A stretch of 64,000 nt of DNA, from assembly GCF_002355655.1 (NCBI RefSeq), contig NZ_AP017569.1, forward strand, positions 2,666,001 to 2,730,000. Direction: 5' to 3'. Every line of letters starts with the position of its first letter. The first letter of the stretch is position 1. A program made the translations under genes and the position numbers. The notes beneath the pieces are model-generated. The model was given only the letters and a program-made list of their open reading frames with translations. It made no database searches and was not told the DNA's origin. Source of the DNA: Halorubrum trapanicum. Lineage in GTDB: Archaea; Halobacteriota; Halobacteria; Halobacteriales; Haloferacaceae. Below, piece by piece: positions 1 through 64,000 of this stretch.

Positions 1-439
<439 letters not shown>

Positions 440-449
440 TTATTGTTTT

Positions 450-471
450 CATACTCCTGATTCCGAGTATG
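450..471. promoter_or_regulatory. Inverted repeat CATACTC-N8-GAGTATG just upstream of the PfkB kinase
   Basis: A perfect 7-bp inverted repeat lies 7 nt before the kinase start codon and directly downstream of a T-rich TATA-like stretch (436-449). Its arms contain TACT and GAGTA with 9 nt between them, one more than the published TrmB spacing. A site between the TATA box and the start codon would be expected to repress. Family assignment is inference. Confidence 0.5.
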
Positions 472-478
472 GTGGCGC

Positions 479-1417
479 ATGACGCGTGAAGTCCTTGTCG
501 CCGGCGAGACCCTGATCGATTTCATTCCTGACCGCCCCGGACCGCTCGCGGACGTGGAGTCGTTCTCCAAGCGAGCGGGCGGCGCGCCGGCCAACGTGGC
601 GGTCGGGCTGGCGCGGCTCGACCGGACGCCGTGGTTCTGTACCGCGCTCGCCGACGACCCGTTCGGTTCGCATCTCGCGCAGGTGCTCGACCGCGAGGGC
701 GTTCCGGACGACTTCGTTACGGAGGTTCCGGACAGCGGGACGGCGCTGGCGTTCGTCTCGCACGGCGAGGACGCCGACCGCGAGTTCACCTTCTACCGCT
801 CGGAGACGGCGGACAGGCGCCTCGACACGAGCGTCGTCGGCGACGATGTCCTCGAATCGGTCGAGGTCGTCGTCGTGGGGGGCGTCACGCTGACCGTCGA
901 GCCGGCGCGATCGGCGACGTTCGACCTCGTCGAGCGGGCCCGCGACCGAGACTGCCGCGTCTTCTTCGACCCGAACGTCCGCCCCGAGCTGTGGGAGACG
1001 GATCCGGGGCCCACGGTCGAGCGGATGCTCTCCGAGACGGACGTCCTCAAAGTCACCCGCGAGGACCTCGAGGGAGCCGGGCTCCCGACGACGACCGCGG
1101 AGGTTCTCGCCGCCGGACCGGACGCGGTTTTCCTGACCGAGGGCAGCGCCGGCGCGCGGCTGGTCACCGACGAGGGCTCGCGGTGGGGCGCCGGCGAGTG
1201 GCACCACCCCGGATACGAGATCGAGGACGTCGTCGACACGACCGGCGCCGGTGACGCATTCTCCGCCGGGGCGATCGCGGGGCTCGTCGACGGCGACGAC
1301 CCGGACGGTATCCTCGGGTTCGCCAACGCCGTCGCCGCCGCGTCGACGAAGCGCCGCGGTGCGATGGCCGCGCTTCCCGACCGGGAGGCCGTCGCGGAGC
1401 TGCGCGACGGGGAGTGA
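479..1417 (+). CDS. PfkB-family carbohydrate kinase (fructokinase-like)
   Basis: A 312-residue ribokinase/PfkB-fold kinase that phosphorylates a sugar or sugar acid with ATP in the cytoplasm. The first PfkB signature is visible at residues ~33-46 (AGGAPANVAVGLARL), and the second, with the catalytic Asp of the anion hole, at ~253-261 (DTTGAGDAF). Length is typical for fructokinases and 2-keto-3-deoxygluconate kinases; sequence alone does not decide the substrate. The ATG at 479 sits about 35-40 nt after a T-rich TATA-like element with a palindrome between them, which fits a tightly controlled promoter. It is divergent from an alpha-glucosidase and followed by the convergent TrmB-family gene, so a role in using sugars released by the glucosidase is likely. 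Confidence 0.9.
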   Translation: MTREVLVAGETLIDFIPDRPGPLADVESFSKRAGGAPANVAVGLARLDRTPWFCTALADDPFGSHLAQVLDREGVPDDFVTEVPDSGTALAFVSHGEDADREFTFYRSETADRRLDTSVVGDDVLESVEVVVVGGVTLTVEPARSATFDLVERARDRDCRVFFDPNVRPELWETDPGPTVERMLSETDVLKVTREDLEGAGLPTTTAEVLAAGPDAVFLTEGSAGARLVTDEGSRWGAGEWHHPGYEIEDVVDTTGAGDAFSAGAIAGLVDGDDPDGILGFANAVAAASTKRRGAMAALPDREAVAELRDGE

Positions 1418-1456
1418 TCCGACCCGGGCGGTGTCCCGGCTCGCTTCCGTCCGCGG

Positions 1457-2560
1457 TCACTTGGCCGGTTCCGTCCCCGCCCGCAGCGACGGGTACTCGT
1501 CGACGTCCGCGACGTCGGTGATGACGATCCGCGTCGCCTCGACGTCCTCGACCACGGCGTTCCAGCCGCCGACGCTGACCCGGTCGGTGCCGGTGTCGAC
1601 GACCATCAGTACCTGTCCGGCGACCTGCGTGTCCGACTCCCTGTCGCCCACGTGCGACTGGACCTCTTCGACTGTCCCCGCGATCGTCCGCGGTTCGCCG
1701 GTGGAGACGTCGGTCCCCTCGACGCGGACGGTCACGGTCGCCTCCGACTCGAAGAGGGGCCGCGCTTCGCGCACCAACTGACGGATGTCGACGTACTCGA
1801 TGGGGAGCGTTTCCTGCCCCTCCGAGTATATCGGCGTCCCGTGTTCCCAGAGACACGTCATGAAGAACCAGTGGAAGACGAAGGTGTACTCCTCGTCGTT
1901 GACGAGGACCCCGGTCTGGTTGACCGCGTCCGGATGGTGTGAGAAGCAGGCGCTCTGGCGGTCGACGGACGCGACGAACGGCGCCGGGAGGCCGCGGTAT
2001 CGCGCCTCTCGACAGATCCCGGCTATCGAGTCGACCGTCGGCCGGTCTTGGGTCGAATCCGTGTTGACGAGAATGTACACGGCGACGCCGCGCTCGTGAG
2101 CCCGCTCGAGGGGGTCGCGAAGCTTCTCGAGTTGCTCGGCCGTCACGGAGACGTACACGCGGGTTTCCGCCTGTTCGATGAACAGCCGCGCGCGGTCGAG
2201 AACCGTCTGGAACTGCTTCACGATGCTGGCGGTGGACTTTTCGAGCGGCGGCTGTTCCCACCGATCCTCTATTTCGGCGGTCGCCGATTCCAACTGATCG
2301 ATCCTGCTTTCGAGGTCCTCGAGTACCTTCGCGGGGCTGTGTGCCCGCACTTTGATCGTCCCCTGCTCGTATTTCTCGACGTATCCGCGCTCGGCCAAGG
2401 CGTCGATCACGTCGTACACGCGCGGCGTCGGGATGTCGCTCTCGTTGGCGATCTCGGTCGCCGTCGCGGTCCGTAGATCGAGGAGCGCGACGTACACTGC
2501 CGCTTGGTACGGTGACAGGCCGGCGTTCTCGAGCGTCTCCGTCAGGGAGTCCGCGTCCAT
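1457..2560 (-). CDS. TrmB-family sugar-sensing transcriptional regulator
   Basis: The 367-residue product starts MDADSLTETLENAGLSPYQA. Residues ~10-80 form the winged helix (YQAAVYVALLDLRTATATEI, then TPRVYDVIDALAERGYVEKY), followed by a short coiled coil (~85-110). Next comes the phospholipase-D-like sugar-binding module of TrmB proteins (~115-260) and a beta-rich C-terminal domain. In haloarchaea TrmB represses glycolytic genes and activates gluconeogenic ones according to glucose. The reading frame stays open far upstream, but the ATG at 2560 gives the normal family N-terminus and lies ~25-30 nt below a TATA-like ATACTTATT. Matching operator-like sites lie in the glucosidase/kinase promoter and upstream of gapII. 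Ligand and true targets are unproven. Confidence 0.9.
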   Translation of the reverse strand: MDADSLTETLENAGLSPYQAAVYVALLDLRTATATEIANESDIPTPRVYDVIDALAERGYVEKYEQGTIKVRAHSPAKVLEDLESRIDQLESATAEIEDRWEQPPLEKSTASIVKQFQTVLDRARLFIEQAETRVYVSVTAEQLEKLRDPLERAHERGVAVYILVNTDSTQDRPTVDSIAGICREARYRGLPAPFVASVDRQSACFSHHPDAVNQTGVLVNDEEYTFVFHWFFMTCLWEHGTPIYSEGQETLPIEYVDIRQLVREARPLFESEATVTVRVEGTDVSTGEPRTIAGTVEEVQSHVGDRESDTQVAGQVLMVVDTGTDRVSVGGWNAVVEDVEATRIVITDVADVDEYPSLRAGTEPAK

Positions 2561-2578
2561 ACCCCCTCTACGCGGGTA
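2560..2578. promoter_or_regulatory. Inverted repeat TACCC-N9-GGGTA over the trmB start
   Basis: The geometry resembles the TACTC/GAGTA sites but with CC/GG in place of CT/AG. It lies between the presumed TATA box (about 2580-2592) and the trmB start codon, where an autorepressor would bind. It may also be chance in GC-rich DNA. Confidence 0.25.
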
Positions 2579-2716
2579 GCGAATAAGTATCATCGTCCCC
2601 GAAGCGAACGGGAGAGCGGGTGGCGCGCGCCGCGAGCGACAGTCGGAACCCGGGACGCGTCGTGTCGCGCCGCGCTCGGCCGCACTCTTTTGCCATCCCG
2701 GAACGATTCGGCGCGT

Positions 2717-3709
2717 ATGCCCTCCGAGAGCCGAGAGCCCTCCGCCGCCGACGCCGTCGACGCCGCCGAGGGCGTCTCGACGGTCGACGACGGTCGCGGC
2801 GCGGCCGAGGTGTCCGAACTCCCCCGCGACTCCGAGGCACCCGCCGAACGCGACCCGATCGAGTGGGGGCCGGTCCGCCACGACCGCCTCCGTTCGCTCG
2901 CGGCCGGCGCTACGGCCGGGGTCGTCGGCGCGGTCCTCGTCTCGATCGGCGCCGTCGCGGTCGCCGCGCTCGCGGGCGCCGCCGCCGGCGAACTCGCGCT
3001 CCCGAGCGTCGGCCTCACCGAGGCCGCGGTCGGCGTCGGGTTCCTGTTCGCGCTCGCGGTCGCCACCCTCCCCTCGCTGTACGTCTGGTACCGCGAGACC
3101 TCGGTCGGCGAGCTGACCGGCTCTCGCCTGCGGGAGGCCGCGGACGCCCTCAGCCCGGGGTGGACGCTCGCCGGCCTCGGTGCCGTCGTCGCCGCGGCGC
3201 TGGCGCTGCCGTCCGACTTCCTCCCCGCCCTCTGGCCGCTGTTCTGGCTCGTCTGGTTCGTGCCGGCCGTCGTCCAGTCGTCGGGCGTGGTCGTTCGGCT
3301 CGACCCGGCCGAGTCGACGATCGAGCGGACGTACCCGAGCCACGACCGGACCCGGAGCGACGACCTCGGGGCCGTGGTCCGGACGCGGCGGATCGACCTC
3401 CGGTGGACGACGCTGTTCCTGCTCGCGTACCGCGGGAACGCGTGGTTCCGGTCGACGCCGTGGCTGTTCGTTCCGGTCGAGCGCGCCGACGAGGTCGAGT
3501 CGGCGCTCGACGCGGCGCTGGCGGAGAGCGACGGGCCGGACCGCGCGAGCGTCCCCGAGCGTCTCACCCTCGCGGCGCTGGGGTCGTTCTCGCTCGTCGT
3601 CGGCGTGCTGATGGCCGTCGCGGCCGGCGAGGGGGCCGGCGGACTGGCGCTGGCGCTGCTCACGGCGCCGTTCTCGCTGCTGTTCCTCGCGCTGGCGGCG
3701 CGACTGTGA
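2717..3709 (+). CDS. Haloarchaeal multi-pass membrane protein of unknown function
   Basis: A 330-residue protein with an acidic, Ser/Ala/Glu-rich N-terminal ~65 residues and then several hydrophobic helices: ~75-105 (AGATAGVVGAVLVSIGAVAV), ~108-130, ~150-185 (LAGLGAVVAAALALPSDFLP), and two near the C-terminus (LGSFSLVVGVLMAVAAGEGA; ALALLTAPFSLLFLALAARL). Between them is a polar segment with YPSHDRTRSDDLG and a PWLFVPVERADEVE stretch that looks like a membrane-associated beta domain. I chose the ATG at 2717 because a T-rich element (2685-2692) lies ~27 nt upstream; a TTG 27 nt earlier is less likely. I recognise no family; it could be a regulatory or scaffold membrane protein. Confidence 0.7.
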   Translation: MPSESREPSAADAVDAAEGVSTVDDGRGAAEVSELPRDSEAPAERDPIEWGPVRHDRLRSLAAGATAGVVGAVLVSIGAVAVAALAGAAAGELALPSVGLTEAAVGVGFLFALAVATLPSLYVWYRETSVGELTGSRLREAADALSPGWTLAGLGAVVAAALALPSDFLPALWPLFWLVWFVPAVVQSSGVVVRLDPAESTIERTYPSHDRTRSDDLGAVVRTRRIDLRWTTLFLLAYRGNAWFRSTPWLFVPVERADEVESALDAALAESDGPDRASVPERLTLAALGSFSLVVGVLMAVAAGEGAGGLALALLTAPFSLLFLALAARL

Positions 3710-3823
3710 GTCGGCTGCGCGCCCGCCGGCGGGCGGCGGAACGTCCGGTCGAACCCCATCGGCGCCACCGGACGTGCCACCCCCTACCACGCGACTGATA
3801 TACTCGCGGCACGTAGCGTGAGC

Positions 3824-4123
3824 ATGGACAGACAGCGTCTGGAACGCGCGCTCGAAGACGAGTTCGGCGGGACCGAGGCCGAGCGGCGCGCCGTCTCGCG
3901 GTCGGCCCGCGACCTCGTCGACTCCGGACGGCCCTCCGAGGACCGCGGCCACGGGCTGACCGTGACGGGGGTGATCGGACACTTGGAGGACGCGCCGGAC
4001 GGCTCCTCGCTCGTCGAGCGGTGGAACTGGTGGATGGGCGCGCTCGACGCCGCCTACGGCGGTTACGACTACTTCACGGTGCGGTTCGTCGAGGACGACG
4101 AGGCGACGGGGCTCCGCCGGTAG
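3824..4123 (+). CDS. Conserved small haloarchaeal protein, unknown function
   Basis: A 99-residue acidic protein. The N-terminal half is helical and charged (ERALEDEFGGTEAERRAVSR), and the C-terminal half is aromatic (SLVERWNWWMGALDAAYGGY, then YDYFTVRFVEDDEATGLRR), consistent with a small alpha/beta fold. A TATA-like GATATACT near 3797 lies about 25 nt before the ATG at 3824 and a GTG at 3818, so the transcript is probably leaderless; either start fits. It follows the membrane protein with ~110 nt between them and is probably a separate unit. No motif points to a function. Confidence 0.6.
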   Translation: MDRQRLERALEDEFGGTEAERRAVSRSARDLVDSGRPSEDRGHGLTVTGVIGHLEDAPDGSSLVERWNWWMGALDAAYGGYDYFTVRFVEDDEATGLRR

Positions 4124-4251
4124 GGCGAGGTCTGAACAAGGCCTCCGGCCGTCCGCGTTCGGATCGCCCGCCAGCGATTCGAAGGCGTCCACTTTCACTT
4201 TCACTCCGCGGATGGCTCGCTTATAGGGGCGTTGCGGTCCGACGGTGAGGT

Positions 4252-4428
4252 ATGAGCGCAGTCACCGCCGACCGACCCCGGTACGCGACGCCGACGCGCG
4301 TGGACGTCACCGACTGTCGAACCGATCGGCTCCCGGACCGGATCCGTGCGAACCGCGTCGACGGCAGCGAGGTTCACCTCGAACGCCGGGGCGGGCGGAC
4401 GTTCCTCGTCACGCGACCGAACGAGTGA
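4252..4428 (+). CDS. Small conserved protein, 58 residues, unknown function
   Basis: The frame reads MSAVTADRPRYATPTRVDVT, then DCRTDRLPDRIRANRVDGSE, and ends in VHLERRGGRTFLVTRPNE. A TATA-like CTTATAGG (4219-4226) lies ~27-30 nt before the ATG, as in leaderless haloarchaeal genes, which supports a real gene. The C-terminal strand pattern resembles short beta-rich haloarchaeal proteins. It ends 71 nt before the convergent gapII stop. No function can be assigned. Confidence 0.5.
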   Translation: MSAVTADRPRYATPTRVDVTDCRTDRLPDRIRANRVDGSEVHLERRGGRTFLVTRPNE

Positions 4429-4498
4429 CCGTCGCCTCGGGGCGGTAGCGAGGCGCGGAGGAAAGGAGAGGAGGCGAACGGAGGAGCGGCCGCGCCCG

Positions 4499-5566
4499 TC
4501 AGTCGTCGGCCGGCAGCTCCGCGCGGGCCAGTTCGCCGTCCCCGAGCCGGCTGTCGAGGCCGACGCCGAGCGTCTCGTTCGTGCGCGCGACCGACTCGGC
4601 CGCGTCGACGTCGCTCGCCATCGCGCGGATCGCGTCCACGTTCTCGGGGACCACGTCGGCCTCCTGGTGGACGTTCTGGAAGAGGTACAGGTCCCGGCCG
4701 GTCACGCTTATCGACTCCTCCCAGACGCAGTTCTCCCAGAGGTCGCCGCGCGGGCGCCCCGCGTCGGCGGCGTACTCCTTCAGCGCGCCGGCCCCGTCGA
4801 TGCCGGCGCCCTCGGGGACGAGGAAGATCCGGCTCTCGTCGGCGAGCAGGTCGCGGACGGCCGCCGGGTCGGGGTCGGTCGCCAAGGTGACGTTGACGCT
4901 GTGGGTATGCATCCCGGTTACCGGCGCCTTCAGCGCCGCGGTGTCGACGGTCACGTCGGGGAGGATCTCGTTCACGTCCGGGCCGTGGTGGGAGGGGACC
5001 GTCGCCGGGTCCGGGACGACGTCGTTTATCGGGCCCCGGTCGGTCTCGTTCGGATCGCCGCCGCGGCGCACGAGCGTGACGCGCGCCTTCTCGACGCCGT
5101 AGGTCTCGTCGAGCGGCGCGAGCAGCCGCGAGAGAGCGGTCGTGTTGCAGGAGACCACGCGGGCGGTATCGGCACCGCGGGCGCTCTCGAACCGGCCGCG
5201 GGCGTTGAACGAGGCCTCGGCGACCGCTGCGTCCTCGCCGCCCTGGAAGATCGCCTTCGTGTCGTGCGCCTCGTAGACGGGCGCGTTGCGCTCGCCGATC
5301 CCTGAGGGCGCGCAGTCGACGACGACGTCGACGGCGTCGAGCAGGTCGCCGAGGGTCCCGGCGAGGTCGACGCCGGCGGCCGCGAACTCGTCGGCGCGGT
5401 CCTCGACGGCCGCGTACAGGTCGTAGCCGCGGCGGGCCGCCGCCTCGACGCCGTAGTCCGGCGAGGCCTTGGTCACGCCGACGAGCTCCATGTCGGACTG
5501 GGCCGCGACGGCGTCCGCGACCCGCTTCCCGATCGTGCCGTACCCGTTGACGCCCACGCGTATCAT
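4499..5566 (-). CDS. gapII: Archaeal type II glyceraldehyde-3-phosphate dehydrogenase
   Basis: A 355-residue phosphorylating GAPDH of the archaeal class, interconverting glyceraldehyde-3-phosphate and 1,3-bisphosphoglycerate. The Rossmann start is [19 protein letters not shown] and the nucleophile Cys is in [13 protein letters not shown] at ~141. Other family marks are [20 protein letters not shown] and [10 protein letters not shown]. In haloarchaea this type is associated with gluconeogenesis. I chose ATG 5566 rather than ATG 5593 because the AAAAGATTAT box then lies ~28-33 nt upstream, giving a leaderless message. A TrmB-like site lies ~25-30 nt upstream of that box, the arrangement expected for activation. 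Divergent from the aminopeptidase-like gene. Confidence 0.93.
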
Positions 5567-5622
5567 GTGCGCCCGTCGCTCGGGCACCGACATAATCTTT
5601 TCGAGAACAGCAAATTGAAATT

Positions 5623-5638
5623 AACTACCCCACGAGTA
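5623..5638. promoter_or_regulatory. TrmB-like site upstream of gapII
   Basis: The + strand reads AACT-N7-GAGTA, the same half-sites and spacing as the site at 354-369. It lies upstream of the gapII TATA box, in the shared intergenic region with the aminopeptidase gene (5567-5711). That position suggests activation of a gluconeogenic gene when sugar is absent, by analogy with Halobacterium TrmB. Confidence 0.45.
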
Positions 5639-5711
5639 ATCGATCGGTTAATTCGACGCCGATCGCCACCGGACGTAAATAATTCAATTACGGAACAGAG
5701 TAAAATCGTCG

Positions 5712-6701
5712 ATGGCAAGGCCTAACGCCCGGCCGAACGGAGACGCGGGCATGGCAGCCGACCTCTCCGACGCCGCGGCGACCGCGGTCGAACAGTGTCT
5801 GAACGTCGCCCCCGACGAGTCGGTCGTCGTGGTCACCGACGACGAGCGCGAGCCGATCGGCGAGGCGCTCTACGCGGCCGCGAGCGCCGTCACCGACGAC
5901 GCGACGGTCCTGCGGTACCCGCCGGCCGAACAGCACGGGACGGAGCCGCCGGCGCCGGTCGCGGCCGCGATGCGGGAGGCGGACGTCTTCCTCGCGCCGA
6001 CGACGAAGAGCCTGAGTCACACCCGCGCACGCGGCGCGGCCTGCGAGGCCGGCGCGCGCGGCGCGACGCTCCCGGGGATCACGGAGGACGTGTTCACGAC
6101 CGGGCTCGACGCAGACTACGCCGCCATCGACGCCGCCTGTGACGACGTGCTCGCGCAGGTCGACAGCGCCGACGAGGTCCGGGTCACCGCCCCCGCCGGC
6201 ACCGACATCGCCTTCGGGATCGGCGACCGCGAGTGGCTCGCCGACACCGGGATGGTCCGCGAGCCGGGCGACTTCTCGAACCTGCCCGCGGGCGAGGTGT
6301 TCGTCGCCCCCGAGACCGCGACCGGGACCTTCGTCGTCGACGGGACGATGATGCCTCACGGCCTGCTCGACGAGGGGCAGACCCTCTCGTTCGAGGTCGA
6401 GGACGGGGTCGTGACCGAGATCGGCGACGACGAGATCCAGGCCGACGTGGAGGCGGCCGCCGAGGAGGTCGGCGACGCCGCCTACAACCTCGCGGAGCTC
6501 GGCATCGGGACCAACGGCGGCGTCGAGGAACTGGTCGGCTCGGTCCTCTTAGACGAGAAGGCGGGCGGGACCGTTCACATCGCGATCGGCGATAACGCCG
6601 GGATCGGCGGCGAGACCGACGCCCCGCTCCATCTCGACGGCATCATCCGGAACCCGACCGTCCACGCGGACGGCGAACCGGTCGACCTCCCGAGCGCGTA
6701 G
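5712..6701 (+). CDS. M29-like aminopeptidase family protein
   Basis: A 329-residue cytoplasmic protein related to aminopeptidase T/AmpS (leucyl aminopeptidase M29-like). The N-terminal domain (TAVEQCLNVAPDESVVVVTD, then DDEREPIGEALYAAA) and the later LSHTRARGAACEAGARGATL stretch match the family, as do VVDGTMMPHGLLDEGQTLSF and the C-terminal ELGIGTNGGVEELVGSVLLD and HIAIGDNAGIGG segments, which carry the presumed metal ligands. It is about 40-80 residues shorter than bacterial AmpS, so catalytic competence needs testing. A TATA-like AATTCAATT (5684-5692) supports ATG 5712; ATG 5751 (MAADLSD) would also give a family-like N-terminus. Confidence 0.75.
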   Translation: MARPNARPNGDAGMAADLSDAAATAVEQCLNVAPDESVVVVTDDEREPIGEALYAAASAVTDDATVLRYPPAEQHGTEPPAPVAAAMREADVFLAPTTKSLSHTRARGAACEAGARGATLPGITEDVFTTGLDADYAAIDAACDDVLAQVDSADEVRVTAPAGTDIAFGIGDREWLADTGMVREPGDFSNLPAGEVFVAPETATGTFVVDGTMMPHGLLDEGQTLSFEVEDGVVTEIGDDEIQADVEAAAEEVGDAAYNLAELGIGTNGGVEELVGSVLLDEKAGGTVHIAIGDNAGIGGETDAPLHLDGIIRNPTVHADGEPVDLPSA

Positions 6702-6773
6702 GGCGCTCGGACCAACGGGGACCGCGGATTCCGTCGATATCGACGGCCGGTGGTGGACTCGTGGCGTGACCCG

Positions 6774-9275
6774 TTACCCGAGCAACGCCCGTCGAGCGTT
6801 CGCGGCGACCAGCCCGCCGCCGGCAATAACCGCCACCGCCGCCGAAACCGGGGTGAAGAACCCGGCGGCTAACGCCGCGAGAGCGATTCCGTTGTAAGCG
6901 AACGCAAGGAGATTGTTCTGTTTCACGCGCCGGCGAGCCGCACCCGCGAGGTCGAAAGCGGTTTCGACGGAGCGGATGTCGTCGTCGACGATCGCGACGT
7001 CGGCCGCGTCGGCGGCTAATGCCGTCCCGCCGCCCAGCGAGATACCCAGGTCGGCGGCCGCGAGGGCCGGGGCGTCGTTGGTTCCGTCCCCGACCATCGC
7101 GACCTGCCCGTCCGATTTGAGCCGCCGGATCGTCGCCGTCTTTCCCTCTGGCGGAACCGAGGCGAAAACGTAGGTCACGTCCTCGTGTTGCTTAAAGAGG
7201 TCCGTCGCTTCCTCGTCGTCTCCGGTTAGGACGACGACGTCCATGTCTCGCGCACCGAGGCGAGAGACCGTGTCGTCCCAGCCGTTCCGCGACTCGTCTC
7301 CCACGACGATCAGCCCCTCTGCCGCCCCGTCGCGGCCGACGATCACCGGGAGTTGACCGAAGCACCGAGCCTCGGTGACCTGTGACCTGATGTCGTCGTT
7401 CACGGTCCAACCCCGTTCCGTGAAGAGGTCGTGATTTCCGACGAGATACCGACTCCCGTCGATCGTTCCCTCGATACCGGACCGATGGTTCGTGAACTCG
7501 CGTACCCGACCGGTACCGTTCGCCTCGTCGTCGTCTCCGGCTGCGTTCGATCGGTCGTCGACGCCTCCATCGGTCATGCTCTCGTCTGCGAACGCCGCCG
7601 TGATCGCGTTCGCGGCCGGGTGTGACGCTCGCTGCTCAAGCGCCGCGACGGCGTCGAGGAGTTCCGCGGGAGCATCGGCTTCGATCACTTCCATCTCCCC
7701 CGTCGTGAGGGTCCCCGTCTTGTCGAAGACGACTGTGTCGACGTCTCGGAGCCGTTCGAACACCGTCTCGTCGAAGATGATCATCCCTCGGTCGAGCGCG
7801 CTGGACAGGCTCTTCGCGACCGAGAGCGGCGTCGCGAGCCCGAGACCCCACGGCGAACCGGCGAGAAGGATCAACAGTGCGAGGAGGGCCCCGTTCGAGA
7901 CGGCCATGCCGAACGCGACGACACCGGTACCGCCGACCGCGATGGCGACCCCGACGACGAGAAGAACAGCGTACGTCGCGAGTCGGTCGGCGTGACGCTG
8001 GACGCCGTGCGTCGCGCTCTGGAGGTCCCAGACGGCGGTCGTTATCCGATCGATGCTGCTCGTCACGTCGGGACCGACGCGGACGAGGGCGGCGCCGTCC
8101 GTGACGATCGACCCCCCGATAACCTCGTCGCCGGCGCGTTTCGGCACCGGAAGCGACTCGCCGGTCACGATCGCTTCGTCGATCGTACAGCCGTCTTCGA
8201 CCAGTTCGCCGTCGACGGGGACCCGTTCGCCCCGTCGAACGAGCACCACGTCTCCCGGGTTGAGGTCCTCCACGCGAACCTCCGCAGTCTCACCGGCACT
8301 GTACGTTCGCGCGCGCTCGACCTGCGATATCGTGAGTTCGGTGAGTCGATCGAGCGCGCGCTGCTTGATCCTCGACTCGTAGAACGCCACCGCCGTGACC
8401 GCGGCCGTGACGACGATCGCGAGGTCGTAGAAAATGTCGTTTCGTCCGAGGACGACGGCGGCCGTGCTGTAAGCGTACGCGCTGACCGCGGTGATCGCGA
8501 CCAGCAGGTCGGTGTTCGGGCGCCACATCTTGAGACTGATATACGCGCCGCGCAACACCGGGAGGCCGGTGAAGACGAGGATGATCCCGGTCATCACGAA
8601 ATACAGACGGAGGAACACGAACGCCCCCTGGCTGGTCAACTGAAACGCGCCCTCGAATATCGCGAGCGCTTGTAAGTCGAAAATCGACGCGAGGTGCGCC
8701 GGATAGAGGATCGCAACGTACGGGACCAGCAGGAACGCGCCGAAGAGGAACCCGACCGAGTATCGCATACCCAGGAGCTGGTCGTCTCGACGCTTTCGAA
8801 TCCCGCCCATCTCCCGTGCCCGACGCGTCGCGCCGCCGGCCTCGCTCGCGTCTGAGGAGGCGTCTTCACGGAGGTACGCCGTGTACCCCAACGTGCTCAA
8901 CGCGTCACGCAACGACTCCTTCGAAGCGGTGTCCGGGTCGTGCACGACTCGGATCGTCTCCGTGACGTAACTCGCCTCGGCACCGGTCACTCCCGCCTGC
9001 TCCTCGGCGACCGATTCGAGATACGCCTCGCACGTCGCGGAGTACATCCCGTCGATCCGAAGGAACGTCCGGGAACGGTCCCCGTCAGAAGAGGCGGGGT
9101 CGTCTCCCGGGTCGACTTCGCTTGCGGTTGCGGTCCGGGCGCCGTCGGAGGAGTCGGCGGCTCCGAGCGTCGCGTACACGTCGTGACAGCCGCTCGAACA
9201 GAACGACCGCTCGCCGGCGGCCTCGAACGTGGCGGACTGGATCTCTCGACCGCAGAGGTCACAGTTATCGGACAT
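6774..9275 (-). CDS. Heavy-metal P1B-type ATPase with atypical metal-binding motifs
   Basis: An 833-residue membrane cation pump. It begins with a TRASH-like metal finger (CDLCGREI, then FCSSGCHDVY, ~5-34), followed by a ferredoxin-like HMA domain (~70-138) whose GMTCxxC loop is GMYSATC (76-82), so the first Cys is Ser. Membrane helices start at ~165. Actuator TGES is at ~371, phosphorylation DKTGT at ~518-522, the P1B His-Pro at ~552 and GDGTND at ~729. The ion-path motif, usually CPC, is SPW (~474-476) in GSPWGLGLATP, and the last helix lacks MxxSS. The ATPase core is complete but the metal route is not canonical. Soft copper or cbb3-type assembly pumps are the nearest relatives; the substrate cannot be inferred. 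Confidence 0.88.
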   Translation of the reverse strand: MSDNCDLCGREIQSATFEAAGERSFCSSGCHDVYATLGAADSSDGARTATASEVDPGDDPASSDGDRSRTFLRIDGMYSATCEAYLESVAEEQAGVTGAEASYVTETIRVVHDPDTASKESLRDALSTLGYTAYLREDASSDASEAGGATRRAREMGGIRKRRDDQLLGMRYSVGFLFGAFLLVPYVAILYPAHLASIFDLQALAIFEGAFQLTSQGAFVFLRLYFVMTGIILVFTGLPVLRGAYISLKMWRPNTDLLVAITAVSAYAYSTAAVVLGRNDIFYDLAIVVTAAVTAVAFYESRIKQRALDRLTELTISQVERARTYSAGETAEVRVEDLNPGDVVLVRRGERVPVDGELVEDGCTIDEAIVTGESLPVPKRAGDEVIGGSIVTDGAALVRVGPDVTSSIDRITTAVWDLQSATHGVQRHADRLATYAVLLVVGVAIAVGGTGVVAFGMAVSNGALLALLILLAGSPWGLGLATPLSVAKSLSSALDRGMIIFDETVFERLRDVDTVVFDKTGTLTTGEMEVIEADAPAELLDAVAALEQRASHPAANAITAAFADESMTDGGVDDRSNAAGDDDEANGTGRVREFTNHRSGIEGTIDGSRYLVGNHDLFTERGWTVNDDIRSQVTEARCFGQLPVIVGRDGAAEGLIVVGDESRNGWDDTVSRLGARDMDVVVLTGDDEEATDLFKQHEDVTYVFASVPPEGKTATIRRLKSDGQVAMVGDGTNDAPALAAADLGISLGGGTALAADAADVAIVDDDIRSVETAFDLAGAARRRVKQNNLLAFAYNGIALAALAAGFFTPVSAAVAVIAGGGLVAANARRALLG

Positions 9276-9485
9276 AGTTCGACAGCGGTGCGTCGGTTGT
9301 CAGTCAGTTGCCGGTTCGGCCGAGTAGAGGCGGTGTCACGTTCTCCGTTCGGTTCCGAAATCGATCAGGCGGTCGCACGGGAATACCTCGTACAGCCCAG
9401 TTCGCGGGTCGCGGTTATGTCGCTGTCGCTCTCTCGTACCGGGTCACTCTCCGGTCGTCTCGAACGCGCGCCGACCGGGGCTCCG

Positions 9486-10187
9486 CTAGTTGACTGCCTT
9501 GGAGAGCTCGGCGCCAGCCTTGAACTTCACGACGTTTTTGGCGGCGATCTGTATCTCCTTGCCGGTCTGAGGGTTGCGGCCCGTGCGCGCGGAGCGCTTC
9601 GAGATACTGAACGAGCCGAAGCCGACGAGCGACAGCCTGTCGCCCCTCTTCAGCGCCTTCATCGCCGCGACGGTGAAACCCTCTATCGCCCGTTCCGCGT
9701 CGGCCGTAGACAGTCCGCGCTCCCGCCCGTCTCGCGTCTCGCCGGCGAGGCGCTCGGCGTCGATCAAGACGTCCGCGTTGCGACACCGGGACCCGGCGCG
9801 GGCGCCCCGCTCGTCACCCTCGCCGGGGATCAGGTCGAGTCCCGCGGCGAACTCCGGACACGCGTCGAAGCCGACGGATGAGCTGTCCGCCGACCCGTTG
9901 TCGCGCCCCCGCTTCGAACGCTTCAGAGGGCGGAACGCCCCGAACCCGCTCAGCGCGACGCTGTCGCCGTTCTCCAGCCCCTTCGTCGTCGCGTGGATGA
10001 ACCCGTTGACCGCCGCCGTCGCCTCGTCCTTCGACAGACCGGCTTCGCTCGCCATCTGCTCGATCAGCTCCGCCTTGTTCATCGCCGCTACCTGCCCTGG
10101 GGTCACCGCCAGGGCCAATCCGAACGTCGTCGAGAGGACGGCGCCGTTCCGGAGCACGGTTCGTCGCGAGAGCTGGTTTTTGGTCAT
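9486..10187 (-). CDS. Tat-exported protein with two HU/IHF-type DNA-binding domains
   Basis: The 233-residue product starts with a twin-arginine signal (SRRTVLRNGAVLSTTFGLAL, residues 7-26; likely cleavage after VAA at 33-35). The next residue begins MNKAELIEQMASEAGLSKDE, the canonical N-terminus of bacterial HU, so the signal seems added in front of a complete HU gene. Domain 1 spans ~36-120; its beta-arm is shortened and lacks the RNPxTG tip. Domain 2 spans ~139-233 and keeps the arm (RTGRNPQTGKEI, 201-212) and the tail VVKFKAGAEL. Cys110 and Cys135 could form a disulfide outside the cell. The protein is Lys/Arg-rich. Function is unknown; exported DNA binding is the direct inference. Confidence 0.88.
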   Translation of the reverse strand: MTKNQLSRRTVLRNGAVLSTTFGLALAVTPGQVAAMNKAELIEQMASEAGLSKDEATAAVNGFIHATTKGLENGDSVALSGFGAFRPLKRSKRGRDNGSADSSSVGFDACPEFAAGLDLIPGEGDERGARAGSRCRNADVLIDAERLAGETRDGRERGLSTADAERAIEGFTVAAMKALKRGDRLSLVGFGSFSISKRSARTGRNPQTGKEIQIAAKNVVKFKAGAELSKAVN

Positions 10188-10260
10188 CTGTTCACACTCA
10201 CAGTACCGTATCGCTCCGTACTAGTATAAGCATATTGTAAATACCACTTATAACATATTT
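10188..10260 (-). promoter_or_regulatory. Promoter of the exported HU-fold gene
   Basis: An AT-rich block directly upstream of the start codon. On the minus strand CTTATACTAG (10221-10230) is a good TATA box, placing the transcript start about 10 nt before the ATG. Further AT-rich stretches (10231-10260) give alternative or upstream elements. Confidence 0.5.
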
Positions 10261-10321
10261 TCTCCCTGCGTGTCCCGAGGGCTGCCGGCATCGGATGCGT
10301 TCGTCGCCGGTTCGTCAGTAC

Positions 10322-11221
10322 CTACTCGACGACCGCAAGCGCGACCCCTTCCACGTCTCGGACGCCGACCACCTGGTGTCGCCAGCCGTCGCCGGCGTCG
10401 ACGCAGAGCGTACCGGCGTCCGTGACTGCGACCGACACGCCGGGGCCGTAGCCGAGTGCCACGACCGTTTCGTCCACCGGCAAGTCAGCAACCCACCACG
10501 TCTCGTCGTCCCACTCGCTCGCACCCGAGTGAACCAACAGCTCGCCGTCGACGACCGCCATCGCGTGGCCGTCGCCGTCGGCCGCGACCGCGTCCGCGGC
10601 GCCCTCCCGCGCCGTCATCCAGCCGTTGCCGAGCCAGTAGAGTCCGCTCCCCGTGGCCGCGAGCGGCATCCCGTTCCCGGCCACGTCGCGGGCGTCGTCC
10701 AGCCCGACGTCCGTGAGTCCGCTCTCGCCGACCCGGAACATCCCGTCCGCGGCCGCGACGAGCGCGCCGTCGACCGCGCGCGGGTCCGCGACGGATCCGA
10801 GCCGCGTCGTCGAGGCCGCCTCCGACGGGCCGCCCCCCTCGCCCTCCTCGAACGCGACGCGCTCGACCGCGCCGTCCTCGCGCGCGACCAGAAGCCCGCC
10901 GTCACGTCCCCCTTCCGCCCCGACCGCGACCGCCGGCTCGTCGTCGACGAGCGCGAACTCCGGGTCGTCGCCGACCGCGGCGACCGCGAGGCCCTCGGGC
11001 GTGGCCGCGGCAACGAGGTCGGCCGTTCCCCCGTCGCGCGCGAGGACGGCGACGTCGTGGATGGGGCCGCGGGCGACCATGTCGAACGCGCCGATCTTGT
11101 CGGCCGACAGCGAGACGCGGACCACTCCGGTCCCCGTCGCGACGTAGGCGTCGGTGCGGCCGGCGCTGCCCGCGTACACGCGCTTTTCGTCGATCGAGAT
11201 GTCGTCCTCGGCGGGAGCCAT
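10322..11221 (-). CDS. HVO_0234-type beta-propeller protein
   Basis: A 299-residue protein made of repeating short strands with no membrane segment, beginning MAPAEDDISIDEKRVYAGSA and continuing GRTDAYVATGTGVVRVSLSA. Regular blocks such as IHDVAVLARDGGTADLVAAA, DPRAVDGALVAAADGMFRVG and YWLGNGWMTAREGAADAVAA indicate a beta-propeller. I recognise the family as the haloarchaeal HVO_0234 group from memory. Its function is unknown. The frame is open for 48 more codons upstream, but that part is Arg-rich repeat; ATG 11221 lies ~25 nt below a TATA-like GGCTTATG (11247-11254), so it is preferred. Confidence 0.75.
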   Translation of the reverse strand: MAPAEDDISIDEKRVYAGSAGRTDAYVATGTGVVRVSLSADKIGAFDMVARGPIHDVAVLARDGGTADLVAAATPEGLAVAAVGDDPEFALVDDEPAVAVGAEGGRDGGLLVAREDGAVERVAFEEGEGGGPSEAASTTRLGSVADPRAVDGALVAAADGMFRVGESGLTDVGLDDARDVAGNGMPLAATGSGLYWLGNGWMTAREGAADAVAADGDGHAMAVVDGELLVHSGASEWDDETWWVADLPVDETVVALGYGPGVSVAVTDAGTLCVDAGDGWRHQVVGVRDVEGVALAVVE

Positions 11222-11283
11222 CGGGAGGCCGTTCTCCACGGCGGGACATAAGCCCCGCGCGCTGGCGCTCCTGTCCCGGGCAC

Positions 11284-11364
11284 GGGCACCGTCGCGCGTT
11301 CGGACGCGGCGGGCACCGTCGCGCGTTCCGACGCCCCGGGAACGCCCGCGCGTTCCGACGGCCA
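11284..11364. repeat. 27-bp tandem repeat, about three copies
   Basis: Units start at 11284, 11311 and 11338. Each contains GGG(C/A)AC followed by GCGCGTTC and GACG. The array separates the beta-propeller gene from the next gene and creates misleading open frames. The third copy is more diverged. Confidence 0.7.
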
Positions 11365-11392
11365 TTTGACCGCGCCTCGCCTACATCGATCC

Positions 11393-12376
11393 GTGCAATC
11401 GGTCGCCGCCGACCTCGCGACGCTGCTCGCGGACGTGGTCCCCCGACTCGCCCGGATCACGGCGTTCATCGCGGGCGGGGTCTTCGCCGCCAACGTCGCC
11501 GTCGCGTTCGGGTTAGTCCGGTACGTCGCGGGGATCGCGGGGTGGCTCACGCGCCCGGCGAACCTCCCGGACGAGGTCGGCACGGCGATCCTCACGACCG
11601 CGGCGTCGACGACCGCGGGCTACGCCACCTTGGCGGAGTACCGCGAGGCGGGCCTGCTCGACGACCGGGCGACGCTCGTCGCCGTGGTGATGAACACGTT
11701 CTTCGGCTTCGTCCAGCACGTGTTCACCTACTACGTCCCGGTGTTGATCCCGATCCTCGGGGTCACGACGGGCGCCGTCTACGTCGGCGCGCGCGCCGGT
11801 ATCGCCCTTCTCATCACCGTCACCGGCGTGATCGCGGGCGGACTCCTCCTCTCCGAGTCGAACGTCGACCGCTCCGCGCTCGCCGACGTCGACGCGACCG
11901 GACCCGAGGCCGACGACCGCACCGACCGCGAGCGCGTCCGCGACGCCGCCGAGAAGTCGTGGGGTACCCTCCGACGGATCGTTCCGCGGCTCGCGGTCGT
12001 GTACACGCTCGTCATCTGGCTCGTCACGACGTACGACGTGGCCGCGCTGACGAGCGTCGCCGAACCGATCACGGGCGTGCTCGGGCTGCCGGGCGAGGCG
12101 GTGCCAGTCATCGCGGTGTTCACGCTCGATACGACCGCGGGCGCGGCGACGCTGGCCGGGACCGAGGTCGGGACCTTCACCACCCGCACCGCGGTCGCGT
12201 CGCTGCTCATCGGGAGCATCCTCTCGTTCGCCGTCTCGACGTTCCGGCGCTCGATCCCCTTCCAGTACGGGATCTGGGGCGCCTCGTTCGGCACGAAGGT
12301 GATCGCCGTCAACACCGGCCTGAAGCTGGTCTTCATCTCTGCGACGGTCGCGGTGCTGCTCGCGCCGGTATGGTGA
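11393..12376 (+). CDS. Membrane protein of the nucleoside-recognition (gate) family
   Basis: A 327-residue integral membrane protein with at least eight helices, including ITAFIAGGVFAANVAVAFGL, FVQHVFTYYVPVLIPILGVT, YVGARAGIALLITVTGVIAG and RLAVVYTLVIWLVTTYDVAA. Two similar halves contain LPDEVGTAILTTAASTTAGY and LPGEAVPVIAVFTLDTTAGA, the paired helix-loop motifs of nucleoside-recognition/gate proteins, separated by a charged cytoplasmic loop (~165-200). Family members are linked to transport or spore functions in bacteria; the substrate here is unknown. The GTG at 11393 is chosen because CATTTGACC lies ~28 nt upstream; a TTG at 11366 is an alternative. Confidence 0.75.
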   Translation: MQSVAADLATLLADVVPRLARITAFIAGGVFAANVAVAFGLVRYVAGIAGWLTRPANLPDEVGTAILTTAASTTAGYATLAEYREAGLLDDRATLVAVVMNTFFGFVQHVFTYYVPVLIPILGVTTGAVYVGARAGIALLITVTGVIAGGLLLSESNVDRSALADVDATGPEADDRTDRERVRDAAEKSWGTLRRIVPRLAVVYTLVIWLVTTYDVAALTSVAEPITGVLGLPGEAVPVIAVFTLDTTAGAATLAGTEVGTFTTRTAVASLLIGSILSFAVSTFRRSIPFQYGIWGASFGTKVIAVNTGLKLVFISATVAVLLAPVW

Positions 12377-12430
12377 GTTCCCGACGCCCGGATCAGTAGG
12401 TTCAACACCGCCCCGGACCGATCGGCGCGC

Positions 12431-12595
12431 ATGGCGCTCGAAAAGGACGTGGACTGCCCCGCCTGCGACGAGACCCGTTCGTTCTACCGGACCGCGGCGA
12501 TGACGCTCCACCTCGGCGAGAAGACGAAGTGGCGGTGCCCCGACTGCGGCTACGGCTACGTCGAAATCAACGGTATCGACACCCTCTCGGCCTGA
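12431..12595 (+). CDS. Small zinc-ribbon protein, 54 residues
   Basis: The protein begins MALEKDVDCPACDETRSFYR and ends WRCPDCGYGYVEINGIDTLSA. Two CPxC knuckles 25 residues apart (CPAC and CPDC) form a treble-clef or rubredoxin-like zinc ribbon. Such small zinc fingers are abundant in haloarchaea and several affect growth or biofilm, but this one has no known role. It starts 54 nt after the membrane protein on the same strand. Confidence 0.8.
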   Translation: MALEKDVDCPACDETRSFYRTAAMTLHLGEKTKWRCPDCGYGYVEINGIDTLSA

Positions 12596-12706
12596 GCCGA
12601 CGCTCCTTCTCTCTCGGCGGCCACGGCGCCGCAACACTCACTACCCCGGCGGCTGTGCCGGATCGCATGAACCGGATACGGCGACGGTCCGCGGAGGCGA
12701 GACCGC

Positions 12707-14056
12707 GTGGTCGGTGAGGCGCGAGACCCCGAGGGCGACGCGGGCCCGCTCGACGGACTCACCGTGTTGGACCTCTCACGCGTCCTCGTCGGCCCGTTCT
12801 GCACGATGCAGCTCGGCGACCTCGGCGCGGAGGTGATCAAGGTCGAACGGCCCGGCCCGGGCGACCAGACGCGGACGTGGGTCCCGCCGGCGTTCAGCAG
12901 GGGCGACGACGGCGAGAGTAGTGAGAGCGACGACGAGGGTGGTGAGAGCGACGGCGAGGGTGGTGAGAGCGACGGCGAGGGTGGTGAGAGCGACGGCGAG
13001 GGTGGTGAGAGCGACGACGGCGCGGAGAGCGCCTACTACGTGAGCGTCAACCGCAACAAGCGCTCGATCCAGCTGGACCTGACGACCGAGGCGGGCCGCG
13101 CGGTCGTCCGCGACCTCGCCCGCGAGGCCGACGTGCTCGTCGAGAACTTCCGGGTCGGCAAGACGGAGGAGTGGGGGCTCGGCTACGGCGACCTCGTCGA
13201 GGAGAACCCGGAGCTCGTCTACTGCGCCATCTCCGGCTACGGCGAGTGGGGCCCGGACCGCGACAAGCCCGCGTACGACATCATGATGCAGGCTAGGGGC
13301 GGGTTCATGTCGTTCACCGGCGTCGAGGGCGGCCCGCCGGTCCGGATCGGGGTCGCGCTCGCCGACGTCGGCGCCGGCATGTACGCGACGCAGGCGATCC
13401 TCGCGGCGCTCTTGGAGCGCGAACTCGGCGACGGACGCGGCCAGAAGATCGACGTGAGCCTGCTCGACGGCCAGGCGGCCTGGACCAGCTACATGGCGAC
13501 GAACTACTTCGCCAGCGGCGAGCCGCCGGGCCGGATGGGGAGCAAACACCCGAACATCGTCCCCTATCGGGCGTACGAGACGGCGGACGATTACATCGTC
13601 GTCGCCTGCTCGTCCGACCGGTTCTGGCCGCCGCTGTGCGAGGCGATCGACCGCCCCGACCTGCTCGCCGACGAGCGGTTCGAGGAGAACGAGGGACGCG
13701 TCCGGAACCGCGAGGAGCTCGACCGCGAGCTGGAGGAGACGTTCGCGGCGATGACGACCGACGAGGCGGTCGAGCGGCTGGACGACCACGACGTGCCCGC
13801 GAGCCGCGTCCGCGACGTGAGCGAGGTGTTCGCCGACCCCCAGATCGAGGCGCGCGGGATGCTCGAAGCGGCCGAGCACCCGACCGCGGGCACGGTACGG
13901 TTCCCCGGCTCGCCGATGCACTTCTCGCGGACGCCGACGACGGTCCGCCGTCACCCGCCCGCGCTCGGCGAACACACGGAGTCGGTCCTCCGCGAGTACG
14001 GCTACGGCGACGGCGACATCGACGAACTCCGTGAACGCGGCGCGATCTCGGAGTAG
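12707..14056 (+). CDS. Class III (CaiB/BaiF-type) CoA-transferase
   Basis: A 449-residue CoA-transferase of the formyl-CoA transferase family, moving CoA between carboxylic acids. The family start LDGLTVLDLSRVLVGPFCTM, the stretch GAEVIKVERPGPGDQTR, the nucleotide loop NRNKRSIQLDLTTEAGR and the catalytic-Asp region (RDKPAYDIMMQARGG) are present, as is the C-terminal PASRVRDVSEVFADPQIEARG. An acidic Gly/Glu/Ser/Asp insert made of 7-residue repeats (~71-108) interrupts the N-terminal domain. The start is a GTG. It is convergent with a CitE-like lyase and isocitrate lyase, so malate, mesaconate, succinate or oxalate CoA chemistry is plausible; relatives include succinyl-CoA:malate and succinyl-CoA:mesaconate CoA-transferases. 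The substrate is inferred from context only. Confidence 0.9.
   Translation: MVGEARDPEGDAGPLDGLTVLDLSRVLVGPFCTMQLGDLGAEVIKVERPGPGDQTRTWVPPAFSRGDDGESSESDDEGGESDGEGGESDGEGGESDGEGGESDDGAESAYYVSVNRNKRSIQLDLTTEAGRAVVRDLAREADVLVENFRVGKTEEWGLGYGDLVEENPELVYCAISGYGEWGPDRDKPAYDIMMQARGGFMSFTGVEGGPPVRIGVALADVGAGMYATQAILAALLERELGDGRGQKIDVSLLDGQAAWTSYMATNYFASGEPPGRMGSKHPNIVPYRAYETADDYIVVACSSDRFWPPLCEAIDRPDLLADERFEENEGRVRNREELDRELEETFAAMTTDEAVERLDDHDVPASRVRDVSEVFADPQIEARGMLEAAEHPTAGTVRFPGSPMHFSRTPTTVRRHPPALGEHTESVLREYGYGDGDIDELRERGAISE
12920..13020 (+). repeat. 21-bp in-frame tandem repeat inside the CoA-transferase gene
   Basis: Four full units start at 12920, 12941, 12962 and 12983, then a partial unit at 13004. 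Each encodes GESDGEG or a close variant. Units 2-4 are identical, which points to recent slippage. The period is a multiple of three, so copy changes keep the frame. Confidence 0.9.
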
Positions 14057-14120
14057 AACCGGGCACGAAATAAAAGGAGATACCCACAGGGAATCGAGCG
14101 CGCGGCGGCGCGAGGCGGCC

Positions 14121-15041
14121 TTACAGGATCCCGGCCTGCTCGGCGCGCGCGACGATGCCGCGGGCCATCTTGTCGGTCGCCTCGTCGACCATCTCGCCGT
14201 CGACCGAGACGGCACCCTTGCCCTGCTCTTTCGCCTCCGCGTAGGCGTCGACGATCCGGCGGGCCTTCTCGGCCTCCTCGGGCGAGGGCGCGAACGTCTC
14301 GTTGGCGGGCTCGATCTGGCTCGGGTGGATCGCCCACTTGCCGTCACAACCCAGCTGGCTCGCCCACCGACAGGAGTCGCGGAACCCCTCCGCGTCCTCG
14401 ATCTCGGCGTAGGGGCCGTCGATCACCTGGAGGCCCTGCGCCTTCGCCGCGTGGGCGATGCGCGCGAGCTGGTAGTGCCAGTAGTGGCCGGGGTAGCCGC
14501 CGCCGGAGCCGATGGTGAGGCCGGCGGCGCCGACGTTGGCGGTGTAGTCGCCGGGACCGAACACGAGCGACTCCAGGCGGTCGCTGGCGCGGGCGATGTC
14601 GGCGACCTTCGTCATCGCCTCCGGCGACTCGATCTGCGCCTGGAGGCCGATCTCGCCGACCGGCAGGTCGTTGTTCTCCTCGACCTGCGTCAGGAGGTTG
14701 TCGACGGTCGCGACCGTCTCCGGATTGTTCGCCATCGGCACCATGATCGTGTCGAGGTACTCGCCGGCGCGCCCGACGACCTCGATCACGTCGTCGTAGA
14801 ACCACCTGGTGTCGACGCCGTTCATCCGGTAGCAGGGCCGGGTGTCGGACCAGTCGTACTCGATCAACCCCTCGATGACGTTTTCGCGGGCGTCGACCTT
14901 CGCCGAGGGCGCGACGGAGTCCTCCAGGTCGAGGAACGCCTCGTCGGCACCGGAGTCGGGCGCCCGCTCGATCATCTCCGGGTCGGAGCCCGGCGTCGCC
15001 AGCTGGCTCCGGCGGAGGGTGACGTCCTCCGGCCCGCCCAT
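14121..15041 (-). CDS. CitE-like (L-malyl-CoA / beta-methylmalyl-CoA lyase family) protein
   Basis: A 306-residue HpcH/HpaI aldolase-family protein of the CitE/malyl-CoA lyase branch. Metal and substrate motifs are LRRSQLATPGSDPEMIERA, DEAFLDLEDSVAPSAKVDAR, LQAQIESPEAM and LVFGPGDYTANVG, with the C-terminal CDGKWAIHPSQIEPANETF. The family condenses glyoxylate with acetyl-CoA (or cleaves malyl-CoA) using Mg2+. It overlaps the isocitrate lyase gene by one base (TGATG), so the two are translationally coupled. That pairing suggests use of the glyoxylate made by the lyase, for example as part of an apparent malate synthase route. Another possibility is the beta-methylmalyl-CoA lyase of the methylaspartate cycle. 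Confidence 0.88.
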   Translation of the reverse strand: MGGPEDVTLRRSQLATPGSDPEMIERAPDSGADEAFLDLEDSVAPSAKVDARENVIEGLIEYDWSDTRPCYRMNGVDTRWFYDDVIEVVGRAGEYLDTIMVPMANNPETVATVDNLLTQVEENNDLPVGEIGLQAQIESPEAMTKVADIARASDRLESLVFGPGDYTANVGAAGLTIGSGGGYPGHYWHYQLARIAHAAKAQGLQVIDGPYAEIEDAEGFRDSCRWASQLGCDGKWAIHPSQIEPANETFAPSPEEAEKARRIVDAYAEAKEQGKGAVSVDGEMVDEATDKMARGIVARAEQAGIL

Positions 15042-16084
15042 CAGTCGTCACCTCCCTCGGAGGCCGTGATCGGGTCGTTCTCGTCTTCGGTGAAGCCGGC
15101 CGACTCCTCCTGCCGCTTGCGCGCCTCGGGGTCGAACTCGGCCTCGACCTCCTGGTACCGCGGGACGAAGGAGAGCTCGTGGTGGCTCTCGGTCTCGTGG
15201 CCGATGTACCGCTCTTCGAGGTCGAACTGCGCCTCCTCGTCGTTCTCGGCGATGTTCTCGAAGTCCTCGTAGGCGGCGTGGGCGCCCGAGTGGAGCCCGT
15301 ACAGCGTGATGAAGATGTACTGGTAGCCCAGATCGCCCAGCTCCTCGAAGGTGAGCGGGTCCTCCTCGGCCCCCCACTCGAACGAGGAGGAGTAGTTGAA
15401 GGCTAAGTCGAGGTCGGGGTGCGTCTCGTGGATCGTCTCGGCGTACTCGACCGCGTCCTCGCGCGAGGGGTCGGGCATCTCCGGCCAGACGAGGTCGACG
15501 CCGGCGTCGGCGTAGATCCGGCCGCGTTCGAGGTGCTCCTCCCAGTCGCCGTTCGCGGAGCCGTACGCGTCGGTGCGGGCGATGATGACGGTGTCCTCGC
15601 TCTGCTTGGCGTCGACGGCGGCCTCGAAGCGCGAGCGGGCCTGCTCCCGGGAGACGATCTGCTTGCCGGCGATGTGGCCGCAGCGCTTCGGCGAGGTCTG
15701 GTCCTCGATGTGGATCGCGGCGACGCCGGCCTTCTCGTACTCGCGGACCGCGCGCCGGACGTTGTGGACCCCGCCGTATCCGGTGTCGCAGTCGGCGATG
15801 ACCGGGAGGTTCGTCGCCTCGACCATGCGCTTGGCGTTCTCGACCATCTCCGACATCGTGACCATCTCTAAGTCGGGGAAGCCGAACTGGCCGAGGACGG
15901 TCGAGTAGCCGCTCATGTAGGCCGCGTCGAGCCCGGCCATCTCCGCGAGGCGGGCGTCGAGCGCGTGGTAGATCCCGGGCGCGAACGTGTACTCCTGCTC
16001 CTCGAACAGCTCGCGGAGCTTCCGGCCGGCCGGGTTGTCGATATCTCTGTCGAAGACGTCGTCGTCGAGTTCGTTGGGATTCAT
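15041..16084 (-). CDS. aceA: Isocitrate lyase (haloarchaeal type)
   Basis: A 347-residue ICL/PEP-mutase superfamily enzyme cleaving isocitrate to glyoxylate and succinate. Motifs: [51 protein letters not shown] (metal-binding Asp), [20 protein letters not shown] (catalytic Cys in KRCGH), [10 protein letters not shown] and [17 protein letters not shown]. It is shorter than bacterial AceA but matches the ~345-residue Haloferax enzyme in length. It heads a two-gene unit with the CitE-like gene. The ATG at 16084 follows a long repeat-rich leader whose AT-rich promoter lies ~720 nt upstream, unless a closer promoter exists. Relation to methylisocitrate lyase is close, but KRCGH favours isocitrate lyase. 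Confidence 0.9.
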
Positions 16085-16862
16085 CGGATTACTGCGTGGA
16101 GTCGTCGGCTGCGGTGCGGTTCGACGCGGCGCGGCGGCCGTCGGCGCGGCGCTCGTCGGTGGAGCGTCGGTCGGCGCGGCGCTCGTCGGCGGGACGGCTG
16201 TCGGCGCGGCGTCCGCCGTCCGTGCGCGCGGCGGACGCGAACGTCGTGGAATCCGGTCGCGGGCCGTCGCCAGTCCCCGCCATGGGGACGGGGCGGCGCG
16301 TCGCGTTCGCCGTCATCGCGATCCCCCGTCCGTCCGCGTCCGCGAGGCGGGACGCAGGTCGGGGACGAGCGGCGCGTCGCGCTCGCCGTCCGTCGGCGGG
16401 CGGGTCGGCCGGCGGGTGTCGGTCGCCGTCGGCTGCGGGGTGTCGGTCGGCTGCCGGGTGTCGGTCGGCGGCGAGCCGGCCGTTCGCGTCCCCGTCGCTC
16501 GCCGGGTCGTGATCGTCGGGACCAGCGGTGCGCCCGCCTCCTCGGTGAGGGGGGTACGGCCGGGGATCGGCCGCGGAGAAGTAGTCGTCGAGCTCGAACC
16601 GGTCGGTCGGTCGGAGCGGGTCGTCGAGTCCGTGTCGGTCGTGCTGTCGGTGCGTCGGGTCGTGTCGTCGGGCGTGTCGTTAGGTGTCGTCATCGGGTCG
16701 TGTGGGCGGTTGCGGCGGTCGTCTGGTGATCGAGTCCGTGCGTCGGGTCGCTGCGTGTCCGTGTACGGGTACTGCCATTGCGAACGGAGAAAATCGGAGG
16801 AGGATAATAAATATAATGATTGATAATGATAATATTCGTTAATGTATTTTACCCGTTTAAAT
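16085..16862 (-). promoter_or_regulatory. Long repeat-rich region upstream of aceA with AT-rich promoter
   Basis: The region holds no convincing gene. An AT-rich block (16803-16862) offers TATA elements on the minus strand. Below it are short direct repeats: GTCGGCGCGGC copies between 16141 and 16210, and GTGTCGGTCGG copies between 16420 and 16480. A chain of minus-strand frames (16778-16680, 16693-16313, 16316-16089) overlap end to start, the last ending 4 nt before aceA. They encode Thr/Pro/Arg-rich, basic, low-complexity peptides unlike the acidic proteome, so I treat them as probably non-coding. From 16863 to 16976 I see only the thiL promoter. Confidence 0.4.
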
Positions 16863-16976
16863 GTTCCATGCCAACACGGGACATGACACGGTCGAGCGCG
16901 GTGAAGACGAGATCGTCGACGGCGCCCGCTACCCGGACCGATCGCTTATTGGCCTCGCCGCGCGGAGCGTGAGGTA

Positions 16977-17888
16977 GTGAACGAGCGCGACGCCCTCCGG
17001 GCCCTCGCGGCCGACCTCCCGCACGCGGGCGACGACGCCGCCGTCGTCGACGGGACGGTCATCACGACGGACATGCTCCATGAACGGACCGACTTCCCGA
17101 CCGGGACGACGCGGTACACCGCCGGCTGGCGCGCGGTGGGCGCGTCGCTCTCGGACGTGGCCGCGATGGGTGCCGCGGCGAGCGCCGCGGTCGCCGTCTA
17201 CGCCGACGAGGCGTTCGACCGCGAGGCGCTGAATCGGTTCGTCGCGGGCGCGGTCGACGTCTCCGAGGCGGTCGACGCGGAGTACGTCGGCGGCGACCTC
17301 GACGAGCACGTCGAGTTCACGACGGCGACCACCGCGATCGGAGACGTGACCGAGTCCGGCCCCGTCACCCGCGACGGGGCGCGCCCCGGCGACGCGCTCT
17401 GCGTCACCGGCGAGTGGGGGCGGTCCGCTGCGGCGCTGCGGCTATTTAAAAGGGAGACAGGCGAGGCGGTCGAGCGCGCCAACGAGCTGTTCCGGTTCAC
17501 GCCGCGGGTGGCGGAGGGGCTGGCGCTGGCCCCCAGCGCGACCGCGATGATGGACTCCTCGGACGGGCTGGCGCGGTCGTGCCACCAGCTCGCGGAGGCG
17601 AGCGAGGTCGGGATCGAGGTGGAGCGCGACGCGGTCCCGGTTCACCCCGCGGTCGAGGAGGTCGCGGAGGGGTCGGCGGAGCGGTTCGAGCTCGCGGCGC
17701 ACTTCGGGGAGGACTTCGAGTTGGTCTGTGCGGTGCCGGAAGACGAGGTTGATGAGGTCGAAGAGGCGTGTCCGGCCGGGCTCACGCGGATCGGGCGGGT
17801 GGTCGAGGAGTCGGATGTGGGGGGCCCGCGCGTCCTCGCCGACGGCGACCCCCTGCCCGACCGCGGGTTCACGCACGGGGACGGATAG
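16977..17888 (+). CDS. thiL: Thiamine-monophosphate kinase
   Basis: A 303-residue ATP-dependent kinase converting thiamine phosphate to thiamine pyrophosphate, last step of vitamin B1 synthesis. Family motifs are AGDDAAVVDG (metal-binding Asp pair, ~17-26), ITTDMLHERTDF, VGASLSDVAAMGA, GDALCVTGEWG, MMDSSDGLARSCHQL and HFGEDFELV. The GTG at 16977 is ~28 nt downstream of a GCTTATTGG box (16943-16951), supporting a leaderless message and this short N-terminus. thiE lies elsewhere in the window (47505-48137), so the thiamine genes are not clustered. Transcription runs into the structured repeat element. Confidence 0.93.
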   Translation: MNERDALRALAADLPHAGDDAAVVDGTVITTDMLHERTDFPTGTTRYTAGWRAVGASLSDVAAMGAAASAAVAVYADEAFDREALNRFVAGAVDVSEAVDAEYVGGDLDEHVEFTTATTAIGDVTESGPVTRDGARPGDALCVTGEWGRSAAALRLFKRETGEAVERANELFRFTPRVAEGLALAPSATAMMDSSDGLARSCHQLAEASEVGIEVERDAVPVHPAVEEVAEGSAERFELAAHFGEDFELVCAVPEDEVDEVEEACPAGLTRIGRVVEESDVGGPRVLADGDPLPDRGFTHGDG

Positions 17889-17910
17889 GTCACCGAGGTC
17901 TCAGTGGTTC

Positions 17911-18263
17911 GCTTATAAATGATCAACTACAGTTTGACGACGACCACCCCCGAAGCCCCGGTCGCTCGGCCGTACGAGAGTCGAATTTATAAATAACTGA
18001 TCCACACGACCACCGCCGAAGCCCCGGTCGCGAACCCGGCGCACGCTCGCTGCGCTCCTCACTCGGTCGCTATCGCTCCCTCGTTGCGGTGCTTGCGTCG
18101 CCTGCGCCGGGTTCGCGACCGCCCCTTCGAGTCCCACCCCGTACAGCACCGCAACCGCGCCTCACACCTCCCCAGCCTCGTCGCTCGCGCTTAAAAGCGC
18201 TCGCGACTCCCTCGCGCGTGCGACTCGCGCCCTTCGGGCGCTCGCCGGCACGCGCCACCGCAG
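17911..18263. repeat. Structured intergenic repeat element, copy 1
   Basis: This fills the gap between the convergent thiL and thiolase genes. It starts with two TATA-containing units whose 24-nt cores lie at 17942-17965 and 18008-18031 (66-bp period). Next is a perfect 19-bp hairpin (18026-18044 with 18104-18122, 59-nt loop) and a conserved tail (18123-18184). A variable part follows with small hairpins (for example GCGCCC-TTC-GGGCGC near 18226-18240), then the shared end CACGCGCCACCGCAG. Positions 18026-18184 align without gaps to 46210-46368. Loop segment 18085-18094 is complementary to tail segment 18146-18155 over 10 nt. Open frames here are Arg/Gly-rich by-products. Confidence 0.85.
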
Positions 18264-18287
18264 AAATCAACTGTTTCTCGCGGCTCT

Positions 18288-19430
<1,143 letters not shown>

Positions 19431-19493
19431 GAACAATTACACGACAGTCGGCGTATTAAAACGCCGTGGAACGAGCGAGAATCGATCCGAAGT

Positions 19494-21017
<1,524 letters not shown>

Positions 21018-21068
21018 ACCCCAGCGTGCCGCCCGGGGGGTAACTACCCTTCGATGGGGTCACTCCCG

Positions 21069-22430
21069 TCACTCGACCCAGACGGTCTTTCGGTTGACGA
21101 ACTCCTTGATCCCGGCCTCGGAGAGCTCCCGGCCGTAGCCCGAGTCCTTGATCCCGCCGAAGGGGACCCGCGGGTCGGACTTGACGAGCTGGTTCACGTA
21201 CACGCAGCCCGCGTCGATGCGGCTCGCCACGCGCTCCCCCCGGTCGCGGTCCTCGGTCCAGACGCTCGCTCCGAGCCCGAACTCGGTGTCGTTGGCCGTC
21301 TCGACCGCCGCTTCCTCGCCGTCGACCTCGTACACCGTGGCCACCGGCCCGAACGTCTCCTCGGTGTCGACGGGGCATCCCTCGGGGACGTCGGTCAGGA
21401 CGGTCGGCGGGTAGAACGCCCCCTCTCGGTCGAGGGGCTCGCCGCCGGTCACGAGCGTCGCGCCCGCGTCGACGCTCGCGGTGACCTGCTCGTGGAGCGA
21501 CTCCATGAGGTCCGCCCGCGCCTGCGGCCCGACGTCGGTCGCCTCCACGGTCGGGTCGCCGACGGTGAGCGCGTCGATCTCGTCGACGAGCGCGTCGAGG
21601 AACGCGTCGTACACGTCCGTGTGGACGACGAAGCGCTTCGCGGCGATGCACGACTGCCCCCCGTTCAGGTTCCGCGCCCAGGCTCCCGTCTCGGCCGCGG
21701 CCGCGACGTCGGCGTCGTCGAGGACGACGAACGGGTCGCTCCCGCCGAGTTCGAGGACGGTCTTCTTGAGCTGGTCGCCGGCGCTCGCGGCGACCGCGCG
21801 CCCGGCCGGCCCGCTCCCGGTCAGCGTCGCGGCCCGAACGCGGTCGTCCGTCAGGAGGTCGTCGACGAGGTCCGACGGGATCAGAAGCGTCTGGAAGACG
21901 TCCTCGGGGTAGCCGGCCTCGCGGAACACCTCCTCGATCGCGAGCGCGCAGCCGGGCACGTTCGACGCGTGCTTGAGGAGGCCGACGTTCCCGGCCGTGA
22001 GGTACGGCGCGGCGAAGCGGAACACCTGCCAGAACGGGAAGTTCCACGGCATCACCGCGAGGACGGGGCCGAGCGGTTCGTGCTCCGTCCTGACCGTCGA
22101 GCCCGGCGGGCTCGGGTGGTGGTCCGCCTCGAGGTACGCGCCCGCGTGTTCCGCGTAGTGGTCGCAGACCCACGCGCACTTCTCGATCTCGCCGACCGCC
22201 TGCGAGATCGGCTTCCCCATCTCCCGGGTCATCGTCTCGGCGTACTCCCGCTTGTTCTCTCTGAGTACGTCGGCCGCGTTCGCGAGGAGCCGCTCGCGGT
22301 CCCGGAGCGGACGCGTCCGCCAGTCGTCGAACGCCGCGGTCGACCGCTCCAGCGCCGCCTCGACGTCGTCCACGTCGTGTTCGTTGTACGTTTCGATCTG
22401 CGCCCCGGTCGCTGGGTTTACCGCGTTCAT
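21069..22430 (-). CDS. NAD(P)-dependent aldehyde dehydrogenase, succinate-semialdehyde type
   Basis: A 453-residue aldehyde dehydrogenase. Motifs: PLGPVLAVMPWNFPFWQVFR (~120-139), TLTGSGPAGRAVAASAG, catalytic Glu in VLELGGSDPFVVLDDAD and catalytic Cys in NLNGGQSCIAAKRFVVH (~262), then EETFGPVATVY and the C-terminal PFGGIKDSGYGRELSEAGIK. The short N-terminus and FPFWQVFRFAAP are typical of succinate-semialdehyde dehydrogenase (GabD type), so 4-carbon semialdehydes are the likely substrates. It is divergent from the ABC-importer/acyl-CoA locus and shares its 190-nt promoter region, which contains palindromes, so it may belong to the same catabolic response. Confidence 0.88.
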   Translation of the reverse strand: MNAVNPATGAQIETYNEHDVDDVEAALERSTAAFDDWRTRPLRDRERLLANAADVLRENKREYAETMTREMGKPISQAVGEIEKCAWVCDHYAEHAGAYLEADHHPSPPGSTVRTEHEPLGPVLAVMPWNFPFWQVFRFAAPYLTAGNVGLLKHASNVPGCALAIEEVFREAGYPEDVFQTLLIPSDLVDDLLTDDRVRAATLTGSGPAGRAVAASAGDQLKKTVLELGGSDPFVVLDDADVAAAAETGAWARNLNGGQSCIAAKRFVVHTDVYDAFLDALVDEIDALTVGDPTVEATDVGPQARADLMESLHEQVTASVDAGATLVTGGEPLDREGAFYPPTVLTDVPEGCPVDTEETFGPVATVYEVDGEEAAVETANDTEFGLGASVWTEDRDRGERVASRIDAGCVYVNQLVKSDPRVPFGGIKDSGYGRELSEAGIKEFVNRKTVWVE

Positions 22431-22626
22431 GTGAAGTATGACAACGTTGTACAGGCACTTTACTATTGGTCACGCCGGACGGCGGCCGATCCCTCCCCGC
22501 GTTCGACCGACCGATTCGGGTCCGGACTGGGGTTTGGGACGGGGAAGTACGACGGGGAAGGTTATCGTATGTTACAGACCCGCATATTTATGTAGGGAGC
22601 GACACTCACGGACAATTGTTAACAAT
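22431..22626. promoter_or_regulatory. Divergent promoter between the aldehyde dehydrogenase and the ABC operon
   Basis: It contains a perfect palindrome ACAACGTTGT (22441-22450) next to the dehydrogenase start and ATTGTTAACAAT (22615-22626) overlapping the start codon of the substrate-binding protein. Both contain ACAAnnTTGT-like or TTGTTAACAA half-sites. A TATA-like CATATTTATG (22583-22592) serves the rightward operon. Regulator unknown. Confidence 0.5.
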
Positions 22627-23953
22627 GGTAACCGAAGACAGCGATACCGAAAACAAGTATAAACGGAGCGACGCCGCCGAGACGGGTTCGGGGAGCCGGT
22701 CGCCGGTCGGACGGCGGCGGTTCCTTCAGGCCGCCGGCGCGGGCGCGGCCGTCGGGCTCGCCGGCTGTTCCGGCGGGGGCGGCGGAGACGGCGGGCCCGT
22801 GACGCTCGGGGCCGCGTACATCCTCTCCGGGTTCGCGTCGCTGTACGGCGAGGAGGCCGAACGCGGGATCGACTTCGCGGTGTCGGAGATCAACGACAAC
22901 GGCGGCATCGACGGCCGAGACGTCGAGGTGATCGTCCGCGACACCGAGGCGAGCGCCGACACGGCGATCCAGCAGATCCGCAGCCTCGTTCAGGAGGACA
23001 ACGTCGACGGGCTGTTCGGGCTCGACTCCAGCGGCGTCGCCCAGGCCGTCGCGCCGCAGATCTCGCAGCTCCAGATACCGTTCATGATCACGCACGCGGC
23101 GACCCCGTTCGTCACCTCGCCGCAGGGCGAGCACGAGGACTCCGTCGGGAACGAGTACGTGTTCCGCGACTCCAACAGCCTCGCGCAGGACATCTACGGG
23201 GCCGCGCGCGTCGCCCAGGAGCTCGACGCCACCGAGTGGGCCACCATCGGCCCGGACTACGCGTTCGGGTACGAGACCTGGGACTACTTCCAGGCGTACT
23301 GCGACGGGCTCGGCGTCGAGGCCGAGTTCACGGCCGAGCAGTTCCCGGCGCTGGCGACGAGCGACTACAGGCCATTCATCAGCTCCATCCTCGACGCCGA
23401 CCCCGACGCGGTACTCACCCCGCTGTGGGGGGCCGACCTCACGACGTTCATCGGACAGGCCGAGAGCGCGGGCTGGTTCGACCAGATCGACCACACGCTG
23501 TTCAGCGTCGGGATGGGGACGGACCTCCCGAGCGACGGCAGTCCGCTCCCGGAGGGTGAGTACGCCTCCACTCGGTACGACCCATTCGTCCCCGACACCG
23601 AGACGAACAACTCGTTCCGCGATGCGTACTACGAGGAGTACGAGTCGCTCCCGACGTACAACGCAGAGGGCGCGTATCGGGCGGTCCACCTGTACAAGGA
23701 GGCGATCGAGTCGGCCGGAGGGACGGACGCCAGCGCGCTCGTCGACGAGTTCACCGGCATGGAGCACTCGGGCCCCGTCGGCGACTACCGGTTCAGCGAG
23801 ACGAACCAGGCGACGGTCGCGTCAATCTGGGGCACCGTCACCTACGACGACGAGTGGGAGAGCAACGTGCTCGACCCCGTGAACCGATACGAGGCGGGTC
23901 CCGACGTGCTGTCTGAGGCGCTCGGCGACTCCGACCTCCCGACGGGTATCTAA
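22625..23953 (+). CDS. ABC transporter substrate-binding lipoprotein (LivK/amide-urea type)
   Basis: A 442-residue binding protein anchored outside the membrane. It has a Tat motif GRRRFLQAAGAGAAVGLAGC with lipobox LAGC, lipidated Cys48, then a Gly-rich linker. The periplasmic-binding-protein type I fold follows: VTLGAAYILSGFASLYGEEA, ERGIDFAVSEINDNGGIDGR, VEVIVRDTEASADTAIQQIR and QIPFMITHAATPFV. The ligand would be an amino acid, amide or, given the downstream CoA ligase, a short carboxylic acid. The open frame extends upstream, but ATG 22625 gives the intact signal. First gene of a transporter operon with four further subunits. Confidence 0.93.
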   Translation: MVTEDSDTENKYKRSDAAETGSGSRSPVGRRRFLQAAGAGAAVGLAGCSGGGGGDGGPVTLGAAYILSGFASLYGEEAERGIDFAVSEINDNGGIDGRDVEVIVRDTEASADTAIQQIRSLVQEDNVDGLFGLDSSGVAQAVAPQISQLQIPFMITHAATPFVTSPQGEHEDSVGNEYVFRDSNSLAQDIYGAARVAQELDATEWATIGPDYAFGYETWDYFQAYCDGLGVEAEFTAEQFPALATSDYRPFISSILDADPDAVLTPLWGADLTTFIGQAESAGWFDQIDHTLFSVGMGTDLPSDGSPLPEGEYASTRYDPFVPDTETNNSFRDAYYEEYESLPTYNAEGAYRAVHLYKEAIESAGGTDASALVDEFTGMEHSGPVGDYRFSETNQATVASIWGTVTYDDEWESNVLDPVNRYEAGPDVLSEALGDSDLPTGI

Positions 23954-23968
23954 GCCCGTCCCCTTTTC

Positions 23969-24862
23969 ATGAGTTTCACACCACTCGTTCCACTGATCGG
24001 TATCTCCGACGTCGTCATCGGACTGAGCCTCGGCAGTCGGCTCTTTCTGATCGCCGTCGGCCTGAGTCTCATCTTCGGCGTGCTGGGCGTGCTCAACTTC
24101 GCGCACGGCGGGTTCTACATGCTCGGCGCGTACGTCACCCTCGCCGTCATCTCGAACGTCGTCGACAACTTCTGGATCGCCGTCGTGGTCGGCGCGCTCG
24201 CCGTCGGCGTCGTCGGCGCCGCGATCGAGTTCTCGGCGATCCGCCGGCTGTACGACCGAGTCGACTCAGACCTCGACCAGCTCATCGTCACGTTCGGGTT
24301 CGTCCTCGTGATCCACGAGGCGGTCCGGTTCATCTGGGGGTCGGGGTCGTACTCGATCGACCCGCCGGACGTGTTCAACTTCTCCGTGACGCTCGGCGGG
24401 AGCACGTTCAACGCGTACCGGCTGGTCGTCATCGGCCTGGCCGTCGGTGTGCTCGTCGCGCTGTGGCTGTTCATCACGCGGACGTACTTCGGCTCGCTGG
24501 TCCGGGGGACCTCCTCGGACCGCGAGATGGCGGCCATGCTCGGCGTCGACGTGCCCCGGCTCTACACCGGGGTCTTCTTCCTCGGGAGCGTGCTGGCCGG
24601 CCTCGGCGGCGCGCTCTCGGCGCCGATCCAGGCGACCAGCCCGGCGCTCGGCGACCAGGTGATCATCGACGCGTTCATCGTCGTCGTCATCGGCGGACTC
24701 GGCTCCATGGGCGGCGCCTTCGTCGGCGCCATGCTCATCGGCATGATGCAGAGCCTCGGCCCGCAGTTCATCAGCGCCGGCAGCATCGCGATCCCCTTCC
24801 TCGCGATGGTGGTCGTGCTGCTGCTCCGTCCCGAGGGCCTGTTCGGGGGGATCGGCGAATGA
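23969..24862 (+). CDS. Branched-chain-type ABC transporter permease (LivH family)
   Basis: A 297-residue integral membrane protein with about eight helices, for example FLIAVGLSLIFGVLGVLNFA, where the NFAHGGFYMLGAYVT motif is the family hallmark. The EAA-like cytoplasmic loop is VRGTSSDREMAAMLGVDVPR. The C-terminal motif VIIDAFIVVVIGGLGSMGGA is conserved. It begins 15 nt after the binding-protein gene and overlaps the next gene by 4 nt (ATGA). It forms the translocation pore with the LivM-type protein. Confidence 0.94.
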   Translation: MSFTPLVPLIGISDVVIGLSLGSRLFLIAVGLSLIFGVLGVLNFAHGGFYMLGAYVTLAVISNVVDNFWIAVVVGALAVGVVGAAIEFSAIRRLYDRVDSDLDQLIVTFGFVLVIHEAVRFIWGSGSYSIDPPDVFNFSVTLGGSTFNAYRLVVIGLAVGVLVALWLFITRTYFGSLVRGTSSDREMAAMLGVDVPRLYTGVFFLGSVLAGLGGALSAPIQATSPALGDQVIIDAFIVVVIGGLGSMGGAFVGAMLIGMMQSLGPQFISAGSIAIPFLAMVVVLLLRPEGLFGGIGE

Positions 24863-26043
24863 GCGCGACCGACACGGGCGGCCGGGTCAGCCGGTTCGGC
24901 TCGGCGGTCGCCGAGGGATGGACCCGCGAGCGGTTCGGCCTCCTCGGCGCCGTCGCGCTGGTGCTTGTCGCCCTCGCGCCGCCGTTCCAAGTCTATCTGT
25001 TCACCGACTTCCTCGTCGTCGCGCTGTTCGCGCTCGGCTTCAACCTGCTGTACGGCTACACGGGCCTGCTCTCGTTCGGTCACGGCCTGTTCTACGCGGG
25101 CGGCGCGTACGGGATCGCGATCGTGTTGCGGGACCTCGGCCCGGTGATCGCCGACGTCGTCGGCACAGGGATTTCGCCGCTCGTCACGTTCGTTCTCGGC
25201 GGCGTCGTCGGCCTCGCGCTCGTCGTCGCCGTCGCGGTGCCCGTCGGGTGGCTCAGCGTCCGGTTGGAGGAGATCTACTTCGCGCTGATCACGCTCGCGT
25301 TCGGGATGTTGGGCTACTCGCTCATCATCCAGGACCCGGCGGGGCTGACGAACGGGACCGACGGGGTGATCGTCCTGCTCGGTACCGTCGATCTCGGCGG
25401 CGTAAGCCTCCGGATCGGCGGCCGACGGATCTACTACCTCATCTCGGCCGTCACCGTGGTCGCGGCGGCGTACGGGGTGTGGCGCGTGGTCAACTCCCCG
25501 TTCGGGGCCGTCTGTAAGGCGATCCGCGAGAGCCCCGACCGCGCGGCCGCGCTCGGGATCGACGTCGGCCATCACCGGTGGATGACGTTCATCGTCTCGG
25601 CGGCGGTCGTCGGGATCGCCGGCGTGTTGCGCGCGGGGCTCGCGAGCGTCGCGTCCCCGGGGCTCACGCACTGGTCGACGAGCGCGATCGCCGTCATCGC
25701 GACCGTGATCGGCGGCGCGACGTATTTCTACGGCCCGATAGTCGGCGCGTTCATCTTCCTGTACATCCGGTGGGCGATCAGCCGCTTCCCGGCGCTCGAA
25801 GCGTACTGGGAGCTGTTCTTCGGCGCGCTGCTCATCGCCGTCGTGCTGTTCTTCAAGCAGGGCGCCGTCGGGGGCCTCCTGCTGCTCCGTGACCGAGTGT
25901 TGGGAGACGGCGACGCTGGCGACGCAGGTAGTGGCGGTGGCGGCGCCCTCGACGAGGGCGGGCAGGCGACGACCGCGACGGACGACGGAGCCGAATCGGG
26001 CGGCGACAGCGACGCGCGGACCGACAGAGGTGACGACTCGTGA
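24859..26043 (+). CDS. Branched-chain-type ABC transporter permease (LivM family)
   Basis: A 394-residue permease with about ten helices. Family motifs include LYGYTGLLSFGHGLFYAGGA, YFALITLAFGMLGYSLIIQD and the coupling loop CKAIRESPDRAAALGIDVGH. After the last helix there is an unusually long acidic Gly/Asp/Thr tail (~345-394), typical of haloarchaeal cytoplasmic extensions. It overlaps the previous gene (ATGA) and the next (GTGA), so translation is coupled. Confidence 0.94.
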   Translation: MSATDTGGRVSRFGSAVAEGWTRERFGLLGAVALVLVALAPPFQVYLFTDFLVVALFALGFNLLYGYTGLLSFGHGLFYAGGAYGIAIVLRDLGPVIADVVGTGISPLVTFVLGGVVGLALVVAVAVPVGWLSVRLEEIYFALITLAFGMLGYSLIIQDPAGLTNGTDGVIVLLGTVDLGGVSLRIGGRRIYYLISAVTVVAAAYGVWRVVNSPFGAVCKAIRESPDRAAALGIDVGHHRWMTFIVSAAVVGIAGVLRAGLASVASPGLTHWSTSAIAVIATVIGGATYFYGPIVGAFIFLYIRWAISRFPALEAYWELFFGALLIAVVLFFKQGAVGGLLLLRDRVLGDGDAGDAGSGGGGALDEGGQATTATDDGAESGGDSDARTDRGDDS

Positions 26044-26813
26044 CGACCGTCCTCAAGACCGAAGACCTCCGGAAGCAGTTCGGCGAACTGACCGCCGTCG
26101 ACGACGTCTCCATCGAGATCGACGACGACAAGATCACCAGCATTATCGGCCCGAACGGGGCCGGGAAAACGACGTTCTACAACCTCCTGACGGGCGTGCT
26201 CGAACCCACGTCGGGGTCGATATGGCTCCGGAGCGGGGAGGGAGACGAGCTCGCCGACGTCACCGACGCGGAGCCGCACGAGGTGGCGCAGGCGGGGCTC
26301 TCGCGGTCGTACCAGATCACGAATATCTTCGAGGGGCTCACCGTGCGCGAGAACGTGCGGGTCGCCCGGATCAGCCACGAGGGGGCGCGGCTCGACTTCC
26401 GCTCGCGGGCGACCGGCGACGAGTCGATCGAGGCCGACGTCGCGGAGCTGTTGGAGCTCACCGGGCTCACCGACATCGCGGACACCTCCTGCGACACGCT
26501 GAGCCACGGGGAGAAACGGACCGTCGAGATCGCCTTAGCGCTCGCCATCGAGCCGGACGTGTTCCTGATGGACGAGCCCACCGCGGGGATGAACCCGACG
26601 GAGGTGACGGAGATCGTCTCGCTGATCCGCGAGCTCGACGCGGACCTCGACGCCACGTTCGTCGTGACCGAACACAACATGGACGTCGTCACGGACATCT
26701 CCGACCGGATCGTCGTGCTCGCCGAGGGGTCGATCCTCGCGGACGGGACGCCGGCGGAGGTGCTGACGGACGAGCGGGTGACCGAGGCATATCTGGGGAG
26801 TGATAGCGTATGA
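26040..26813 (+). CDS. Branched-chain-type ABC transporter ATPase (LivG family)
   Basis: A 257-residue nucleotide-binding protein with Walker A GPNGAGKTT (~38-46), Q-loop SRSYQITNIFEGLTVRENV, signature LSHGEKRTVEIALALA, Walker B VFLMDEPTAGMNP and the switch His in VVTEHNMDVV. The signature LSHGE in place of LSGGQ is normal for the LivG branch. GTG start, overlapping livM. Its gene overlaps the LivF-type gene by 4 nt. Confidence 0.95.
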   Translation: MTTVLKTEDLRKQFGELTAVDDVSIEIDDDKITSIIGPNGAGKTTFYNLLTGVLEPTSGSIWLRSGEGDELADVTDAEPHEVAQAGLSRSYQITNIFEGLTVRENVRVARISHEGARLDFRSRATGDESIEADVAELLELTGLTDIADTSCDTLSHGEKRTVEIALALAIEPDVFLMDEPTAGMNPTEVTEIVSLIRELDADLDATFVVTEHNMDVVTDISDRIVVLAEGSILADGTPAEVLTDERVTEAYLGSDSV

Positions 26814-27523
26814 CGATACTCACGGTCGACGACATCGACACGTACTACGGGAACAGCCACGTGCTCCACGGGGTCTCGCTGGATATCGACGAGGGCGAGG
26901 TGGTGGCGCTGCTCGGACGCAACGGCGCGGGGAAGACGACGACGATGCGCTCGATCGTCGGCGCGTCCCCGCCGCGCTCGGGGTCGATCACGTACCGCGG
27001 CGAGGAGATCACGGGGCTGTCGTCGGACGAGATCAACGGGCGCGGGATCTCGCTCGTCCCGGAGGACCGCCGGGTGTTCCCCACCCTGACCGTCCAGGAG
27101 AACCTCCGGTTGGCGCACAACCTGGCGAACGACCCGCGGCCGGTAGAGGAGATGTATGACCTGTTTCCGGCGCTCGACGACCTCCGCGGCAGCGACGGGC
27201 GGAACCTCAGCGGCGGCGAACAGCAGATGGTGTCGGTCGCCCGCGCGCTCGTTCAAGCGCCCGACGTGCTGCTCTTAGACGAGCCGACCGAGGGGCTCGC
27301 GCCGGTGATCGTCGACGACCTCAAGGAGATCGTCCAGACGGTCGTCGACCAGAACGTCACCGTGCTGTTGACCGAACAGAACGTCGACTTCGCCTTCGAG
27401 CTCGCCGAGCGGGGGTACATCATGGACACCGGCGAGATCGTCTTCGACGGCACCGTCGAGGAGATCCGGGACCGAGAGGACCTCCTCGAGACGTACCTCT
27501 CCGTGGGGACCGCCGATGCCTGA
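26810..27523 (+). CDS. Branched-chain-type ABC transporter ATPase (LivF family)
   Basis: A 237-residue second ATPase with Walker A GRNGAGKTTT, the LivF motif GISLVPEDRRVFPTLTVQEN, signature LSGGEQQMVSVARALV and Walker B VLLLDEPTEGLAP, then LTEQNVDFAFELAERGYIMD. It ends 8 nt inside the following acyl-CoA synthetase gene, so import and CoA activation of the substrate are encoded in a single unit. This is the main clue that the transported compound is a carboxylic acid. Confidence 0.95.
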   Translation: MTILTVDDIDTYYGNSHVLHGVSLDIDEGEVVALLGRNGAGKTTTMRSIVGASPPRSGSITYRGEEITGLSSDEINGRGISLVPEDRRVFPTLTVQENLRLAHNLANDPRPVEEMYDLFPALDDLRGSDGRNLSGGEQQMVSVARALVQAPDVLLLDEPTEGLAPVIVDDLKEIVQTVVDQNVTVLLTEQNVDFAFELAERGYIMDTGEIVFDGTVEEIRDREDLLETYLSVGTADA

Positions 27524-29165
27524 GGAGCTCACCCTCCGCCCGTTCTTCTGGCGGGCGACGCGGCTGTTCCCGGAGACCGAGGTCGTCTCGCGCACTCACG
27601 ACGGGGTCGACCGCTACACCTACGCCGACTTCGGCGACCGCGTCCGGCGGCTCGCGGCCGCGCTCGCGGACCTCGGCGTCGAGGCCGGCGACCGCGTCGG
27701 GACGCTCGGCTGGAACACGCACCGTCACCTGGAGGCGTACTACGCGGTCCCGCTCTCCGGCGCGCAGCTCCACACCGTGAACCTCCTGCTACAGGACGAC
27801 AACGTCGAGTACATCATTAACGACGCCGCGGACGACGTGCTGATCGTCGACCGCGACGCGGTGGCGGTCCTCGACCGCCTGTGGGACCGGATCGACGGCG
27901 TCCGCGAGGTCGTCGTCATGGACGACTCGATCCCGGAGACGGAGGCGGACCTGCCGCTGTCGTCGTTCGAGGAGCTGATCGCGGACGTCGACCCGATGGA
28001 ATCGTGGCCCTCGCTCTCCGAGGACGACCCGGCCGGGATGTGTTACACCTCCGGGACGACGGGGAAGCCGAAGGGGGTCGAGTACACCCACAAGATGATC
28101 TACGCCCACGCGATGATGGTGATGACGCCCGCCGCGCTCGACATCGCCGAGGAGGACGTGGTGATGCCGGTCGTCCCCATGTTCCACGTGAACTCGTGGG
28201 AGTTCCCGTACGCCGTGACGATGGCGGGCGCGAAGCAGGTGTATCCGGGGCCGTCCCCGGACCCCGCCGACCTCGTCGAGCTGATCGAAGAGGAGGGCGT
28301 CACGCTCACCGCCGGGGTCCCGACGGTGTGGATCGACGTGCTCGACCACCTGGACGAACACGGCGGCGACCTCTCCTCGCTCGAACGCATCGTCGTCGGC
28401 GGCAGCGCCGCGCCCCGGGAAGTTATGCGCCGGTACGAGGACGAACACGACGTGACGATCGAACACGCGTGGGGGATGACCGAGACGATGAGCATCGGCT
28501 CCGTCTCGCGGCCGAACTCGGGGACCGCGGACGGCGACCGCGAGGCGGAACTCGACAAGCGGGCGAAGCAGGGGCTGCTCTCGCCCGGGCTGGAGATGCG
28601 GGTCGTCGGGGACGACGGCGAGCCGATCCCGTGGGACGGCGAGGCGTTCGGCGAGCTGCTCGTCCGCGGGCCGACGGTCGTCGGCGAGTACTACGACCGC
28701 CCGGAGGCCAACGAGACGGACTTCGTCGCGGCCGAGGACGGGGGCGCGCGCTGGCTCCGCACCGGCGACATCGTCACCGTCGACGAGGACGGGTACGTCG
28801 ACGTCGTCGACCGCGCCAAGGACGTGATCAAGTCCGGCGGCGAGTGGATCTCCAGCATCGAGCTGGAGAACGCCCTGATGGCGCACGACGACGTCGCCGA
28901 GGCGGTCGTGATCGCGGCGCCGCACGAGCGCTGGCAGGAGCGGCCGCTGGCGTTCGTCGTGCCGAAGGCGGGCCGCGAGCTCGACGTGGCGGCGATCCGG
29001 TCGTTCCTCGAAGCGGAGTTCCCGCGCTGGTGGCTCCCGGACGACGTGCGGTTCCGCGAGGAGATCCCGAAGACCGCGACCGGGAAGTTCGACAAGAAGA
29101 CGCTCCGCGAGACCGTCGAAGACCCGGCGCTGCCGTACGCGCCGGGCGACGGAGGTGGCGAATGA
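27516..29165 (+). CDS. Acyl-CoA synthetase (AMP-forming)
   Basis: A 549-residue ANL-superfamily ligase that activates a carboxylic acid with ATP and CoA. Motifs: P-loop MCYTSGTTGKPKGVEYTH (~172-189), EHAWGMTETMSIGSV (~321-335), the hinge region LRTGDIVTVDEDGYVDVVDR, KDVIKSGGEWISSIELENAL, and the catalytic Lys in PKTATGKFDKKTLRE near the C-terminus. It is of the medium-chain/fatty-acid type. It overlaps livF by 8 nt and the SDR gene by 4 nt. In an lva-like pathway it would correspond to LvaE, making a 4-oxo- or 4-hydroxyacyl-CoA. Confidence 0.93.
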   Translation: MPEELTLRPFFWRATRLFPETEVVSRTHDGVDRYTYADFGDRVRRLAAALADLGVEAGDRVGTLGWNTHRHLEAYYAVPLSGAQLHTVNLLLQDDNVEYIINDAADDVLIVDRDAVAVLDRLWDRIDGVREVVVMDDSIPETEADLPLSSFEELIADVDPMESWPSLSEDDPAGMCYTSGTTGKPKGVEYTHKMIYAHAMMVMTPAALDIAEEDVVMPVVPMFHVNSWEFPYAVTMAGAKQVYPGPSPDPADLVELIEEEGVTLTAGVPTVWIDVLDHLDEHGGDLSSLERIVVGGSAAPREVMRRYEDEHDVTIEHAWGMTETMSIGSVSRPNSGTADGDREAELDKRAKQGLLSPGLEMRVVGDDGEPIPWDGEAFGELLVRGPTVVGEYYDRPEANETDFVAAEDGGARWLRTGDIVTVDEDGYVDVVDRAKDVIKSGGEWISSIELENALMAHDDVAEAVVIAAPHERWQERPLAFVVPKAGRELDVAAIRSFLEAEFPRWWLPDDVRFREEIPKTATGKFDKKTLRETVEDPALPYAPGDGGGE

Positions 29166-29929
29166 GCGACGCCCTCCCCGACCTCTCGGGGAAGGTCGCC
29201 GTCGTCACCGGCGGCGGGCGCGGGATCGGCCGCGCCGTGACCCTCGGGCTGGCCGCCGCGGGGGCGACGGTCGTCCCCTCGGCGCGCACGGCCGCGGAGG
29301 TCGAGGCCGTCGCCGACGAGGCCCGCGAGTTGGGCGTCGAGGCGCGCGGCGTCACGGCCGACGTGACCGACGACGACGACGTGGCGGCGCTCGTCGAGGA
29401 GACCGTCGAGGCGTTCGGCTCGCTCGACGTCCTCGTCAACAACGCCGGGTTCAACCCCGACGACGCGCTCGGCGACCCGACCGAGATCGAATCCGACGCG
29501 GTCGACGGCGTGCTCGACGTGAACCTGCGGGGCGCGTTCCGGACCCTCCGGGCCGCCGGCCCGCACCTGCGCGAGGCGGAGGGGAGCGTCGTCAACGTCG
29601 CCAGCGTGGCCGGCGAGGTCGGCCTCCCGAAACAGCACCCGTACGTCGCGTCGAAGCACGGGCTCGTCGGGCTGACGAAGAGCGCGGCGATGGACTGGGC
29701 GCCGGCCGTGCGGGTGAACGCCGTCGCCCCCGGGTACGTCGCGACCGACCTGACGGAGACCCTTCAGGAGAACGAACGGCTCCGGCAGTCGATCCTCGAC
29801 CGGACGCCGCTCGACCGCTTCGCCGAGCCGACGGAGATAGCCGGCCCGGTCGTCTTCCTCGCGAGCGACGCGGCGAGCTTCGTCACCGGCGAGACGCTCG
29901 CCGCGGACGGCGGCTGGACGGCCCGGTAA
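29162..29929 (+). CDS. Short-chain dehydrogenase/reductase
   Basis: A 255-residue classical SDR. Cofactor motif TGGGRGIGRAV (~17-27), NNAGFNPDDAL, catalytic Ser in VVNVASVAGEVG, and YVASKHG (Tyr/Lys), followed by RVNAVAPGYVATDLTE. The C-terminus ends in the usual ETLAADGGWTAR. It resembles FabG-like 3-oxoacyl reductases. Coupled to the acyl-CoA synthetase by an ATGA overlap, it should act on the CoA ester made there; in the lva model it would be the LvaD-like reductase of a 4-oxoacyl-CoA. Substrate not readable from the sequence. Confidence 0.92.
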   Translation: MSDALPDLSGKVAVVTGGGRGIGRAVTLGLAAAGATVVPSARTAAEVEAVADEARELGVEARGVTADVTDDDDVAALVEETVEAFGSLDVLVNNAGFNPDDALGDPTEIESDAVDGVLDVNLRGAFRTLRAAGPHLREAEGSVVNVASVAGEVGLPKQHPYVASKHGLVGLTKSAAMDWAPAVRVNAVAPGYVATDLTETLQENERLRQSILDRTPLDRFAEPTEIAGPVVFLASDAASFVTGETLAADGGWTAR

Positions 29930-29971
29930 GTCGCCGGCGGTGGACTCCCGAGTGACCGCCGTCGGCGGAGC

Positions 29972-31039
29972 CTACAGCCGCTCGGTCTCGCCTTCGACGT
30001 ACGCGAGCGTCCGCGCCGCGAGCTCGGGGACCTGCGTCTCCATCTTCGGGTACAGCGGGTCGTCGCTGTCGTCGTTCAGGTGCCGCGCGAGGAACATCTC
30101 GCCGAGCGCGGCCATCTTGTACGCCGCGAGCGCGCGGTAGAACCGCTCGTGGGCGAACTCGCGGCCCGTCGCCGACTCGTACCGGTCCACCAGCCCCGCG
30201 CGGGTTGGGTACCCCTCGCGGGCGGTGAACGTCGACATCAGATCGGGCATCGCCGGGTCCGGGTCGCCCTCGTCGTACCAGAACAACAGCAGCCAGCCGA
30301 GGTCGGCGAGGGGGTCGCCGAGCGTGGACAGCTCCCAGTCGAAGACGGCGACGACCTCAGGCGGGGTCCCGGGGCCGTACATCACGTTGTCGAGCTTGAA
30401 GTCGCCGTGGACGAGGGTCTCCGGGTGGTCGTCGGGGACGTTGTCCGCGAGCCACTCGCCGACGGCGACCAGGTCGGGAACCTCCCTGACGGCCTCGGTC
30501 GTCTCGAAGGCCCAGTCGAGCTGGCCGGTCCAGCGCTCGACCTGCCGGGCCGTGTACCCCTCCGGGCGACCGAACTCGCCGAGCCCGACGGCCTCGTAGT
30601 CGGCCGCGTGGATCGCCGCCAGCGTGTCGACGAGCGCGCCCCCGACGCGTTCGCGCGCGGCCGGATCGGCGAACCGCGTCGGCTCGGCGTCGCGCAGCAC
30701 GTCGCCGTCGGCGCGCTCCATGACGTAGAAGTCGCTCCCGAGCACCGCGGCGTCGTCGCAGGCGCGCAGCGTCGACGGAACCGGGACGCCGGTGTCGGAG
30801 AGCGCGTCGACGACGCGGTACTCGCGCAGCACGTCGTGGGCCGTGTCGGCCGTCTCGCCGGGGGGCGGCCGCCGGATCACCAGCTCGCGGTCGCCCCACG
30901 TGACGAACAGCGTCTCGTTCGAGTGCCCCTCCGCGTGTCGCTCGACGGCGAACGTGTCTACCGGCCCGAACTCCGCCGTGAGGTACGTCCCGAGCGCGTC
31001 GTCGTCGACCAGCCTGTCGAGGTAATCGGCGTCGGTCAC
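29972..31039 (-). CDS. Aminoglycoside-phosphotransferase-like kinase (ACAD10/LvaA type)
   Basis: A 355-residue kinase of the APH/choline-kinase fold. The N-terminal lobe has HAEGHSNETLFVTWGDRELV and IRRPPPGETADTAHDVLREY (nucleotide-binding Lys replaced by Arg in VIRRPP). The catalytic loop is ETLVHGDFKLDNVMYGP (~199-215) and the metal-binding DW motif is VAVFDWELSTLGDPLADLGW. This branch includes the kinase domain of ACAD10/11 and LvaA, which phosphorylate 4-hydroxyacyl-CoA rather than antibiotics. It is convergent with the SDR and divergent from an ACAD10/11-like dehydrogenase, which strongly supports that role. Confidence 0.88.
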   Translation of the reverse strand: MTDADYLDRLVDDDALGTYLTAEFGPVDTFAVERHAEGHSNETLFVTWGDRELVIRRPPPGETADTAHDVLREYRVVDALSDTGVPVPSTLRACDDAAVLGSDFYVMERADGDVLRDAEPTRFADPAARERVGGALVDTLAAIHAADYEAVGLGEFGRPEGYTARQVERWTGQLDWAFETTEAVREVPDLVAVGEWLADNVPDDHPETLVHGDFKLDNVMYGPGTPPEVVAVFDWELSTLGDPLADLGWLLLFWYDEGDPDPAMPDLMSTFTAREGYPTRAGLVDRYESATGREFAHERFYRALAAYKMAALGEMFLARHLNDDSDDPLYPKMETQVPELAARTLAYVEGETERL

Positions 31040-31238
31040 GGCCGGTCGTCCTCCGTTCGACGCGGGCCGGAGGCAACGGCGGCTGACCGATCTGTACCCG
31101 AACGTCTTTTATCGGTTATCGCATATTCAACTAACATTGTAAATCTATTTTTCGGTACATTGGGGATCAGTTTCCCGTAATATAGAATTTTGGGAGAATA
31201 GCCGGAACCACTATTTACATTGCTAAATAAGAATCGGT
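31040..31238. promoter_or_regulatory. Divergent promoter of the kinase and acyl-CoA dehydrogenase genes
   Basis: An AT-rich region with TATA-like elements on both strands. CATTGTAAAT (31135-31144) and ATTTACATTG (31213-31222) form an inverted pair with one mismatch, one near each promoter, and could be sites for a shared regulator. The regulator gene ending at 32481 is a candidate. Confidence 0.45.
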
Positions 31239-32459
31239 ATGGAGTACGACGACATCGGACGCGGACCGGAGGTCGCCGAGGCCGTCAGGGAGTTCGTCGA
31301 TGAGACGGTGCTCCCGGTCGAGCGGGAGTGGCTCGGTCGGGGACCGATCCCACCGACGGAGATCGAGGCGCTGCGCGACGCCGCGCGCGACGAGGGGATC
31401 TACGCCCCGCAGGTCGACGAGGAGTACGGCGGACTCGGACTCGGCTTCCGCGAGATGCTCCCCGTGTTCGAAGAGGCGGGGCGCAGCCTGCTCGGCCCGA
31501 CCGCGCTTCGGTGTGCGGCGCCGGACGAGGGGAACATGCACACCCTCGAGATCGCGGCCACCGAGGAGCAGAAGGAGCGCTGGCTCCGCCCGCTCGCGGC
31601 CGGGGAGATCGACTCCGGGTTCGCGATGACCGAGCCGATGCAGGGCGGCGGCTCGGACCCGAAGATGCTGAAGACGACCGCCGAGAGGGACGGCGACGAG
31701 TGGGTCATCGACGGCCACAAATGGTGGACGACGGGTGGACTCGACGCCGACGTGTTCCTGACGTTCGCGCGGACCGATCAGGAGGCGCACCCGTACGCGG
31801 GCTGTTCGGTGATCCTCGTGCCCGCCGACGCCGACGGCGTCGAGATCGTCCGGAACATCCCGCACCTCGGCGAGGGGCTGGTGGGGACGACGCACGCCGA
31901 GATCCGGTTCGATAACGTCCGGGTCCCGGTCGAGAACACGCTGGGCGAGGCAAACGAGGGGTTCACGCTCGTCCAGCAGCGGCTCGGGCCGGCCCGGCTC
32001 ACCCACTGTATGCGGTACGCCGGGATGGCCGACCGCGCGCTCGACATCGCGACCGCCTACCTCTCCGAGCGCGAGGGGTTCGGCGAGCCGCTCTCGGAGA
32101 AGCAGGGGCCGCGGTTCCGGATCGCCGACCGCCGGACCGAACTCCACGCCGCCCGCACGATGGTCCGGCACGCGGCCGGCCGGATCGCCGACGGCCACGA
32201 GGCGCGGATCGAGGTGGCGATGGCGAAGACGTTCGCGGCGAACGTGACGCAGGAGGCGATCGACGACGCCCTCCAGTTCTGCGGCGGCAACGGGATCGCG
32301 TACGACCTGCCGATCGCGCGCTTCCACGAGAACGTCCGGCAGTTCCGCATCGTCGACGGCGCCGACGAGGTCCACCGGCGGACGATCGCGCGGGACGCGT
32401 TCGAGGACCCGCCGACCGAGGAGCTGGAGGCCGTCACGCGGTTCGGCGAATTCGACTGA
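31239..32459 (+). CDS. Acyl-CoA dehydrogenase, ACAD10/11 type
   Basis: A 406-residue flavoprotein of the acyl-CoA dehydrogenase fold. Recognisable parts are DEEYGGLGLGFREMLPVFEE, FAMTEPMQGGGSDPKMLKTT, WVIDGHKWWTTGGLDADVFL, CGGNGIAYDLPIARFHENVR and the C-terminal RIVDGADEVHRRTI. In ordinary acyl-CoA dehydrogenases this last region carries the catalytic Glu (YEGT); here it is Asp373 in DGADEVH, the form I associate with ACAD10/11 and LvaC. The gene starts at an ATG and is divergent from the kinase gene. Together the two could convert a 4-hydroxyacyl-CoA to a normal beta-oxidation intermediate via a phosphorylated CoA ester. Confidence 0.9.
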   Translation: MEYDDIGRGPEVAEAVREFVDETVLPVEREWLGRGPIPPTEIEALRDAARDEGIYAPQVDEEYGGLGLGFREMLPVFEEAGRSLLGPTALRCAAPDEGNMHTLEIAATEEQKERWLRPLAAGEIDSGFAMTEPMQGGGSDPKMLKTTAERDGDEWVIDGHKWWTTGGLDADVFLTFARTDQEAHPYAGCSVILVPADADGVEIVRNIPHLGEGLVGTTHAEIRFDNVRVPVENTLGEANEGFTLVQQRLGPARLTHCMRYAGMADRALDIATAYLSEREGFGEPLSEKQGPRFRIADRRTELHAARTMVRHAAGRIADGHEARIEVAMAKTFAANVTQEAIDDALQFCGGNGIAYDLPIARFHENVRQFRIVDGADEVHRRTIARDAFEDPPTEELEAVTRFGEFD

Positions 32460-32480
32460 TCCGGCGACCGACGGCGCCGG

Positions 32481-33011
32481 TCACTCGTCGTCGCCCTCCT
32501 CCTGAAACACCTCGAACAGCTCGGGGTCGGTCCCGAACTTGAGGACGTTCGTCACGACGGAGTTACGGAGGTTGGTGATGAGTTCCCCGTACTCCTTGTA
32601 GAACTCGTGGATCCACTTCGACTCCTGTTCGCGGTCTTTGAACATCATGATGGTCTTCCACTGGTAGTCGCCGTCGGAGAGGAAGTACATGAACGTGTGG
32701 CGGCTCGACCGGATGTGTTCGAGCGCGTCCCGCCAGTTCTCCTCGAACCCCTCGGGGTTGAACTGGAACTCGAAAAGCGAGAAGAAGAGCTGCTCCTCGT
32801 TGGGGACCAGCGCCTCCCGGAACACGCCGTCCTCGCGCATTCGCCGGATCGACTCGTTGACGGTGACGTGAGAGACGTCGATGTCGTACTCCTCGTCGAG
32901 GAGGTCCCGGAGCCTGCGTGACGTGAGCTGCGGGTCGCGAGCGAGTTCCTGGAGGATGATCGTGTCCCGCTCGGAGAGGTTCCATTCGGGACGCGGCTGT
33001 TTCTCGGGCAT
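32481..33011 (-). CDS. Winged-helix transcriptional regulator (Lrp/AsnC-like)
   Basis: A 176-residue regulator. The N-terminal winged helix reads LSERDTIILQELARDPQLTS, then RRLRDLLDEEYDIDVSHVTV and NESIRRMREDGVFREAL. The C-terminal part (~85-165) is alpha/beta with a Trp/Phe-rich MYFLSDGDYQWKTIMMFKD segment, consistent with an AsnC-like ligand or oligomer domain, though I do not see a clear RAM signature. It ends 21 nt from the convergent dehydrogenase gene, so it is the best candidate regulator of the acyl-CoA locus. ATG 33011 is preferred over ATG 33074, because an AAATACTGATT box lies ~35 nt before it. Confidence 0.8.
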   Translation of the reverse strand: MPEKQPRPEWNLSERDTIILQELARDPQLTSRRLRDLLDEEYDIDVSHVTVNESIRRMREDGVFREALVPNEEQLFFSLFEFQFNPEGFEENWRDALEHIRSSRHTFMYFLSDGDYQWKTIMMFKDREQESKWIHEFYKEYGELITNLRNSVVTNVLKFGTDPELFEVFQEEGDDE

Positions 33012-33106
33012 TCCCTCCGTAAGGGTGGAGCCGTCACGGTAATCAGTATTTGGGCCGCCGTCGCCGGAAGCCAACCTTTTATCCGCTGAACGCTAACCAC
33101 ACGTTA

Positions 33107-33766
33107 ATGGACTCCGCGGTACTGCTCGATCTCCTCGGCAACGAGAACCGGCGGCGCATCCTCCGGCTTCTCGCCACCAAGCCCTGCTACGTCACGGAGA
33201 TCTCGGAGTACCTGGACGTGAGCCCGAAGGCGGTGATCGACCACCTGCGGAAGCTGGAGGAGGCCGGTCTCGTCGAGTCGACGACGGACGACCAGCGGCG
33301 GAAGTACTTCCGGATCGCGCGCAGCCTCCGGCTGGAGGTGAGCGTCTCGCCGTACGGCTTCGGCGCGAAGAGCGCGTACCCGGCGAAGAACAGCCTCGAC
33401 ATGTCGGGGCGCTGTCCCCACCTCTCCATCGAGGCGCCCGACGGGTCGAGCTCGACCGGCGACCTCGCGGAGCTCGCCGAGGAGTTCGTGCGCCTCCAGG
33501 ACCTCGACCGGGAGCTCTCGCTCGCCCAGCGGTGGGTCCAGGGCCGCGTCGAGGACGCCCTCGCCGAGATCGACGAGCGGCTCGGCGGGCAGGCCGACAG
33601 CCGCTTCTTCGCGTCTGTCATCGCCGCGGTGGTCGAGACCGACGGCACGCCCGCGGCGGTCGCCGACGAGGTCGGCGCGCGGGAGTCGACGGTCGAGGGC
33701 GCGCTCCGTCGGCTCTCCGACGTCGGCGTCGTCGCCCGCGACGCCGACGGGTACCGGGTCCGGTAG
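33107..33766 (+). CDS. ArsR-family winged-helix regulator
   Basis: A 219-residue protein starting MDSAVLLDLLGNENRRRILR, then LLATKPCYVTEISEYLDVSP and KAVIDHLRKLEEAGLVES: an ArsR-type DNA-binding domain (~1-75). A metal-like motif SGRCPHLSIEAPDG follows (~100-114), then a long helix (~125-170, GDLAELAEEFVRLQDLDREL) and a second small winged-helix-like C-terminal segment (AAVADEVGARESTVEGALRR). The family is common in haloarchaea. The ATG is ~25 nt below a CTTTTATCC box, so leaderless. Divergent from the AsnC-like regulator with less than 100 nt between them. Confidence 0.85.
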   Translation: MDSAVLLDLLGNENRRRILRLLATKPCYVTEISEYLDVSPKAVIDHLRKLEEAGLVESTTDDQRRKYFRIARSLRLEVSVSPYGFGAKSAYPAKNSLDMSGRCPHLSIEAPDGSSSTGDLAELAEEFVRLQDLDRELSLAQRWVQGRVEDALAEIDERLGGQADSRFFASVIAAVVETDGTPAAVADEVGARESTVEGALRRLSDVGVVARDADGYRVR

Positions 33767-33844
33767 CGGGGGTCCTTCCCGACCGAATCCAGCGAACGCG
33801 ACCGTTTCCGGAACCTTTTGGCGCGCCGCGGGGAGAGGGCGGAC

Positions 33845-34765
33845 GTGAGCCGTCTCAGAAACCTCTCGCTGTTCCTGCTCCTCGCCGCTGTCTGGGGGTC
33901 CGCGTTCGTCGCCATCAAGGCTGGGCTGGCGTACTTCCCGCCGGTGCTGTTCGCGGCGCTCCGGTACGACGTGGCGGGGGTCGTCATGCTGGCGTACGCC
34001 GCGTACGCGGTCGACGACCCGATCCCCCGCGGCCGCGACGCGTGGCTGGAGGTCCTCTCCGGCGCCGTGTTCATCATCGCCGCCTACCACTCCTTCCTGT
34101 TCGTCGGCGAGACCGACCCGGCGGTGACCAGCGCCGTCGCGGCGGTCATCGTCAGCCTCTCGCCGCTGTTGACCACGGTGTTCGCGCGCGCCGTCCTGCC
34201 CGCGGAGCGGCTGACCGCCGTCGGCGCGCTCGGGCTGGCGATCGGGCTCGTCGGCGCGGTCGTCCTCGCCAACCCCGACCCCGCGAACCTGACCGGCGGC
34301 GGCACGGGGGCGAAGCTGCTCGTGCTGCTGGCGGCGGCGTCGTTCGCGCTCGGCTCCGTCCTCTCCCGCGCCTCCGAGGCCGACATCGAGATCGAGACGA
34401 TGGAGGCGTGGGCGATGCTGCTCGGCGCCGGACTCACCCACTTGATCTCGCTCGCGCTCGGCGAGTCGGTCGCCGACGCGGTCTGGACGAGGGAGTCGCT
34501 GCTCGCCCTCGGCTACCTCTCGGTGGTCGCCAGCGGGCTCGGCTTCCTGGTCTACTTCGACTTACTCGACCGGCTCGGGCCGATCGAGATCAACCTCGTC
34601 TCCTACGTCGCGCCGGTGTTCGCCGCCGTCGTCGGGTGGCTCGTCCTCGACGAGGGGATCACCGCCACGGCCGTCGCCGGCTTCCTGATCATCTGCGTCG
34701 GCTTCGCCATAGTGAAACGCGACGCGATCCGCGAGGAGCTGCGGGCGGCCGGGCTGGTGCGGTGA
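33845..34765 (+). CDS. EamA/DMT-family transporter
   Basis: A 306-residue membrane protein with ten helices in two homologous halves (EamA repeats at ~5-140 and ~150-290). Typical motifs are LLAAVWGSAFVAIKAGLAYF, AFAALRYDV-type helix 2 (FAALRYDVAGVVMLAY) and GPIEINLVSYVAPVFAAVVG in the second half. Such proteins export metabolites or drugs. GTG 33845 lies ~27 nt below an ACCTTTTGG box and directly precedes the first helix; a TTG 27 nt upstream is the alternative. Confidence 0.88.
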   Translation: MSRLRNLSLFLLLAAVWGSAFVAIKAGLAYFPPVLFAALRYDVAGVVMLAYAAYAVDDPIPRGRDAWLEVLSGAVFIIAAYHSFLFVGETDPAVTSAVAAVIVSLSPLLTTVFARAVLPAERLTAVGALGLAIGLVGAVVLANPDPANLTGGGTGAKLLVLLAAASFALGSVLSRASEADIEIETMEAWAMLLGAGLTHLISLALGESVADAVWTRESLLALGYLSVVASGLGFLVYFDLLDRLGPIEINLVSYVAPVFAAVVGWLVLDEGITATAVAGFLIICVGFAIVKRDAIREELRAAGLVR

Positions 34766-34850
34766 TCCGTCCGGCCGCGCTCGGCGAGGTCGACGACCTC
34801 CGGCGACCCCGCCGCAACCGTCTTGTCGACGGCCCGACGACTCCCGCGGC

Positions 34851-35783
34851 GTGAGCGCCGACCAGATCGACCCCCAGGCGAAGCGCGCCGCCGCCCGCCA
34901 GTCTCGGATCCCCCTCCCGCACGGACGCTACAAGCTGAAACTGCTCCGGCTCCTGACTCGCCCCCTGACGCGGCTTCAGAACCGGAATCCGCCGAGCGTC
35001 GGCGGGACCGAGTCGGTGACGGTCCCGCGGCCCGCAGGCGATCTCGACGCGCGCCTCTACCGGCCCGCGGGCGACCCGCCCCATCCGACGGTCGTCTTCT
35101 TCCACGGCGGCGGGTTCGTCCTCGGGAGTATCGAGACCCACGACCGGCTCTGTCGCCACCTGACGCGGGAGAGCGGCTGTGCGGTGCTCTCCGTCGAGTA
35201 CCGCCTCGCTCCCGAACACCCGTTTCCGGCCGCCGTCGAGGACGCGTACGCCGCCGTCGAGTGGGCCGCGGACTCGACGGAGCGGCTCCGCGGTACCGGC
35301 GACGTCGCGGTCGCGGGCGACTCGGCGGGCGGCAACCTCGCGGCCGTCACCGCCCTCATGGCCGCCGAGCGGGACGGGCCCGAGATCGCACGTCAGGCGC
35401 TGCTGTATCCCGGGATCGGCGTCGACACCGAACAGGAGTCCGTCCGCGAACACGCCGGGGTCGTCCTCTCGCGCGAGGACATCGAGTGGTTCTCGGAGGC
35501 CTACTACCGGAACGAGATCCACCGCCGGAACCCGTACGCCGACCCGATCAACGCCGGCGACCTTTCCGGCGTCGCGGCCGCAACGGTCGTCACCGCCGGC
35601 TTCGACCCGCTACGCGACGGCGGGAAGGCGTACGCGGAGAAGCTCGTCGCGGACGGCGTCGCGACCCGCTACGAGAACTACCCGTCGATGGTTCACGGAT
35701 TCATGACGATGCAGGATGTCGACCGGGCCCGCGACGCGATCGCGAGCGTCGGCGCCGACCTCGCCGACGCGCTCGACGCGTAG
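34851..35783 (+). CDS. Alpha/beta hydrolase of the hormone-sensitive-lipase family
   Basis: A 310-residue esterase/lipase. The oxyanion motif HGGG is in VVFFHGGGFVLGSIETHDRL (~83-102), the nucleophile Ser in VAGDSAGGNLAAV (~160), catalytic Asp in TAGFDPLRDGGKAYAEKLV (~252) and His in YENYPSMVHGFMTM (~282). YRLAPEHPFPAAVEDAYAAV is also diagnostic of the family. It starts at a GTG 86 nt after the transporter. Substrate unknown; small acyl esters are usual. Confidence 0.93.
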   Translation: MSADQIDPQAKRAAARQSRIPLPHGRYKLKLLRLLTRPLTRLQNRNPPSVGGTESVTVPRPAGDLDARLYRPAGDPPHPTVVFFHGGGFVLGSIETHDRLCRHLTRESGCAVLSVEYRLAPEHPFPAAVEDAYAAVEWAADSTERLRGTGDVAVAGDSAGGNLAAVTALMAAERDGPEIARQALLYPGIGVDTEQESVREHAGVVLSREDIEWFSEAYYRNEIHRRNPYADPINAGDLSGVAAATVVTAGFDPLRDGGKAYAEKLVADGVATRYENYPSMVHGFMTMQDVDRARDAIASVGADLADALDA

Positions 35784-35980
35784 CCGCGGGCCGTTCGCCG
35801 ACGGGAGCGTCCACGACGGGGTCTGGTACACGACCTCGTAGTCGGAGCGCCGAGAGGCGGCGGCTCGGTCCGAGCGACCGAACCTGACGCGAACGGTGGT
35901 TTCAGAGCCCATTTCGGTTGAATTACGGTAGGGGTCTCGACCCAACAAACACTTACGGCGTCCGAAACGACACAGAGCGC

Positions 35981-36583
35981 ATGTCCTCGTCACCACCCGG
36001 CGGAACGACTGCGACGACCGGTTCGGATCCGAGCATCGCCCGAGAGGCGGTCGGCGGCGCGGTCGCCGGCGCCGCCGCGTACCTCCTCGGCTACCTGTCC
36101 GTCTACGTCACGCAGAGCGGCCGGATCGAGGAGGGGCTGTCGGGCCTGAACTTCCTCGCCGAGCTGTTCGGGGGCGACCCCATCTCGGCGTGGCAGGTGT
36201 CGGGCTGGATGTTCTACAACGCCCACTTCGTCGAGACCGTGTTCCCCGCGCTGTTCGGGGGCACGCAGTCGCGGAACCTCCTCATGGATGCCGAGGGCAC
36301 GGGGTTCCTACTCTTAGTCCCGCCGGTCCTGCTGCTCGTTTCGGGCCTCGTCGCCGGTCGGGTCGCCGGCGCGGACTCCCCGCTCGACGGCGCCCGCTCG
36401 GGAGCGCTCGTCGCGGCCGGCTACCTCCCGCTCGCGGTCGTCGGCGCGTTCCTGTTCCGGTACGCGGTCGGCGACGGGAGCGTGGCCCCCGACGTCGTCA
36501 CCGCCGTCCTCCTCGCCGGCGCCGTCTACCCCGCCGTCTTCGGCGCGATCGGCGGCGCGGGCTCGTCGCTGCTGAGTAGCTGA
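35981..36583 (+). CDS. Haloarchaeal membrane protein of unknown function
   Basis: A 200-residue protein with four to five helices: VGGAVAGAAAYLLGYLSVYV, GFLLLVPPVLLLVSGLVAGR, GALVAAGYLPLAVVGAFLFR and VTAVLLAGAVYPAVFGAIGG. A soluble loop between helices 1 and 2 carries AWQVSGWMFYNAHFVETVFP. I recognise this as a widespread haloarchaeal type without a known role. The preceding stretch 35784-35980 holds only its promoter (an ACAAACACTTACG element near 35945-35957). Confidence 0.75.
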   Translation: MSSSPPGGTTATTGSDPSIAREAVGGAVAGAAAYLLGYLSVYVTQSGRIEEGLSGLNFLAELFGGDPISAWQVSGWMFYNAHFVETVFPALFGGTQSRNLLMDAEGTGFLLLVPPVLLLVSGLVAGRVAGADSPLDGARSGALVAAGYLPLAVVGAFLFRYAVGDGSVAPDVVTAVLLAGAVYPAVFGAIGGAGSSLLSS

Positions 36584-36619
36584 ATCGGAGAACCTTCTCG
36601 CGCCGGTCGTCTCCCGCTC

Positions 36620-37072
36620 TCAGTACGCCTCGTCCTCGGGGTCGAACCGGTCGCCGTACTCGCGGACGGGGTCGACCGGCTGGCCCTCGTCGGTCTCGGG
36701 CGCGACGTAGTCGATGAACGACTCGACGTCCGGCTCGCGGACGCGCACCTCGACGTCGATCTCGCCGAGCTCGTCCGACTCGCCGACCGCGAAGTTGACG
36801 ACGCCTTCGAACGCCGCCTGCTTTTTTAACGAGAACGTGAACCCCTCGTCCGTGCGGTTCTGCCGGAAGACGCGCCGCGCGGTGTCGAGGATCTCCTGTT
36901 CGTGGAGCACGTCGGAGAAGGCGTCGAGGCTGTGCGTCTCGGAGACGAGCCGCCCGTCCTCGTGGACCGGCTCCGCGTCGGGGAAGACGTTCTCGACCGC
37001 GTCCGCGACCCGGTCGGTCACCTCCGTGTCGTTGACCGGGGTCTCGATCCGGACGTCGACGCTGTAGATCAC
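36620..37072 (-). CDS. UPF0201-family RNA-binding-fold protein
   Basis: A 150-residue archaeal protein beginning MIYSVDVRIETPVNDTEVTD, with RVADAVENVFPDAEPVHEDG, RRVFRQNRTDEGFTFSLKKQ and AAFEGVVNFAVGESDELGEI, matching UPF0201, whose fold resembles the ribosomal-protein L5 RNA-binding domain. The acidic last 25 residues are a haloarchaeal extension. Its ATG overlaps the stop of the UPF0200 gene, so both are made from one message; the pair is conserved across archaea but its job is unknown. Confidence 0.85.
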   Translation of the reverse strand: MIYSVDVRIETPVNDTEVTDRVADAVENVFPDAEPVHEDGRLVSETHSLDAFSDVLHEQEILDTARRVFRQNRTDEGFTFSLKKQAAFEGVVNFAVGESDELGEIDVEVRVREPDVESFIDYVAPETDEGQPVDPVREYGDRFDPEDEAY

Positions 37073-37713
37073 GCGCCGTCACCTCCGGCCTCGGGCGCCT
37101 CGGCGTCGGCGGCAGACGTCTCGGCGGCCTCGTCGTCGGAGCGGTCCGGCTCCACCCCCTCGTCGTCGACGCCCAGCACCTCGCGGACGCGCTCGCGGAA
37201 CGCCGCGAGGCTGTCGGTGTTGTCGATCTCGACGTCGGCCCGTTCGAGGGTCTCGCCGAGTCCGAGGTCGATCTCGCGTTCGTCGCGCTCGCGGAGCGCC
37301 GACAGGTCGGAGTCGGAGTCGTCGCGGCCGCGCTCGCCGAGTCGCTCGGCGCGCAGCTCGAACGGCGCGCGGATCGCGACGAGGGTGAAGTCGTCGCCGA
37401 ACGCCTCGCGGAAGCGTTCGAGTTCGACGGTCGAGCGGAGGCCGTCGACGAGGACGGTCTCGTCGCGGTCGCTCTCGGCCGCGGCCTCCCGAATCCGCGG
37501 GAGCGTCCGCGCGGCGATGGCGTCGTCGCCCTCCTCCTCGCGGAGCGTGCCCGCCATCCGCCCGTGGTGTTGCGCCGGGTCGAGCCCGCGGCGGCGGCAC
37601 TCGGCGCGGATCACGTCGCCCATGACGACGACGGGGATGCCGGCGGCCTCGGCCACGTTCGCCGCCTCCCCCTTCCCGCTGCCGGGGAGGCCGACGGTTC
37701 CGATAACGTTCAT
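37069..37713 (-). CDS. UPF0200-family P-loop kinase-like protein
   Basis: A 214-residue P-loop NTPase resembling dephospho-CoA/nucleoside kinases: Walker A GLPGSGKGEA (~8-17), VVVMGDVIRAECRRRGLDPA, ETVLVDGLRSTVELERFREA and VAIRAPFELRAERLGERGRD (lid Args). The last 35 residues are an acidic, Ala-rich tail. First gene of the UPF0200-UPF0201 pair. Phosphoryl transfer is implied by the fold only; no substrate is known to me. Confidence 0.87.
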   Translation of the reverse strand: MNVIGTVGLPGSGKGEAANVAEAAGIPVVVMGDVIRAECRRRGLDPAQHHGRMAGTLREEEGDDAIAARTLPRIREAAAESDRDETVLVDGLRSTVELERFREAFGDDFTLVAIRAPFELRAERLGERGRDDSDSDLSALRERDEREIDLGLGETLERADVEIDNTDSLAAFRERVREVLGVDDEGVEPDRSDDEAAETSAADAEAPEAGGDGA

Positions 37714-37813
37714 TACCGGCGGATACTCCGCTCGCGGACTTAGGTCTGCTGTTGGCCCGCGGGCGGCGCGAACCGCGGGCGTTTTTTAGACTGGGGGGAT
37801 CTGTTGCGAATGA

Positions 37814-37887
37814 GGGCACATAGCTCAGCCCGGATAGAGCGTCGGACTTCTAATCCGACGGTCGTGGGTTCGAATCCCACTGTGCCC
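37814..37887 (+). tRNA. tRNA-Arg (anticodon TCT)
   Basis: A 74-nt cloverleaf with acceptor stem GGGCACA/TGTGCCC, D-arm GCTC-GAGC, anticodon stem TCGGA/TCCGA with loop CTTCTAA (anticodon TCT, reading AGA), and T-arm GTGGG-TTCGAAT-CCCAC. No intron. CCA is not encoded. A short-lived AT-rich region with a single foreign-looking gene follows at once, which makes the tRNA a possible integration point. Confidence 0.97.
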
Positions 37888-37953
37888 GTACAGTGAGGAG
37901 CGAAGCGTTAAGTGAGGAATGATATTATTATAACACAACTTCTTAACAGATAC

Positions 37954-38430
37954 ATGGTAGGATTTCCAGAACTTTCTACCTCGACTGCGACCTTACTTTC
38001 AGCACTTCTTGGTGGCACAATTGGCTCGGTGGGGACTTATTACGCACAGTATAGATTACAAAAATCTAACAAAGAAAGAAGAACAGAATGGGTTCGACAA
38101 GCGCTGTTATCTGAGCTAGAAACTATGAATGCATTAGAGGATTGGCCACACAATCCGGATAAGAAAGGTGTACCACACGGAGATTGGCTTCATAATCAGG
38201 TTTATGAATCAATCTCTGGAGAACTTGGCCGTTTAAACGAGGATGAATTATCGGCTTTGATTGCATTTCATGCAGGCGCAAGACATGTGATGAGTGATAT
38301 TGATTATTTATCTGAAATACCAGAAGATAGACAAGAAAAGTCAATCAGTGTCATCCAGAATCACTTGAGCCACATTAAATATCAGCGTAAGGCAGCAATA
38401 CATCTAATTTATCAAAATCAAGATTCTTAA
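37954..38430 (+). CDS. AT-rich orphan membrane-anchored protein next to tRNA-Arg
   Basis: A 158-residue protein with one N-terminal membrane helix (TATLLSALLGGTIGSVGTYY, ~10-29), then a charged coiled coil (RLQKSNKERRTEWVRQALLS) and a helical domain with WPHNPDKKGVPHGDWLHNQV and HAGARHVMSDIDYLSEI. Codon and base use are far more AT-rich than any neighbour and it lacks the acidic halophile bias, so horizontal acquisition is likely. ATG 37954 is ~25 nt below TATTATAAC (37926-37934); a GTG at 37912 is in frame. Similar single-helix proteins are common on plasmids and proviruses; no function can be given. The AT-rich tract continues to ~38470. Confidence 0.75.
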   Translation: MVGFPELSTSTATLLSALLGGTIGSVGTYYAQYRLQKSNKERRTEWVRQALLSELETMNALEDWPHNPDKKGVPHGDWLHNQVYESISGELGRLNEDELSALIAFHAGARHVMSDIDYLSEIPEDRQEKSISVIQNHLSHIKYQRKAAIHLIYQNQDS

Positions 38431-38484
38431 AAGATAATTAATTGTATATTTGATGTATACAAGAGAACACGTCCGAGTTACCTT

Positions 38485-39489
38485 TCAGTCCGCCGCGCTC
38501 GGCGTCCCGAGATACTTCTCGTTCAGTTCGTACTCGCCGTCCTCGCCCTCGACGAGGTACTCGCCGTAGTAGGGCACGCGGTTCGCCACCACTTCCTCGA
38601 ACGTCTCCGCGATCTCCTCGCGGGTCATCTCGCCCATCGAGCGGAGGTCGTCGTTGCGGTTGAGACAGCCCTTCAGGTACCCCTCGTGGGTGACGCGGAC
38701 GCGGCCGCAGTTGGCGCAAAAGTCCTCGTTCTCGACGGGGTCGACGATCTCGACCATGCCGCCCGTCTCGTCGTCGCTCTCCTCGCCGACGAAGTACCGC
38801 TTCCGGTCGTGCATCTCGCGCTGTTCGACGCGGTCGGCCTCCTCCGCGAGCCAGTCGTGGACGCGCCCGATGTCGACGTTCCACTCGGGCTTGCCCGTCA
38901 GCTCCGGCATGTACTGGATGAGCTGGAGCTGGAGCCCCTCGTTGTCGGCGACGTGCTCGACCATCTCCTCGACGTAGCCCGCGGTGTGCGTGAACACGAC
39001 CATGTTGAGCTTCACTGGGTCGAGCCCGGCGTCGACGGCGGCCTTGACTCCCTCCAAGACCTTCTCGTAGGCGCCCGACTTGGTCACCTCCGCGAAGTCG
39101 TCCGGGTCGAGCGCGTCCTGCGAGACGTTGACGCGGTCGAGCCCTGCGGCCTTCAGGTCCTCGGCGCGCCCGGGGAGGAAGGTGCCGTTCGTCGTCATCG
39201 AGACCTCCATCGAGTCGGGCGTGCGCTCGATGATCTCCTCTAAGTCCTGCCGGAGCATCGGCTCGCCGCCCGTGAACTTCACGGCGTCGACGCCGTACCC
39301 CTCGACGACCTCCAGGAAGCGGACCACGTCGTCCGCGCTCATCTCCTCGTCGCTCGGCTCCATCGGCCCGCGCGTGTCGCCTAACCCCTCGTTGTGACAG
39401 TAGACGCAGTCGAAGTTACACCGGTCGGTGAGCGAGATCCGAACGCCCGTCACCTCCCGTCCGAAGTCGTCCGCGAGTGGGCCGGCCAT
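38485..39489 (-). CDS. moaA: GTP 3',8-cyclase (molybdenum cofactor synthesis)
   Basis: A 334-residue radical SAM enzyme converting GTP to the first molybdopterin precursor. The N-terminal cluster site is [17 protein letters not shown] (~22-38, CxxxCxxC), with [10 protein letters not shown] as the SAM-binding motif; the second cluster is held by [20 protein letters not shown] near 258-277. The C-terminal GG of bacterial MoaA is not seen; the protein ends LGTPSAAD, with an acidic extension. ATG 39489 lies ~25 nt below a TTATTTAAG box. It borders the AT-rich island. Confidence 0.94.
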
Positions 39490-39604
39490 GAGGGAGAGAA
39501 GCCACTACGCGCGCTTAAATAACCGGGTCGTTCGTGTGAGTACGTAACACTCAGCGGTTACGTCGCGGCCGCGGCAGGGTTTCATTGCGGTTACATATCC
39601 GCCC

Positions 39605-40372
39605 TCACAGCGACACGCGGAGCCCGTCCGTCGCGACGCGCACCTCGCCGTCGAACCCCGCCTCGCGGACGGCCTCCTCCATCTCGCGCTCGCGGCCGCC
39701 GGTGTGCGGGTAGAGGTGCGACAGGAGGAGCGTCCCGATCTCGGCGCCCGCGAGCGACTCGCCGAGGCTCGTCGGCGTCGGGTGGTTCGACACGTCCACG
39801 TCGTCCGGGAACGAGCAGTCGTGGACGAGGAGATCCGCGCCGTCCGCGAACCGCGCCATGCCCGCGAACGCCTCGGTGTCGCCCGAGAGCGCGAGCGGCC
39901 CGTCCGCGGGCGCCGCGTCCGAACTGGGCGGCGAGAAACGGTAGGCGAACCCCTCCATCGAGTGCCGCGTCTCACGCGCGGTCACGTCGAACCCGCCGGC
40001 GGTGAACGGACGCCCCGCAGACACCTCGCGGACGGCGAGGTCGATCCGCCCGTCGAGGTAGTCGTGGACGTCGAGCAGGCCGTCGACGAGCGACTTCGTG
40101 CCCGCGGGGCCGACCACTTCGAGGTGTTCCTCGCCGGCGAGCCAGCGCGCCTTCAGGAGCGGGAGCAGCGCCGCGACGTGGTCGAGGTGGTGGTGGGTAA
40201 GGAGGACCGTCGAGACGCCCTCGTAGCCGGTGTCGGTGCCGGCGAGCCGCTGGAGGACGCCGCTGCCGCAGTCGACCAGCAGCGAGCGGTCGCCGTCGTC
40301 GAGGAGGTAGCCGGCCTGCGCGCGGTCGGGGACCGGCATCGCGCTACCGGACCCGAGCACGGTGAGTTCCAT
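39605..40372 (-). CDS. Metallo-beta-lactamase-fold hydrolase (RNase Z-like)
   Basis: A 255-residue protein. The fold starts MELTVLGSGSAMPVPDRAQA with LLVDCGSGVLQRL; the metal motif is LLTHHHLDHVAALLPLL (~61-77), with LALSGDTEAFAGMARFADGA, DLLVHDCSFPDDVDVSNHPT and LLLSHLYPHTGGRE giving the remaining ligands. This is the ElaC/arylsulfatase-like branch, but it is shorter than tRNase Z and lacks an obvious exosite, so a small-molecule phosphodiesterase or hydrolase role is equally likely. Stands alone. Confidence 0.87.
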   Translation of the reverse strand: MELTVLGSGSAMPVPDRAQAGYLLDDGDRSLLVDCGSGVLQRLAGTDTGYEGVSTVLLTHHHLDHVAALLPLLKARWLAGEEHLEVVGPAGTKSLVDGLLDVHDYLDGRIDLAVREVSAGRPFTAGGFDVTARETRHSMEGFAYRFSPPSSDAAPADGPLALSGDTEAFAGMARFADGADLLVHDCSFPDDVDVSNHPTPTSLGESLAGAEIGTLLLSHLYPHTGGREREMEEAVREAGFDGEVRVATDGLRVSL

Positions 40373-40429
40373 GCGGACGGGTCGCGTCCGGATCCACCTG
40401 AATCCCGCGGCTTCAGTCCCGGACGGCCG

Positions 40430-40855
40430 TCATTTGATGAGGAACACCGGCACCGACGCGTCGTCGGCGACGCGGTCGGAGACGCTCCCGAGCGACCGGA
40501 TCCGCTCGCGCGGCGACTTCCCCTCCGGGCTCATCACGATCACGTCGATGCCGAACTCGTCGGCGTACTCGACGATCTCGGCGTCCGGCGTCCCGTGCGC
40601 GATGTGGGTCTCGACGTCGAGGCCGGCGTCGCTCGCCGCGTCGGCGACCGCGTCGACCGCGCTTTCCCCCTGCGATTCGAGGTCCTCGACGACCTCCTCG
40701 TGGAGGTCGCCGGAGTTCGCGGTCGTCACCCGCTGGTCGACGACGTACAGCGCGTGGAGCGTCGCGTCGTGGTCCGTCGCGAGCCGGATCGCGTGGTCGA
40801 GCGCACGGTCGACGGCCTCGCTCCCGTCGGTCGGCACCAGGATCTCGTCGTACAT
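40430..40855 (-). CDS. Universal stress protein UspA family
   Basis: A 141-residue single-domain UspA. N-terminal MYDEILVPTDGSEAVDRALD and the C-terminal ATP-binding loop (VIVMSPEGKSPRERIRSLGS, then VSDRVADDASVPVFLIK) are typical, although the GxxGxxxxxxGS motif is altered to PEGKSPRERIRSLGS, so nucleotide binding is uncertain. Independent gene downstream of dacZ on the same strand. Confidence 0.93.
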   Translation of the reverse strand: MYDEILVPTDGSEAVDRALDHAIRLATDHDATLHALYVVDQRVTTANSGDLHEEVVEDLESQGESAVDAVADAASDAGLDVETHIAHGTPDAEIVEYADEFGIDVIVMSPEGKSPRERIRSLGSVSDRVADDASVPVFLIK

Positions 40856-40957
40856 GCCTCGACGTTCGCCCGGCCGGGGCTTAACGGTGGGGCCTCGGTG
40901 TCGGCGTCCGGGAGCGCTTCCCGCCGCGCGCGGAGTCGGCGCCGGAGGCGGGGGGCG

Positions 40958-41515
40958 CTACTCGCCGCGCCAGCGGCCGCCGATCTCCTCGCGCCGCATG
41001 CTGTTCGCCTCGCCGTCGCGGAAGACGCTGACGCGGCCGGTCTCCTCGCTCAGCGTCACCGTCGCGACGACCTCCGGCCGGACGGAGGTCTCGATCGCGC
41101 TCATGTGCCGCGACCCCATCCACGGCTCGTAGCTCACGTCGTCCACGAGCTCGGCCTCCTCGTCGCGGGTGCCGAGGTCGCGGAACCGGACCATCTGGCT
41201 CTCGACCTCGCCGTCGACCGCGACGACGATCCCGCCGTCCTGCTCGACACTCACCGTCTCGGCGGCGCCAATGAAGGCGTCCCCGTCGAAGACGGAGGGA
41301 GCGGTGTCGCGGGGCCAGCGGTTGTCGCCCATCCGGTCCGCGTACGCGCCGTAGTCGCTGTCGCCGATGACGGCGAAGTACAGCCCCGGTCCCTTCACGT
41401 GCGGCTCCTCCCACCCGTCGAAGGAGACGCTGACGTGCTCGGCGCAGTAGGTCAGCCGGTCGACGACCTCGCGCACCCGCTCGTGGTCGCCGTAGTCGAT
41501 GGCGAGGTCGCTCAT
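40958..41515 (-). CDS. dacZ: Diadenylate cyclase, haloarchaeal DacZ type
   Basis: A 185-residue protein matching the haloarchaeal DacZ group that makes c-di-AMP from ATP. The start is MSDLAIDYGDHERVREVVDR, with GPGLYFAVIGDSDYGAYADR, GGIVVAVDGEVESQMVRFRD and the active-site segment YEPWMGSRHMSAIETSVRPE (RH of the DAC RHR motif), then VVATVTLSEETGRVSVFRDG. The first DAC motif (DGA) is not obvious; GEV or GDAF segments may take its place, as in other DacZ proteins. c-di-AMP level controls osmotic behaviour in Haloferax. Lies 126 nt downstream of cruF on the same strand. Confidence 0.82.
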   Translation of the reverse strand: MSDLAIDYGDHERVREVVDRLTYCAEHVSVSFDGWEEPHVKGPGLYFAVIGDSDYGAYADRMGDNRWPRDTAPSVFDGDAFIGAAETVSVEQDGGIVVAVDGEVESQMVRFRDLGTRDEEAELVDDVSYEPWMGSRHMSAIETSVRPEVVATVTLSEETGRVSVFRDGEANSMRREEIGGRWRGE

Positions 41516-41641
41516 CGCGGTCCGCTCTCCCCGCTTCGTCGTCCCTCCTCCCGGTTCGTCCGTCCGCCGCGGTTGCCGCCGTCAGTCACGATCGAGCAAA
41601 CGCGACACCGGTATATAAGGGCAGCCGAGTCGGGCGGGAGG

Positions 41642-42553
41642 CTACGACCGCCGCCACTCGGTGAACGGCCGCGTGTCGAACCGGTCGGCGCGGACGAGGC
41701 CGACGCCGAACGCGGCCGCGACCGCCGCGGGCAGGAGATTTCCGAACCAGACGTTGATTCCGCCCCAGAGGATCACGAAGCTCACCATGTCGTCGAGCAT
41801 GAACTCGCAGTCCCGGAGGCGCTCGCGGATGCCGGCCGCCGCGAAGGCGCGGTCGAGCGTGACGACCGCGACGATCGCGGACAGCACCCAGCCGGCGTAG
41901 TTCGAGAGCGGGACGTCGTAGAACGCGCCGCCGCCGAAGTCCCAGAAGCCGAGCGAGACTGCGCCGGGGTCCAAGACGACGTCCATCGCGACGACGACCG
42001 GGATCACCGTCGCCAGCCGGACCCACACGCTGTCGGCGCGCGGGCCGAGCAGGAGCAGGCACAGCAGGTAGGCGTTGGTCACCAAGGGGATGAAGAACAC
42101 CGGGAGCGCGACTGGCACGCCGCCGAGCATCGGCCCGAGGTCGACCGTGTACGCGAACTCGCCGTACGGCCACCCGGTCGCGACGCCGACCCCCTCGATG
42201 AGGTACGTGTACGCGGTCAACACGCCGATCCAACCGAGCGCGCGTCGGTCGACCGTCGGCAGCACGCCGACGACCAGCGGCGAGCGCATCACGACCACGC
42301 CGAACAGCACGAACCACGGGTGGAACGCGAACGGCTCGGGGATCCACCCCTCGGCGCTGCCGACGAGCGCGATCGCCCCCACGAGCGGGAAGACGACCGC
42401 GATGGTGAAGCGGTTCTCGCGGACGATTCGGTCGAGCAGCGCCTCGGCCTCGCGGCGCGTGTCCGGCGCGCGCTCGCGGAGCGCGTCGAGTCCGGAACCG
42501 GTTGACGTGGCAGACGCGCTCTCGGCCGACCCCCCGCCGTCCGCGTCGGTCAC
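41642..42553 (-). CDS. cruF: Bisanhydrobacterioruberin hydratase
   Basis: A 303-residue membrane enzyme adding water to complete bacterioruberin. It has about seven helices, including FTIAVVFPLVGAIALVGSAE, LGWIGVLTAYTYLIEGVGVA and TGWPYGEFAYTVDLGPMLGG, a highly conserved CruF segment, then DVVLDPGAVSLGFWDFGGGA. The N-terminal ~45 residues are acidic and polar. It starts at GTG 42553, overlapping the lyeJ stop by 4 nt (GTGA). Third gene of crtD-lyeJ-cruF. Confidence 0.93.
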   Translation of the reverse strand: MTDADGGGSAESASATSTGSGLDALRERAPDTRREAEALLDRIVRENRFTIAVVFPLVGAIALVGSAEGWIPEPFAFHPWFVLFGVVVMRSPLVVGVLPTVDRRALGWIGVLTAYTYLIEGVGVATGWPYGEFAYTVDLGPMLGGVPVALPVFFIPLVTNAYLLCLLLLGPRADSVWVRLATVIPVVVAMDVVLDPGAVSLGFWDFGGGAFYDVPLSNYAGWVLSAIVAVVTLDRAFAAAGIRERLRDCEFMLDDMVSFVILWGGINVWFGNLLPAAVAAAFGVGLVRADRFDTRPFTEWRRS

Positions 42554-43476
42554 GGCAGCGCCTCCCAGATCGGGTACACCCGCCAGAGGCCGCCCATCGA
42601 CAGCAGCGTGCCGACGACGGTGTTCAGCGCCGGGAACCACCAGTAGGCGCGGTCGACCGACACGGACGAGCGCGCGACCCACGCGACGAAGACGGGGTAC
42701 ACGCCGAGCAGAGCGCCGAGTCGGGCGTCGACGAGCCAGAACCCGGCGGCCGCGGCGGTCCACGCGGCGAAGCAGTACGCGTACGTGCGCCCCTCGCCGA
42801 GCAGCGTCGCGGTCGTGTCGATCCCCGCGGCCCGGTCCGGTTCGATGTCGGGGATCGCCGAGAACGTGTGCATCCCCATCGTCCAGAGCCACGCCCCCGC
42901 GAGCGCCGCGAGCGGCGGGTGTGCGCCCGCGACGGTCGCGTACGCCGCCGCGCCGGGCAGCGCGTACAGCCCGTTCGACAGCGAGTCGAGGAACGGCGTC
43001 GTCTTGAAGCGGGCGGGCGGCGCGCTGTACCCGACCGAGAGGACGAGGAAGCCGAACAGGTACGGCCACGCGACGCGGGGCGTGATCGCGAGCGTCGCGA
43101 GCCCGAGCGCGCCGCTGGCGACGACCGCGGCGACCACCGGCCTGCTCCCGCGCCAGCGCGCCTCGCGGCCGTCCTTCTTCGGGTTCAGCTCGTCGATGTC
43201 GGCGTCGAACACGTCGTTGACGCCGTAGAGGAACACGTTCGCCGGGACGAGGAAGTAGAGCGCGAGCGCGACCGTGACGGGCGTGAACAGCCCGCTCACG
43301 GCGTCGATACCGTAGGTGACACCGACGGCGACCGGGCCGGCGAGGTAGAGCCAGAAGCGCGGCCGCGACAGCACCAGCAGGTAGCGGAGTCCCTCGCTCC
43401 CGCTCCCGGCGGAACGGTCCCGTTCCTCCGGGGCGGCTCGGTCGCCGTCGGTCGCGGATCGGTTCTGGTCGCTCAC
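42550..43476 (-). CDS. lyeJ: Lycopene elongase / 1,2-hydratase (UbiA-type prenyltransferase)
   Basis: A 308-residue integral membrane prenyltransferase attaching C5 units to lycopene. The first Asp-rich motif is YGVNDVFDADIDELNPKKDG, the second is SAIPDIEPDRAAGIDTTATL, with about eight helices such as RPRFWLYLAGPVAVGVTYGI and RVAWPYLFGFLVLSVGYSAP. GTG 43476 starts 9 nt after crtD. An upstream in-frame extension overlaps crtD and is unlikely. Required for bacterioruberin, the C50 red pigment that stabilises membranes. Confidence 0.93.
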   Translation of the reverse strand: MSDQNRSATDGDRAAPEERDRSAGSGSEGLRYLLVLSRPRFWLYLAGPVAVGVTYGIDAVSGLFTPVTVALALYFLVPANVFLYGVNDVFDADIDELNPKKDGREARWRGSRPVVAAVVASGALGLATLAITPRVAWPYLFGFLVLSVGYSAPPARFKTTPFLDSLSNGLYALPGAAAYATVAGAHPPLAALAGAWLWTMGMHTFSAIPDIEPDRAAGIDTTATLLGEGRTYAYCFAAWTAAAAGFWLVDARLGALLGVYPVFVAWVARSSVSVDRAYWWFPALNTVVGTLLSMGGLWRVYPIWEALP

Positions 43477-43484
43477 GGCGGAGA

Positions 43485-44987
43485 TCACACGTCGTCGTCG
43501 GTCATCGCTTCCGCGGTCAGCTGGCCGCTGATCAGGCACATCGGGACGCCGATGCCGGGCGTCGTCGTCGAGCCCGTGAAGTAGAGCCCGTCGACCGCAT
43601 CGGAGACGTGCGGCGGGCGGAGCAGCGACGTCTGGGTGAGCGTGTGCGCCAGCCCCAGCGCGCTGCCCGCGTAGCTGTTGTACCGGTCCGCGAAGTCGTC
43701 CACCGAGAACGTCTCCTCGACGACGACCCGGCCGCGGAGGTCGGTACCGGTGTTCTCCGCGATGTCGTCGATCACGAGGTCGCGGTAGCGGTTGCGGATC
43801 TCCGGGGTGTCAGCGAGGCCGGGCGCGATCGGCACCAAGGCGAAGAGGTTGCTGTGCCCCTCCGGCGCCACGCTGTCGTCCGTCTCGGAGGGGACGCAGA
43901 GGTAGTAGGCGGGGTCGTCGGGCCACTCGGGGTCGTCGAATATCTGCGCGAAATGTTCGTCCCAGTCGGTCGGGAGGACGAGCGTGTGGTGTTCGAGGTT
44001 CGGCACGTCGCCCTCGACGCCGAGGTACAGCAGGAACGCGGAGGGGGCGTACGTCCGCGACTCCCAGTACTCCTCGGTGTACTGCCGCTTGTGTTCGGGC
44101 AGCAGCTCCTGCTCGGTGTGCGCGTAGTCGGCGTCGGAGACGACGCGGTCGGCGAGATAGCGCTCGCCGTTCTCGGTGTCGACCGCGAAGGCGCCGTACC
44201 GGCCCTCGATGCCCGTCACTTCGGCGTCGGTGACGAACTCCACGCCGAGCTCCTCGGCGAGCTCGACGACCCCGTCGACGACGGCGCCGATCCCGCCGTC
44301 GGGGTAGTAGACGCCCATGTTGTAGTCGACGTGGCTCATCAGGTTGTACAGCGCCGGCGTGTTCGTCGGCGAGCCGCCGAGGAACACGAGCGTGTACTGC
44401 ATCAGCTGCTGGAGCTTCGGGTGGTCGAAGTAGTCCTCGACGTGGCCCTGCATCTTCCCGAGCAGGGAGAGGCCCCACGAGTAGCGGAGGACGTCTTTGT
44501 CCACGTAGTCGCGCAGCCGCGGGCGGTCCTCGTACACGAAGTGCTCCATCCCGATCTCGTAGGTGCGCTGGGATTCTTCGAGGTAGGCGTCGAACGCCTC
44601 GCCCGCGCCCGGCTCGTACGACTCGAAGATCTCCTTGTTCGCCTCGCGGTCCGGCAGCACGTCGACCTTGTCGCCGTCCTTCCAGAACACGCGGTAGTGC
44701 GGGTCGAGCCGTTCCAGCTCGTAGAACTCCGACGGCTCGCGGCCGAAGTGACCGAAGAACCGCTCGAACACGTCCGGCATCAGGTACCACGACGGCCCCA
44801 TGTCGAAGCTGAAGCCGTCGACTTCGAGCCGGCTGGCGCGGCCGCCGAGCTGCTCGTTCTTCTCCAGCAGCGTGACGTCCGCACCGGCGTCCGCGAGGTA
44901 ACAGGCCGTCGAGAGGCCGCCGAATCCGCCGCCGATCACGACGACGGACTCGCCGGCGACGCCGTCGATGTCCGGGACCACGTCCAT
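43485..44987 (-). CDS. crtD: Carotenoid 3,4-desaturase (phytoene desaturase family)
   Basis: A 500-residue FAD-dependent desaturase. The dinucleotide fold is VVVIGGGFGGLSTACYLADA (~14-33) with LLEKNEQLGGRASRLEVDGF, and the carotenoid-desaturase C-terminal signature is GLYFTGSTTTPGIGVPMCLI. The position in front of lyeJ and cruF identifies it as the bacterioruberin CrtD rather than the phytoene-to-lycopene enzyme. A GGATTTATACC box (45009-45019) lies ~25 nt before ATG 44987, so the operon message is leaderless. Three 25-bp repeats lie immediately upstream. Confidence 0.93.
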   Translation of the reverse strand: MDVVPDIDGVAGESVVVIGGGFGGLSTACYLADAGADVTLLEKNEQLGGRASRLEVDGFSFDMGPSWYLMPDVFERFFGHFGREPSEFYELERLDPHYRVFWKDGDKVDVLPDREANKEIFESYEPGAGEAFDAYLEESQRTYEIGMEHFVYEDRPRLRDYVDKDVLRYSWGLSLLGKMQGHVEDYFDHPKLQQLMQYTLVFLGGSPTNTPALYNLMSHVDYNMGVYYPDGGIGAVVDGVVELAEELGVEFVTDAEVTGIEGRYGAFAVDTENGERYLADRVVSDADYAHTEQELLPEHKRQYTEEYWESRTYAPSAFLLYLGVEGDVPNLEHHTLVLPTDWDEHFAQIFDDPEWPDDPAYYLCVPSETDDSVAPEGHSNLFALVPIAPGLADTPEIRNRYRDLVIDDIAENTGTDLRGRVVVEETFSVDDFADRYNSYAGSALGLAHTLTQTSLLRPPHVSDAVDGLYFTGSTTTPGIGVPMCLISGQLTAEAMTDDDV

Positions 44988-45034
44988 ACTCGATCGTAGG
45001 AGCGGCGGCGGTATAAATCCGGCCGGACGCGGCC

Positions 45035-45109
45035 GGGCGGAAGGGTGCCGCGTCGCGCCGGGCGGAAGGGTGCCGCGTCGCGCCGGGCGGAAGGGTGCCG
45101 CGTCGCGCC
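45035..45109. repeat. 25-bp tandem repeat, three copies, upstream of crtD
   Basis: Units start at 45035, 45060 and 45085 and contain GGGCGGAAGGGTGCCGCGTC. They are identical, so the array is recent. It sits upstream of the crtD TATA box between two divergent genes and could vary in copy number among strains. Confidence 0.9.
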
Positions 45110-45179
45110 GCCGGGATCGACCGCGCTCCTCGCGGCGAGTGGATACCACTAAGTCGCCGACGCGCGTACCGGTTTCCAC

Positions 45180-45938
45180 ATGGACCTGACGGTCGCGATC
45201 ACCGGCGCAACGAGCGGGATCGGGCGAGCCGTCGCCGAGGCGTTCGTCGACGAGGGGGCGTTCGTCGCCGTCTCCGGACGCGACGGCGACGCCGTCGATC
45301 GCACCGTCGCGGCGCTGAACGGCGAGGGGGACTCCGGAGGAGACGCTGAGACTCCCGAAGACGGCGACCCAGCGGGCGACGCGGACGCCGAGCGCGGCAC
45401 CGCCTGGGGCGACCGCGTCGACGTGCGCGACGAGTTCGACCTCGAACGCTTCTTCGAGCGGGTCGCCCGCGAGGCCGGCCCGGTCGACGTCGCCTTCGCG
45501 AACGCCGGCGTGTTCCACGGCGCGCCGGGCGAGAGCCCGACGACCGAGCTCTCGTACGCCGACTACGACGACACGATGCGCACGAACGCGCGCGGCGTGT
45601 TCGCGACGATCACCGAGGCCGTGCCTCACTTGGCTGACGACGCCCGGGTGATCGTCCCGTCGGGCGCGGTCGCGGCCGAGTCGAAGCCCGGCATGGGCGC
45701 GTACGCCGTCTCGAAGGCCGCGGCCGAGGCGGTCGCGCGCGGCTTCGCCGCCGATCTCGACGCGACGGTCGGGGTCGTCGACCCCGGGCTCGTCGCCACC
45801 GACCTCACCGGGAAGGAGCGCGCCCGCGACCCCGAGAGCGTCGCGCCGCTGTTCGTCTGGGCCGCCACCGAGGCGCCCGCCGAGGACCTGAACGGCGAAC
45901 GGTTGGGACTCCGGGAGTGGAAGTCCGCGACGCGATAA
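45180..45938 (+). CDS. Short-chain dehydrogenase/reductase
   Basis: A 252-residue SDR beginning MDLTVAITGATSGIGRAVAE (TGATSGIG cofactor motif at ~8-15), with FANAGVFHGAPG, VIVPSGAVAAESKPGMGAYA and YAVSKAAAEAVARGF (Tyr-Lys pair). A 30-residue Asp/Gly/Glu-rich insert (~48-78, GEGDSGGDAETPEDGDPAGD) interrupts the usual Rossmann order, as in some haloarchaeal SDRs. Substrate unknown. Its downstream neighbour is the second structured repeat element. Confidence 0.88.
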   Translation: MDLTVAITGATSGIGRAVAEAFVDEGAFVAVSGRDGDAVDRTVAALNGEGDSGGDAETPEDGDPAGDADAERGTAWGDRVDVRDEFDLERFFERVAREAGPVDVAFANAGVFHGAPGESPTTELSYADYDDTMRTNARGVFATITEAVPHLADDARVIVPSGAVAAESKPGMGAYAVSKAAAEAVARGFAADLDATVGVVDPGLVATDLTGKERARDPESVAPLFVWAATEAPAEDLNGERLGLREWKSATR

Positions 45939-45966
45939 GAGTGGATTGTAGCCGGGTTAGCGGCGA

Positions 45967-46209
45967 CGGTCGCGAGGGGCGCAGCCGCTCGTTTATAAAT
46001 AGCTGCTGGCGGGTCGGCGGCGAACACCTCCAAAGCCCCAGTCGCTCGTTTATAAACATCTGTTCGCAGATCGGTGGCGAACACCTCCAAAGCCCCAGTC
46101 GCTTGTTTATAAATATCTGTTCGCAGATCGGTGACGAACACCTCCAAAGCCCCAGTCGCTTGTTTATAAATATCTGTTCGCAGATCGGTGACGAACACCT
46201 CCAAAGCCC
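45967..46209. repeat. 57-bp tandem TATA-bearing repeat leading into repeat element copy 2
   Basis: Exact-period units begin at 46024, 46081 and 46138, preceded by a diverged unit (45967-46023) and followed by a partial unit at 46195. Each contains CACCTCCAAAGCCCCAGTCG, a perfect TTTATAAA core, and in three units ATCTG-TTCG-CAGAT, a small hairpin with a TTCG loop. Units touch with no spacers, so this is not a CRISPR array. The TTTATAAA core is self-complementary and could act as a TATA box in both directions. Confidence 0.93.
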
Positions 46210-46510
46210 CAGCCGGGAGGACGCCGTACGCTCGCTGCGCTCCTCGCTCAGTCGCTGACGCTCCTTCGCTGCGGTGCTTACGTCGCCTACGGCGTCCTCC
46301 CGGCTGCCCCTGTGAGTCCCACCCCGCACAGCACCGCAACCGCACCTCACGCCTCCCCAGCCTCGTCGGCCCCCCTCCGCTTCGCTCCGGTCGGCCGACT
46401 CCAGCGAGAATCGAAGATTCTCTGGCAGCCGGCGCGTAGCGCCGGCGACCTCGCGCGTGCTGCCTCGCGGCCGCCGAGGGCGGCCGCTCGCAGGCACGCG
46501 CCACCGCAGT
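46195..46510. repeat. Structured intergenic repeat element, copy 2
   Basis: The perfect 19-bp hairpin is formed by 46210-46228 with 46288-46306 around a 59-nt loop. A conserved tail (46307-46368) is followed by a variable part with its own hairpins: AGAATC-GAA-GATTCT near 46410, GCCGGCGC-GTA-GCGCCGGC near 46432, and GCGGCCGCC-GAG-GGCGGCCGC near 46471. It ends with CACGCGCCACCGCAG. Loop segment 46270-46278 is complementary to tail segment 46330-46338. The stem differs from copy 1 at 8 of 19 pairs yet remains fully paired. A TTTATAAATGATC close to the end (46515-46527) resembles the start of copy 1. Between 46528 and 46618 I see only the next promoter. Confidence 0.9.
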
Positions 46511-46618
46511 TGTTGTTTATAAATGATCGTCGCCGTCGCTTGTCGGTATTTAAATACCATCTCGTCGATTCCGCGCTCGACCACCGAGAATTATCCCGCG
46601 GTCGGTCGAAGGAAGGAT

Positions 46619-47470
46619 ATGCCACTCGCGGACCCCGACCTCTCGGGCTCGACGGCCTTTGTCACCGGAACGACTCGCGGCATCGGCAAGCGGATCGCGC
46701 TCGCGCTCGCCGACCGCGGCTGTAACGTCGTCTCGACGGGCAAAACGACGGACGACGACGACTCCGAGCTGGCGGGATCGATCGAACAGACGGCCCGAGA
46801 GGTGCGCGAGCGCGGGCCCGAGGCGCTCGCGCTCGAACTCAATCTCCGCGACGAGGATCGCGTCGAGGCGGTCGTCGAGGAGTCGATCGACCGCTTCGGC
46901 GAGGTCGACATCGTGATCAACAACGCGAGCGCGATCCAGCTGGCGAACGTCGCGGACCTGCCCGCCGACCGCTTCGACCTCCTCACCGACGTGAACGTCC
47001 GCGGGACCCACCTCGTCGCGCACGCGTTCGCCGACCACCTCGCGGGGCTCGACGGGGCATGGCTGCTGACGAACGCGCCGCCGGTCACGACCGACCGCTC
47101 GCCGGGGAAGGCGCCGTACGCGTGGTCGAAGCTCGGCATGTCGTTCGTCACGCTCTCGCTCGCCGAGGAGCTGGCGGGCGACGACGTGGGCTGTAACACC
47201 TTCTGGCCGGTGACGACTATCGACACCCGGGCGACCCGCTACTTCGGGCTCGGGACCGAGGACGACTGGCGGACCCCCGAAATCGTCTCCGACGCGGTCC
47301 TCGAAATCCTCGCGCGCGACCCGGCGGAGTGTACGGGCGAGAGCTTCTACGACGAGGAGTTGCTCCGCGAGGCGGGCGTGACGGACTTCTCCGAGTACAA
47401 CCTCACCGAGGGCGACCCGGCGCCGATGTCGGCGCGGCTGTTCGACCCCGAGTTCGAACGCGAGTGGTGA
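46619..47470 (+). CDS. Short-chain dehydrogenase (HSDL2-like)
   Basis: A 283-residue SDR: SGSTAFVTGTTRGIGKRIAL (TGTTRGIG motif), IVINNASAIQLANVADLPAD, the catalytic part LLTNAPPVTTDRSPGKAPYA with YAWSKLGMSFVTLSLAEEL, and CNTFWPVTTIDTRAT. The NNASAI and P-P-V replacement of the usual catalytic Ser region, together with the C-terminal ARDPAECTGESFYDEELLRE, are typical of HSDL2-like SDRs found in peroxisomal/fatty acid contexts. It is not co-oriented with another lipid gene here. Substrate unknown. Confidence 0.87.
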   Translation: MPLADPDLSGSTAFVTGTTRGIGKRIALALADRGCNVVSTGKTTDDDDSELAGSIEQTAREVRERGPEALALELNLRDEDRVEAVVEESIDRFGEVDIVINNASAIQLANVADLPADRFDLLTDVNVRGTHLVAHAFADHLAGLDGAWLLTNAPPVTTDRSPGKAPYAWSKLGMSFVTLSLAEELAGDDVGCNTFWPVTTIDTRATRYFGLGTEDDWRTPEIVSDAVLEILARDPAECTGESFYDEELLREAGVTDFSEYNLTEGDPAPMSARLFDPEFEREW

Positions 47471-47504
47471 CCGGACCGGGCGCGTCGGTCCGGCCGCGTC
47501 CGCC

Positions 47505-48137
47505 TCAGTCCGTCACCGCCTCCCGGATCGTCGCGGTCGCCGCCTCCGGATCCTCGGCGGCCGTGATCGCCGACAGGACCGCCACACCGGCCGCGCCCGC
47601 CTCGACCACCGGCGCCGCGTTGTCGGCGTCGATCCCCCCGATTCCGACCACGGGGATCTCGACCGCGTCGACGACCGCGGCGATCCGCTCGACGCCGATC
47701 CCGTCGCGGTCCCCGGAGACGTCCTTCGAGTCGGTGCCGTAGACGGCGCCGACGCCCAGGTAGTCGGCGCCCGCGGCCTCGGCCGCCTCGGCCCCCTCGA
47801 CCGTCGAGGCCGAGACGCCGACGACCGCCGACTCGCCCAGCTGTTCCCGGGCGACCGCGACCGGGAGGTCGGACTGGCCGAGGTGGACGCCGTCGGCGTC
47901 GACCGCGCTCGCGAGGTCGATTCGATCGTTGACGATCAGTGGCACCCCGGCCTCGTCGGTCTGCTCGCGGACGCGGAGCCCCGTCTCGTAGCGCTCCCGC
48001 GCGCTCGTCGCCTTGTCGCGGAGCTGGACGACGTCGACGCCGCCCTCCAACGCGGCCGCGACGATCTCCGGCGTCGTCCGCCCCGCCGAGCGGCCGGCCG
48101 CCGTGACGAGGTACGTCCGCCACTCGTTGATATTCAT
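47505..48137 (-). CDS. thiE: Thiamine-phosphate synthase
   Basis: A 210-residue TIM-barrel enzyme joining hydroxymethylpyrimidine pyrophosphate and thiazole phosphate. Motifs: DVVQLRDKATSARER (~35-49), VPLIVNDRIDLASAVDADGV, HLGQSDLPVAVAREQLG, VGVSASTVEGAEAAEAAGAD, YLGVGAVYGTDSK and VVGIGGIDADNAAPVVEAGA. It precedes ThiL in the pathway; the genes are 29 kb apart. An open extension upstream overlaps short repeats and is rejected in favour of the ATG at 48137. Confidence 0.93.
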   Translation of the reverse strand: MNINEWRTYLVTAAGRSAGRTTPEIVAAALEGGVDVVQLRDKATSARERYETGLRVREQTDEAGVPLIVNDRIDLASAVDADGVHLGQSDLPVAVAREQLGESAVVGVSASTVEGAEAAEAAGADYLGVGAVYGTDSKDVSGDRDGIGVERIAAVVDAVEIPVVGIGGIDADNAAPVVEAGAAGVAVLSAITAAEDPEAATATIREAVTD

Positions 48138-48179
48138 GTGTGGTACGCGTCGGTGGTTCGGTGAAAACGGTTGTGTTCC

Positions 48180-48221
48180 GGGACCGATCCGCCGGGACCG
48201 ATCCGCCGGGACCGACCCGTC
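48180..48221. repeat. 14-bp tandem repeat, three copies
   Basis: Units start at 48180, 48194 and 48208 with the form GGGACCGATCCGCC, the last with one change. They lie between the thiE start and the toxin-antitoxin-like pair. No role visible. Confidence 0.8.
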
Positions 48222-48290
48222 GAGCCTGCCGAGCGGCTCGCAACGCACACGCGAAAAGCGCTAAGTGGGTTGGCTCACGTTGTACACACA

Positions 48291-48593
48291 ATGAGCAGCG
48301 ACAAGAAACGGGTCCAGTTCCGGGCGCCGCACCGACTCATCGACCGGACCGACGCGCTCGCGGACGTACTCGGGGAAGACCGGACGGACATTCTCGTGAC
48401 GGCGCTACGGGAATACCTCCAAGAGGCGGCCCACGACGACGCGCTCACCCAGGAGATCGCGGCGGCCTACTACGACGACGAGATCTCCTTCGAGCAGCTC
48501 AAGTCGCTCGTGGGCGCCGAGGAGGCCGCGAACCTCCGGGTGCTGAAGCGACAGTTGGACGAGGGGTTCGTCGACGAGGTCGCCGACGCGTAG
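48291..48593 (+). CDS. Ribbon-helix-helix antitoxin-like protein
   Basis: A 100-residue protein whose N-terminus reads KRVQFRAPHRLIDRTDALAD and VLGEDRTDILVTALREYLQE, a ribbon-helix-helix DNA-binding unit (~7-50). The C-terminal part EIAAAYYDDEISFEQLKSLV and GAEEAANLRVLKRQLD resembles the UPF0175-type antitoxin tail that binds a PIN toxin. It ends directly before the PIN-domain gene (TAG then ATG, no gap). A TTGTACACACAA near-palindrome (48280-48291) overlaps its start and could be the autoregulatory site. Confidence 0.8.
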   Translation: MSSDKKRVQFRAPHRLIDRTDALADVLGEDRTDILVTALREYLQEAAHDDALTQEIAAAYYDDEISFEQLKSLVGAEEAANLRVLKRQLDEGFVDEVADA

Positions 48594-49106
48594 ATGTCCC
48601 GGCTCGTCGCTGACACGTCCGGTCTCGTGAGCCTCGGGATCGCCGCCAGCGACGACCCCGACCCCCTCTCGATCTGCGTGAATCGGTACGAGGTCGTCGT
48701 TCCCGCACGGGTCGTCGAGGAGCTTCGAGAGACCGCCTCGTACGACGACGCGCACGGCCGCGCCGCGGCCGCCGTCCTCGACCGGACCGAATCGATCTCG
48801 ACCCGGTCGGTCGTCCTCGACGCGGACTTCCCGCTCGACGACGGGGAGAACGCCGCCGTCGCCCTCGCGAACGACCTCGATGCCGCGCTGCTGCTCTGTG
48901 ACGAGTTCAACCGGCTCGGGCTGATCCACGCGTCGCTCGCCGACACGCGGCTCGTCACCACGCCGACGCTCCTCTCGGCTCTTGTTCGGGCCGACGCGCT
49001 CTCCGTCGACGACGCGACGGCGGTCCTCGACGCGATCGGCGACGCTCGGAGCTGGGACGCGAACAGCTACGTCAAGCGGGCTCGGTCGCTGCTCGATCGG
49101 CGTTGA
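48594..49106 (+). CDS. PIN-domain nuclease, toxin-like
   Basis: A 170-residue PIN-fold protein. Acidic metal ligands: Asp7 in RLVADTSGLVSLGIAASDDP, Glu in VVVPARVVEELRETASYDD, Glu in FPLDDGENAAVALANDLD, and Asp in AALLLCDEFNRLGLIHA. PIN proteins cut RNA; paired with the ribbon-helix-helix gene this forms a VapBC-like toxin-antitoxin module. The protein ends SYVKRARSLLDRR. An alternative is a non-toxin PIN nuclease of the DUF3368 type. No mobile-element signs nearby. Confidence 0.78.
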   Translation: MSRLVADTSGLVSLGIAASDDPDPLSICVNRYEVVVPARVVEELRETASYDDAHGRAAAAVLDRTESISTRSVVLDADFPLDDGENAAVALANDLDAALLLCDEFNRLGLIHASLADTRLVTTPTLLSALVRADALSVDDATAVLDAIGDARSWDANSYVKRARSLLDRR

Positions 49107-49180
49107 GGCAACGCCGACGGACGCGGCGACCGTGATGCGGACGGACAGACACAAGCCCGCCCGGTCCGTATCGCGGTCCA

Positions 49181-50632
49181 ATGCTATCCCGGCTCCGGTA
49201 CGGCGCCGCGCGCGTCGGCGAGGCGGTCGCGGGCGCGCTCGACCGGGCCGGCGTCATCGACCGGTCGCGGCTCGACGAGACGATGGGGCTGGCGTGGCCT
49301 CGGATCGTGACGGGGTTCGCGATCATGTCGAAGAACACCGTGGACCTCGCGGTGATCGGCTACGCGGTGGGCGTCTCGGCGGTCGCGGGCATGGGGTACG
49401 CCTTCGCGTACTGGCAGCTGGCGAAGTTCGTCTCCATCGGGCTCGCCGGCGGCACCGTCTCGCTCGTCTCGCAGAACTACGGCGGCGACGAGCGCGGGCG
49501 GGCCGGGCTCGTCGTGAAGCAGTCGCTGATCGTGGCCGCGCTGCTCGCCGCCCCCATCGTCGCCGGCTACGTCCTCGGCGCGGAGCGGCTGATCGCCCTC
49601 GTCGGCGGCGACGGGGCGGCGCTGGCCGCGGGGACGACCTACCTCGCCGTCACGGCGCCCGCGCTCGCCTTCGAGTACTTCAACATGATCGCCAGCCGGA
49701 CGTACGCCGGCGTCGGCGACACCCGCACCCCGATGGTCGCGCGCGCCGGCGGCGCGCTGTTGAACGTCGTGCTCACGGTCTGGTTCGTCCTCGGCGCCGG
49801 CCTCGGCGTGTTCGGAGCCGGGCTCGGCACCGCGGTCTCCATCGCCGCCGTCGGGCTGGTCCTCGCGTGGGGGATGACCGGCCGGTCCTACTTCGGCCGC
49901 GGCGCCTCGCCCGTCCCGGTCGGGCGCTCCGGCCCGTGGTTCGACGCCGGGCTGACGCGCCAGCTGCTGCGGGTGTCCGCGCCCCTCATCGCCCGTCGAG
50001 TCGCGGAGGGGATCGTCGTCTTCCCGCTCCTGTGGATCGCGTCGTCGTTCGGCCAGGCGACCGTCGCCGCCTTAGAGGTCGGCCGCCGCGTCAGGGCCCT
50101 GCTCGGCAGCTTCAGCTGGGGCTTCTCCATCGCCGCGAGCACGCTCGTCGGCCAGCGGCTCGGCGCGGGCGAGGAGACGCTCGCGACCGCGTACGGCCGC
50201 GACGTGATCGCCTTGTCGGCGGTCGTCTACGTGGCCGCGTCGGCCGCGGTGATCGCCGCCGCGACGCCGATCGCGGGCGTGTTCGTCGACGAGCCGGCGG
50301 CGGTGAGCGCGACGGCGGCGTTCGTCGTCACCGCCGCGGTCTCGGCGGTACCGCTCGGGATCGACGGCTCGGTCACGGGGTCGCTGCGCGGCGCGGGCGA
50401 CACGCGGTGGCCCTTCGTCGCGTCGATGATCGGGCTGTACGCGTTCGCGCTCCCGGTCGCGCTCGCCGGCCTCGTTACACCGCTCGGCGTCGGCGGCCTC
50501 TACGCGGCGCTGGTGGCGGAGAAGCTCGTGCCCGCCGGACTGAACGGCTACCGGTTCCGCTCGAACCGGTGGCAGGCGGTCAGCCGGCAGTACCGGCCCG
50601 ACGCGGGCGACGCGGAAGAAGGGGTCGGGTGA
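49181..50632 (+). CDS. MATE-family multidrug/metabolite efflux protein
   Basis: A 483-residue antiporter with twelve helices in two halves. Features include LAWPRIVTGFAIMSKNTVDL (first-repeat N-terminal motif), KFVSIGLAGGTVSLVSQNYG, LGVFGAGLGTAVSIAAVGLV and RVSAPLIARRVAEG-type second-repeat start (LRVSAPLIARRVAEGIVVFP), followed by GTAVSIA-like small-residue helices. It exports cationic compounds or metabolites with Na+ or H+. GC-rich and typical; starts 74 nt after the PIN gene, so likely a separate unit. The substrate is unknown. Confidence 0.92.
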   Translation: MLSRLRYGAARVGEAVAGALDRAGVIDRSRLDETMGLAWPRIVTGFAIMSKNTVDLAVIGYAVGVSAVAGMGYAFAYWQLAKFVSIGLAGGTVSLVSQNYGGDERGRAGLVVKQSLIVAALLAAPIVAGYVLGAERLIALVGGDGAALAAGTTYLAVTAPALAFEYFNMIASRTYAGVGDTRTPMVARAGGALLNVVLTVWFVLGAGLGVFGAGLGTAVSIAAVGLVLAWGMTGRSYFGRGASPVPVGRSGPWFDAGLTRQLLRVSAPLIARRVAEGIVVFPLLWIASSFGQATVAALEVGRRVRALLGSFSWGFSIAASTLVGQRLGAGEETLATAYGRDVIALSAVVYVAASAAVIAAATPIAGVFVDEPAAVSATAAFVVTAAVSAVPLGIDGSVTGSLRGAGDTRWPFVASMIGLYAFALPVALAGLVTPLGVGGLYAALVAEKLVPAGLNGYRFRSNRWQAVSRQYRPDAGDAEEGVG

Positions 50633-50635
50633 GAG

Positions 50636-51496
50636 TTACTCGTCGGCGGCGACCTCTTCGATCACTTCCACGCTGCCGGTGAGCTGCCGGTGGACGTACG
50701 GCATGTCGATGCCGGCGTCGTCGAACGCCTCCTTCACCGCGGTGACGTACTCGGAGCGCACGCGGACGAAGTCGCCGCGGTCGGGGTCGGCGATCCACCA
50801 GCGGGACTGGAGGCCGACCGCCGAGTCGCCGAGCTCGACGAGCCGGACCGAGACGCCCGGATCGTCGAGGATCTCCTCGTGGGCCTCGGCCTCCTCGACG
50901 ATGATGTCCGTCGCCTCCTCGATGTCGTCGTCGTACCCGATCCCGAAGACGAACTTCTGCCGGAGCGTGTCGTAGGCGACGGGGTTCGTCACCGCGCTGT
51001 TCGCGAGGTCCCCGTTCGGTACCGTCACCAGCTCGTTGTCGAACGTCCGGACGCGCGAGACGCGCAGGTCGATCTCCTCGACGCGACCGGAGTTGCCGTT
51101 CCACTCGATCCAGTCGCCGACCTCGAACGGCTTGTCCTTCAGGATGAACACGCCGGCGACGAAGTTTCCGAGGAGGTCCTGCGCGGCGAAGCCGACCGCG
51201 AGGGCGATGGCACCGCCGAACACCGCGAACGCCGAGAGGAAACTCCCGTAGCCGGCCACGGCGAAGCCGATCGCGATCGCCGCCACCCAGACGACGGCGT
51301 TGAGGACGTTCGTGCCGAGGCTCAGAACCGCCTCGTCGAACCCGCGCGATCTGACGATCCGCCGGAGCCCGGGGACCAAGACGAGCTTTCCGAGCAGCAA
51401 CACCGCGAGGAAGCCGGCGAGGAATCGGAGCGCCGTGGTCGCGATCGCCGCCACGTCGACGGCGTTCGCGATCGCGTCGAGCTGTAAGGGGTACAT
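50636..51496 (-). CDS. Small-conductance mechanosensitive channel (MscS family)
   Basis: A 286-residue channel subunit with three N-terminal helices and a cytoplasmic vestibule. The pore helix and following loop are GGAIALAVGFAAQDLLGNFV and AGVFILKDKPFEVGDWIEWN; then GRVEEIDLRVSRVRTFDNEL and TVPNGDLANSAVTNP. It opens on hypo-osmotic shock. ATG 51496 is preferred, because a TTTATATAG box (51515-51524) lies ~25 nt before it; a GTG 15 nt earlier is in frame. Its stop is 4 nt from the convergent MATE gene. Confidence 0.92.
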   Translation of the reverse strand: MYPLQLDAIANAVDVAAIATTALRFLAGFLAVLLLGKLVLVPGLRRIVRSRGFDEAVLSLGTNVLNAVVWVAAIAIGFAVAGYGSFLSAFAVFGGAIALAVGFAAQDLLGNFVAGVFILKDKPFEVGDWIEWNGNSGRVEEIDLRVSRVRTFDNELVTVPNGDLANSAVTNPVAYDTLRQKFVFGIGYDDDIEEATDIIVEEAEAHEEILDDPGVSVRLVELGDSAVGLQSRWWIADPDRGDFVRVRSEYVTAVKEAFDDAGIDMPYVHRQLTGSVEVIEEVAADE

Positions 51497-51604
51497 CGTC
51501 CACCCATTCACGAGTCTATATAAAGAAGCTACTGGCAGCGCGGTTGTTTACGTTCGGTGCGGGACGCGGCGGGTCGAGAGGCTCCCGCTCGCGGGGCGGA
51601 TCGG

Positions 51605-52768
51605 TCAGTCGCTCCGCACCGCGAGCGGGCCGTCGCCACGGGCGACCCCGCGGAGCCGACGGCCGTGGACGTCGTCCGCGGCGATCCGCTCTCGGACCGC
51701 GGGGGGGATCCACGCCTCGCGACCGTCGGGCTCGGGGGCTGGCTCGACGCCCGCGGGCCGGATGTCGTCCGGGAGGTACCGCGCGTACGTCGGCAGTCGC
51801 TCGCGCAGCGGGACGCCGCCGACGTCGGCCACGGCTTCGAGCTCGCGGAGGTCCGGCCACTCGTACGCGGGGTTGATGTAGTCGTCCGTCACCGGCGAGA
51901 CGCCGCCGAGGTCGTCGATGCCGCAGTCGACCAGATCGGCCGCCGGCGAGAGGTTCGGCGGCACCTGAACCGACACCTCGGGCGGGAGCGCCGCGCGCGC
52001 CATCGCGACGACCCGGCGCATCGTCGCGAGGTCGGGCTTCGGGAAGTCCGACCGCTCGTTGGGGACGACGTTCTGGACGATCACCTCCTGGACGTGGCCG
52101 TGTCGCTCGTGGAGCGCCCGGATCGCGAGCAGGCTCTCGGCGCGGTCGCGCCAGTCCTCGCCGATGCCGACTAAGATGCCGGTCGTGAACGGGACGCCCT
52201 GCCGGCCGGCCGCGCGGATCGTGTTGAGCCGCTGGCCGGGCGTCTTCCGCCGCCCCCCGCTGTGCGCGTCGACGTCGGCGGTCGTCTCGAGCATGACGCC
52301 CATCGAGGCGTTCACCTCGCGGAGGGCGGCGAACTGCGACTCCGTCAGGTCGCCCGGGTTCGAGTGGGGGAGCAGCCCCTCCTCCAGAGCTATCTCGCAG
52401 GCCCGAGAGAGGTACTCGTGGATCGAGTCGAACCCCCACTCGGCGAGCGTCTCGTGGACCTCGGTGTACCGGTCGTCGGGGTCGTCGCCGAAGGTGAAAA
52501 GCGCCTCCGTACAGCCCGCGTCGGCGCCGACGCGGCACTGCTCGCGCACCTCCTCGGGCGACAGGAGCGACGCCTCCCCGGGAACGTCGTAGTAGGTGCA
52601 GTACGTACAGGTGTACCGGCACGCTGTCGTGAGCGGGATGAAGACGTTGCGCGCGAAGGTGAGCCGGTCGGCGGCCTCGACATCGTCCGGGCGGACCGAG
52701 AGCAGCCGCTCGACGTCCCGCTCGTCCATAGCGACGTCGACGCCGTACTCGTCGGCTCCGGCGAACAC
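51605..52768 (-). CDS. cofG: 7,8-didemethyl-8-hydroxy-5-deazariboflavin synthase, CofG subunit
   Basis: A radical SAM enzyme of coenzyme F420 synthesis, 387 residues from this start. Cluster motif ACRYTCTYCTYYDVPGEASL (CxxxCxxC), GIGEDWRDRAESLLAIRALH, QEVIVQNVVPNERSDFPKP and VSPVTDDYINPAYEWPDLRE are typical of CofG. GTG 52768 puts the TATA-like TTTTTAAAC (~52791-52799) 25 nt upstream; GTG 52777 or ATG 52729 are alternatives. It lies after cofC on the same strand; cofH is not in the window. Confidence 0.92.
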   Translation of the reverse strand: MFAGADEYGVDVAMDERDVERLLSVRPDDVEAADRLTFARNVFIPLTTACRYTCTYCTYYDVPGEASLLSPEEVREQCRVGADAGCTEALFTFGDDPDDRYTEVHETLAEWGFDSIHEYLSRACEIALEEGLLPHSNPGDLTESQFAALREVNASMGVMLETTADVDAHSGGRRKTPGQRLNTIRAAGRQGVPFTTGILVGIGEDWRDRAESLLAIRALHERHGHVQEVIVQNVVPNERSDFPKPDLATMRRVVAMARAALPPEVSVQVPPNLSPAADLVDCGIDDLGGVSPVTDDYINPAYEWPDLRELEAVADVGGVPLRERLPTYARYLPDDIRPAGVEPAPEPDGREAWIPPAVRERIAADDVHGRRLRGVARGDGPLAVRSD

Positions 52769-52880
52769 GGCCGTCACTCGCGGTCGGCGTTTAAAAAGAA
52801 TCGCGGTTGCGGATCCCCGTGCGAGGCCGGATCCGGTTACGTCGAGTCGCGGCGAGGGCCCCGATCGGTTTTCGACTCCC

Positions 52881-53528
52881 TCACTCCCGGACGACCGCCA
52901 CGCGACCGTCGGACGCGTCGAGGACGAACCCGGCCTCGCGGAGCCACGCCGCCGAGCGACCCTCGCCGTGGATCAGCACCTCCGCGAGGTCGGCGGGCTC
53001 GTCGACGTCGGCGCCGAGCCGGTGGGAGTCGACCGCGACGAACGCCGCGCCGACGTCGCTCGCGATTTCGCGGTGGTCGAGGTAGGACGCGCCGTGGTAG
53101 TCGACCCGGAACTCCGGGTGCGAGGCGACGAACGCGTTCGTGCCGCCGCCGCGGCCCGGCGCCATCGCGACGTCGGCGTCCCGGCCGGCCTCGAACAGCC
53201 GCCCGAGCGCGACCGGGGTCGCGAGCGCGAGGTCCGACATGGCGACGGCGACCGGCTCGGGAGTGTCGTCGCTTCTCCCCTCCGCTCCCAGCCGCGCGTC
53301 CAGCGCCGCGTTCACGGCGTCCGTCAGCGGGCGCTCGTCGACGGTGACCGGGCGGTCGACATCGACCGCGTCGGTGGCGAGGACCAGCGGCTCGCCGCCA
53401 GCCGCCGCGACGGCGTCCAGCACGTCGTCGAGCATCGCCCGCGCGAACTCGCTTCGCTCGTCGGGGGAGAGGACGTCCGAGAGTCGCGACTTCGGGCGGT
53501 CGGTCGAAAAGGGGACGATGACCTCCAT
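52881..53528 (-). CDS. cofC: 2-phospho-L-lactate guanylyltransferase
   Basis: A 215-residue nucleotidyltransferase of F420 synthesis, forming a GDP-activated lactate-type precursor. N-terminal [20 protein letters not shown] (Lys/Arg substrate motif), then [40 protein letters not shown] and [20 protein letters not shown]; the GGGTNAL-like loop is diagnostic. It sits between cetZ1 and cofG in the same direction, 19 nt from cetZ1. Confidence 0.93.
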
Positions 53529-53547
53529 CGCAAGGAGCGGCGGTCCC

Positions 53548-54726
53548 TTAGAACAGGGATTCCAGCTCGTCGCTGTCGTCGCTGACGAGCTCGTCGAGGT
53601 TCTCGTCGCTCTCCTCGCGGATCTCGTCGAGGTTGTCCTGCGCCTCGATGGCGACCTGCTGGAGCTCCTTGATCCGCGGGACGTTCGTGACGCCCGCGAG
53701 CAGGATGACGGTCGCGACGAAGCCGGCGCCGCGGTACGGGTAGTCCCCGCCCCGGACCTCCATCGAGCCGGTCTGCTCTTCGAGCCACTTGCGGCCGCGC
53801 TCGATCCCCTTCCGGTTGAGGTACTCCGGCGGCCCGGCGAGCACGAGGAGGGCGCGCTCCGCGCCCTCGATCTCGCAGGGGAGCGTGAGCCGGCCCAGCG
53901 CCGCCTTGCGCACGAGGCTGGTGATCCGGTTCGTGGTGTGCGCGCTGTCGAGCTCCTCGTCGTTCCCGTCGTCGCGCAGCCGCGAGAGCAGGCCGCCCGA
54001 GGAGCGCTCCTCGACCTCCTCCTCCGCGTAACCGACGGTGGAGACGCCGCCGCCGGAGAGCGTGTTGATGATCTCCGAGGAGTCGACGACGCTCTCGGCG
54101 ACCTCCTGGCCCTGCTGGATCTCGCCGGCGCCGAATAAAATTCCGAACCGCCGGACGATCTCCTCGTTGATCTCCTCGTAGCCGCCCTGAACGGACTCGC
54201 CCGTCTTCCGCCAGGCGTCGTTGTCGAACACCATCAGGTTGTCCACCTCGCGGACGAACGTCTGGAACGAGCGGGCCGCGTTGAGGGTGTAGATGCCGCC
54301 CTCGTCGCTGCCCGGCAGGATCCCCAGCCCGTAGACGGGCTCGGTGTAGATCCGCTTGAGGTGTTTCGCGAGCACCGGCGCGCCGCCGGAGCCCGTCCCG
54401 CCGCCGAGGCCGGCGACGACGAGGAAGGCGTCGACCTCGTGGACCGGGATCGAGTCGATGGCGCCCTGGACCTCGTCGATGTCCTCCTCGGCGATCTCCG
54501 CGCCCAGCTCGTTGTCCGCGCCGACGCCGTGACCCTTCACGCGCGACTGGCCGATGAGGACGCGCTGGTCCTCGGCGATGTGTTCGAGCCCCATGAGGTC
54601 CGCCTTCGCCGTGTTGACGGCCGCCGCGGCCCGAACGATCTCGGAGCCCGTCCGCTTGTCGTACTCCAAGAACTTGTCGACGACTTTGCCCCCCGCCTGT
54701 CCGAATCCGATCATTGCGAGTTTCAT
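53548..54726 (-). CDS. cetZ1: CetZ tubulin-superfamily cell-shape protein (CetZ1 type)
   Basis: A 392-residue GTPase of the FtsZ/tubulin superfamily. N-terminal [20 protein letters not shown], the tubulin signature [20 protein letters not shown] (~103-122), [20 protein letters not shown] and [13 protein letters not shown] are visible; the C-terminal tail DELESLF is conserved in CetZ1. CetZ proteins control rod shape and motility. The neighbour order cetZ-cofC-cofG matches the Haloferax cetZ1 region, which supports orthology to CetZ1 rather than other paralogues. Unlike most neighbours it seems to have a ~20-nt leader with GGAGGGAG before the ATG and a CTTTTATAGG box (54770-54779). Confidence 0.95.
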
Positions 54727-54850
54727 CGTGTGCTCCCTCCGCGTTTGAACTGAACAGAACGCGATCTCCTATAAAAGCCTTCGGTTGCGGTTACCAGCGT
54801 TGAGATTAGGACTGTTGACACGTTCGCGTCGCCGGCGATCCGAGCCTCAG

Positions 54851-55747
54851 TCATCGGATCCCGAGGTGTTCGCCGAGTGTGGTCAGTTCGGTCGGGTCGA
54901 CGCCGAACGCCCCGACGTCGTTGTCGGCGGTCGTGTTGTCGAACTTCAGCGACCGGTACTGGTCCGCGCCCATCGGGAACCCGGGCACCGCGCCGAGGAC
55001 GGAGAGGCCGATCTTCGCCAGCGGCATCGGCAGCGGGACGATGGTGACGCCCTTCTCCTCCGCCTCGTAGACGAGGTCCGTCACCTGCCGGAGCGTGAGC
55101 ACCTCCGGCCCCCCTATCTCGTAGGTCTCGCCGGCGTGCTCGTCGTCGGTCACTGCGGCGGCGATCATCGGCACGAGGTCCTCGACGTGGATCGGCTGGA
55201 ACCGCGTCTTCCCGCCGCCGGGGAGCGGGTACAGCGGGACGCCCGGCGCGAACATCCCCTTCAGCCGCTTGGTGAACGAGACGAACTCGCCGCCCTCGCC
55301 GAAGACGACGGAGGGACGGAAGATCGTCCAGTCGAGGCCGCTGTCGCGGACGATCTCCTCCGCCTCGCCCTTCGCGCGGATGTAGGCGGTGTCGCCGTCA
55401 GGGTCCGCGCCGAGCGCGCTCAGCTGGACGAAGCCGTCGACGCCGCCCGCCTCGGCCGCGCGGACGAGGTTCTCGGTCCCGCCGCGGTGGATCCGGTCGT
55501 GCATCCGGTTGCCGCCGTCCGGTTCGAACAGCGGCGAGAGCGCGACCAGGTTCACGACCGCGTCGTGCCCCTCGACGGCCGACTCGATGGAGTCGTAGTC
55601 GGTCACGTCGCCGGTGACGCCCGTCACGCCGTCCGGCGTCTCCTCGGGCGAGCGGGAGAGCGCGGTCACCGCGTGCCCGTCGTCGGCGAGCGCGCGACAG
55701 AGGTACGACCCGATGAATCCGGTCCCGCCGGCTACCAACACTTTCAT
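54851..55747 (-). CDS. NAD(P)-binding Rossmann protein (NDUFA9/epimerase-like)
   Basis: A 298-residue atypical SDR. Start MKVLVAGGTGFIGSYLCRAL (GxxGxxG), GVTGVTGDVTDYDSIESAVE, VVNLVALSPLFEP, the YIRAKGEAEEIVRDSGLDWT and IFRPSVVFGEGGEFVSFTKR segment, and IHVEDLVPMIAAAV. These resemble the complex-I 39-kDa-subunit-like NAD(P)H-binding family and lack the strict YxxxK of active epimerases (Y-I-R-A-K is present, so catalysis is not excluded). Stands alone, 124 nt downstream of the CetZ start region. Substrate unknown. Confidence 0.85.
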   Translation of the reverse strand: MKVLVAGGTGFIGSYLCRALADDGHAVTALSRSPEETPDGVTGVTGDVTDYDSIESAVEGHDAVVNLVALSPLFEPDGGNRMHDRIHRGGTENLVRAAEAGGVDGFVQLSALGADPDGDTAYIRAKGEAEEIVRDSGLDWTIFRPSVVFGEGGEFVSFTKRLKGMFAPGVPLYPLPGGGKTRFQPIHVEDLVPMIAAAVTDDEHAGETYEIGGPEVLTLRQVTDLVYEAEEKGVTIVPLPMPLAKIGLSVLGAVPGFPMGADQYRSLKFDNTTADNDVGAFGVDPTELTTLGEHLGIR

Positions 55748-55834
55748 GCGTGGTATCTCGCGTGGAAGGCCCGTAAACCTACCGCGGCGTCAGACATCGT
55801 ACCGTTGACCGGCGTCGCCCCCGGCCGCTCGGGA

Positions 55835-56698
55835 TCACTCCTCTTCGGGAACCGGGACCGTTAACACCGGCACGGGGACCGTCCGGAGGGTGCGCTCGGC
55901 GACGCTCCCCAGCAGGTACCGCCCCACGCCGGTCCGGCCGTGGGTCCCCATCGCGACGAGGTCGACGCCGGGGTCGTCGGCGTACGCCCGGATCCCGCGC
56001 GCGGCCGAGGAGGCGACCTCGACGGCGCCGACCGCCTCTAACCCGGCGTCCTCAACGCGCTCGACGCCCTCGGCGACCGCGTCGTCGGCGTACTCCGAGA
56101 GCACGTCCACCTCGACGTGGTCGCCGATACCGATCCCGCCGGTGTCGACGACCGAGAGGACGTGGACCGTCGCCCCCGCCCGTTCGGCGATCGGGATCGC
56201 GCGGTCGAGCGCGGCGGTCGCGGCCGGGCTCCCGTCGGTCGGCACCAACACGTCCTCGTACGGGTACGGGACGGCCTCGTCGCCCGGACGGAGCGCCAAC
56301 ACCGGCACCAGCGACTGCCGGACGACGCGCTCGGTCGTGCTGCCGACGAGGTGTTCGACCCCCTGCCGCCCCCGCGTCGACATCGAGACGAGGTCGGCGC
56401 CGACCTCTTCGGCGTACGCGGCGACCGTCTCGGGGACGCCCCCCTGCCGGACGGCCGTCTCCGCCTCCACGCCGCGGTCCGCGGCGCGGGCGGCCGCCTC
56501 ATCGACGATCGACTCGCCCTCCTGTTCCAGCACGTCGACTACGTCGCCGCCGATTCGGGTCACGCTGTCGCGGGTCGTGTCCGCGACGTGGAGGAGGTGG
56601 ACCGTCGCGCCGTGGTCGGCGGCGATCGCCAGGGTGTGCTCGAAGGCCGCCGCGGCCGCGTCGCTGCCGTCGGTGGGGACGCAGATCCGGTCGTACAT
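55835..56698 (-). CDS. Tandem-domain universal stress protein
   Basis: A 287-residue protein with two UspA domains (~1-145 and ~150-287). Domain 1: [20 protein letters not shown] and [20 protein letters not shown]. Domain 2: [20 protein letters not shown] and [20 protein letters not shown]. Both keep the G-x2-G-x9-G-(S/T) ATP loop, so both may bind nucleotide, in contrast with the single-domain protein at 40430. Independent gene. Confidence 0.93.
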
Positions 56699-56794
56699 AC
56701 GCCCCCGGTCGCGCCCGCGGGTGAAAAACGCTCGTGTGGTTGCCGCGCTGCGGGACCGTCCGGTCCCGGTGGCGGGAGGGAGGCGCTCGTCCCG

Positions 56795-58174
56795 CTACGC
56801 CGCGTCGCCGGGCGACTCCGCGTCGGCGTCCGATCCGTCACCGGCGTCGCCCGACTCGTCCGGGCCGTCGCGCCGCGTGACGCGCACCGTGGAGATGCGC
56901 GCGCCGTCGACCGCGGTGACCTCGAAGGCGTACGCCTCGGTCTGTGCGACGTCGCCGACCTCCGGCGAGCGCCCGATGCGGTCGAGGACGAACCCGCCGA
57001 GCGTCTCGTAGCCGTCGCCGCTGAGGTCGGTGCCGAGCGCGTCGTTGACGTCGACGAGCGCGACCGACCCGTCGGCCTCGTGGGTCCGGTCGCCGGTCCG
57101 ACGGATGGTGTGGCGGCCGTCGGCGACGTCGAACTCGTCGCGGAGGTCGCCGACGAGCGCCTCGGCGACGTCCTCGACGGTCGCGATCCCCTCGAAGGCG
57201 CCCCACTCGTCGATCACCGCCGCCATCTGCCGGCGCTCGTCGCGGAACTGGACGAGGAGGTCGCCGGCGCTCGTCGTCTCCGGGACGACGAGGATCTCCC
57301 GCGCCAGGTCGCTCGCGGTCGCGCCGTCGTCGCCCGCCTCGGTCGCGCGCAGCACGTCCTTCACGTCCACGAAGCCGACGACGCGGTCGGCGTCGTCGTT
57401 CTCGACGACCGGGTACCGGGTGTGACCCGCGTCGAGGACCGTCTCGCGGACCGCCGAAAGGGACGCGTCCGCGGGCAGCGAGACCACGTCCGGGCGAGGG
57501 ACCATCAGCTCGCGGGCCGCGGTGTCGTCGAGCTCGAAGACGCCCTCGATCATCGCGACCTCGGACTCGTCGACGTGGCCGGCCTCGCCTGCCCGCGCCA
57601 GCACGCGCCGGATCTCCCGCTCTTCGAGCGTCTCGTCGCTCTCCGAGGCGGGCGGCACGCCGATCAGGCTCGTGAACGCGTTCGCGGTGCCGTTGAACAC
57701 CGCGATACCGGGCGAGAAGATCAGATAGGAGAGCTTCATCGGCGGCGCCAGGAGCAGCGAGATGCGCTCCGCCTGCGCGATGGCGATCGTCTTCGGCGCC
57801 AGCTCGCCGAAGACGACGTGGAGGAAGGTGATGACGGAGAACCCGATCGCGAACGCGACGAGGTGGACCAGCCCGTCCGGCAGGACCGGACCGAGGGCGG
57901 GCTCGATGAGCGCCGCGACCGCGGGCTCGCCGATCCACCCGAGCCCGAGCGACGCGAGCGTGATCCCGAGCTGCGTCGCCGCGAGGTAGTCGTCGAGGTT
58001 GGTCATCACCTCCTGAAGCGTCTCCGCGCCCGCCTTCCCCTCCTCGACCAGCTGCTCGACCGAGGTGGCCCGGATCCTGACGAACGCGAACTCGGAGGCG
58101 ACGAAGAAGCCGTTCAGGGCGACCAACGCGAGGGCGGCCGCTACCCGCGAGAGCGAGACGGCGACCGCTACCAT
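56795..58174 (-). CDS. CNNM/CorC-type membrane protein with CBS domains
   Basis: A 459-residue protein: N-terminal DUF21/CNNM membrane domain (~1-190; [20 protein letters not shown], then [20 protein letters not shown] and [17 protein letters not shown]), two CBS domains (~210-335; [20 protein letters not shown] and [20 protein letters not shown]) and a C-terminal CorC_HlyC domain (~345-435; [20 protein letters not shown]). Proposed role is Mg2+ or other divalent ion transport control. The last ~20 residues are acidic. ATG 58174 is chosen; upstream in-frame sequence lacks family similarity. Confidence 0.92.
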
Positions 58175-58340
58175 CCGTCTCCTCCGGGCGCGCGTGGTGC
58201 TGACGAGTCGACGACCATACCGGCCGTTCGAGGAGGGGTCACTAAAAAGGGCCGTCGGGCGGAGCCGCGCTCGGATCACGGGGGCCGGCCGCCCGGACCG
58301 GACCCGGGTCGTTTATTCGTCGCCGCGGCGGAACGCGACC

Positions 58341-58934
58341 ATGCTGATCACGCTGGAGGGGCTCGACGGCAGCGGCAAGACGACGGTCTGGGAGGCGCTC
58401 CAAGACGTGTACCCCGACGCGACGTTCACCCGCGAGCCCACCGACAGCTGGTACGGAGAGGCGGTGGGGCGCTCGATGGGTGACCCGGACGCCGACCCGC
58501 TCGCGGAGCTGTTCTTATACACCGCCGACCACGCGAACCACCTCTCGGAGACGGTGCGGCCGGCGCTCGCCCACGGCGACCTGGTTATCTCCGACCGCTA
58601 CTCGGACTCGCGGTTCGCCTACCAGGGGGCGACGCTCGCGCGCGCCGACGCCGGGATCGAGCGCCCGCTGGAGTACGTCCGCGGGATCCACGCCGCCTTC
58701 TCGCGCCCGCCGGACGCGACGATCTACCTCGATCTGGACCCGAAGACCGCGGCCGAACGCGCCGGGCGCACGGACAAGTTCGAGCGCGACGGCTACCTCG
58801 CGGCCGTGCGCGACAACTACGAGCGCCTGATAGACGCCGACCCCGGCCGGTTCCACCGCGTCGACGCGACGCGCGCGCCCGAGGACGTGGTCGCGCGGGT
58901 CGAGGAGATAGTCGCCGATTTGGTCGACCGCTGA
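58341..58934 (+). CDS. tmk: Thymidylate kinase
   Basis: A 197-residue P-loop kinase making dTDP from dTMP. Walker [17 protein letters not shown] (~5-20), the thymidylate DR motif [16 protein letters not shown] and the [23 protein letters not shown] are present; the [15 protein letters not shown] segment is typical of archaeal enzymes. A GTTTATTC box (58310-58317) is ~25 nt before ATG 58341. It is convergent with the small membrane protein, with a tandem repeat between their 3' ends. Confidence 0.95.
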
Positions 58935-58972
58935 CGCCGTCTCGTTCGAGGGTTTCAGGGGGTATCCGGAGT

Positions 58973-59056
58973 TCTCAGCGCGTGTCCGAGAGCTCTCAGC
59001 GCGTGTCCGAGAGCTCTCAGCGCGTGTCCGAGAGCTCTCAGCGCGTGTCCGGCAGC
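58973..59056. repeat. 21-bp tandem repeat carrying stop codons at a gene 3' end
   Basis: Units start at 58973, 58994, 59015 and 59036; each has TCTCAGCGCGTGTCC and most include the palindrome GAGAGCTCTC. The rightmost unit contains the stop codon and last codons of the minus-strand gene ending at 59038. The other copies repeat this 3' end downstream of the stop, each with its own in-frame stop. Confidence 0.92.
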
Positions 59057-59385
59057 TCGTACTCGTCCGGCGACGGGACGTAGAGGTAATCAATTGCGAC
59101 GCCGAGCGCCAGCGGGAGCGCGACGAGCAGCGCCAGCAGGATCGTCGAGCTCCCGACGTCGATCCCGGTCCCGACGCCGAGCGCGCCCGTGAAGACGATC
59201 GTCGAGACGAGCAACAGCAGGGGCGTCAACACGAGCGTGTACACGACCGACCCCCACGACGTCGAGAGCTGGATCCGGAAGAACCGGGTCGCGACCCCGG
59301 CGAGGAACGTGTGGAACGCGACCAGCGCGAGGAGGCTGCCGAACCCGAACAGCGCGAGCATGGTCGCCGTACGGACCGCCGACAC
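59038..59385 (-). CDS. Small four-helix-type membrane protein, unknown function
   Basis: A 115-residue protein with three or four helices: MLALFGFGSLLALVAFHTFL, GSVVYTLVLTPLLLLVSTIV and ILLALLVALPLALGVAIDYL. It ends in PSPDEYELPDTR. The stretch RFFRIQLSTSWGSVVYTLVL is well-formed and looks conserved. GTG 59385 is the outermost start; ATG 59361 would remove eight residues. Its 3' end has been duplicated in tandem beyond the stop. No function recognised. Confidence 0.7.
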   Translation of the reverse strand: MSAVRTATMLALFGFGSLLALVAFHTFLAGVATRFFRIQLSTSWGSVVYTLVLTPLLLLVSTIVFTGALGVGTGIDVGSSTILLALLVALPLALGVAIDYLYVPSPDEYELPDTR

Positions 59386-59457
59386 TTCCCCCTATCGGCC
59401 GCAGCCCGGACCGACTTCTCCCGGACCCGACCGCCGCTCGGGCGGGCCGGCCGTCCC

Positions 59458-60033
59458 TCAGACCGGCCCGCCGCCGCCCTGCTGGCGCGCGGCCGAGAGC
59501 AGGTCCGAGACGGGGGGCGTGTACTCGTAGCCGGGGATGACGCCCTGAACGTACGTCCCCTCGACGAAGTCGATCAGCGCGCCCGCGTCGTCGACGCCGC
59601 GCCGCTCGTTGATGTCCGCGAACTCGTAGGTCACCGCTATCTCGTCGCCCCCGCGCTCGACGGCGGGGTCGAACTCCCTGTCCTTCCGCGTGACGCCGCC
59701 CACGTCGACCGCGCGGCGCTCGAACGTGTCGGCCCAGCCGTCCTCGACCACGTCGGCGACCTCGTCGGCGGTGACCGCCGAAAGCGTCGGCACGCGGACG
59801 GTGACCGTGAATCTGATTCGCCCCTCATCCGCCCGCTCGGCGCGGACGCGCCCGTCGAAGGCGGTCGTCGTCGAGACCCAGCCGTCGCCGTCGCGCTCGA
59901 AGGAGCCGTGGTCAGCGAACGCCCGCCGGATCCGGTCGGGGAGGTCGTCGGCCGGGGCGGACCCGTTTCCCGCGCCGTCGACGGGCTCGGCGTCGTCGAC
60001 GGGCTCGGCGTCGTCGTCCTCTGTTTCGCTCAT
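59458..60033 (-). CDS. DUF5813-family haloarchaeal protein
   Basis: A 191-residue soluble acidic protein. After a ~28-residue acidic leader it has DLPDRIRRAFADHGSFERDG, DGWVSTTTAFDGRVRAERAD, RIRFTVTVRVPTLSAVTADE and EYTPPVSDLLSAARQQGGGG. I recognise the family as the haloarchaeal DUF5813 from memory. Role unknown. The long upstream in-frame extension is poor in family character and is excluded. Confidence 0.8.
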   Translation of the reverse strand: MSETEDDDAEPVDDAEPVDGAGNGSAPADDLPDRIRRAFADHGSFERDGDGWVSTTTAFDGRVRAERADEGRIRFTVTVRVPTLSAVTADEVADVVEDGWADTFERRAVDVGGVTRKDREFDPAVERGGDEIAVTYEFADINERRGVDDAGALIDFVEGTYVQGVIPGYEYTPPVSDLLSAARQQGGGGPV

Positions 60034-60187
60034 ACCGATCGGAGGCGACGCGCCCTGAAAAGCCGCTCGCGTCGCCCGGGCGAGTCCCGTCCCGGCGTCG
60101 CCGCGAACTCCGCCGACCCCGTCACCGATACTGGCACTCCGGGCCGGTACGTCGGGCCCTTTTGTGCGTCGACCGACGAGGCAGGGT

Positions 60188-61492
60188 ATGGCAGACACCT
60201 TTCGGTCCACCGAGGGACTGATCGACGCGCTCGCGGACGCCGAGTTCGACCGGCCGCCGGCGCTCGTCAGCAACGCGCACATCACCGGCCTCGGCGTCGC
60301 TCGCGCGCTCGACGCCCACGGCGTGCCCGTGATCGCGCTCGACCGAGCGGGAGGCGACGCGGGCGCCGACGCCGGAACGGTCACCCACGACGGGCTCGCG
60401 CCGCCCTCGGACGCGGTCGACTTCGCGGGGGCGGTGACGTACCCGCTCGACGACCTCGACGGGTTCCGCGAGGACGTGGAGGCGGTCGTCGACGCCGCGG
60501 GAACCGAGGCGGTCGCGTTCGGCTGTATGGACGAGTGGGCGCTGTCGTACGCCGAGGCCGACCCCGACGGCGTCCGGCTCCCGTTCGCCGGGAGCGAGAC
60601 GCTCGACGCGGTGTTGAACAAGTCGGCGCTGTACGCGACCTGCGAGGCGCTCGGCGTCCCCTACCCGGAGACGTACCGGTTGGCGGAGACCGCGGCCGCG
60701 GCGACGCGCGAGCCGGACGCGACGGTCGACGAGGCCGCCGACGCGCTCGGCTTCCCGCTGGTGGTGAAACCGGAGCTGAAGCGGGACTTCGAGGAGGCGT
60801 TCGGTACCAACGTGATCGAGGTCGCGGACCGCGAGGAGTTCGCGGACGTCGTCGCGGCCGCGAGCGAGGAGGGGATCGCGGTGATGGCCCAGAAGCGCGT
60901 CGACATCGCGACCGGAAGGGACCACTCGCTGGCCTCCTACGTCCCCCCGTCCGGACGCGACGACGCGCTCGCAGTCGTCGGCAACGCCGCGGTGCGGTAC
61001 CCGCGCAACTTCGGCACCTCCTGTCTCGTCGAGACCGCGGACGAACCCGCGATCGAGGAGCGCGCGCTCGCCGTCCTCGACGACGCGGGCTACCACGGGA
61101 TCAGCGAGTCGGAGTTCGTCTACGACGAGGCGCGCGACGAGTTCCTGCTGCTCGACGTCAACACCCGGCCGTGGAAGTGGATCTCGATGCCGGTCGCCGC
61201 GGGCGCGAACCTCCCGATGGCCGCCTACGCCGCGGTCACCGACGCGAGCTACGAGTCCGACGGCGTCGAGCCGACGCGGTGGGTGTACCTCCGCGACTAC
61301 CTCTCGCTGCTCGCGGGCGACGACGCGTTCTGGGACCAGCTGTCGGCCGCCGACTGGCGCCGGCTCGTCTCAGGCGCCTTCGAGCGCGAGGGCGACCTGA
61401 CGACCGGCGTCTACCGTCCCTCAGACCCGAGCCCGGCCGCGAAGCTGTTCGAGACCGAGTTCGTCGACCGCGAGTACTACTGCTCCTGCTAG
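60188..61492 (+). CDS. ATP-grasp carboxylate-amine ligase
   Basis: A 434-residue ATP-grasp enzyme that joins a carboxylate to an amine through an acyl phosphate. The N-terminal Rossmann-like half has ALVSNAHITGLGVARALDAH and GVPVIALDRAG; the ATP-grasp half has LGFPLVVKPELKRDFEEAFG (ATP-binding Lys), VMAQKRVDIATGRDHSLASY and the Mg2+ site FLLLDVNTRPWKWISMPVAA. It ends YYCSC. The closest pattern is D-aspartate-ligase-like/carboxylate-amine ligases used in peptide or cofactor synthesis. No biosynthetic partners are next to it, so the product is unknown. Confidence 0.88.
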   Translation: MADTFRSTEGLIDALADAEFDRPPALVSNAHITGLGVARALDAHGVPVIALDRAGGDAGADAGTVTHDGLAPPSDAVDFAGAVTYPLDDLDGFREDVEAVVDAAGTEAVAFGCMDEWALSYAEADPDGVRLPFAGSETLDAVLNKSALYATCEALGVPYPETYRLAETAAAATREPDATVDEAADALGFPLVVKPELKRDFEEAFGTNVIEVADREEFADVVAAASEEGIAVMAQKRVDIATGRDHSLASYVPPSGRDDALAVVGNAAVRYPRNFGTSCLVETADEPAIEERALAVLDDAGYHGISESEFVYDEARDEFLLLDVNTRPWKWISMPVAAGANLPMAAYAAVTDASYESDGVEPTRWVYLRDYLSLLAGDDAFWDQLSAADWRRLVSGAFEREGDLTTGVYRPSDPSPAAKLFETEFVDREYYCSC

Positions 61493-61521
61493 GTCGGCGT
61501 CGTTCCGGACGCGGCCGTCGA

Positions 61522-62778
61522 TCACGCCCGGTCGTCGTTCGGACCGTCGACCGCGTCGTCGCCGACGGGGACCTCCCAGAGGAGGATGGCCGCCGCCCCG
61601 ACGACGAGGACGGCGCCGCCGACGCCCAGCGCGAACGTCGGGGAGACGGCGTCGGAGAGGAGGCCGCTGCCGAGTTGGAACGGCACGACGGCGAGCCCGC
61701 TGACCATCGCCATCGCGCTCAGGACGGTCGCGCGACCGAGGCTCTCCACCCGGTCGTTGACGTACTGTCCGGCGAACGACCGCGTGACGTCCGACACCCC
61801 CCGAATCAGGAGGAACGTCGGGAGCGCGAGCACCGGGACGAAGTACATCCCGATCAGCGCGCCGCCGACGGCGAACGGAAGGACGAGGAACCACGCTCGC
61901 AGCCCGATGCGCTCCCGAATCGCTCCCGTGTAGTAGGTGAGCACCGCGCCGACGAGACTGTACGCCGCGTAGAACCAGCCCAGCAGGGATTCGACCCGCA
62001 ACTGCGAGACGCCGAGGTCGAGAACGACGGTCTCGAAGATCGGCTGGAGAAAGACGAACACGAGGTACGTGACCGCGGCGTACAGGACGTAGTAGTACAA
62101 CAGCAGCGACCGGAGCCGACGGCGCGAGAGGACCTCTCTCACGATGCTGACCGTCCGGCGGAGGCTCAGGTCCTCCGAGTCGGTGCGCTTGTACGCCTCG
62201 GGCTCGTCGAGCGTGAGCAGCACCGCGACGCCGAGGCCTGTCACGCCCGCCGCGACGAACCACGGGTACGAGAGGTCGATACTACCGAGGTATCCGCCGA
62301 GGATCGCCGCGACGGCGCCGACGGCCAGCGCCGCCGACTCGCCGCGACCCCGAACGCCGGCGAACTCGTCCTCGGAGAGGTCGTCGGTGAGCGTGTCGTA
62401 GAGCCACGCGTCCTCGCTTCCGGAGCGGAAGTTGTACCCCAGCGACCAGCAGACGTAGAGGACGGCCAGCTGGAGGAACGAACTCGACAGACCGATACCG
62501 AGGAGCGTCAGGGAAATGAGCGCGGTCCCGATGAGGAGGCTGTTTCGACGCCCGACGCGGTCGCCCACGTAGCCGGTCGGGATCTCGCCGAACAGCGTCG
62601 TCAGGTTGTACAGCGCCTCCAGAACGGCGATCTGCGTGAAGGAGAGATCCTGCGCCAGAAAGAAGAGGTACATGATCGGCCGGTAGAACTCGACCGCCTT
62701 CGTCGCCTTGTAGGCGTAGTACTTCAGGATCGGTCCGGAGAGCGACTCCCGAAGGCCACCGCCCGTGCTACCGGCCAT
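61522..62778 (-). CDS. Major facilitator superfamily transporter
   Basis: A 418-residue MFS protein with about twelve helices. The N-terminal half has FYRPIMYLFFLAQDLSFTQI and the A-motif-like GEIPTGYVGDRVGRRNSLLI; the second half has YAAVTYLVFVFLQPIFETVV, ITY-type helices and LIGMYFVPVLALPTFLLIRG. The EIPTGYVGDRVGRR motif is that of EIPTG-type drug/metabolite efflux proteins. ATG 62778. Substrate unknown. Confidence 0.9.
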   Translation of the reverse strand: MAGSTGGGLRESLSGPILKYYAYKATKAVEFYRPIMYLFFLAQDLSFTQIAVLEALYNLTTLFGEIPTGYVGDRVGRRNSLLIGTALISLTLLGIGLSSSFLQLAVLYVCWSLGYNFRSGSEDAWLYDTLTDDLSEDEFAGVRGRGESAALAVGAVAAILGGYLGSIDLSYPWFVAAGVTGLGVAVLLTLDEPEAYKRTDSEDLSLRRTVSIVREVLSRRRLRSLLLYYYVLYAAVTYLVFVFLQPIFETVVLDLGVSQLRVESLLGWFYAAYSLVGAVLTYYTGAIRERIGLRAWFLVLPFAVGGALIGMYFVPVLALPTFLLIRGVSDVTRSFAGQYVNDRVESLGRATVLSAMAMVSGLAVVPFQLGSGLLSDAVSPTFALGVGGAVLVVGAAAILLWEVPVGDDAVDGPNDDRA

Positions 62779-62961
62779 GCGTGTGGCGAGAGACGGGAGG
62801 CCGACTGGTGTATCCTGTTATTACGGACGACCCCACTCGGCGCATACACCGGCGAATTTGGCCGGTATCTCTCGCTCGACCGGTCGCTTCGCGGGGCGGT
62901 CGAGCGGTCGCGGGCGACCGCGGAACACAACGGTTAGTGCGCCCGCCGCCGCAGGGCGCGT

Positions 62962-63792
62962 ATGGGCTTCTTCGAGACGCTCGCGGACCGGATCGACGCG
63001 GCCGACAGCGTCGTCTCGGTCGGGCTCGACCCCGACCCCAGCCGACTCCCCGAGCACGTGGGCGACGCCGACCTGCCCCGGTGGGCGTTCAACCGACGGA
63101 TCATCGACGCGACCCACGAGCACGCCGCCTGCTACAAGCCGAACGCTGCCTTCTACGAGGACCCCGACGGCTGGCGCGCGCTCCGCGAGACCGCCGCCTA
63201 CGCCGAGGGGAAGGGCGTCCCCGTCCTGCTCGACGCGAAGCGCGGCGACATCGGAAACACGGCGCGGCGGTACGCCGAGGTCCTCGACTGGGTCGACGCG
63301 ATCACGGTGAACCCGTACCTCGGGCGCGACGCGCTCCAGCCGTTCCTCGACCGCGCCGACAAGGGCGTGTTCGCGCTCTGTCGCACCTCGAACCCGGGCG
63401 GCGCCGACCTCCAGGACCTCGAACTCGCCTCGGGCGAACCGCTCTACGAGCGCGTCGCGGCGCTCGCGGACGTGTGGAACGCGAACGACAACGTCGGGCT
63501 CGTCGTCGGCGCCACGACGCCCGAGGAGCTGGAGGCGGTCCGCGAGATCGTCCCCGAGATCCCCTTCCTCGTGCCCGGCGTCGGCGCGCAGGGCGGCGAC
63601 GCCGAGGCCGCGGTCGAACACGGGCTCGCCGGTCGCCCCGACCTCCCGGTCGACGTCGGCCTCGTGAACTCCTCGCGGGGGATCATCTTCGCCGGCGAGG
63701 AGTCGAGCCGGCCCGGCGACGAGGCGACGTACTTCGGCGCCGCGGGCGACGCGGCGAAGCGGCTTAAAAAGCGGCTGAATCGGCACCGGTAG
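62962..63792 (+). CDS. pyrF: Orotidine-5'-phosphate decarboxylase
   Basis: A 276-residue type II OMP decarboxylase, last step of UMP synthesis. Motifs: SVGLDPDPSRLPEHV, CYKPNAAFYEDPDGW, catalytic VPVLLDAKRGDIGNTARRYA (Lys-Asp), NPYLGRDALQPFLDRADKGV, RTSNPGGADLQD, VGATTPEELEAVREIVPEIP and FLVPGVGAQGGD. Full length. Near-intact gene at the right end; the start ATG follows an AT-poor region with an ACGGTTAGTG element ~28 nt upstream. Confidence 0.96.
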   Translation: MGFFETLADRIDAADSVVSVGLDPDPSRLPEHVGDADLPRWAFNRRIIDATHEHAACYKPNAAFYEDPDGWRALRETAAYAEGKGVPVLLDAKRGDIGNTARRYAEVLDWVDAITVNPYLGRDALQPFLDRADKGVFALCRTSNPGGADLQDLELASGEPLYERVAALADVWNANDNVGLVVGATTPEELEAVREIVPEIPFLVPGVGAQGGDAEAAVEHGLAGRPDLPVDVGLVNSSRGIIFAGEESSRPGDEATYFGAAGDAAKRLKKRLNRHR

Positions 63793-63818
63793 GCCCACAC
63801 ACCCCTCGGCGCCCGCGC

Positions 63819-63959
63819 TTACCCGCGGCCGGCGGCACAGCCGCTACAGGCGCGGGCCGCCTCGTTCCAGTGGTCGTCGCAGACGGCGCGCCCGCAGCGG
63901 TCGCAGGTGCGGGTCGCGATCGCCGCCTCGCAGACCTGACAGAGTCCGGTGAGGCTCAC
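63819..63959 (-). CDS. Small zinc-ribbon protein, 46 residues
   Basis: Translation from GTG 63959 begins MSLTGLCQVCEAAIATRTCD and ends CAAGRG, with CxxC pairs at CQVC, CDRC and CSGC plus a Cys-x4-His (CDDH) motif, suggesting two small zinc sites. A CTCATAAGG box (63980-63988) is ~25 nt upstream, so the message is leaderless. It is too short for most gene finders. Convergent with pyrF. Role unknown. Confidence 0.75.
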   Translation of the reverse strand: MSLTGLCQVCEAAIATRTCDRCGRAVCDDHWNEAARACSGCAAGRG

Positions 63960-64000
63960 GCCGGCGGTAGGGTCGCACGCCTTATGAGGATCGGGGGCGA

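What the first reader, a model, noticed from the sequence alone, without database searches (positions are those of the whole stretch)
18026..18184. Two intergenic elements share a hairpin with eight compensated base-pair differences
Positions 18026-18184 and 46210-46368 align over 159 nt with no gaps. The loop plus tail differ at about 12 of 121 positions. The two 19-nt arms differ at 8 of 19 positions, and every difference is matched on the other arm, so both stems are perfectly paired. Random drift would not keep pairing while changing sequence, so selection on a folded RNA or DNA hairpin is the simplest explanation. Gene conversion between arms is an alternative. I know of no named element with this form; identification as new is unverified.
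Basis: seen in the sequence. Interest (0 to 1): 0.88.

Follow-up and report, generated by a model that had tools for sequence, protein, structure and literature searches.

The report
Haloarchaeal intergenic repeat with covarying hairpin
The two matching hairpins are members of a large, apparently undescribed family of non-coding repeats, about 180 copies in this Halorubrum genome and related copies in most genera of salt-loving archaea sampled, in which the stem sequence changes freely while the folded shape and its unpaired purines stay fixed; this is strong evidence that the folded form has a function, which is still unknown.

Summary
Both 19-bp stems are perfect; 8/19 stem pairs differ, all compensated, against 12/121 differences elsewhere. 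The element is larger than described: about 300 bp with three hairpins and 57-bp leader units. 82 copies lie in 1.26 Mb of this genome (about 180 in all, roughly 2% of the DNA), mainly between convergent genes and usually at the same place and orientation in other Halorubrum species. The core occurs in 184/292 haloarchaeal genomes (50/76 genera), against 1/236 other genomes of the phylum. Covariation is strong: 97.4% of cells pair versus 84.5% shuffled and 26-48% slid; 28/37 pairs have two-sided changes. Arm-arm linkage is r=0.79 but arm-loop linkage about 0, so shared ancestry does not explain the pairing. The folded strand is the minus strand: G.U 56 versus A.C 16, and invariant tandem G.A and GGG/GGG mismatches. 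It is absent from Rfam and the phage collection, and not tied to Y1 transposases. RNA versus DNA is unresolved; I lean to a REP-like DNA hairpin (GNA/GNNA loops, no orientation bias). The function is inferred, not shown.

The parts
17912..17972 (+). copy A: upstream leader unit (TTTATAAA...AAGCCCCGGTCGC type)
   Evidence: nhmmer hit to family model; TATA-like box at 17913
17986..18016 (+). copy A: leader next to the hairpin, begins with TATA-like TTTATAAA
18017..18021 (-). copy A: P0 helix, one side (CGAAG), pairs with 18125-18129 (CTTCG)
   Evidence: in 187 copies CAAAG/CTTTG 136, CGAAG/CTTCG 39, mixed 2
18022..18024 (-). copy A: CCC (GGG on the folded strand), one side of the symmetric GGG/GGG internal loop; other side 18122-18124
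   Evidence: all six columns invariant in 55 aligned copies
18025..18043 (-). copy A: HP1 stem arm 1 (19 bp, perfect)
18044..18102 (-). copy A: HP1 inner part; on the minus strand 2-bp WC steps alternate with tandem G.A mismatches up to a 3-4 nt apical loop
18103..18121 (-). copy A: HP1 stem arm 2
18125..18129 (-). copy A: P0 helix, other side (CTTCG)
18130..18179 (.). copy A: conserved linker ending in the family tag CTCCCCAGCCTCG (18168-18180); G-rich on the minus strand
   Evidence: tag: 193 sites in the genome against 30 for the reversed control
18180..18207 (.). copy A: HP2, hairpin with a hypervariable stem
   Evidence: 1384 WC cells, 12 wobble or A.C, 20 other in 137 copies
18213..18256 (.). 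copy A: HP3, nested hairpin (GCGCGTGC..GCACGCGC outside)
45992..46201 (+). copy B: four tandem 57-bp leader units, each beginning with TTTATAAA (45992, 46049, 46106, 46163)
46202..46206 (-). copy B: P0 helix, one side (CAAAG); partner 46310-46314 is CTGTG, one mismatch
46210..46228 (-). copy B: HP1 stem arm 1
46229..46287 (-). copy B: HP1 inner part
46288..46306 (-). copy B: HP1 stem arm 2
46310..46314 (-). copy B: P0 helix, other side (CTGTG)
46315..46364 (.). copy B: conserved linker with tag CTCCCCAGCCTCG (46353-46365)
46365..46399 (.). copy B: HP2
46401..46448 (.). copy B: two additional small hairpins (46401-46425 and 46427-46448) inserted between HP2 and HP3; another copy (L012) carries the same insertion with a compensated stem
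46452..46502 (.). copy B: HP3
46515..46522 (.). copy B: TATA-like box just beyond HP3
   Evidence: TTATAA lies 11-25 bp upstream of HP3 on the minus strand in 102 of 210 copies

Best explanation
This is a REP-like, high-copy intergenic repeat of haloarchaea whose minus strand is selected to fold. SHOWN: the element is widespread, the minus strand carries a covarying hairpin (P0 helix, GGG/GGG internal loop, about 19 bp of free-sequence stem, then an irregular helix of 2-bp steps alternating with tandem G.A mismatches and capped by a GNA or GNNA loop), and copies stay at the same loci over species divergence while their stems change. INFERRED: the stem is only a scaffold, and the invariant unpaired purines are the recognition surface for a host protein. 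I think the functional form is most likely a DNA hairpin (cruciform or single-stranded DNA) at the ends of convergent genes, working as REP/BIME elements are thought to work in bacteria: a docking site for a topoisomerase or DNA-architecture protein, or for a past mobilising enzyme. The confidence given is for the DNA-hairpin reading as a whole; the class-wide, structure-selected element by itself I hold at about 0.9.
For: Covariation: 97.4% of cells paired against 84.5% shuffled; 266 two-sided cells against 68; covariation score 0.397 against 0.153, 0/500 shuffles; slid registers 26-48% paired. Ancestry control: arm1-arm2 Mantel r = 0.79, each arm against the loop between them -0.02 and 0.02. 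Strand: G.U 56 against A.C 16 on the minus strand, p = 2e-6; minus strand folds more stably in 59/60 copies, though this partly reflects base composition. Mismatches flanked by WC pairs are GA/GA 138 and AG/AG 24, next commonest 4. Apical loops: 98 of 136 HP1 triloops are GNA; 25 of 25 tetraloops are GNNA with a pyrimidine third base in 23, so not the RNA-typical GNRA; in HP2 cGAAg 74 and cGGAg 14 in 137 copies. That cGNAg and cGNNAg are favoured in DNA is from my own knowledge, not tested. Location: convergent gaps 34/81 against 56/352 of all gaps of at least 150 bp, divergent 10/81 against 155/352, no orientation bias in co-directional gaps, 20 against 17. Positional conservation, nearly always in the same orientation. 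Class distribution: 184/292 genomes, reversed control 0; other classes of the phylum 1/236.
Against: No protein partner was identified. G.U tolerance and stable folds are equally expected of an RNA. TTATAA at a fixed distance upstream of the minus-strand element in 102/210 copies could be a promoter for an RNA. More than half of the G.U excess comes from three columns, and the per-column sign test is only 15 against 7 (p = 0.13). HP2 shows no strand bias (6 against 6). Enrichment between convergent genes can also mean simply that insertions there do least harm.
Confidence: 0.45

Rival explanations
1. A multi-copy structured non-coding RNA transcribed from the minus strand, binding a protein through its tandem G.A and GGG/GGG motifs.
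For: Textbook covariation with G.U intermediates; tandem G.A helices; TATA-like box at a fixed distance upstream of the minus-strand 5' end in 102/210 copies; TATA-like boxes in the leader units as well.
Against: No orientation bias with respect to neighbouring genes; the TATA-like box would place the start inside HP3; tetraloops are GNYA rather than GNRA; no Rfam match; about 180 RNA genes of one family per genome would be unusual. In some other genera two units lie head to head with only about 25-30 bp between them, which leaves no room for two separate promoters.
Confidence: 0.35
2. A non-autonomous mobile element (MITE, PATE or REPIN type) spread by a transposase, with structure kept because the enzyme needs it. 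This is not exclusive of the DNA-hairpin reading.
For: High copy number, mostly full-length copies, presence/absence differences between species at otherwise syntenic gaps, inverted pairs in other genera resembling REP doublets.
Against: Copies are mostly at orthologous sites in the same orientation; no clean empty site or target duplication was seen in the few loci compared; 5 of 22 element-carrying genomes tested lack any Y1 transposase hit while most genomes without the element have one, and the own genome with about 180 copies has a single one; no similarity in the phage collection, and the 5 IMG/VR pattern hits lack the hairpin.
Confidence: 0.3
3. The stems stay complementary only because one arm is copied onto the other (template switching or gene conversion at a hairpin), with no selection on folding.
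For: Two-sided changes are at least as common as one-sided ones, and neighbouring stem bases often change in blocks between orthologous copies; arms are linked to each other but not to the loop; 2 of 178 scorable copies have the loop inverted relative to the flanks, showing that arm-arm recombination happens.
Against: The GGG/GGG and GA/GA mismatches inside the same palindrome are conserved instead of being corrected; wobble pairs are strand-asymmetric; the P0 covariation lies outside the uncorrected GGG/GGG loop.
Confidence: 0.1
4. Part of a CRISPR array, an integron attC site, or a transcription terminator.
For: The minus-strand motif GGGACTGAAAG superficially recalls the 3' end of CRISPR repeats (from memory); attC sites also have variable, complementary arms (from memory).
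Against: No CRISPR-repeat family scores at the element; single dispersed sites; no orientation bias to neighbouring genes; no T-run after the hairpin in the two window copies.
Confidence: 0.03

Closest known systems
REP/BIME/REPIN repeats of bacteria (GTAG- and CGTC-tagged families, PMC3733652; REPINs, PMC3116915)
   Same: High-copy intergenic palindromes, sub-families with complementary stem changes, G.T pairs in stems, singlets and inverted doublets
   Different: Core hairpin about 110-120 nt and whole element about 300 bp in Halorubrum, against roughly 20-40 bp; no GTAG/CGTC tag assigned; no Y1 (RAYT-type) transposase association; conserved GGG/GGG and tandem G.A architecture
PATEs, MITEs and SMRs of Haloquadratum walsbyi (PMC3119063)
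   Same: Transposase-free repeats with palindromes in a haloarchaeon, up to about 190 copies
   Different: PATE palindromes are near-terminal and related to IS605 ends; this element has central multi-hairpin architecture and covarying stems, is positionally conserved, and its core occurs in 50 genera. I did not align the two sets of sequences
Structured RNA families of Rfam 15
   Same: Covariation pattern and G.U tolerance typical of structured RNAs
   Different: No family matches at the element, even with E-values up to 5

Membership tests
REP/REPIN (RAYT-associated) | High-copy extragenic palindrome | tested here: met
   82 copies in 1.26 Mb, in gaps between predicted genes
REP/REPIN (RAYT-associated) | Associated Y1/RAYT transposase | tested here: not met
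   PF01797 absent from G066, G094, G263, G296 and G225, which carry 18-65 pattern copies
REP/REPIN (RAYT-associated) | GTAG or CGTC tag at the hairpin foot | not tested
   No systematic search; the conserved foot seen is P0 plus CCC/GGG
MITE | Terminal inverted repeats and target duplication | tested here: inconclusive
   No target duplication seen at the few loci compared, and no clean empty site
PATE (IS605-derived) | Near-terminal palindromes related to IS605 ends | not tested
   IS605 end sequences were not compared
Structured ncRNA | Significant covariation supporting one structure | tested here: met
   with shuffle and slide controls; for linkage
Structured ncRNA | Transcription of the folded strand | not testable with these tools
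   No RNA-seq available; TATA-like box only
Rfam family | Match above gathering score | tested here: not met
CRISPR repeat | Match to a CRISPR direct-repeat model or regular array | tested here: not met
   No CRISPR-DR match at the element; dispersed single sites

The most novel reading that the evidence does not exclude
A previously unnamed, class-wide haloarchaeal nucleic-acid element: a purine-mismatch hairpin (tandem G.A helix with GGG/GGG loop) kept by selection at roughly 180 chromosomal loci, serving as a genome-wide docking site (as DNA) or as a large family of structured RNAs with a dedicated, still unknown haloarchaeal binding protein.
Probability: 0.4. Interest if true: 0.85.

Novelty: new variant of a known kind. 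Interest (0 to 1): 0.66.

Why it matters
About 2% of this genome, and a large share of its convergent gene ends, is occupied by a folded element that was not found in Rfam or in the open literature searched. Its core is found in 50 of 76 haloarchaeal genera. The alignment gives an exact, testable structure: invariant purine mismatches inside freely varying stems. If a binding protein exists, the element would give an entry to how haloarchaea organise or regulate convergent gene ends. If it is mobile, it would be an archaeal counterpart of REP elements without a Y1 transposase. Genome annotators and RNA-seq users should also know it, because small hypothetical ORFs can be called over it.

Tried and rejected
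Rfam at gathering and relaxed thresholds: nothing at the element. Phage collection: no similarity. IMG/VR: 5 pattern hits without any hairpin, so chance. Y1-transposase association: rejected. Cis-acting mRNA element such as a terminator or 3'UTR structure: no orientation bias. Whole-hairpin cassette swapping as the sole source of the compensated differences: rejected because arms and loop are unlinked, although whole HP2 stems do differ at orthologous loci. Regular chromosomal spacing: slightly more even than random in one of three chunks (p = 0.02) and not clearly so in the others; not pursued. Keyword literature searches found no description; only open PMC papers are held.

Full report
OBSERVATION. 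With copy A shifted by one base (18025-18183), it aligns without gaps to 46210-46368. There are 28 differences: 8 in each arm, all at mirror positions, and 12 of 121 elsewhere. Both 19-bp stems are perfect. Copy A folds at z = -3.3.

THE ELEMENT. Copy B finds 41 scored matches in its own genome, 40 of them long, out of 224 candidates. A profile finds 82 elements in the 1.26 Mb read, so about 180 on the 2.84-Mb chromosome. The alignment shows that the finding is only the first part of a roughly 300-bp element: one to several 57-bp leader units with TTTATAAA, hairpin HP1 (the finding), a conserved linker ending CTCCCCAGCCTCG, hairpin HP2, hairpin HP3, then often another TATA-like box. The loop length of HP1 varies by steps that are not multiples of three, so it does not look coding.

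STRUCTURE AND STRAND. Outside the 19-bp stem there is a second helix, P0: CAAAG/CTTTG in 136 copies, CGAAG/CTTCG in 39, and mixed in 2. Outside Halorubrum it is GAAAG/CTTTC in all 37 copies parsed. Between P0 and the stem lies an invariant CCC/CCC (GGG/GGG on the minus strand). In a 57-sequence alignment of minus strands the structure has 97.4% paired cells (shuffles 84.5%, slides 26-48%), 28 of 37 pairs with two-sided changes, and 266 two-sided cells against 68 expected. After leaving out two copies with inverted loops, G.U is 56 and A.C 16 (p = 2e-6), although the excess is concentrated in a few columns. Predicted unpaired columns are almost invariant and consist largely of repeated GA facing GA. 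Among dinucleotide mismatches flanked by WC pairs, GA/GA (138) and AG/AG (24) dominate. The minus strand is the more stable RNA in 59 of 60 copies, which partly reflects base composition.

ANCESTRY CONTROL. Across 52 own-genome copies, distances between arm 1 and arm 2 correlate at 0.79, but neither arm correlates with the loop that lies between them (-0.02 and 0.02), nor with HP2, HP3 or the linker. So the arms change together independently of the rest, which is not what common descent of whole hairpins would give.

EVOLUTION AT FIXED SITES. At the thiL/thiolase gap, about half of 30 Halorubrum genomes carry the element at the same place and orientation, with different but paired stems. Among own, G043 and G022 the copies at syntenic gaps are nearly always in the same orientation. 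At these loci HP1 stems show 64 pair positions with two-sided WC changes, 50 with one-sided changes and 22 other two-sided ones, and HP2 is usually a different hairpin. Some gaps lack the element; those examined show replaced intergenic DNA and no target duplication.

DISTRIBUTION. All 30 sampled Halorubrum genomes carry it (3-156 strict matches). The 17-nt core is in 184 of 292 Halobacteria genomes and 50 of 76 genera, with the reversed control at 0 in every genome, and in 1 of 236 other genomes of the phylum. Outside Halorubrum the minimal unit is HP1 with the core, sometimes as head-to-head inverted pairs; the outer stem there is 421 WC of 444 cells with most positions showing three or four pair types. 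Plasmids hold few copies, and the phage collection none.

CONTEXT. 34 of 81 elements lie between convergent genes (56 of 352 of all gaps of at least 150 bp) and 10 of 81 between divergent ones (155 of 352). In co-directional gaps there is no orientation bias, 20 against 17 (genes predicted by my own simple dicodon script, so approximate, and long gaps are partly long because they hold the element).

RNA OR DNA. For RNA: G.U tolerance, and a TATA-like box 11-25 bp upstream of the minus-strand element in 102 of 210 copies. For DNA: no orientation bias; apical loops are GNA, or GNNA with a pyrimidine third base (23 of 25), not GNRA. The cGNAg and cGNNAg loops are known as unusually stable DNA loops (my knowledge). 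I lean to DNA at about 60:40; this step is inference.

MOBILITY. Y1 transposases (PF01797) do not track the element: five element-carrying genomes (18-65 pattern copies) have none, and most element-free genomes have some. A present-day IS200/RAYT-type mechanism is therefore unlikely; other enzymes were not tested.

KNOWN RELATIVES. No Rfam match. Bacterial REP families share high copy number and complementary stem changes (PMC3733652). Haloquadratum PATEs share palindromes and copy number but are IS605-related (PMC3119063). A 2025 survey of REPs in bacteria and archaea has no word beginning with 'halo' in its main text (PMC12306157). I found no description of this family, but only open-access papers were searchable.

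VERDICT. Selection on a folded minus strand is well supported; the molecule (DNA or RNA) and the function are open.

Noticed in passing
45992-46201: Four tandem 57-bp leader units upstream of copy B, each with TTTATAAA and ending in the same AAAGCCCCAG as the hairpin foot; unit number varies between copies, and adjacent units look more alike than units of different loci.
   Followed up: partly
46401-46448: Two small extra hairpins inserted between HP2 and HP3 of copy B; L012 has the same insertion with a compensated stem change (GAGAATC/GATTCTC against GAGGGACC/GGTCCCTC).
   Followed up: no
L110:4921-5035, L222:9-123, and a copy in L089: Copies in which the HP1 loop is inverted relative to the stem flanks, as if the two arms had recombined.
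   Followed up: partly
L283, L299, L300, L303, L304, L305: In some other haloarchaeal genera the element occurs as head-to-head inverted pairs separated by about 25-30 bp, in some cases with a palindromic centre.
   Followed up: partly
18130-18179 and 46315-46364: The linker between HP1 and HP2 is rich in G-runs on the minus strand and varies by shuffled CCGCA/CAGCA blocks; G-quadruplex formation was not tested.
   Followed up: no
37814-37888: tRNA-Arg (TCT), the only tRNA and the only Rfam match in the window.
   Followed up: no
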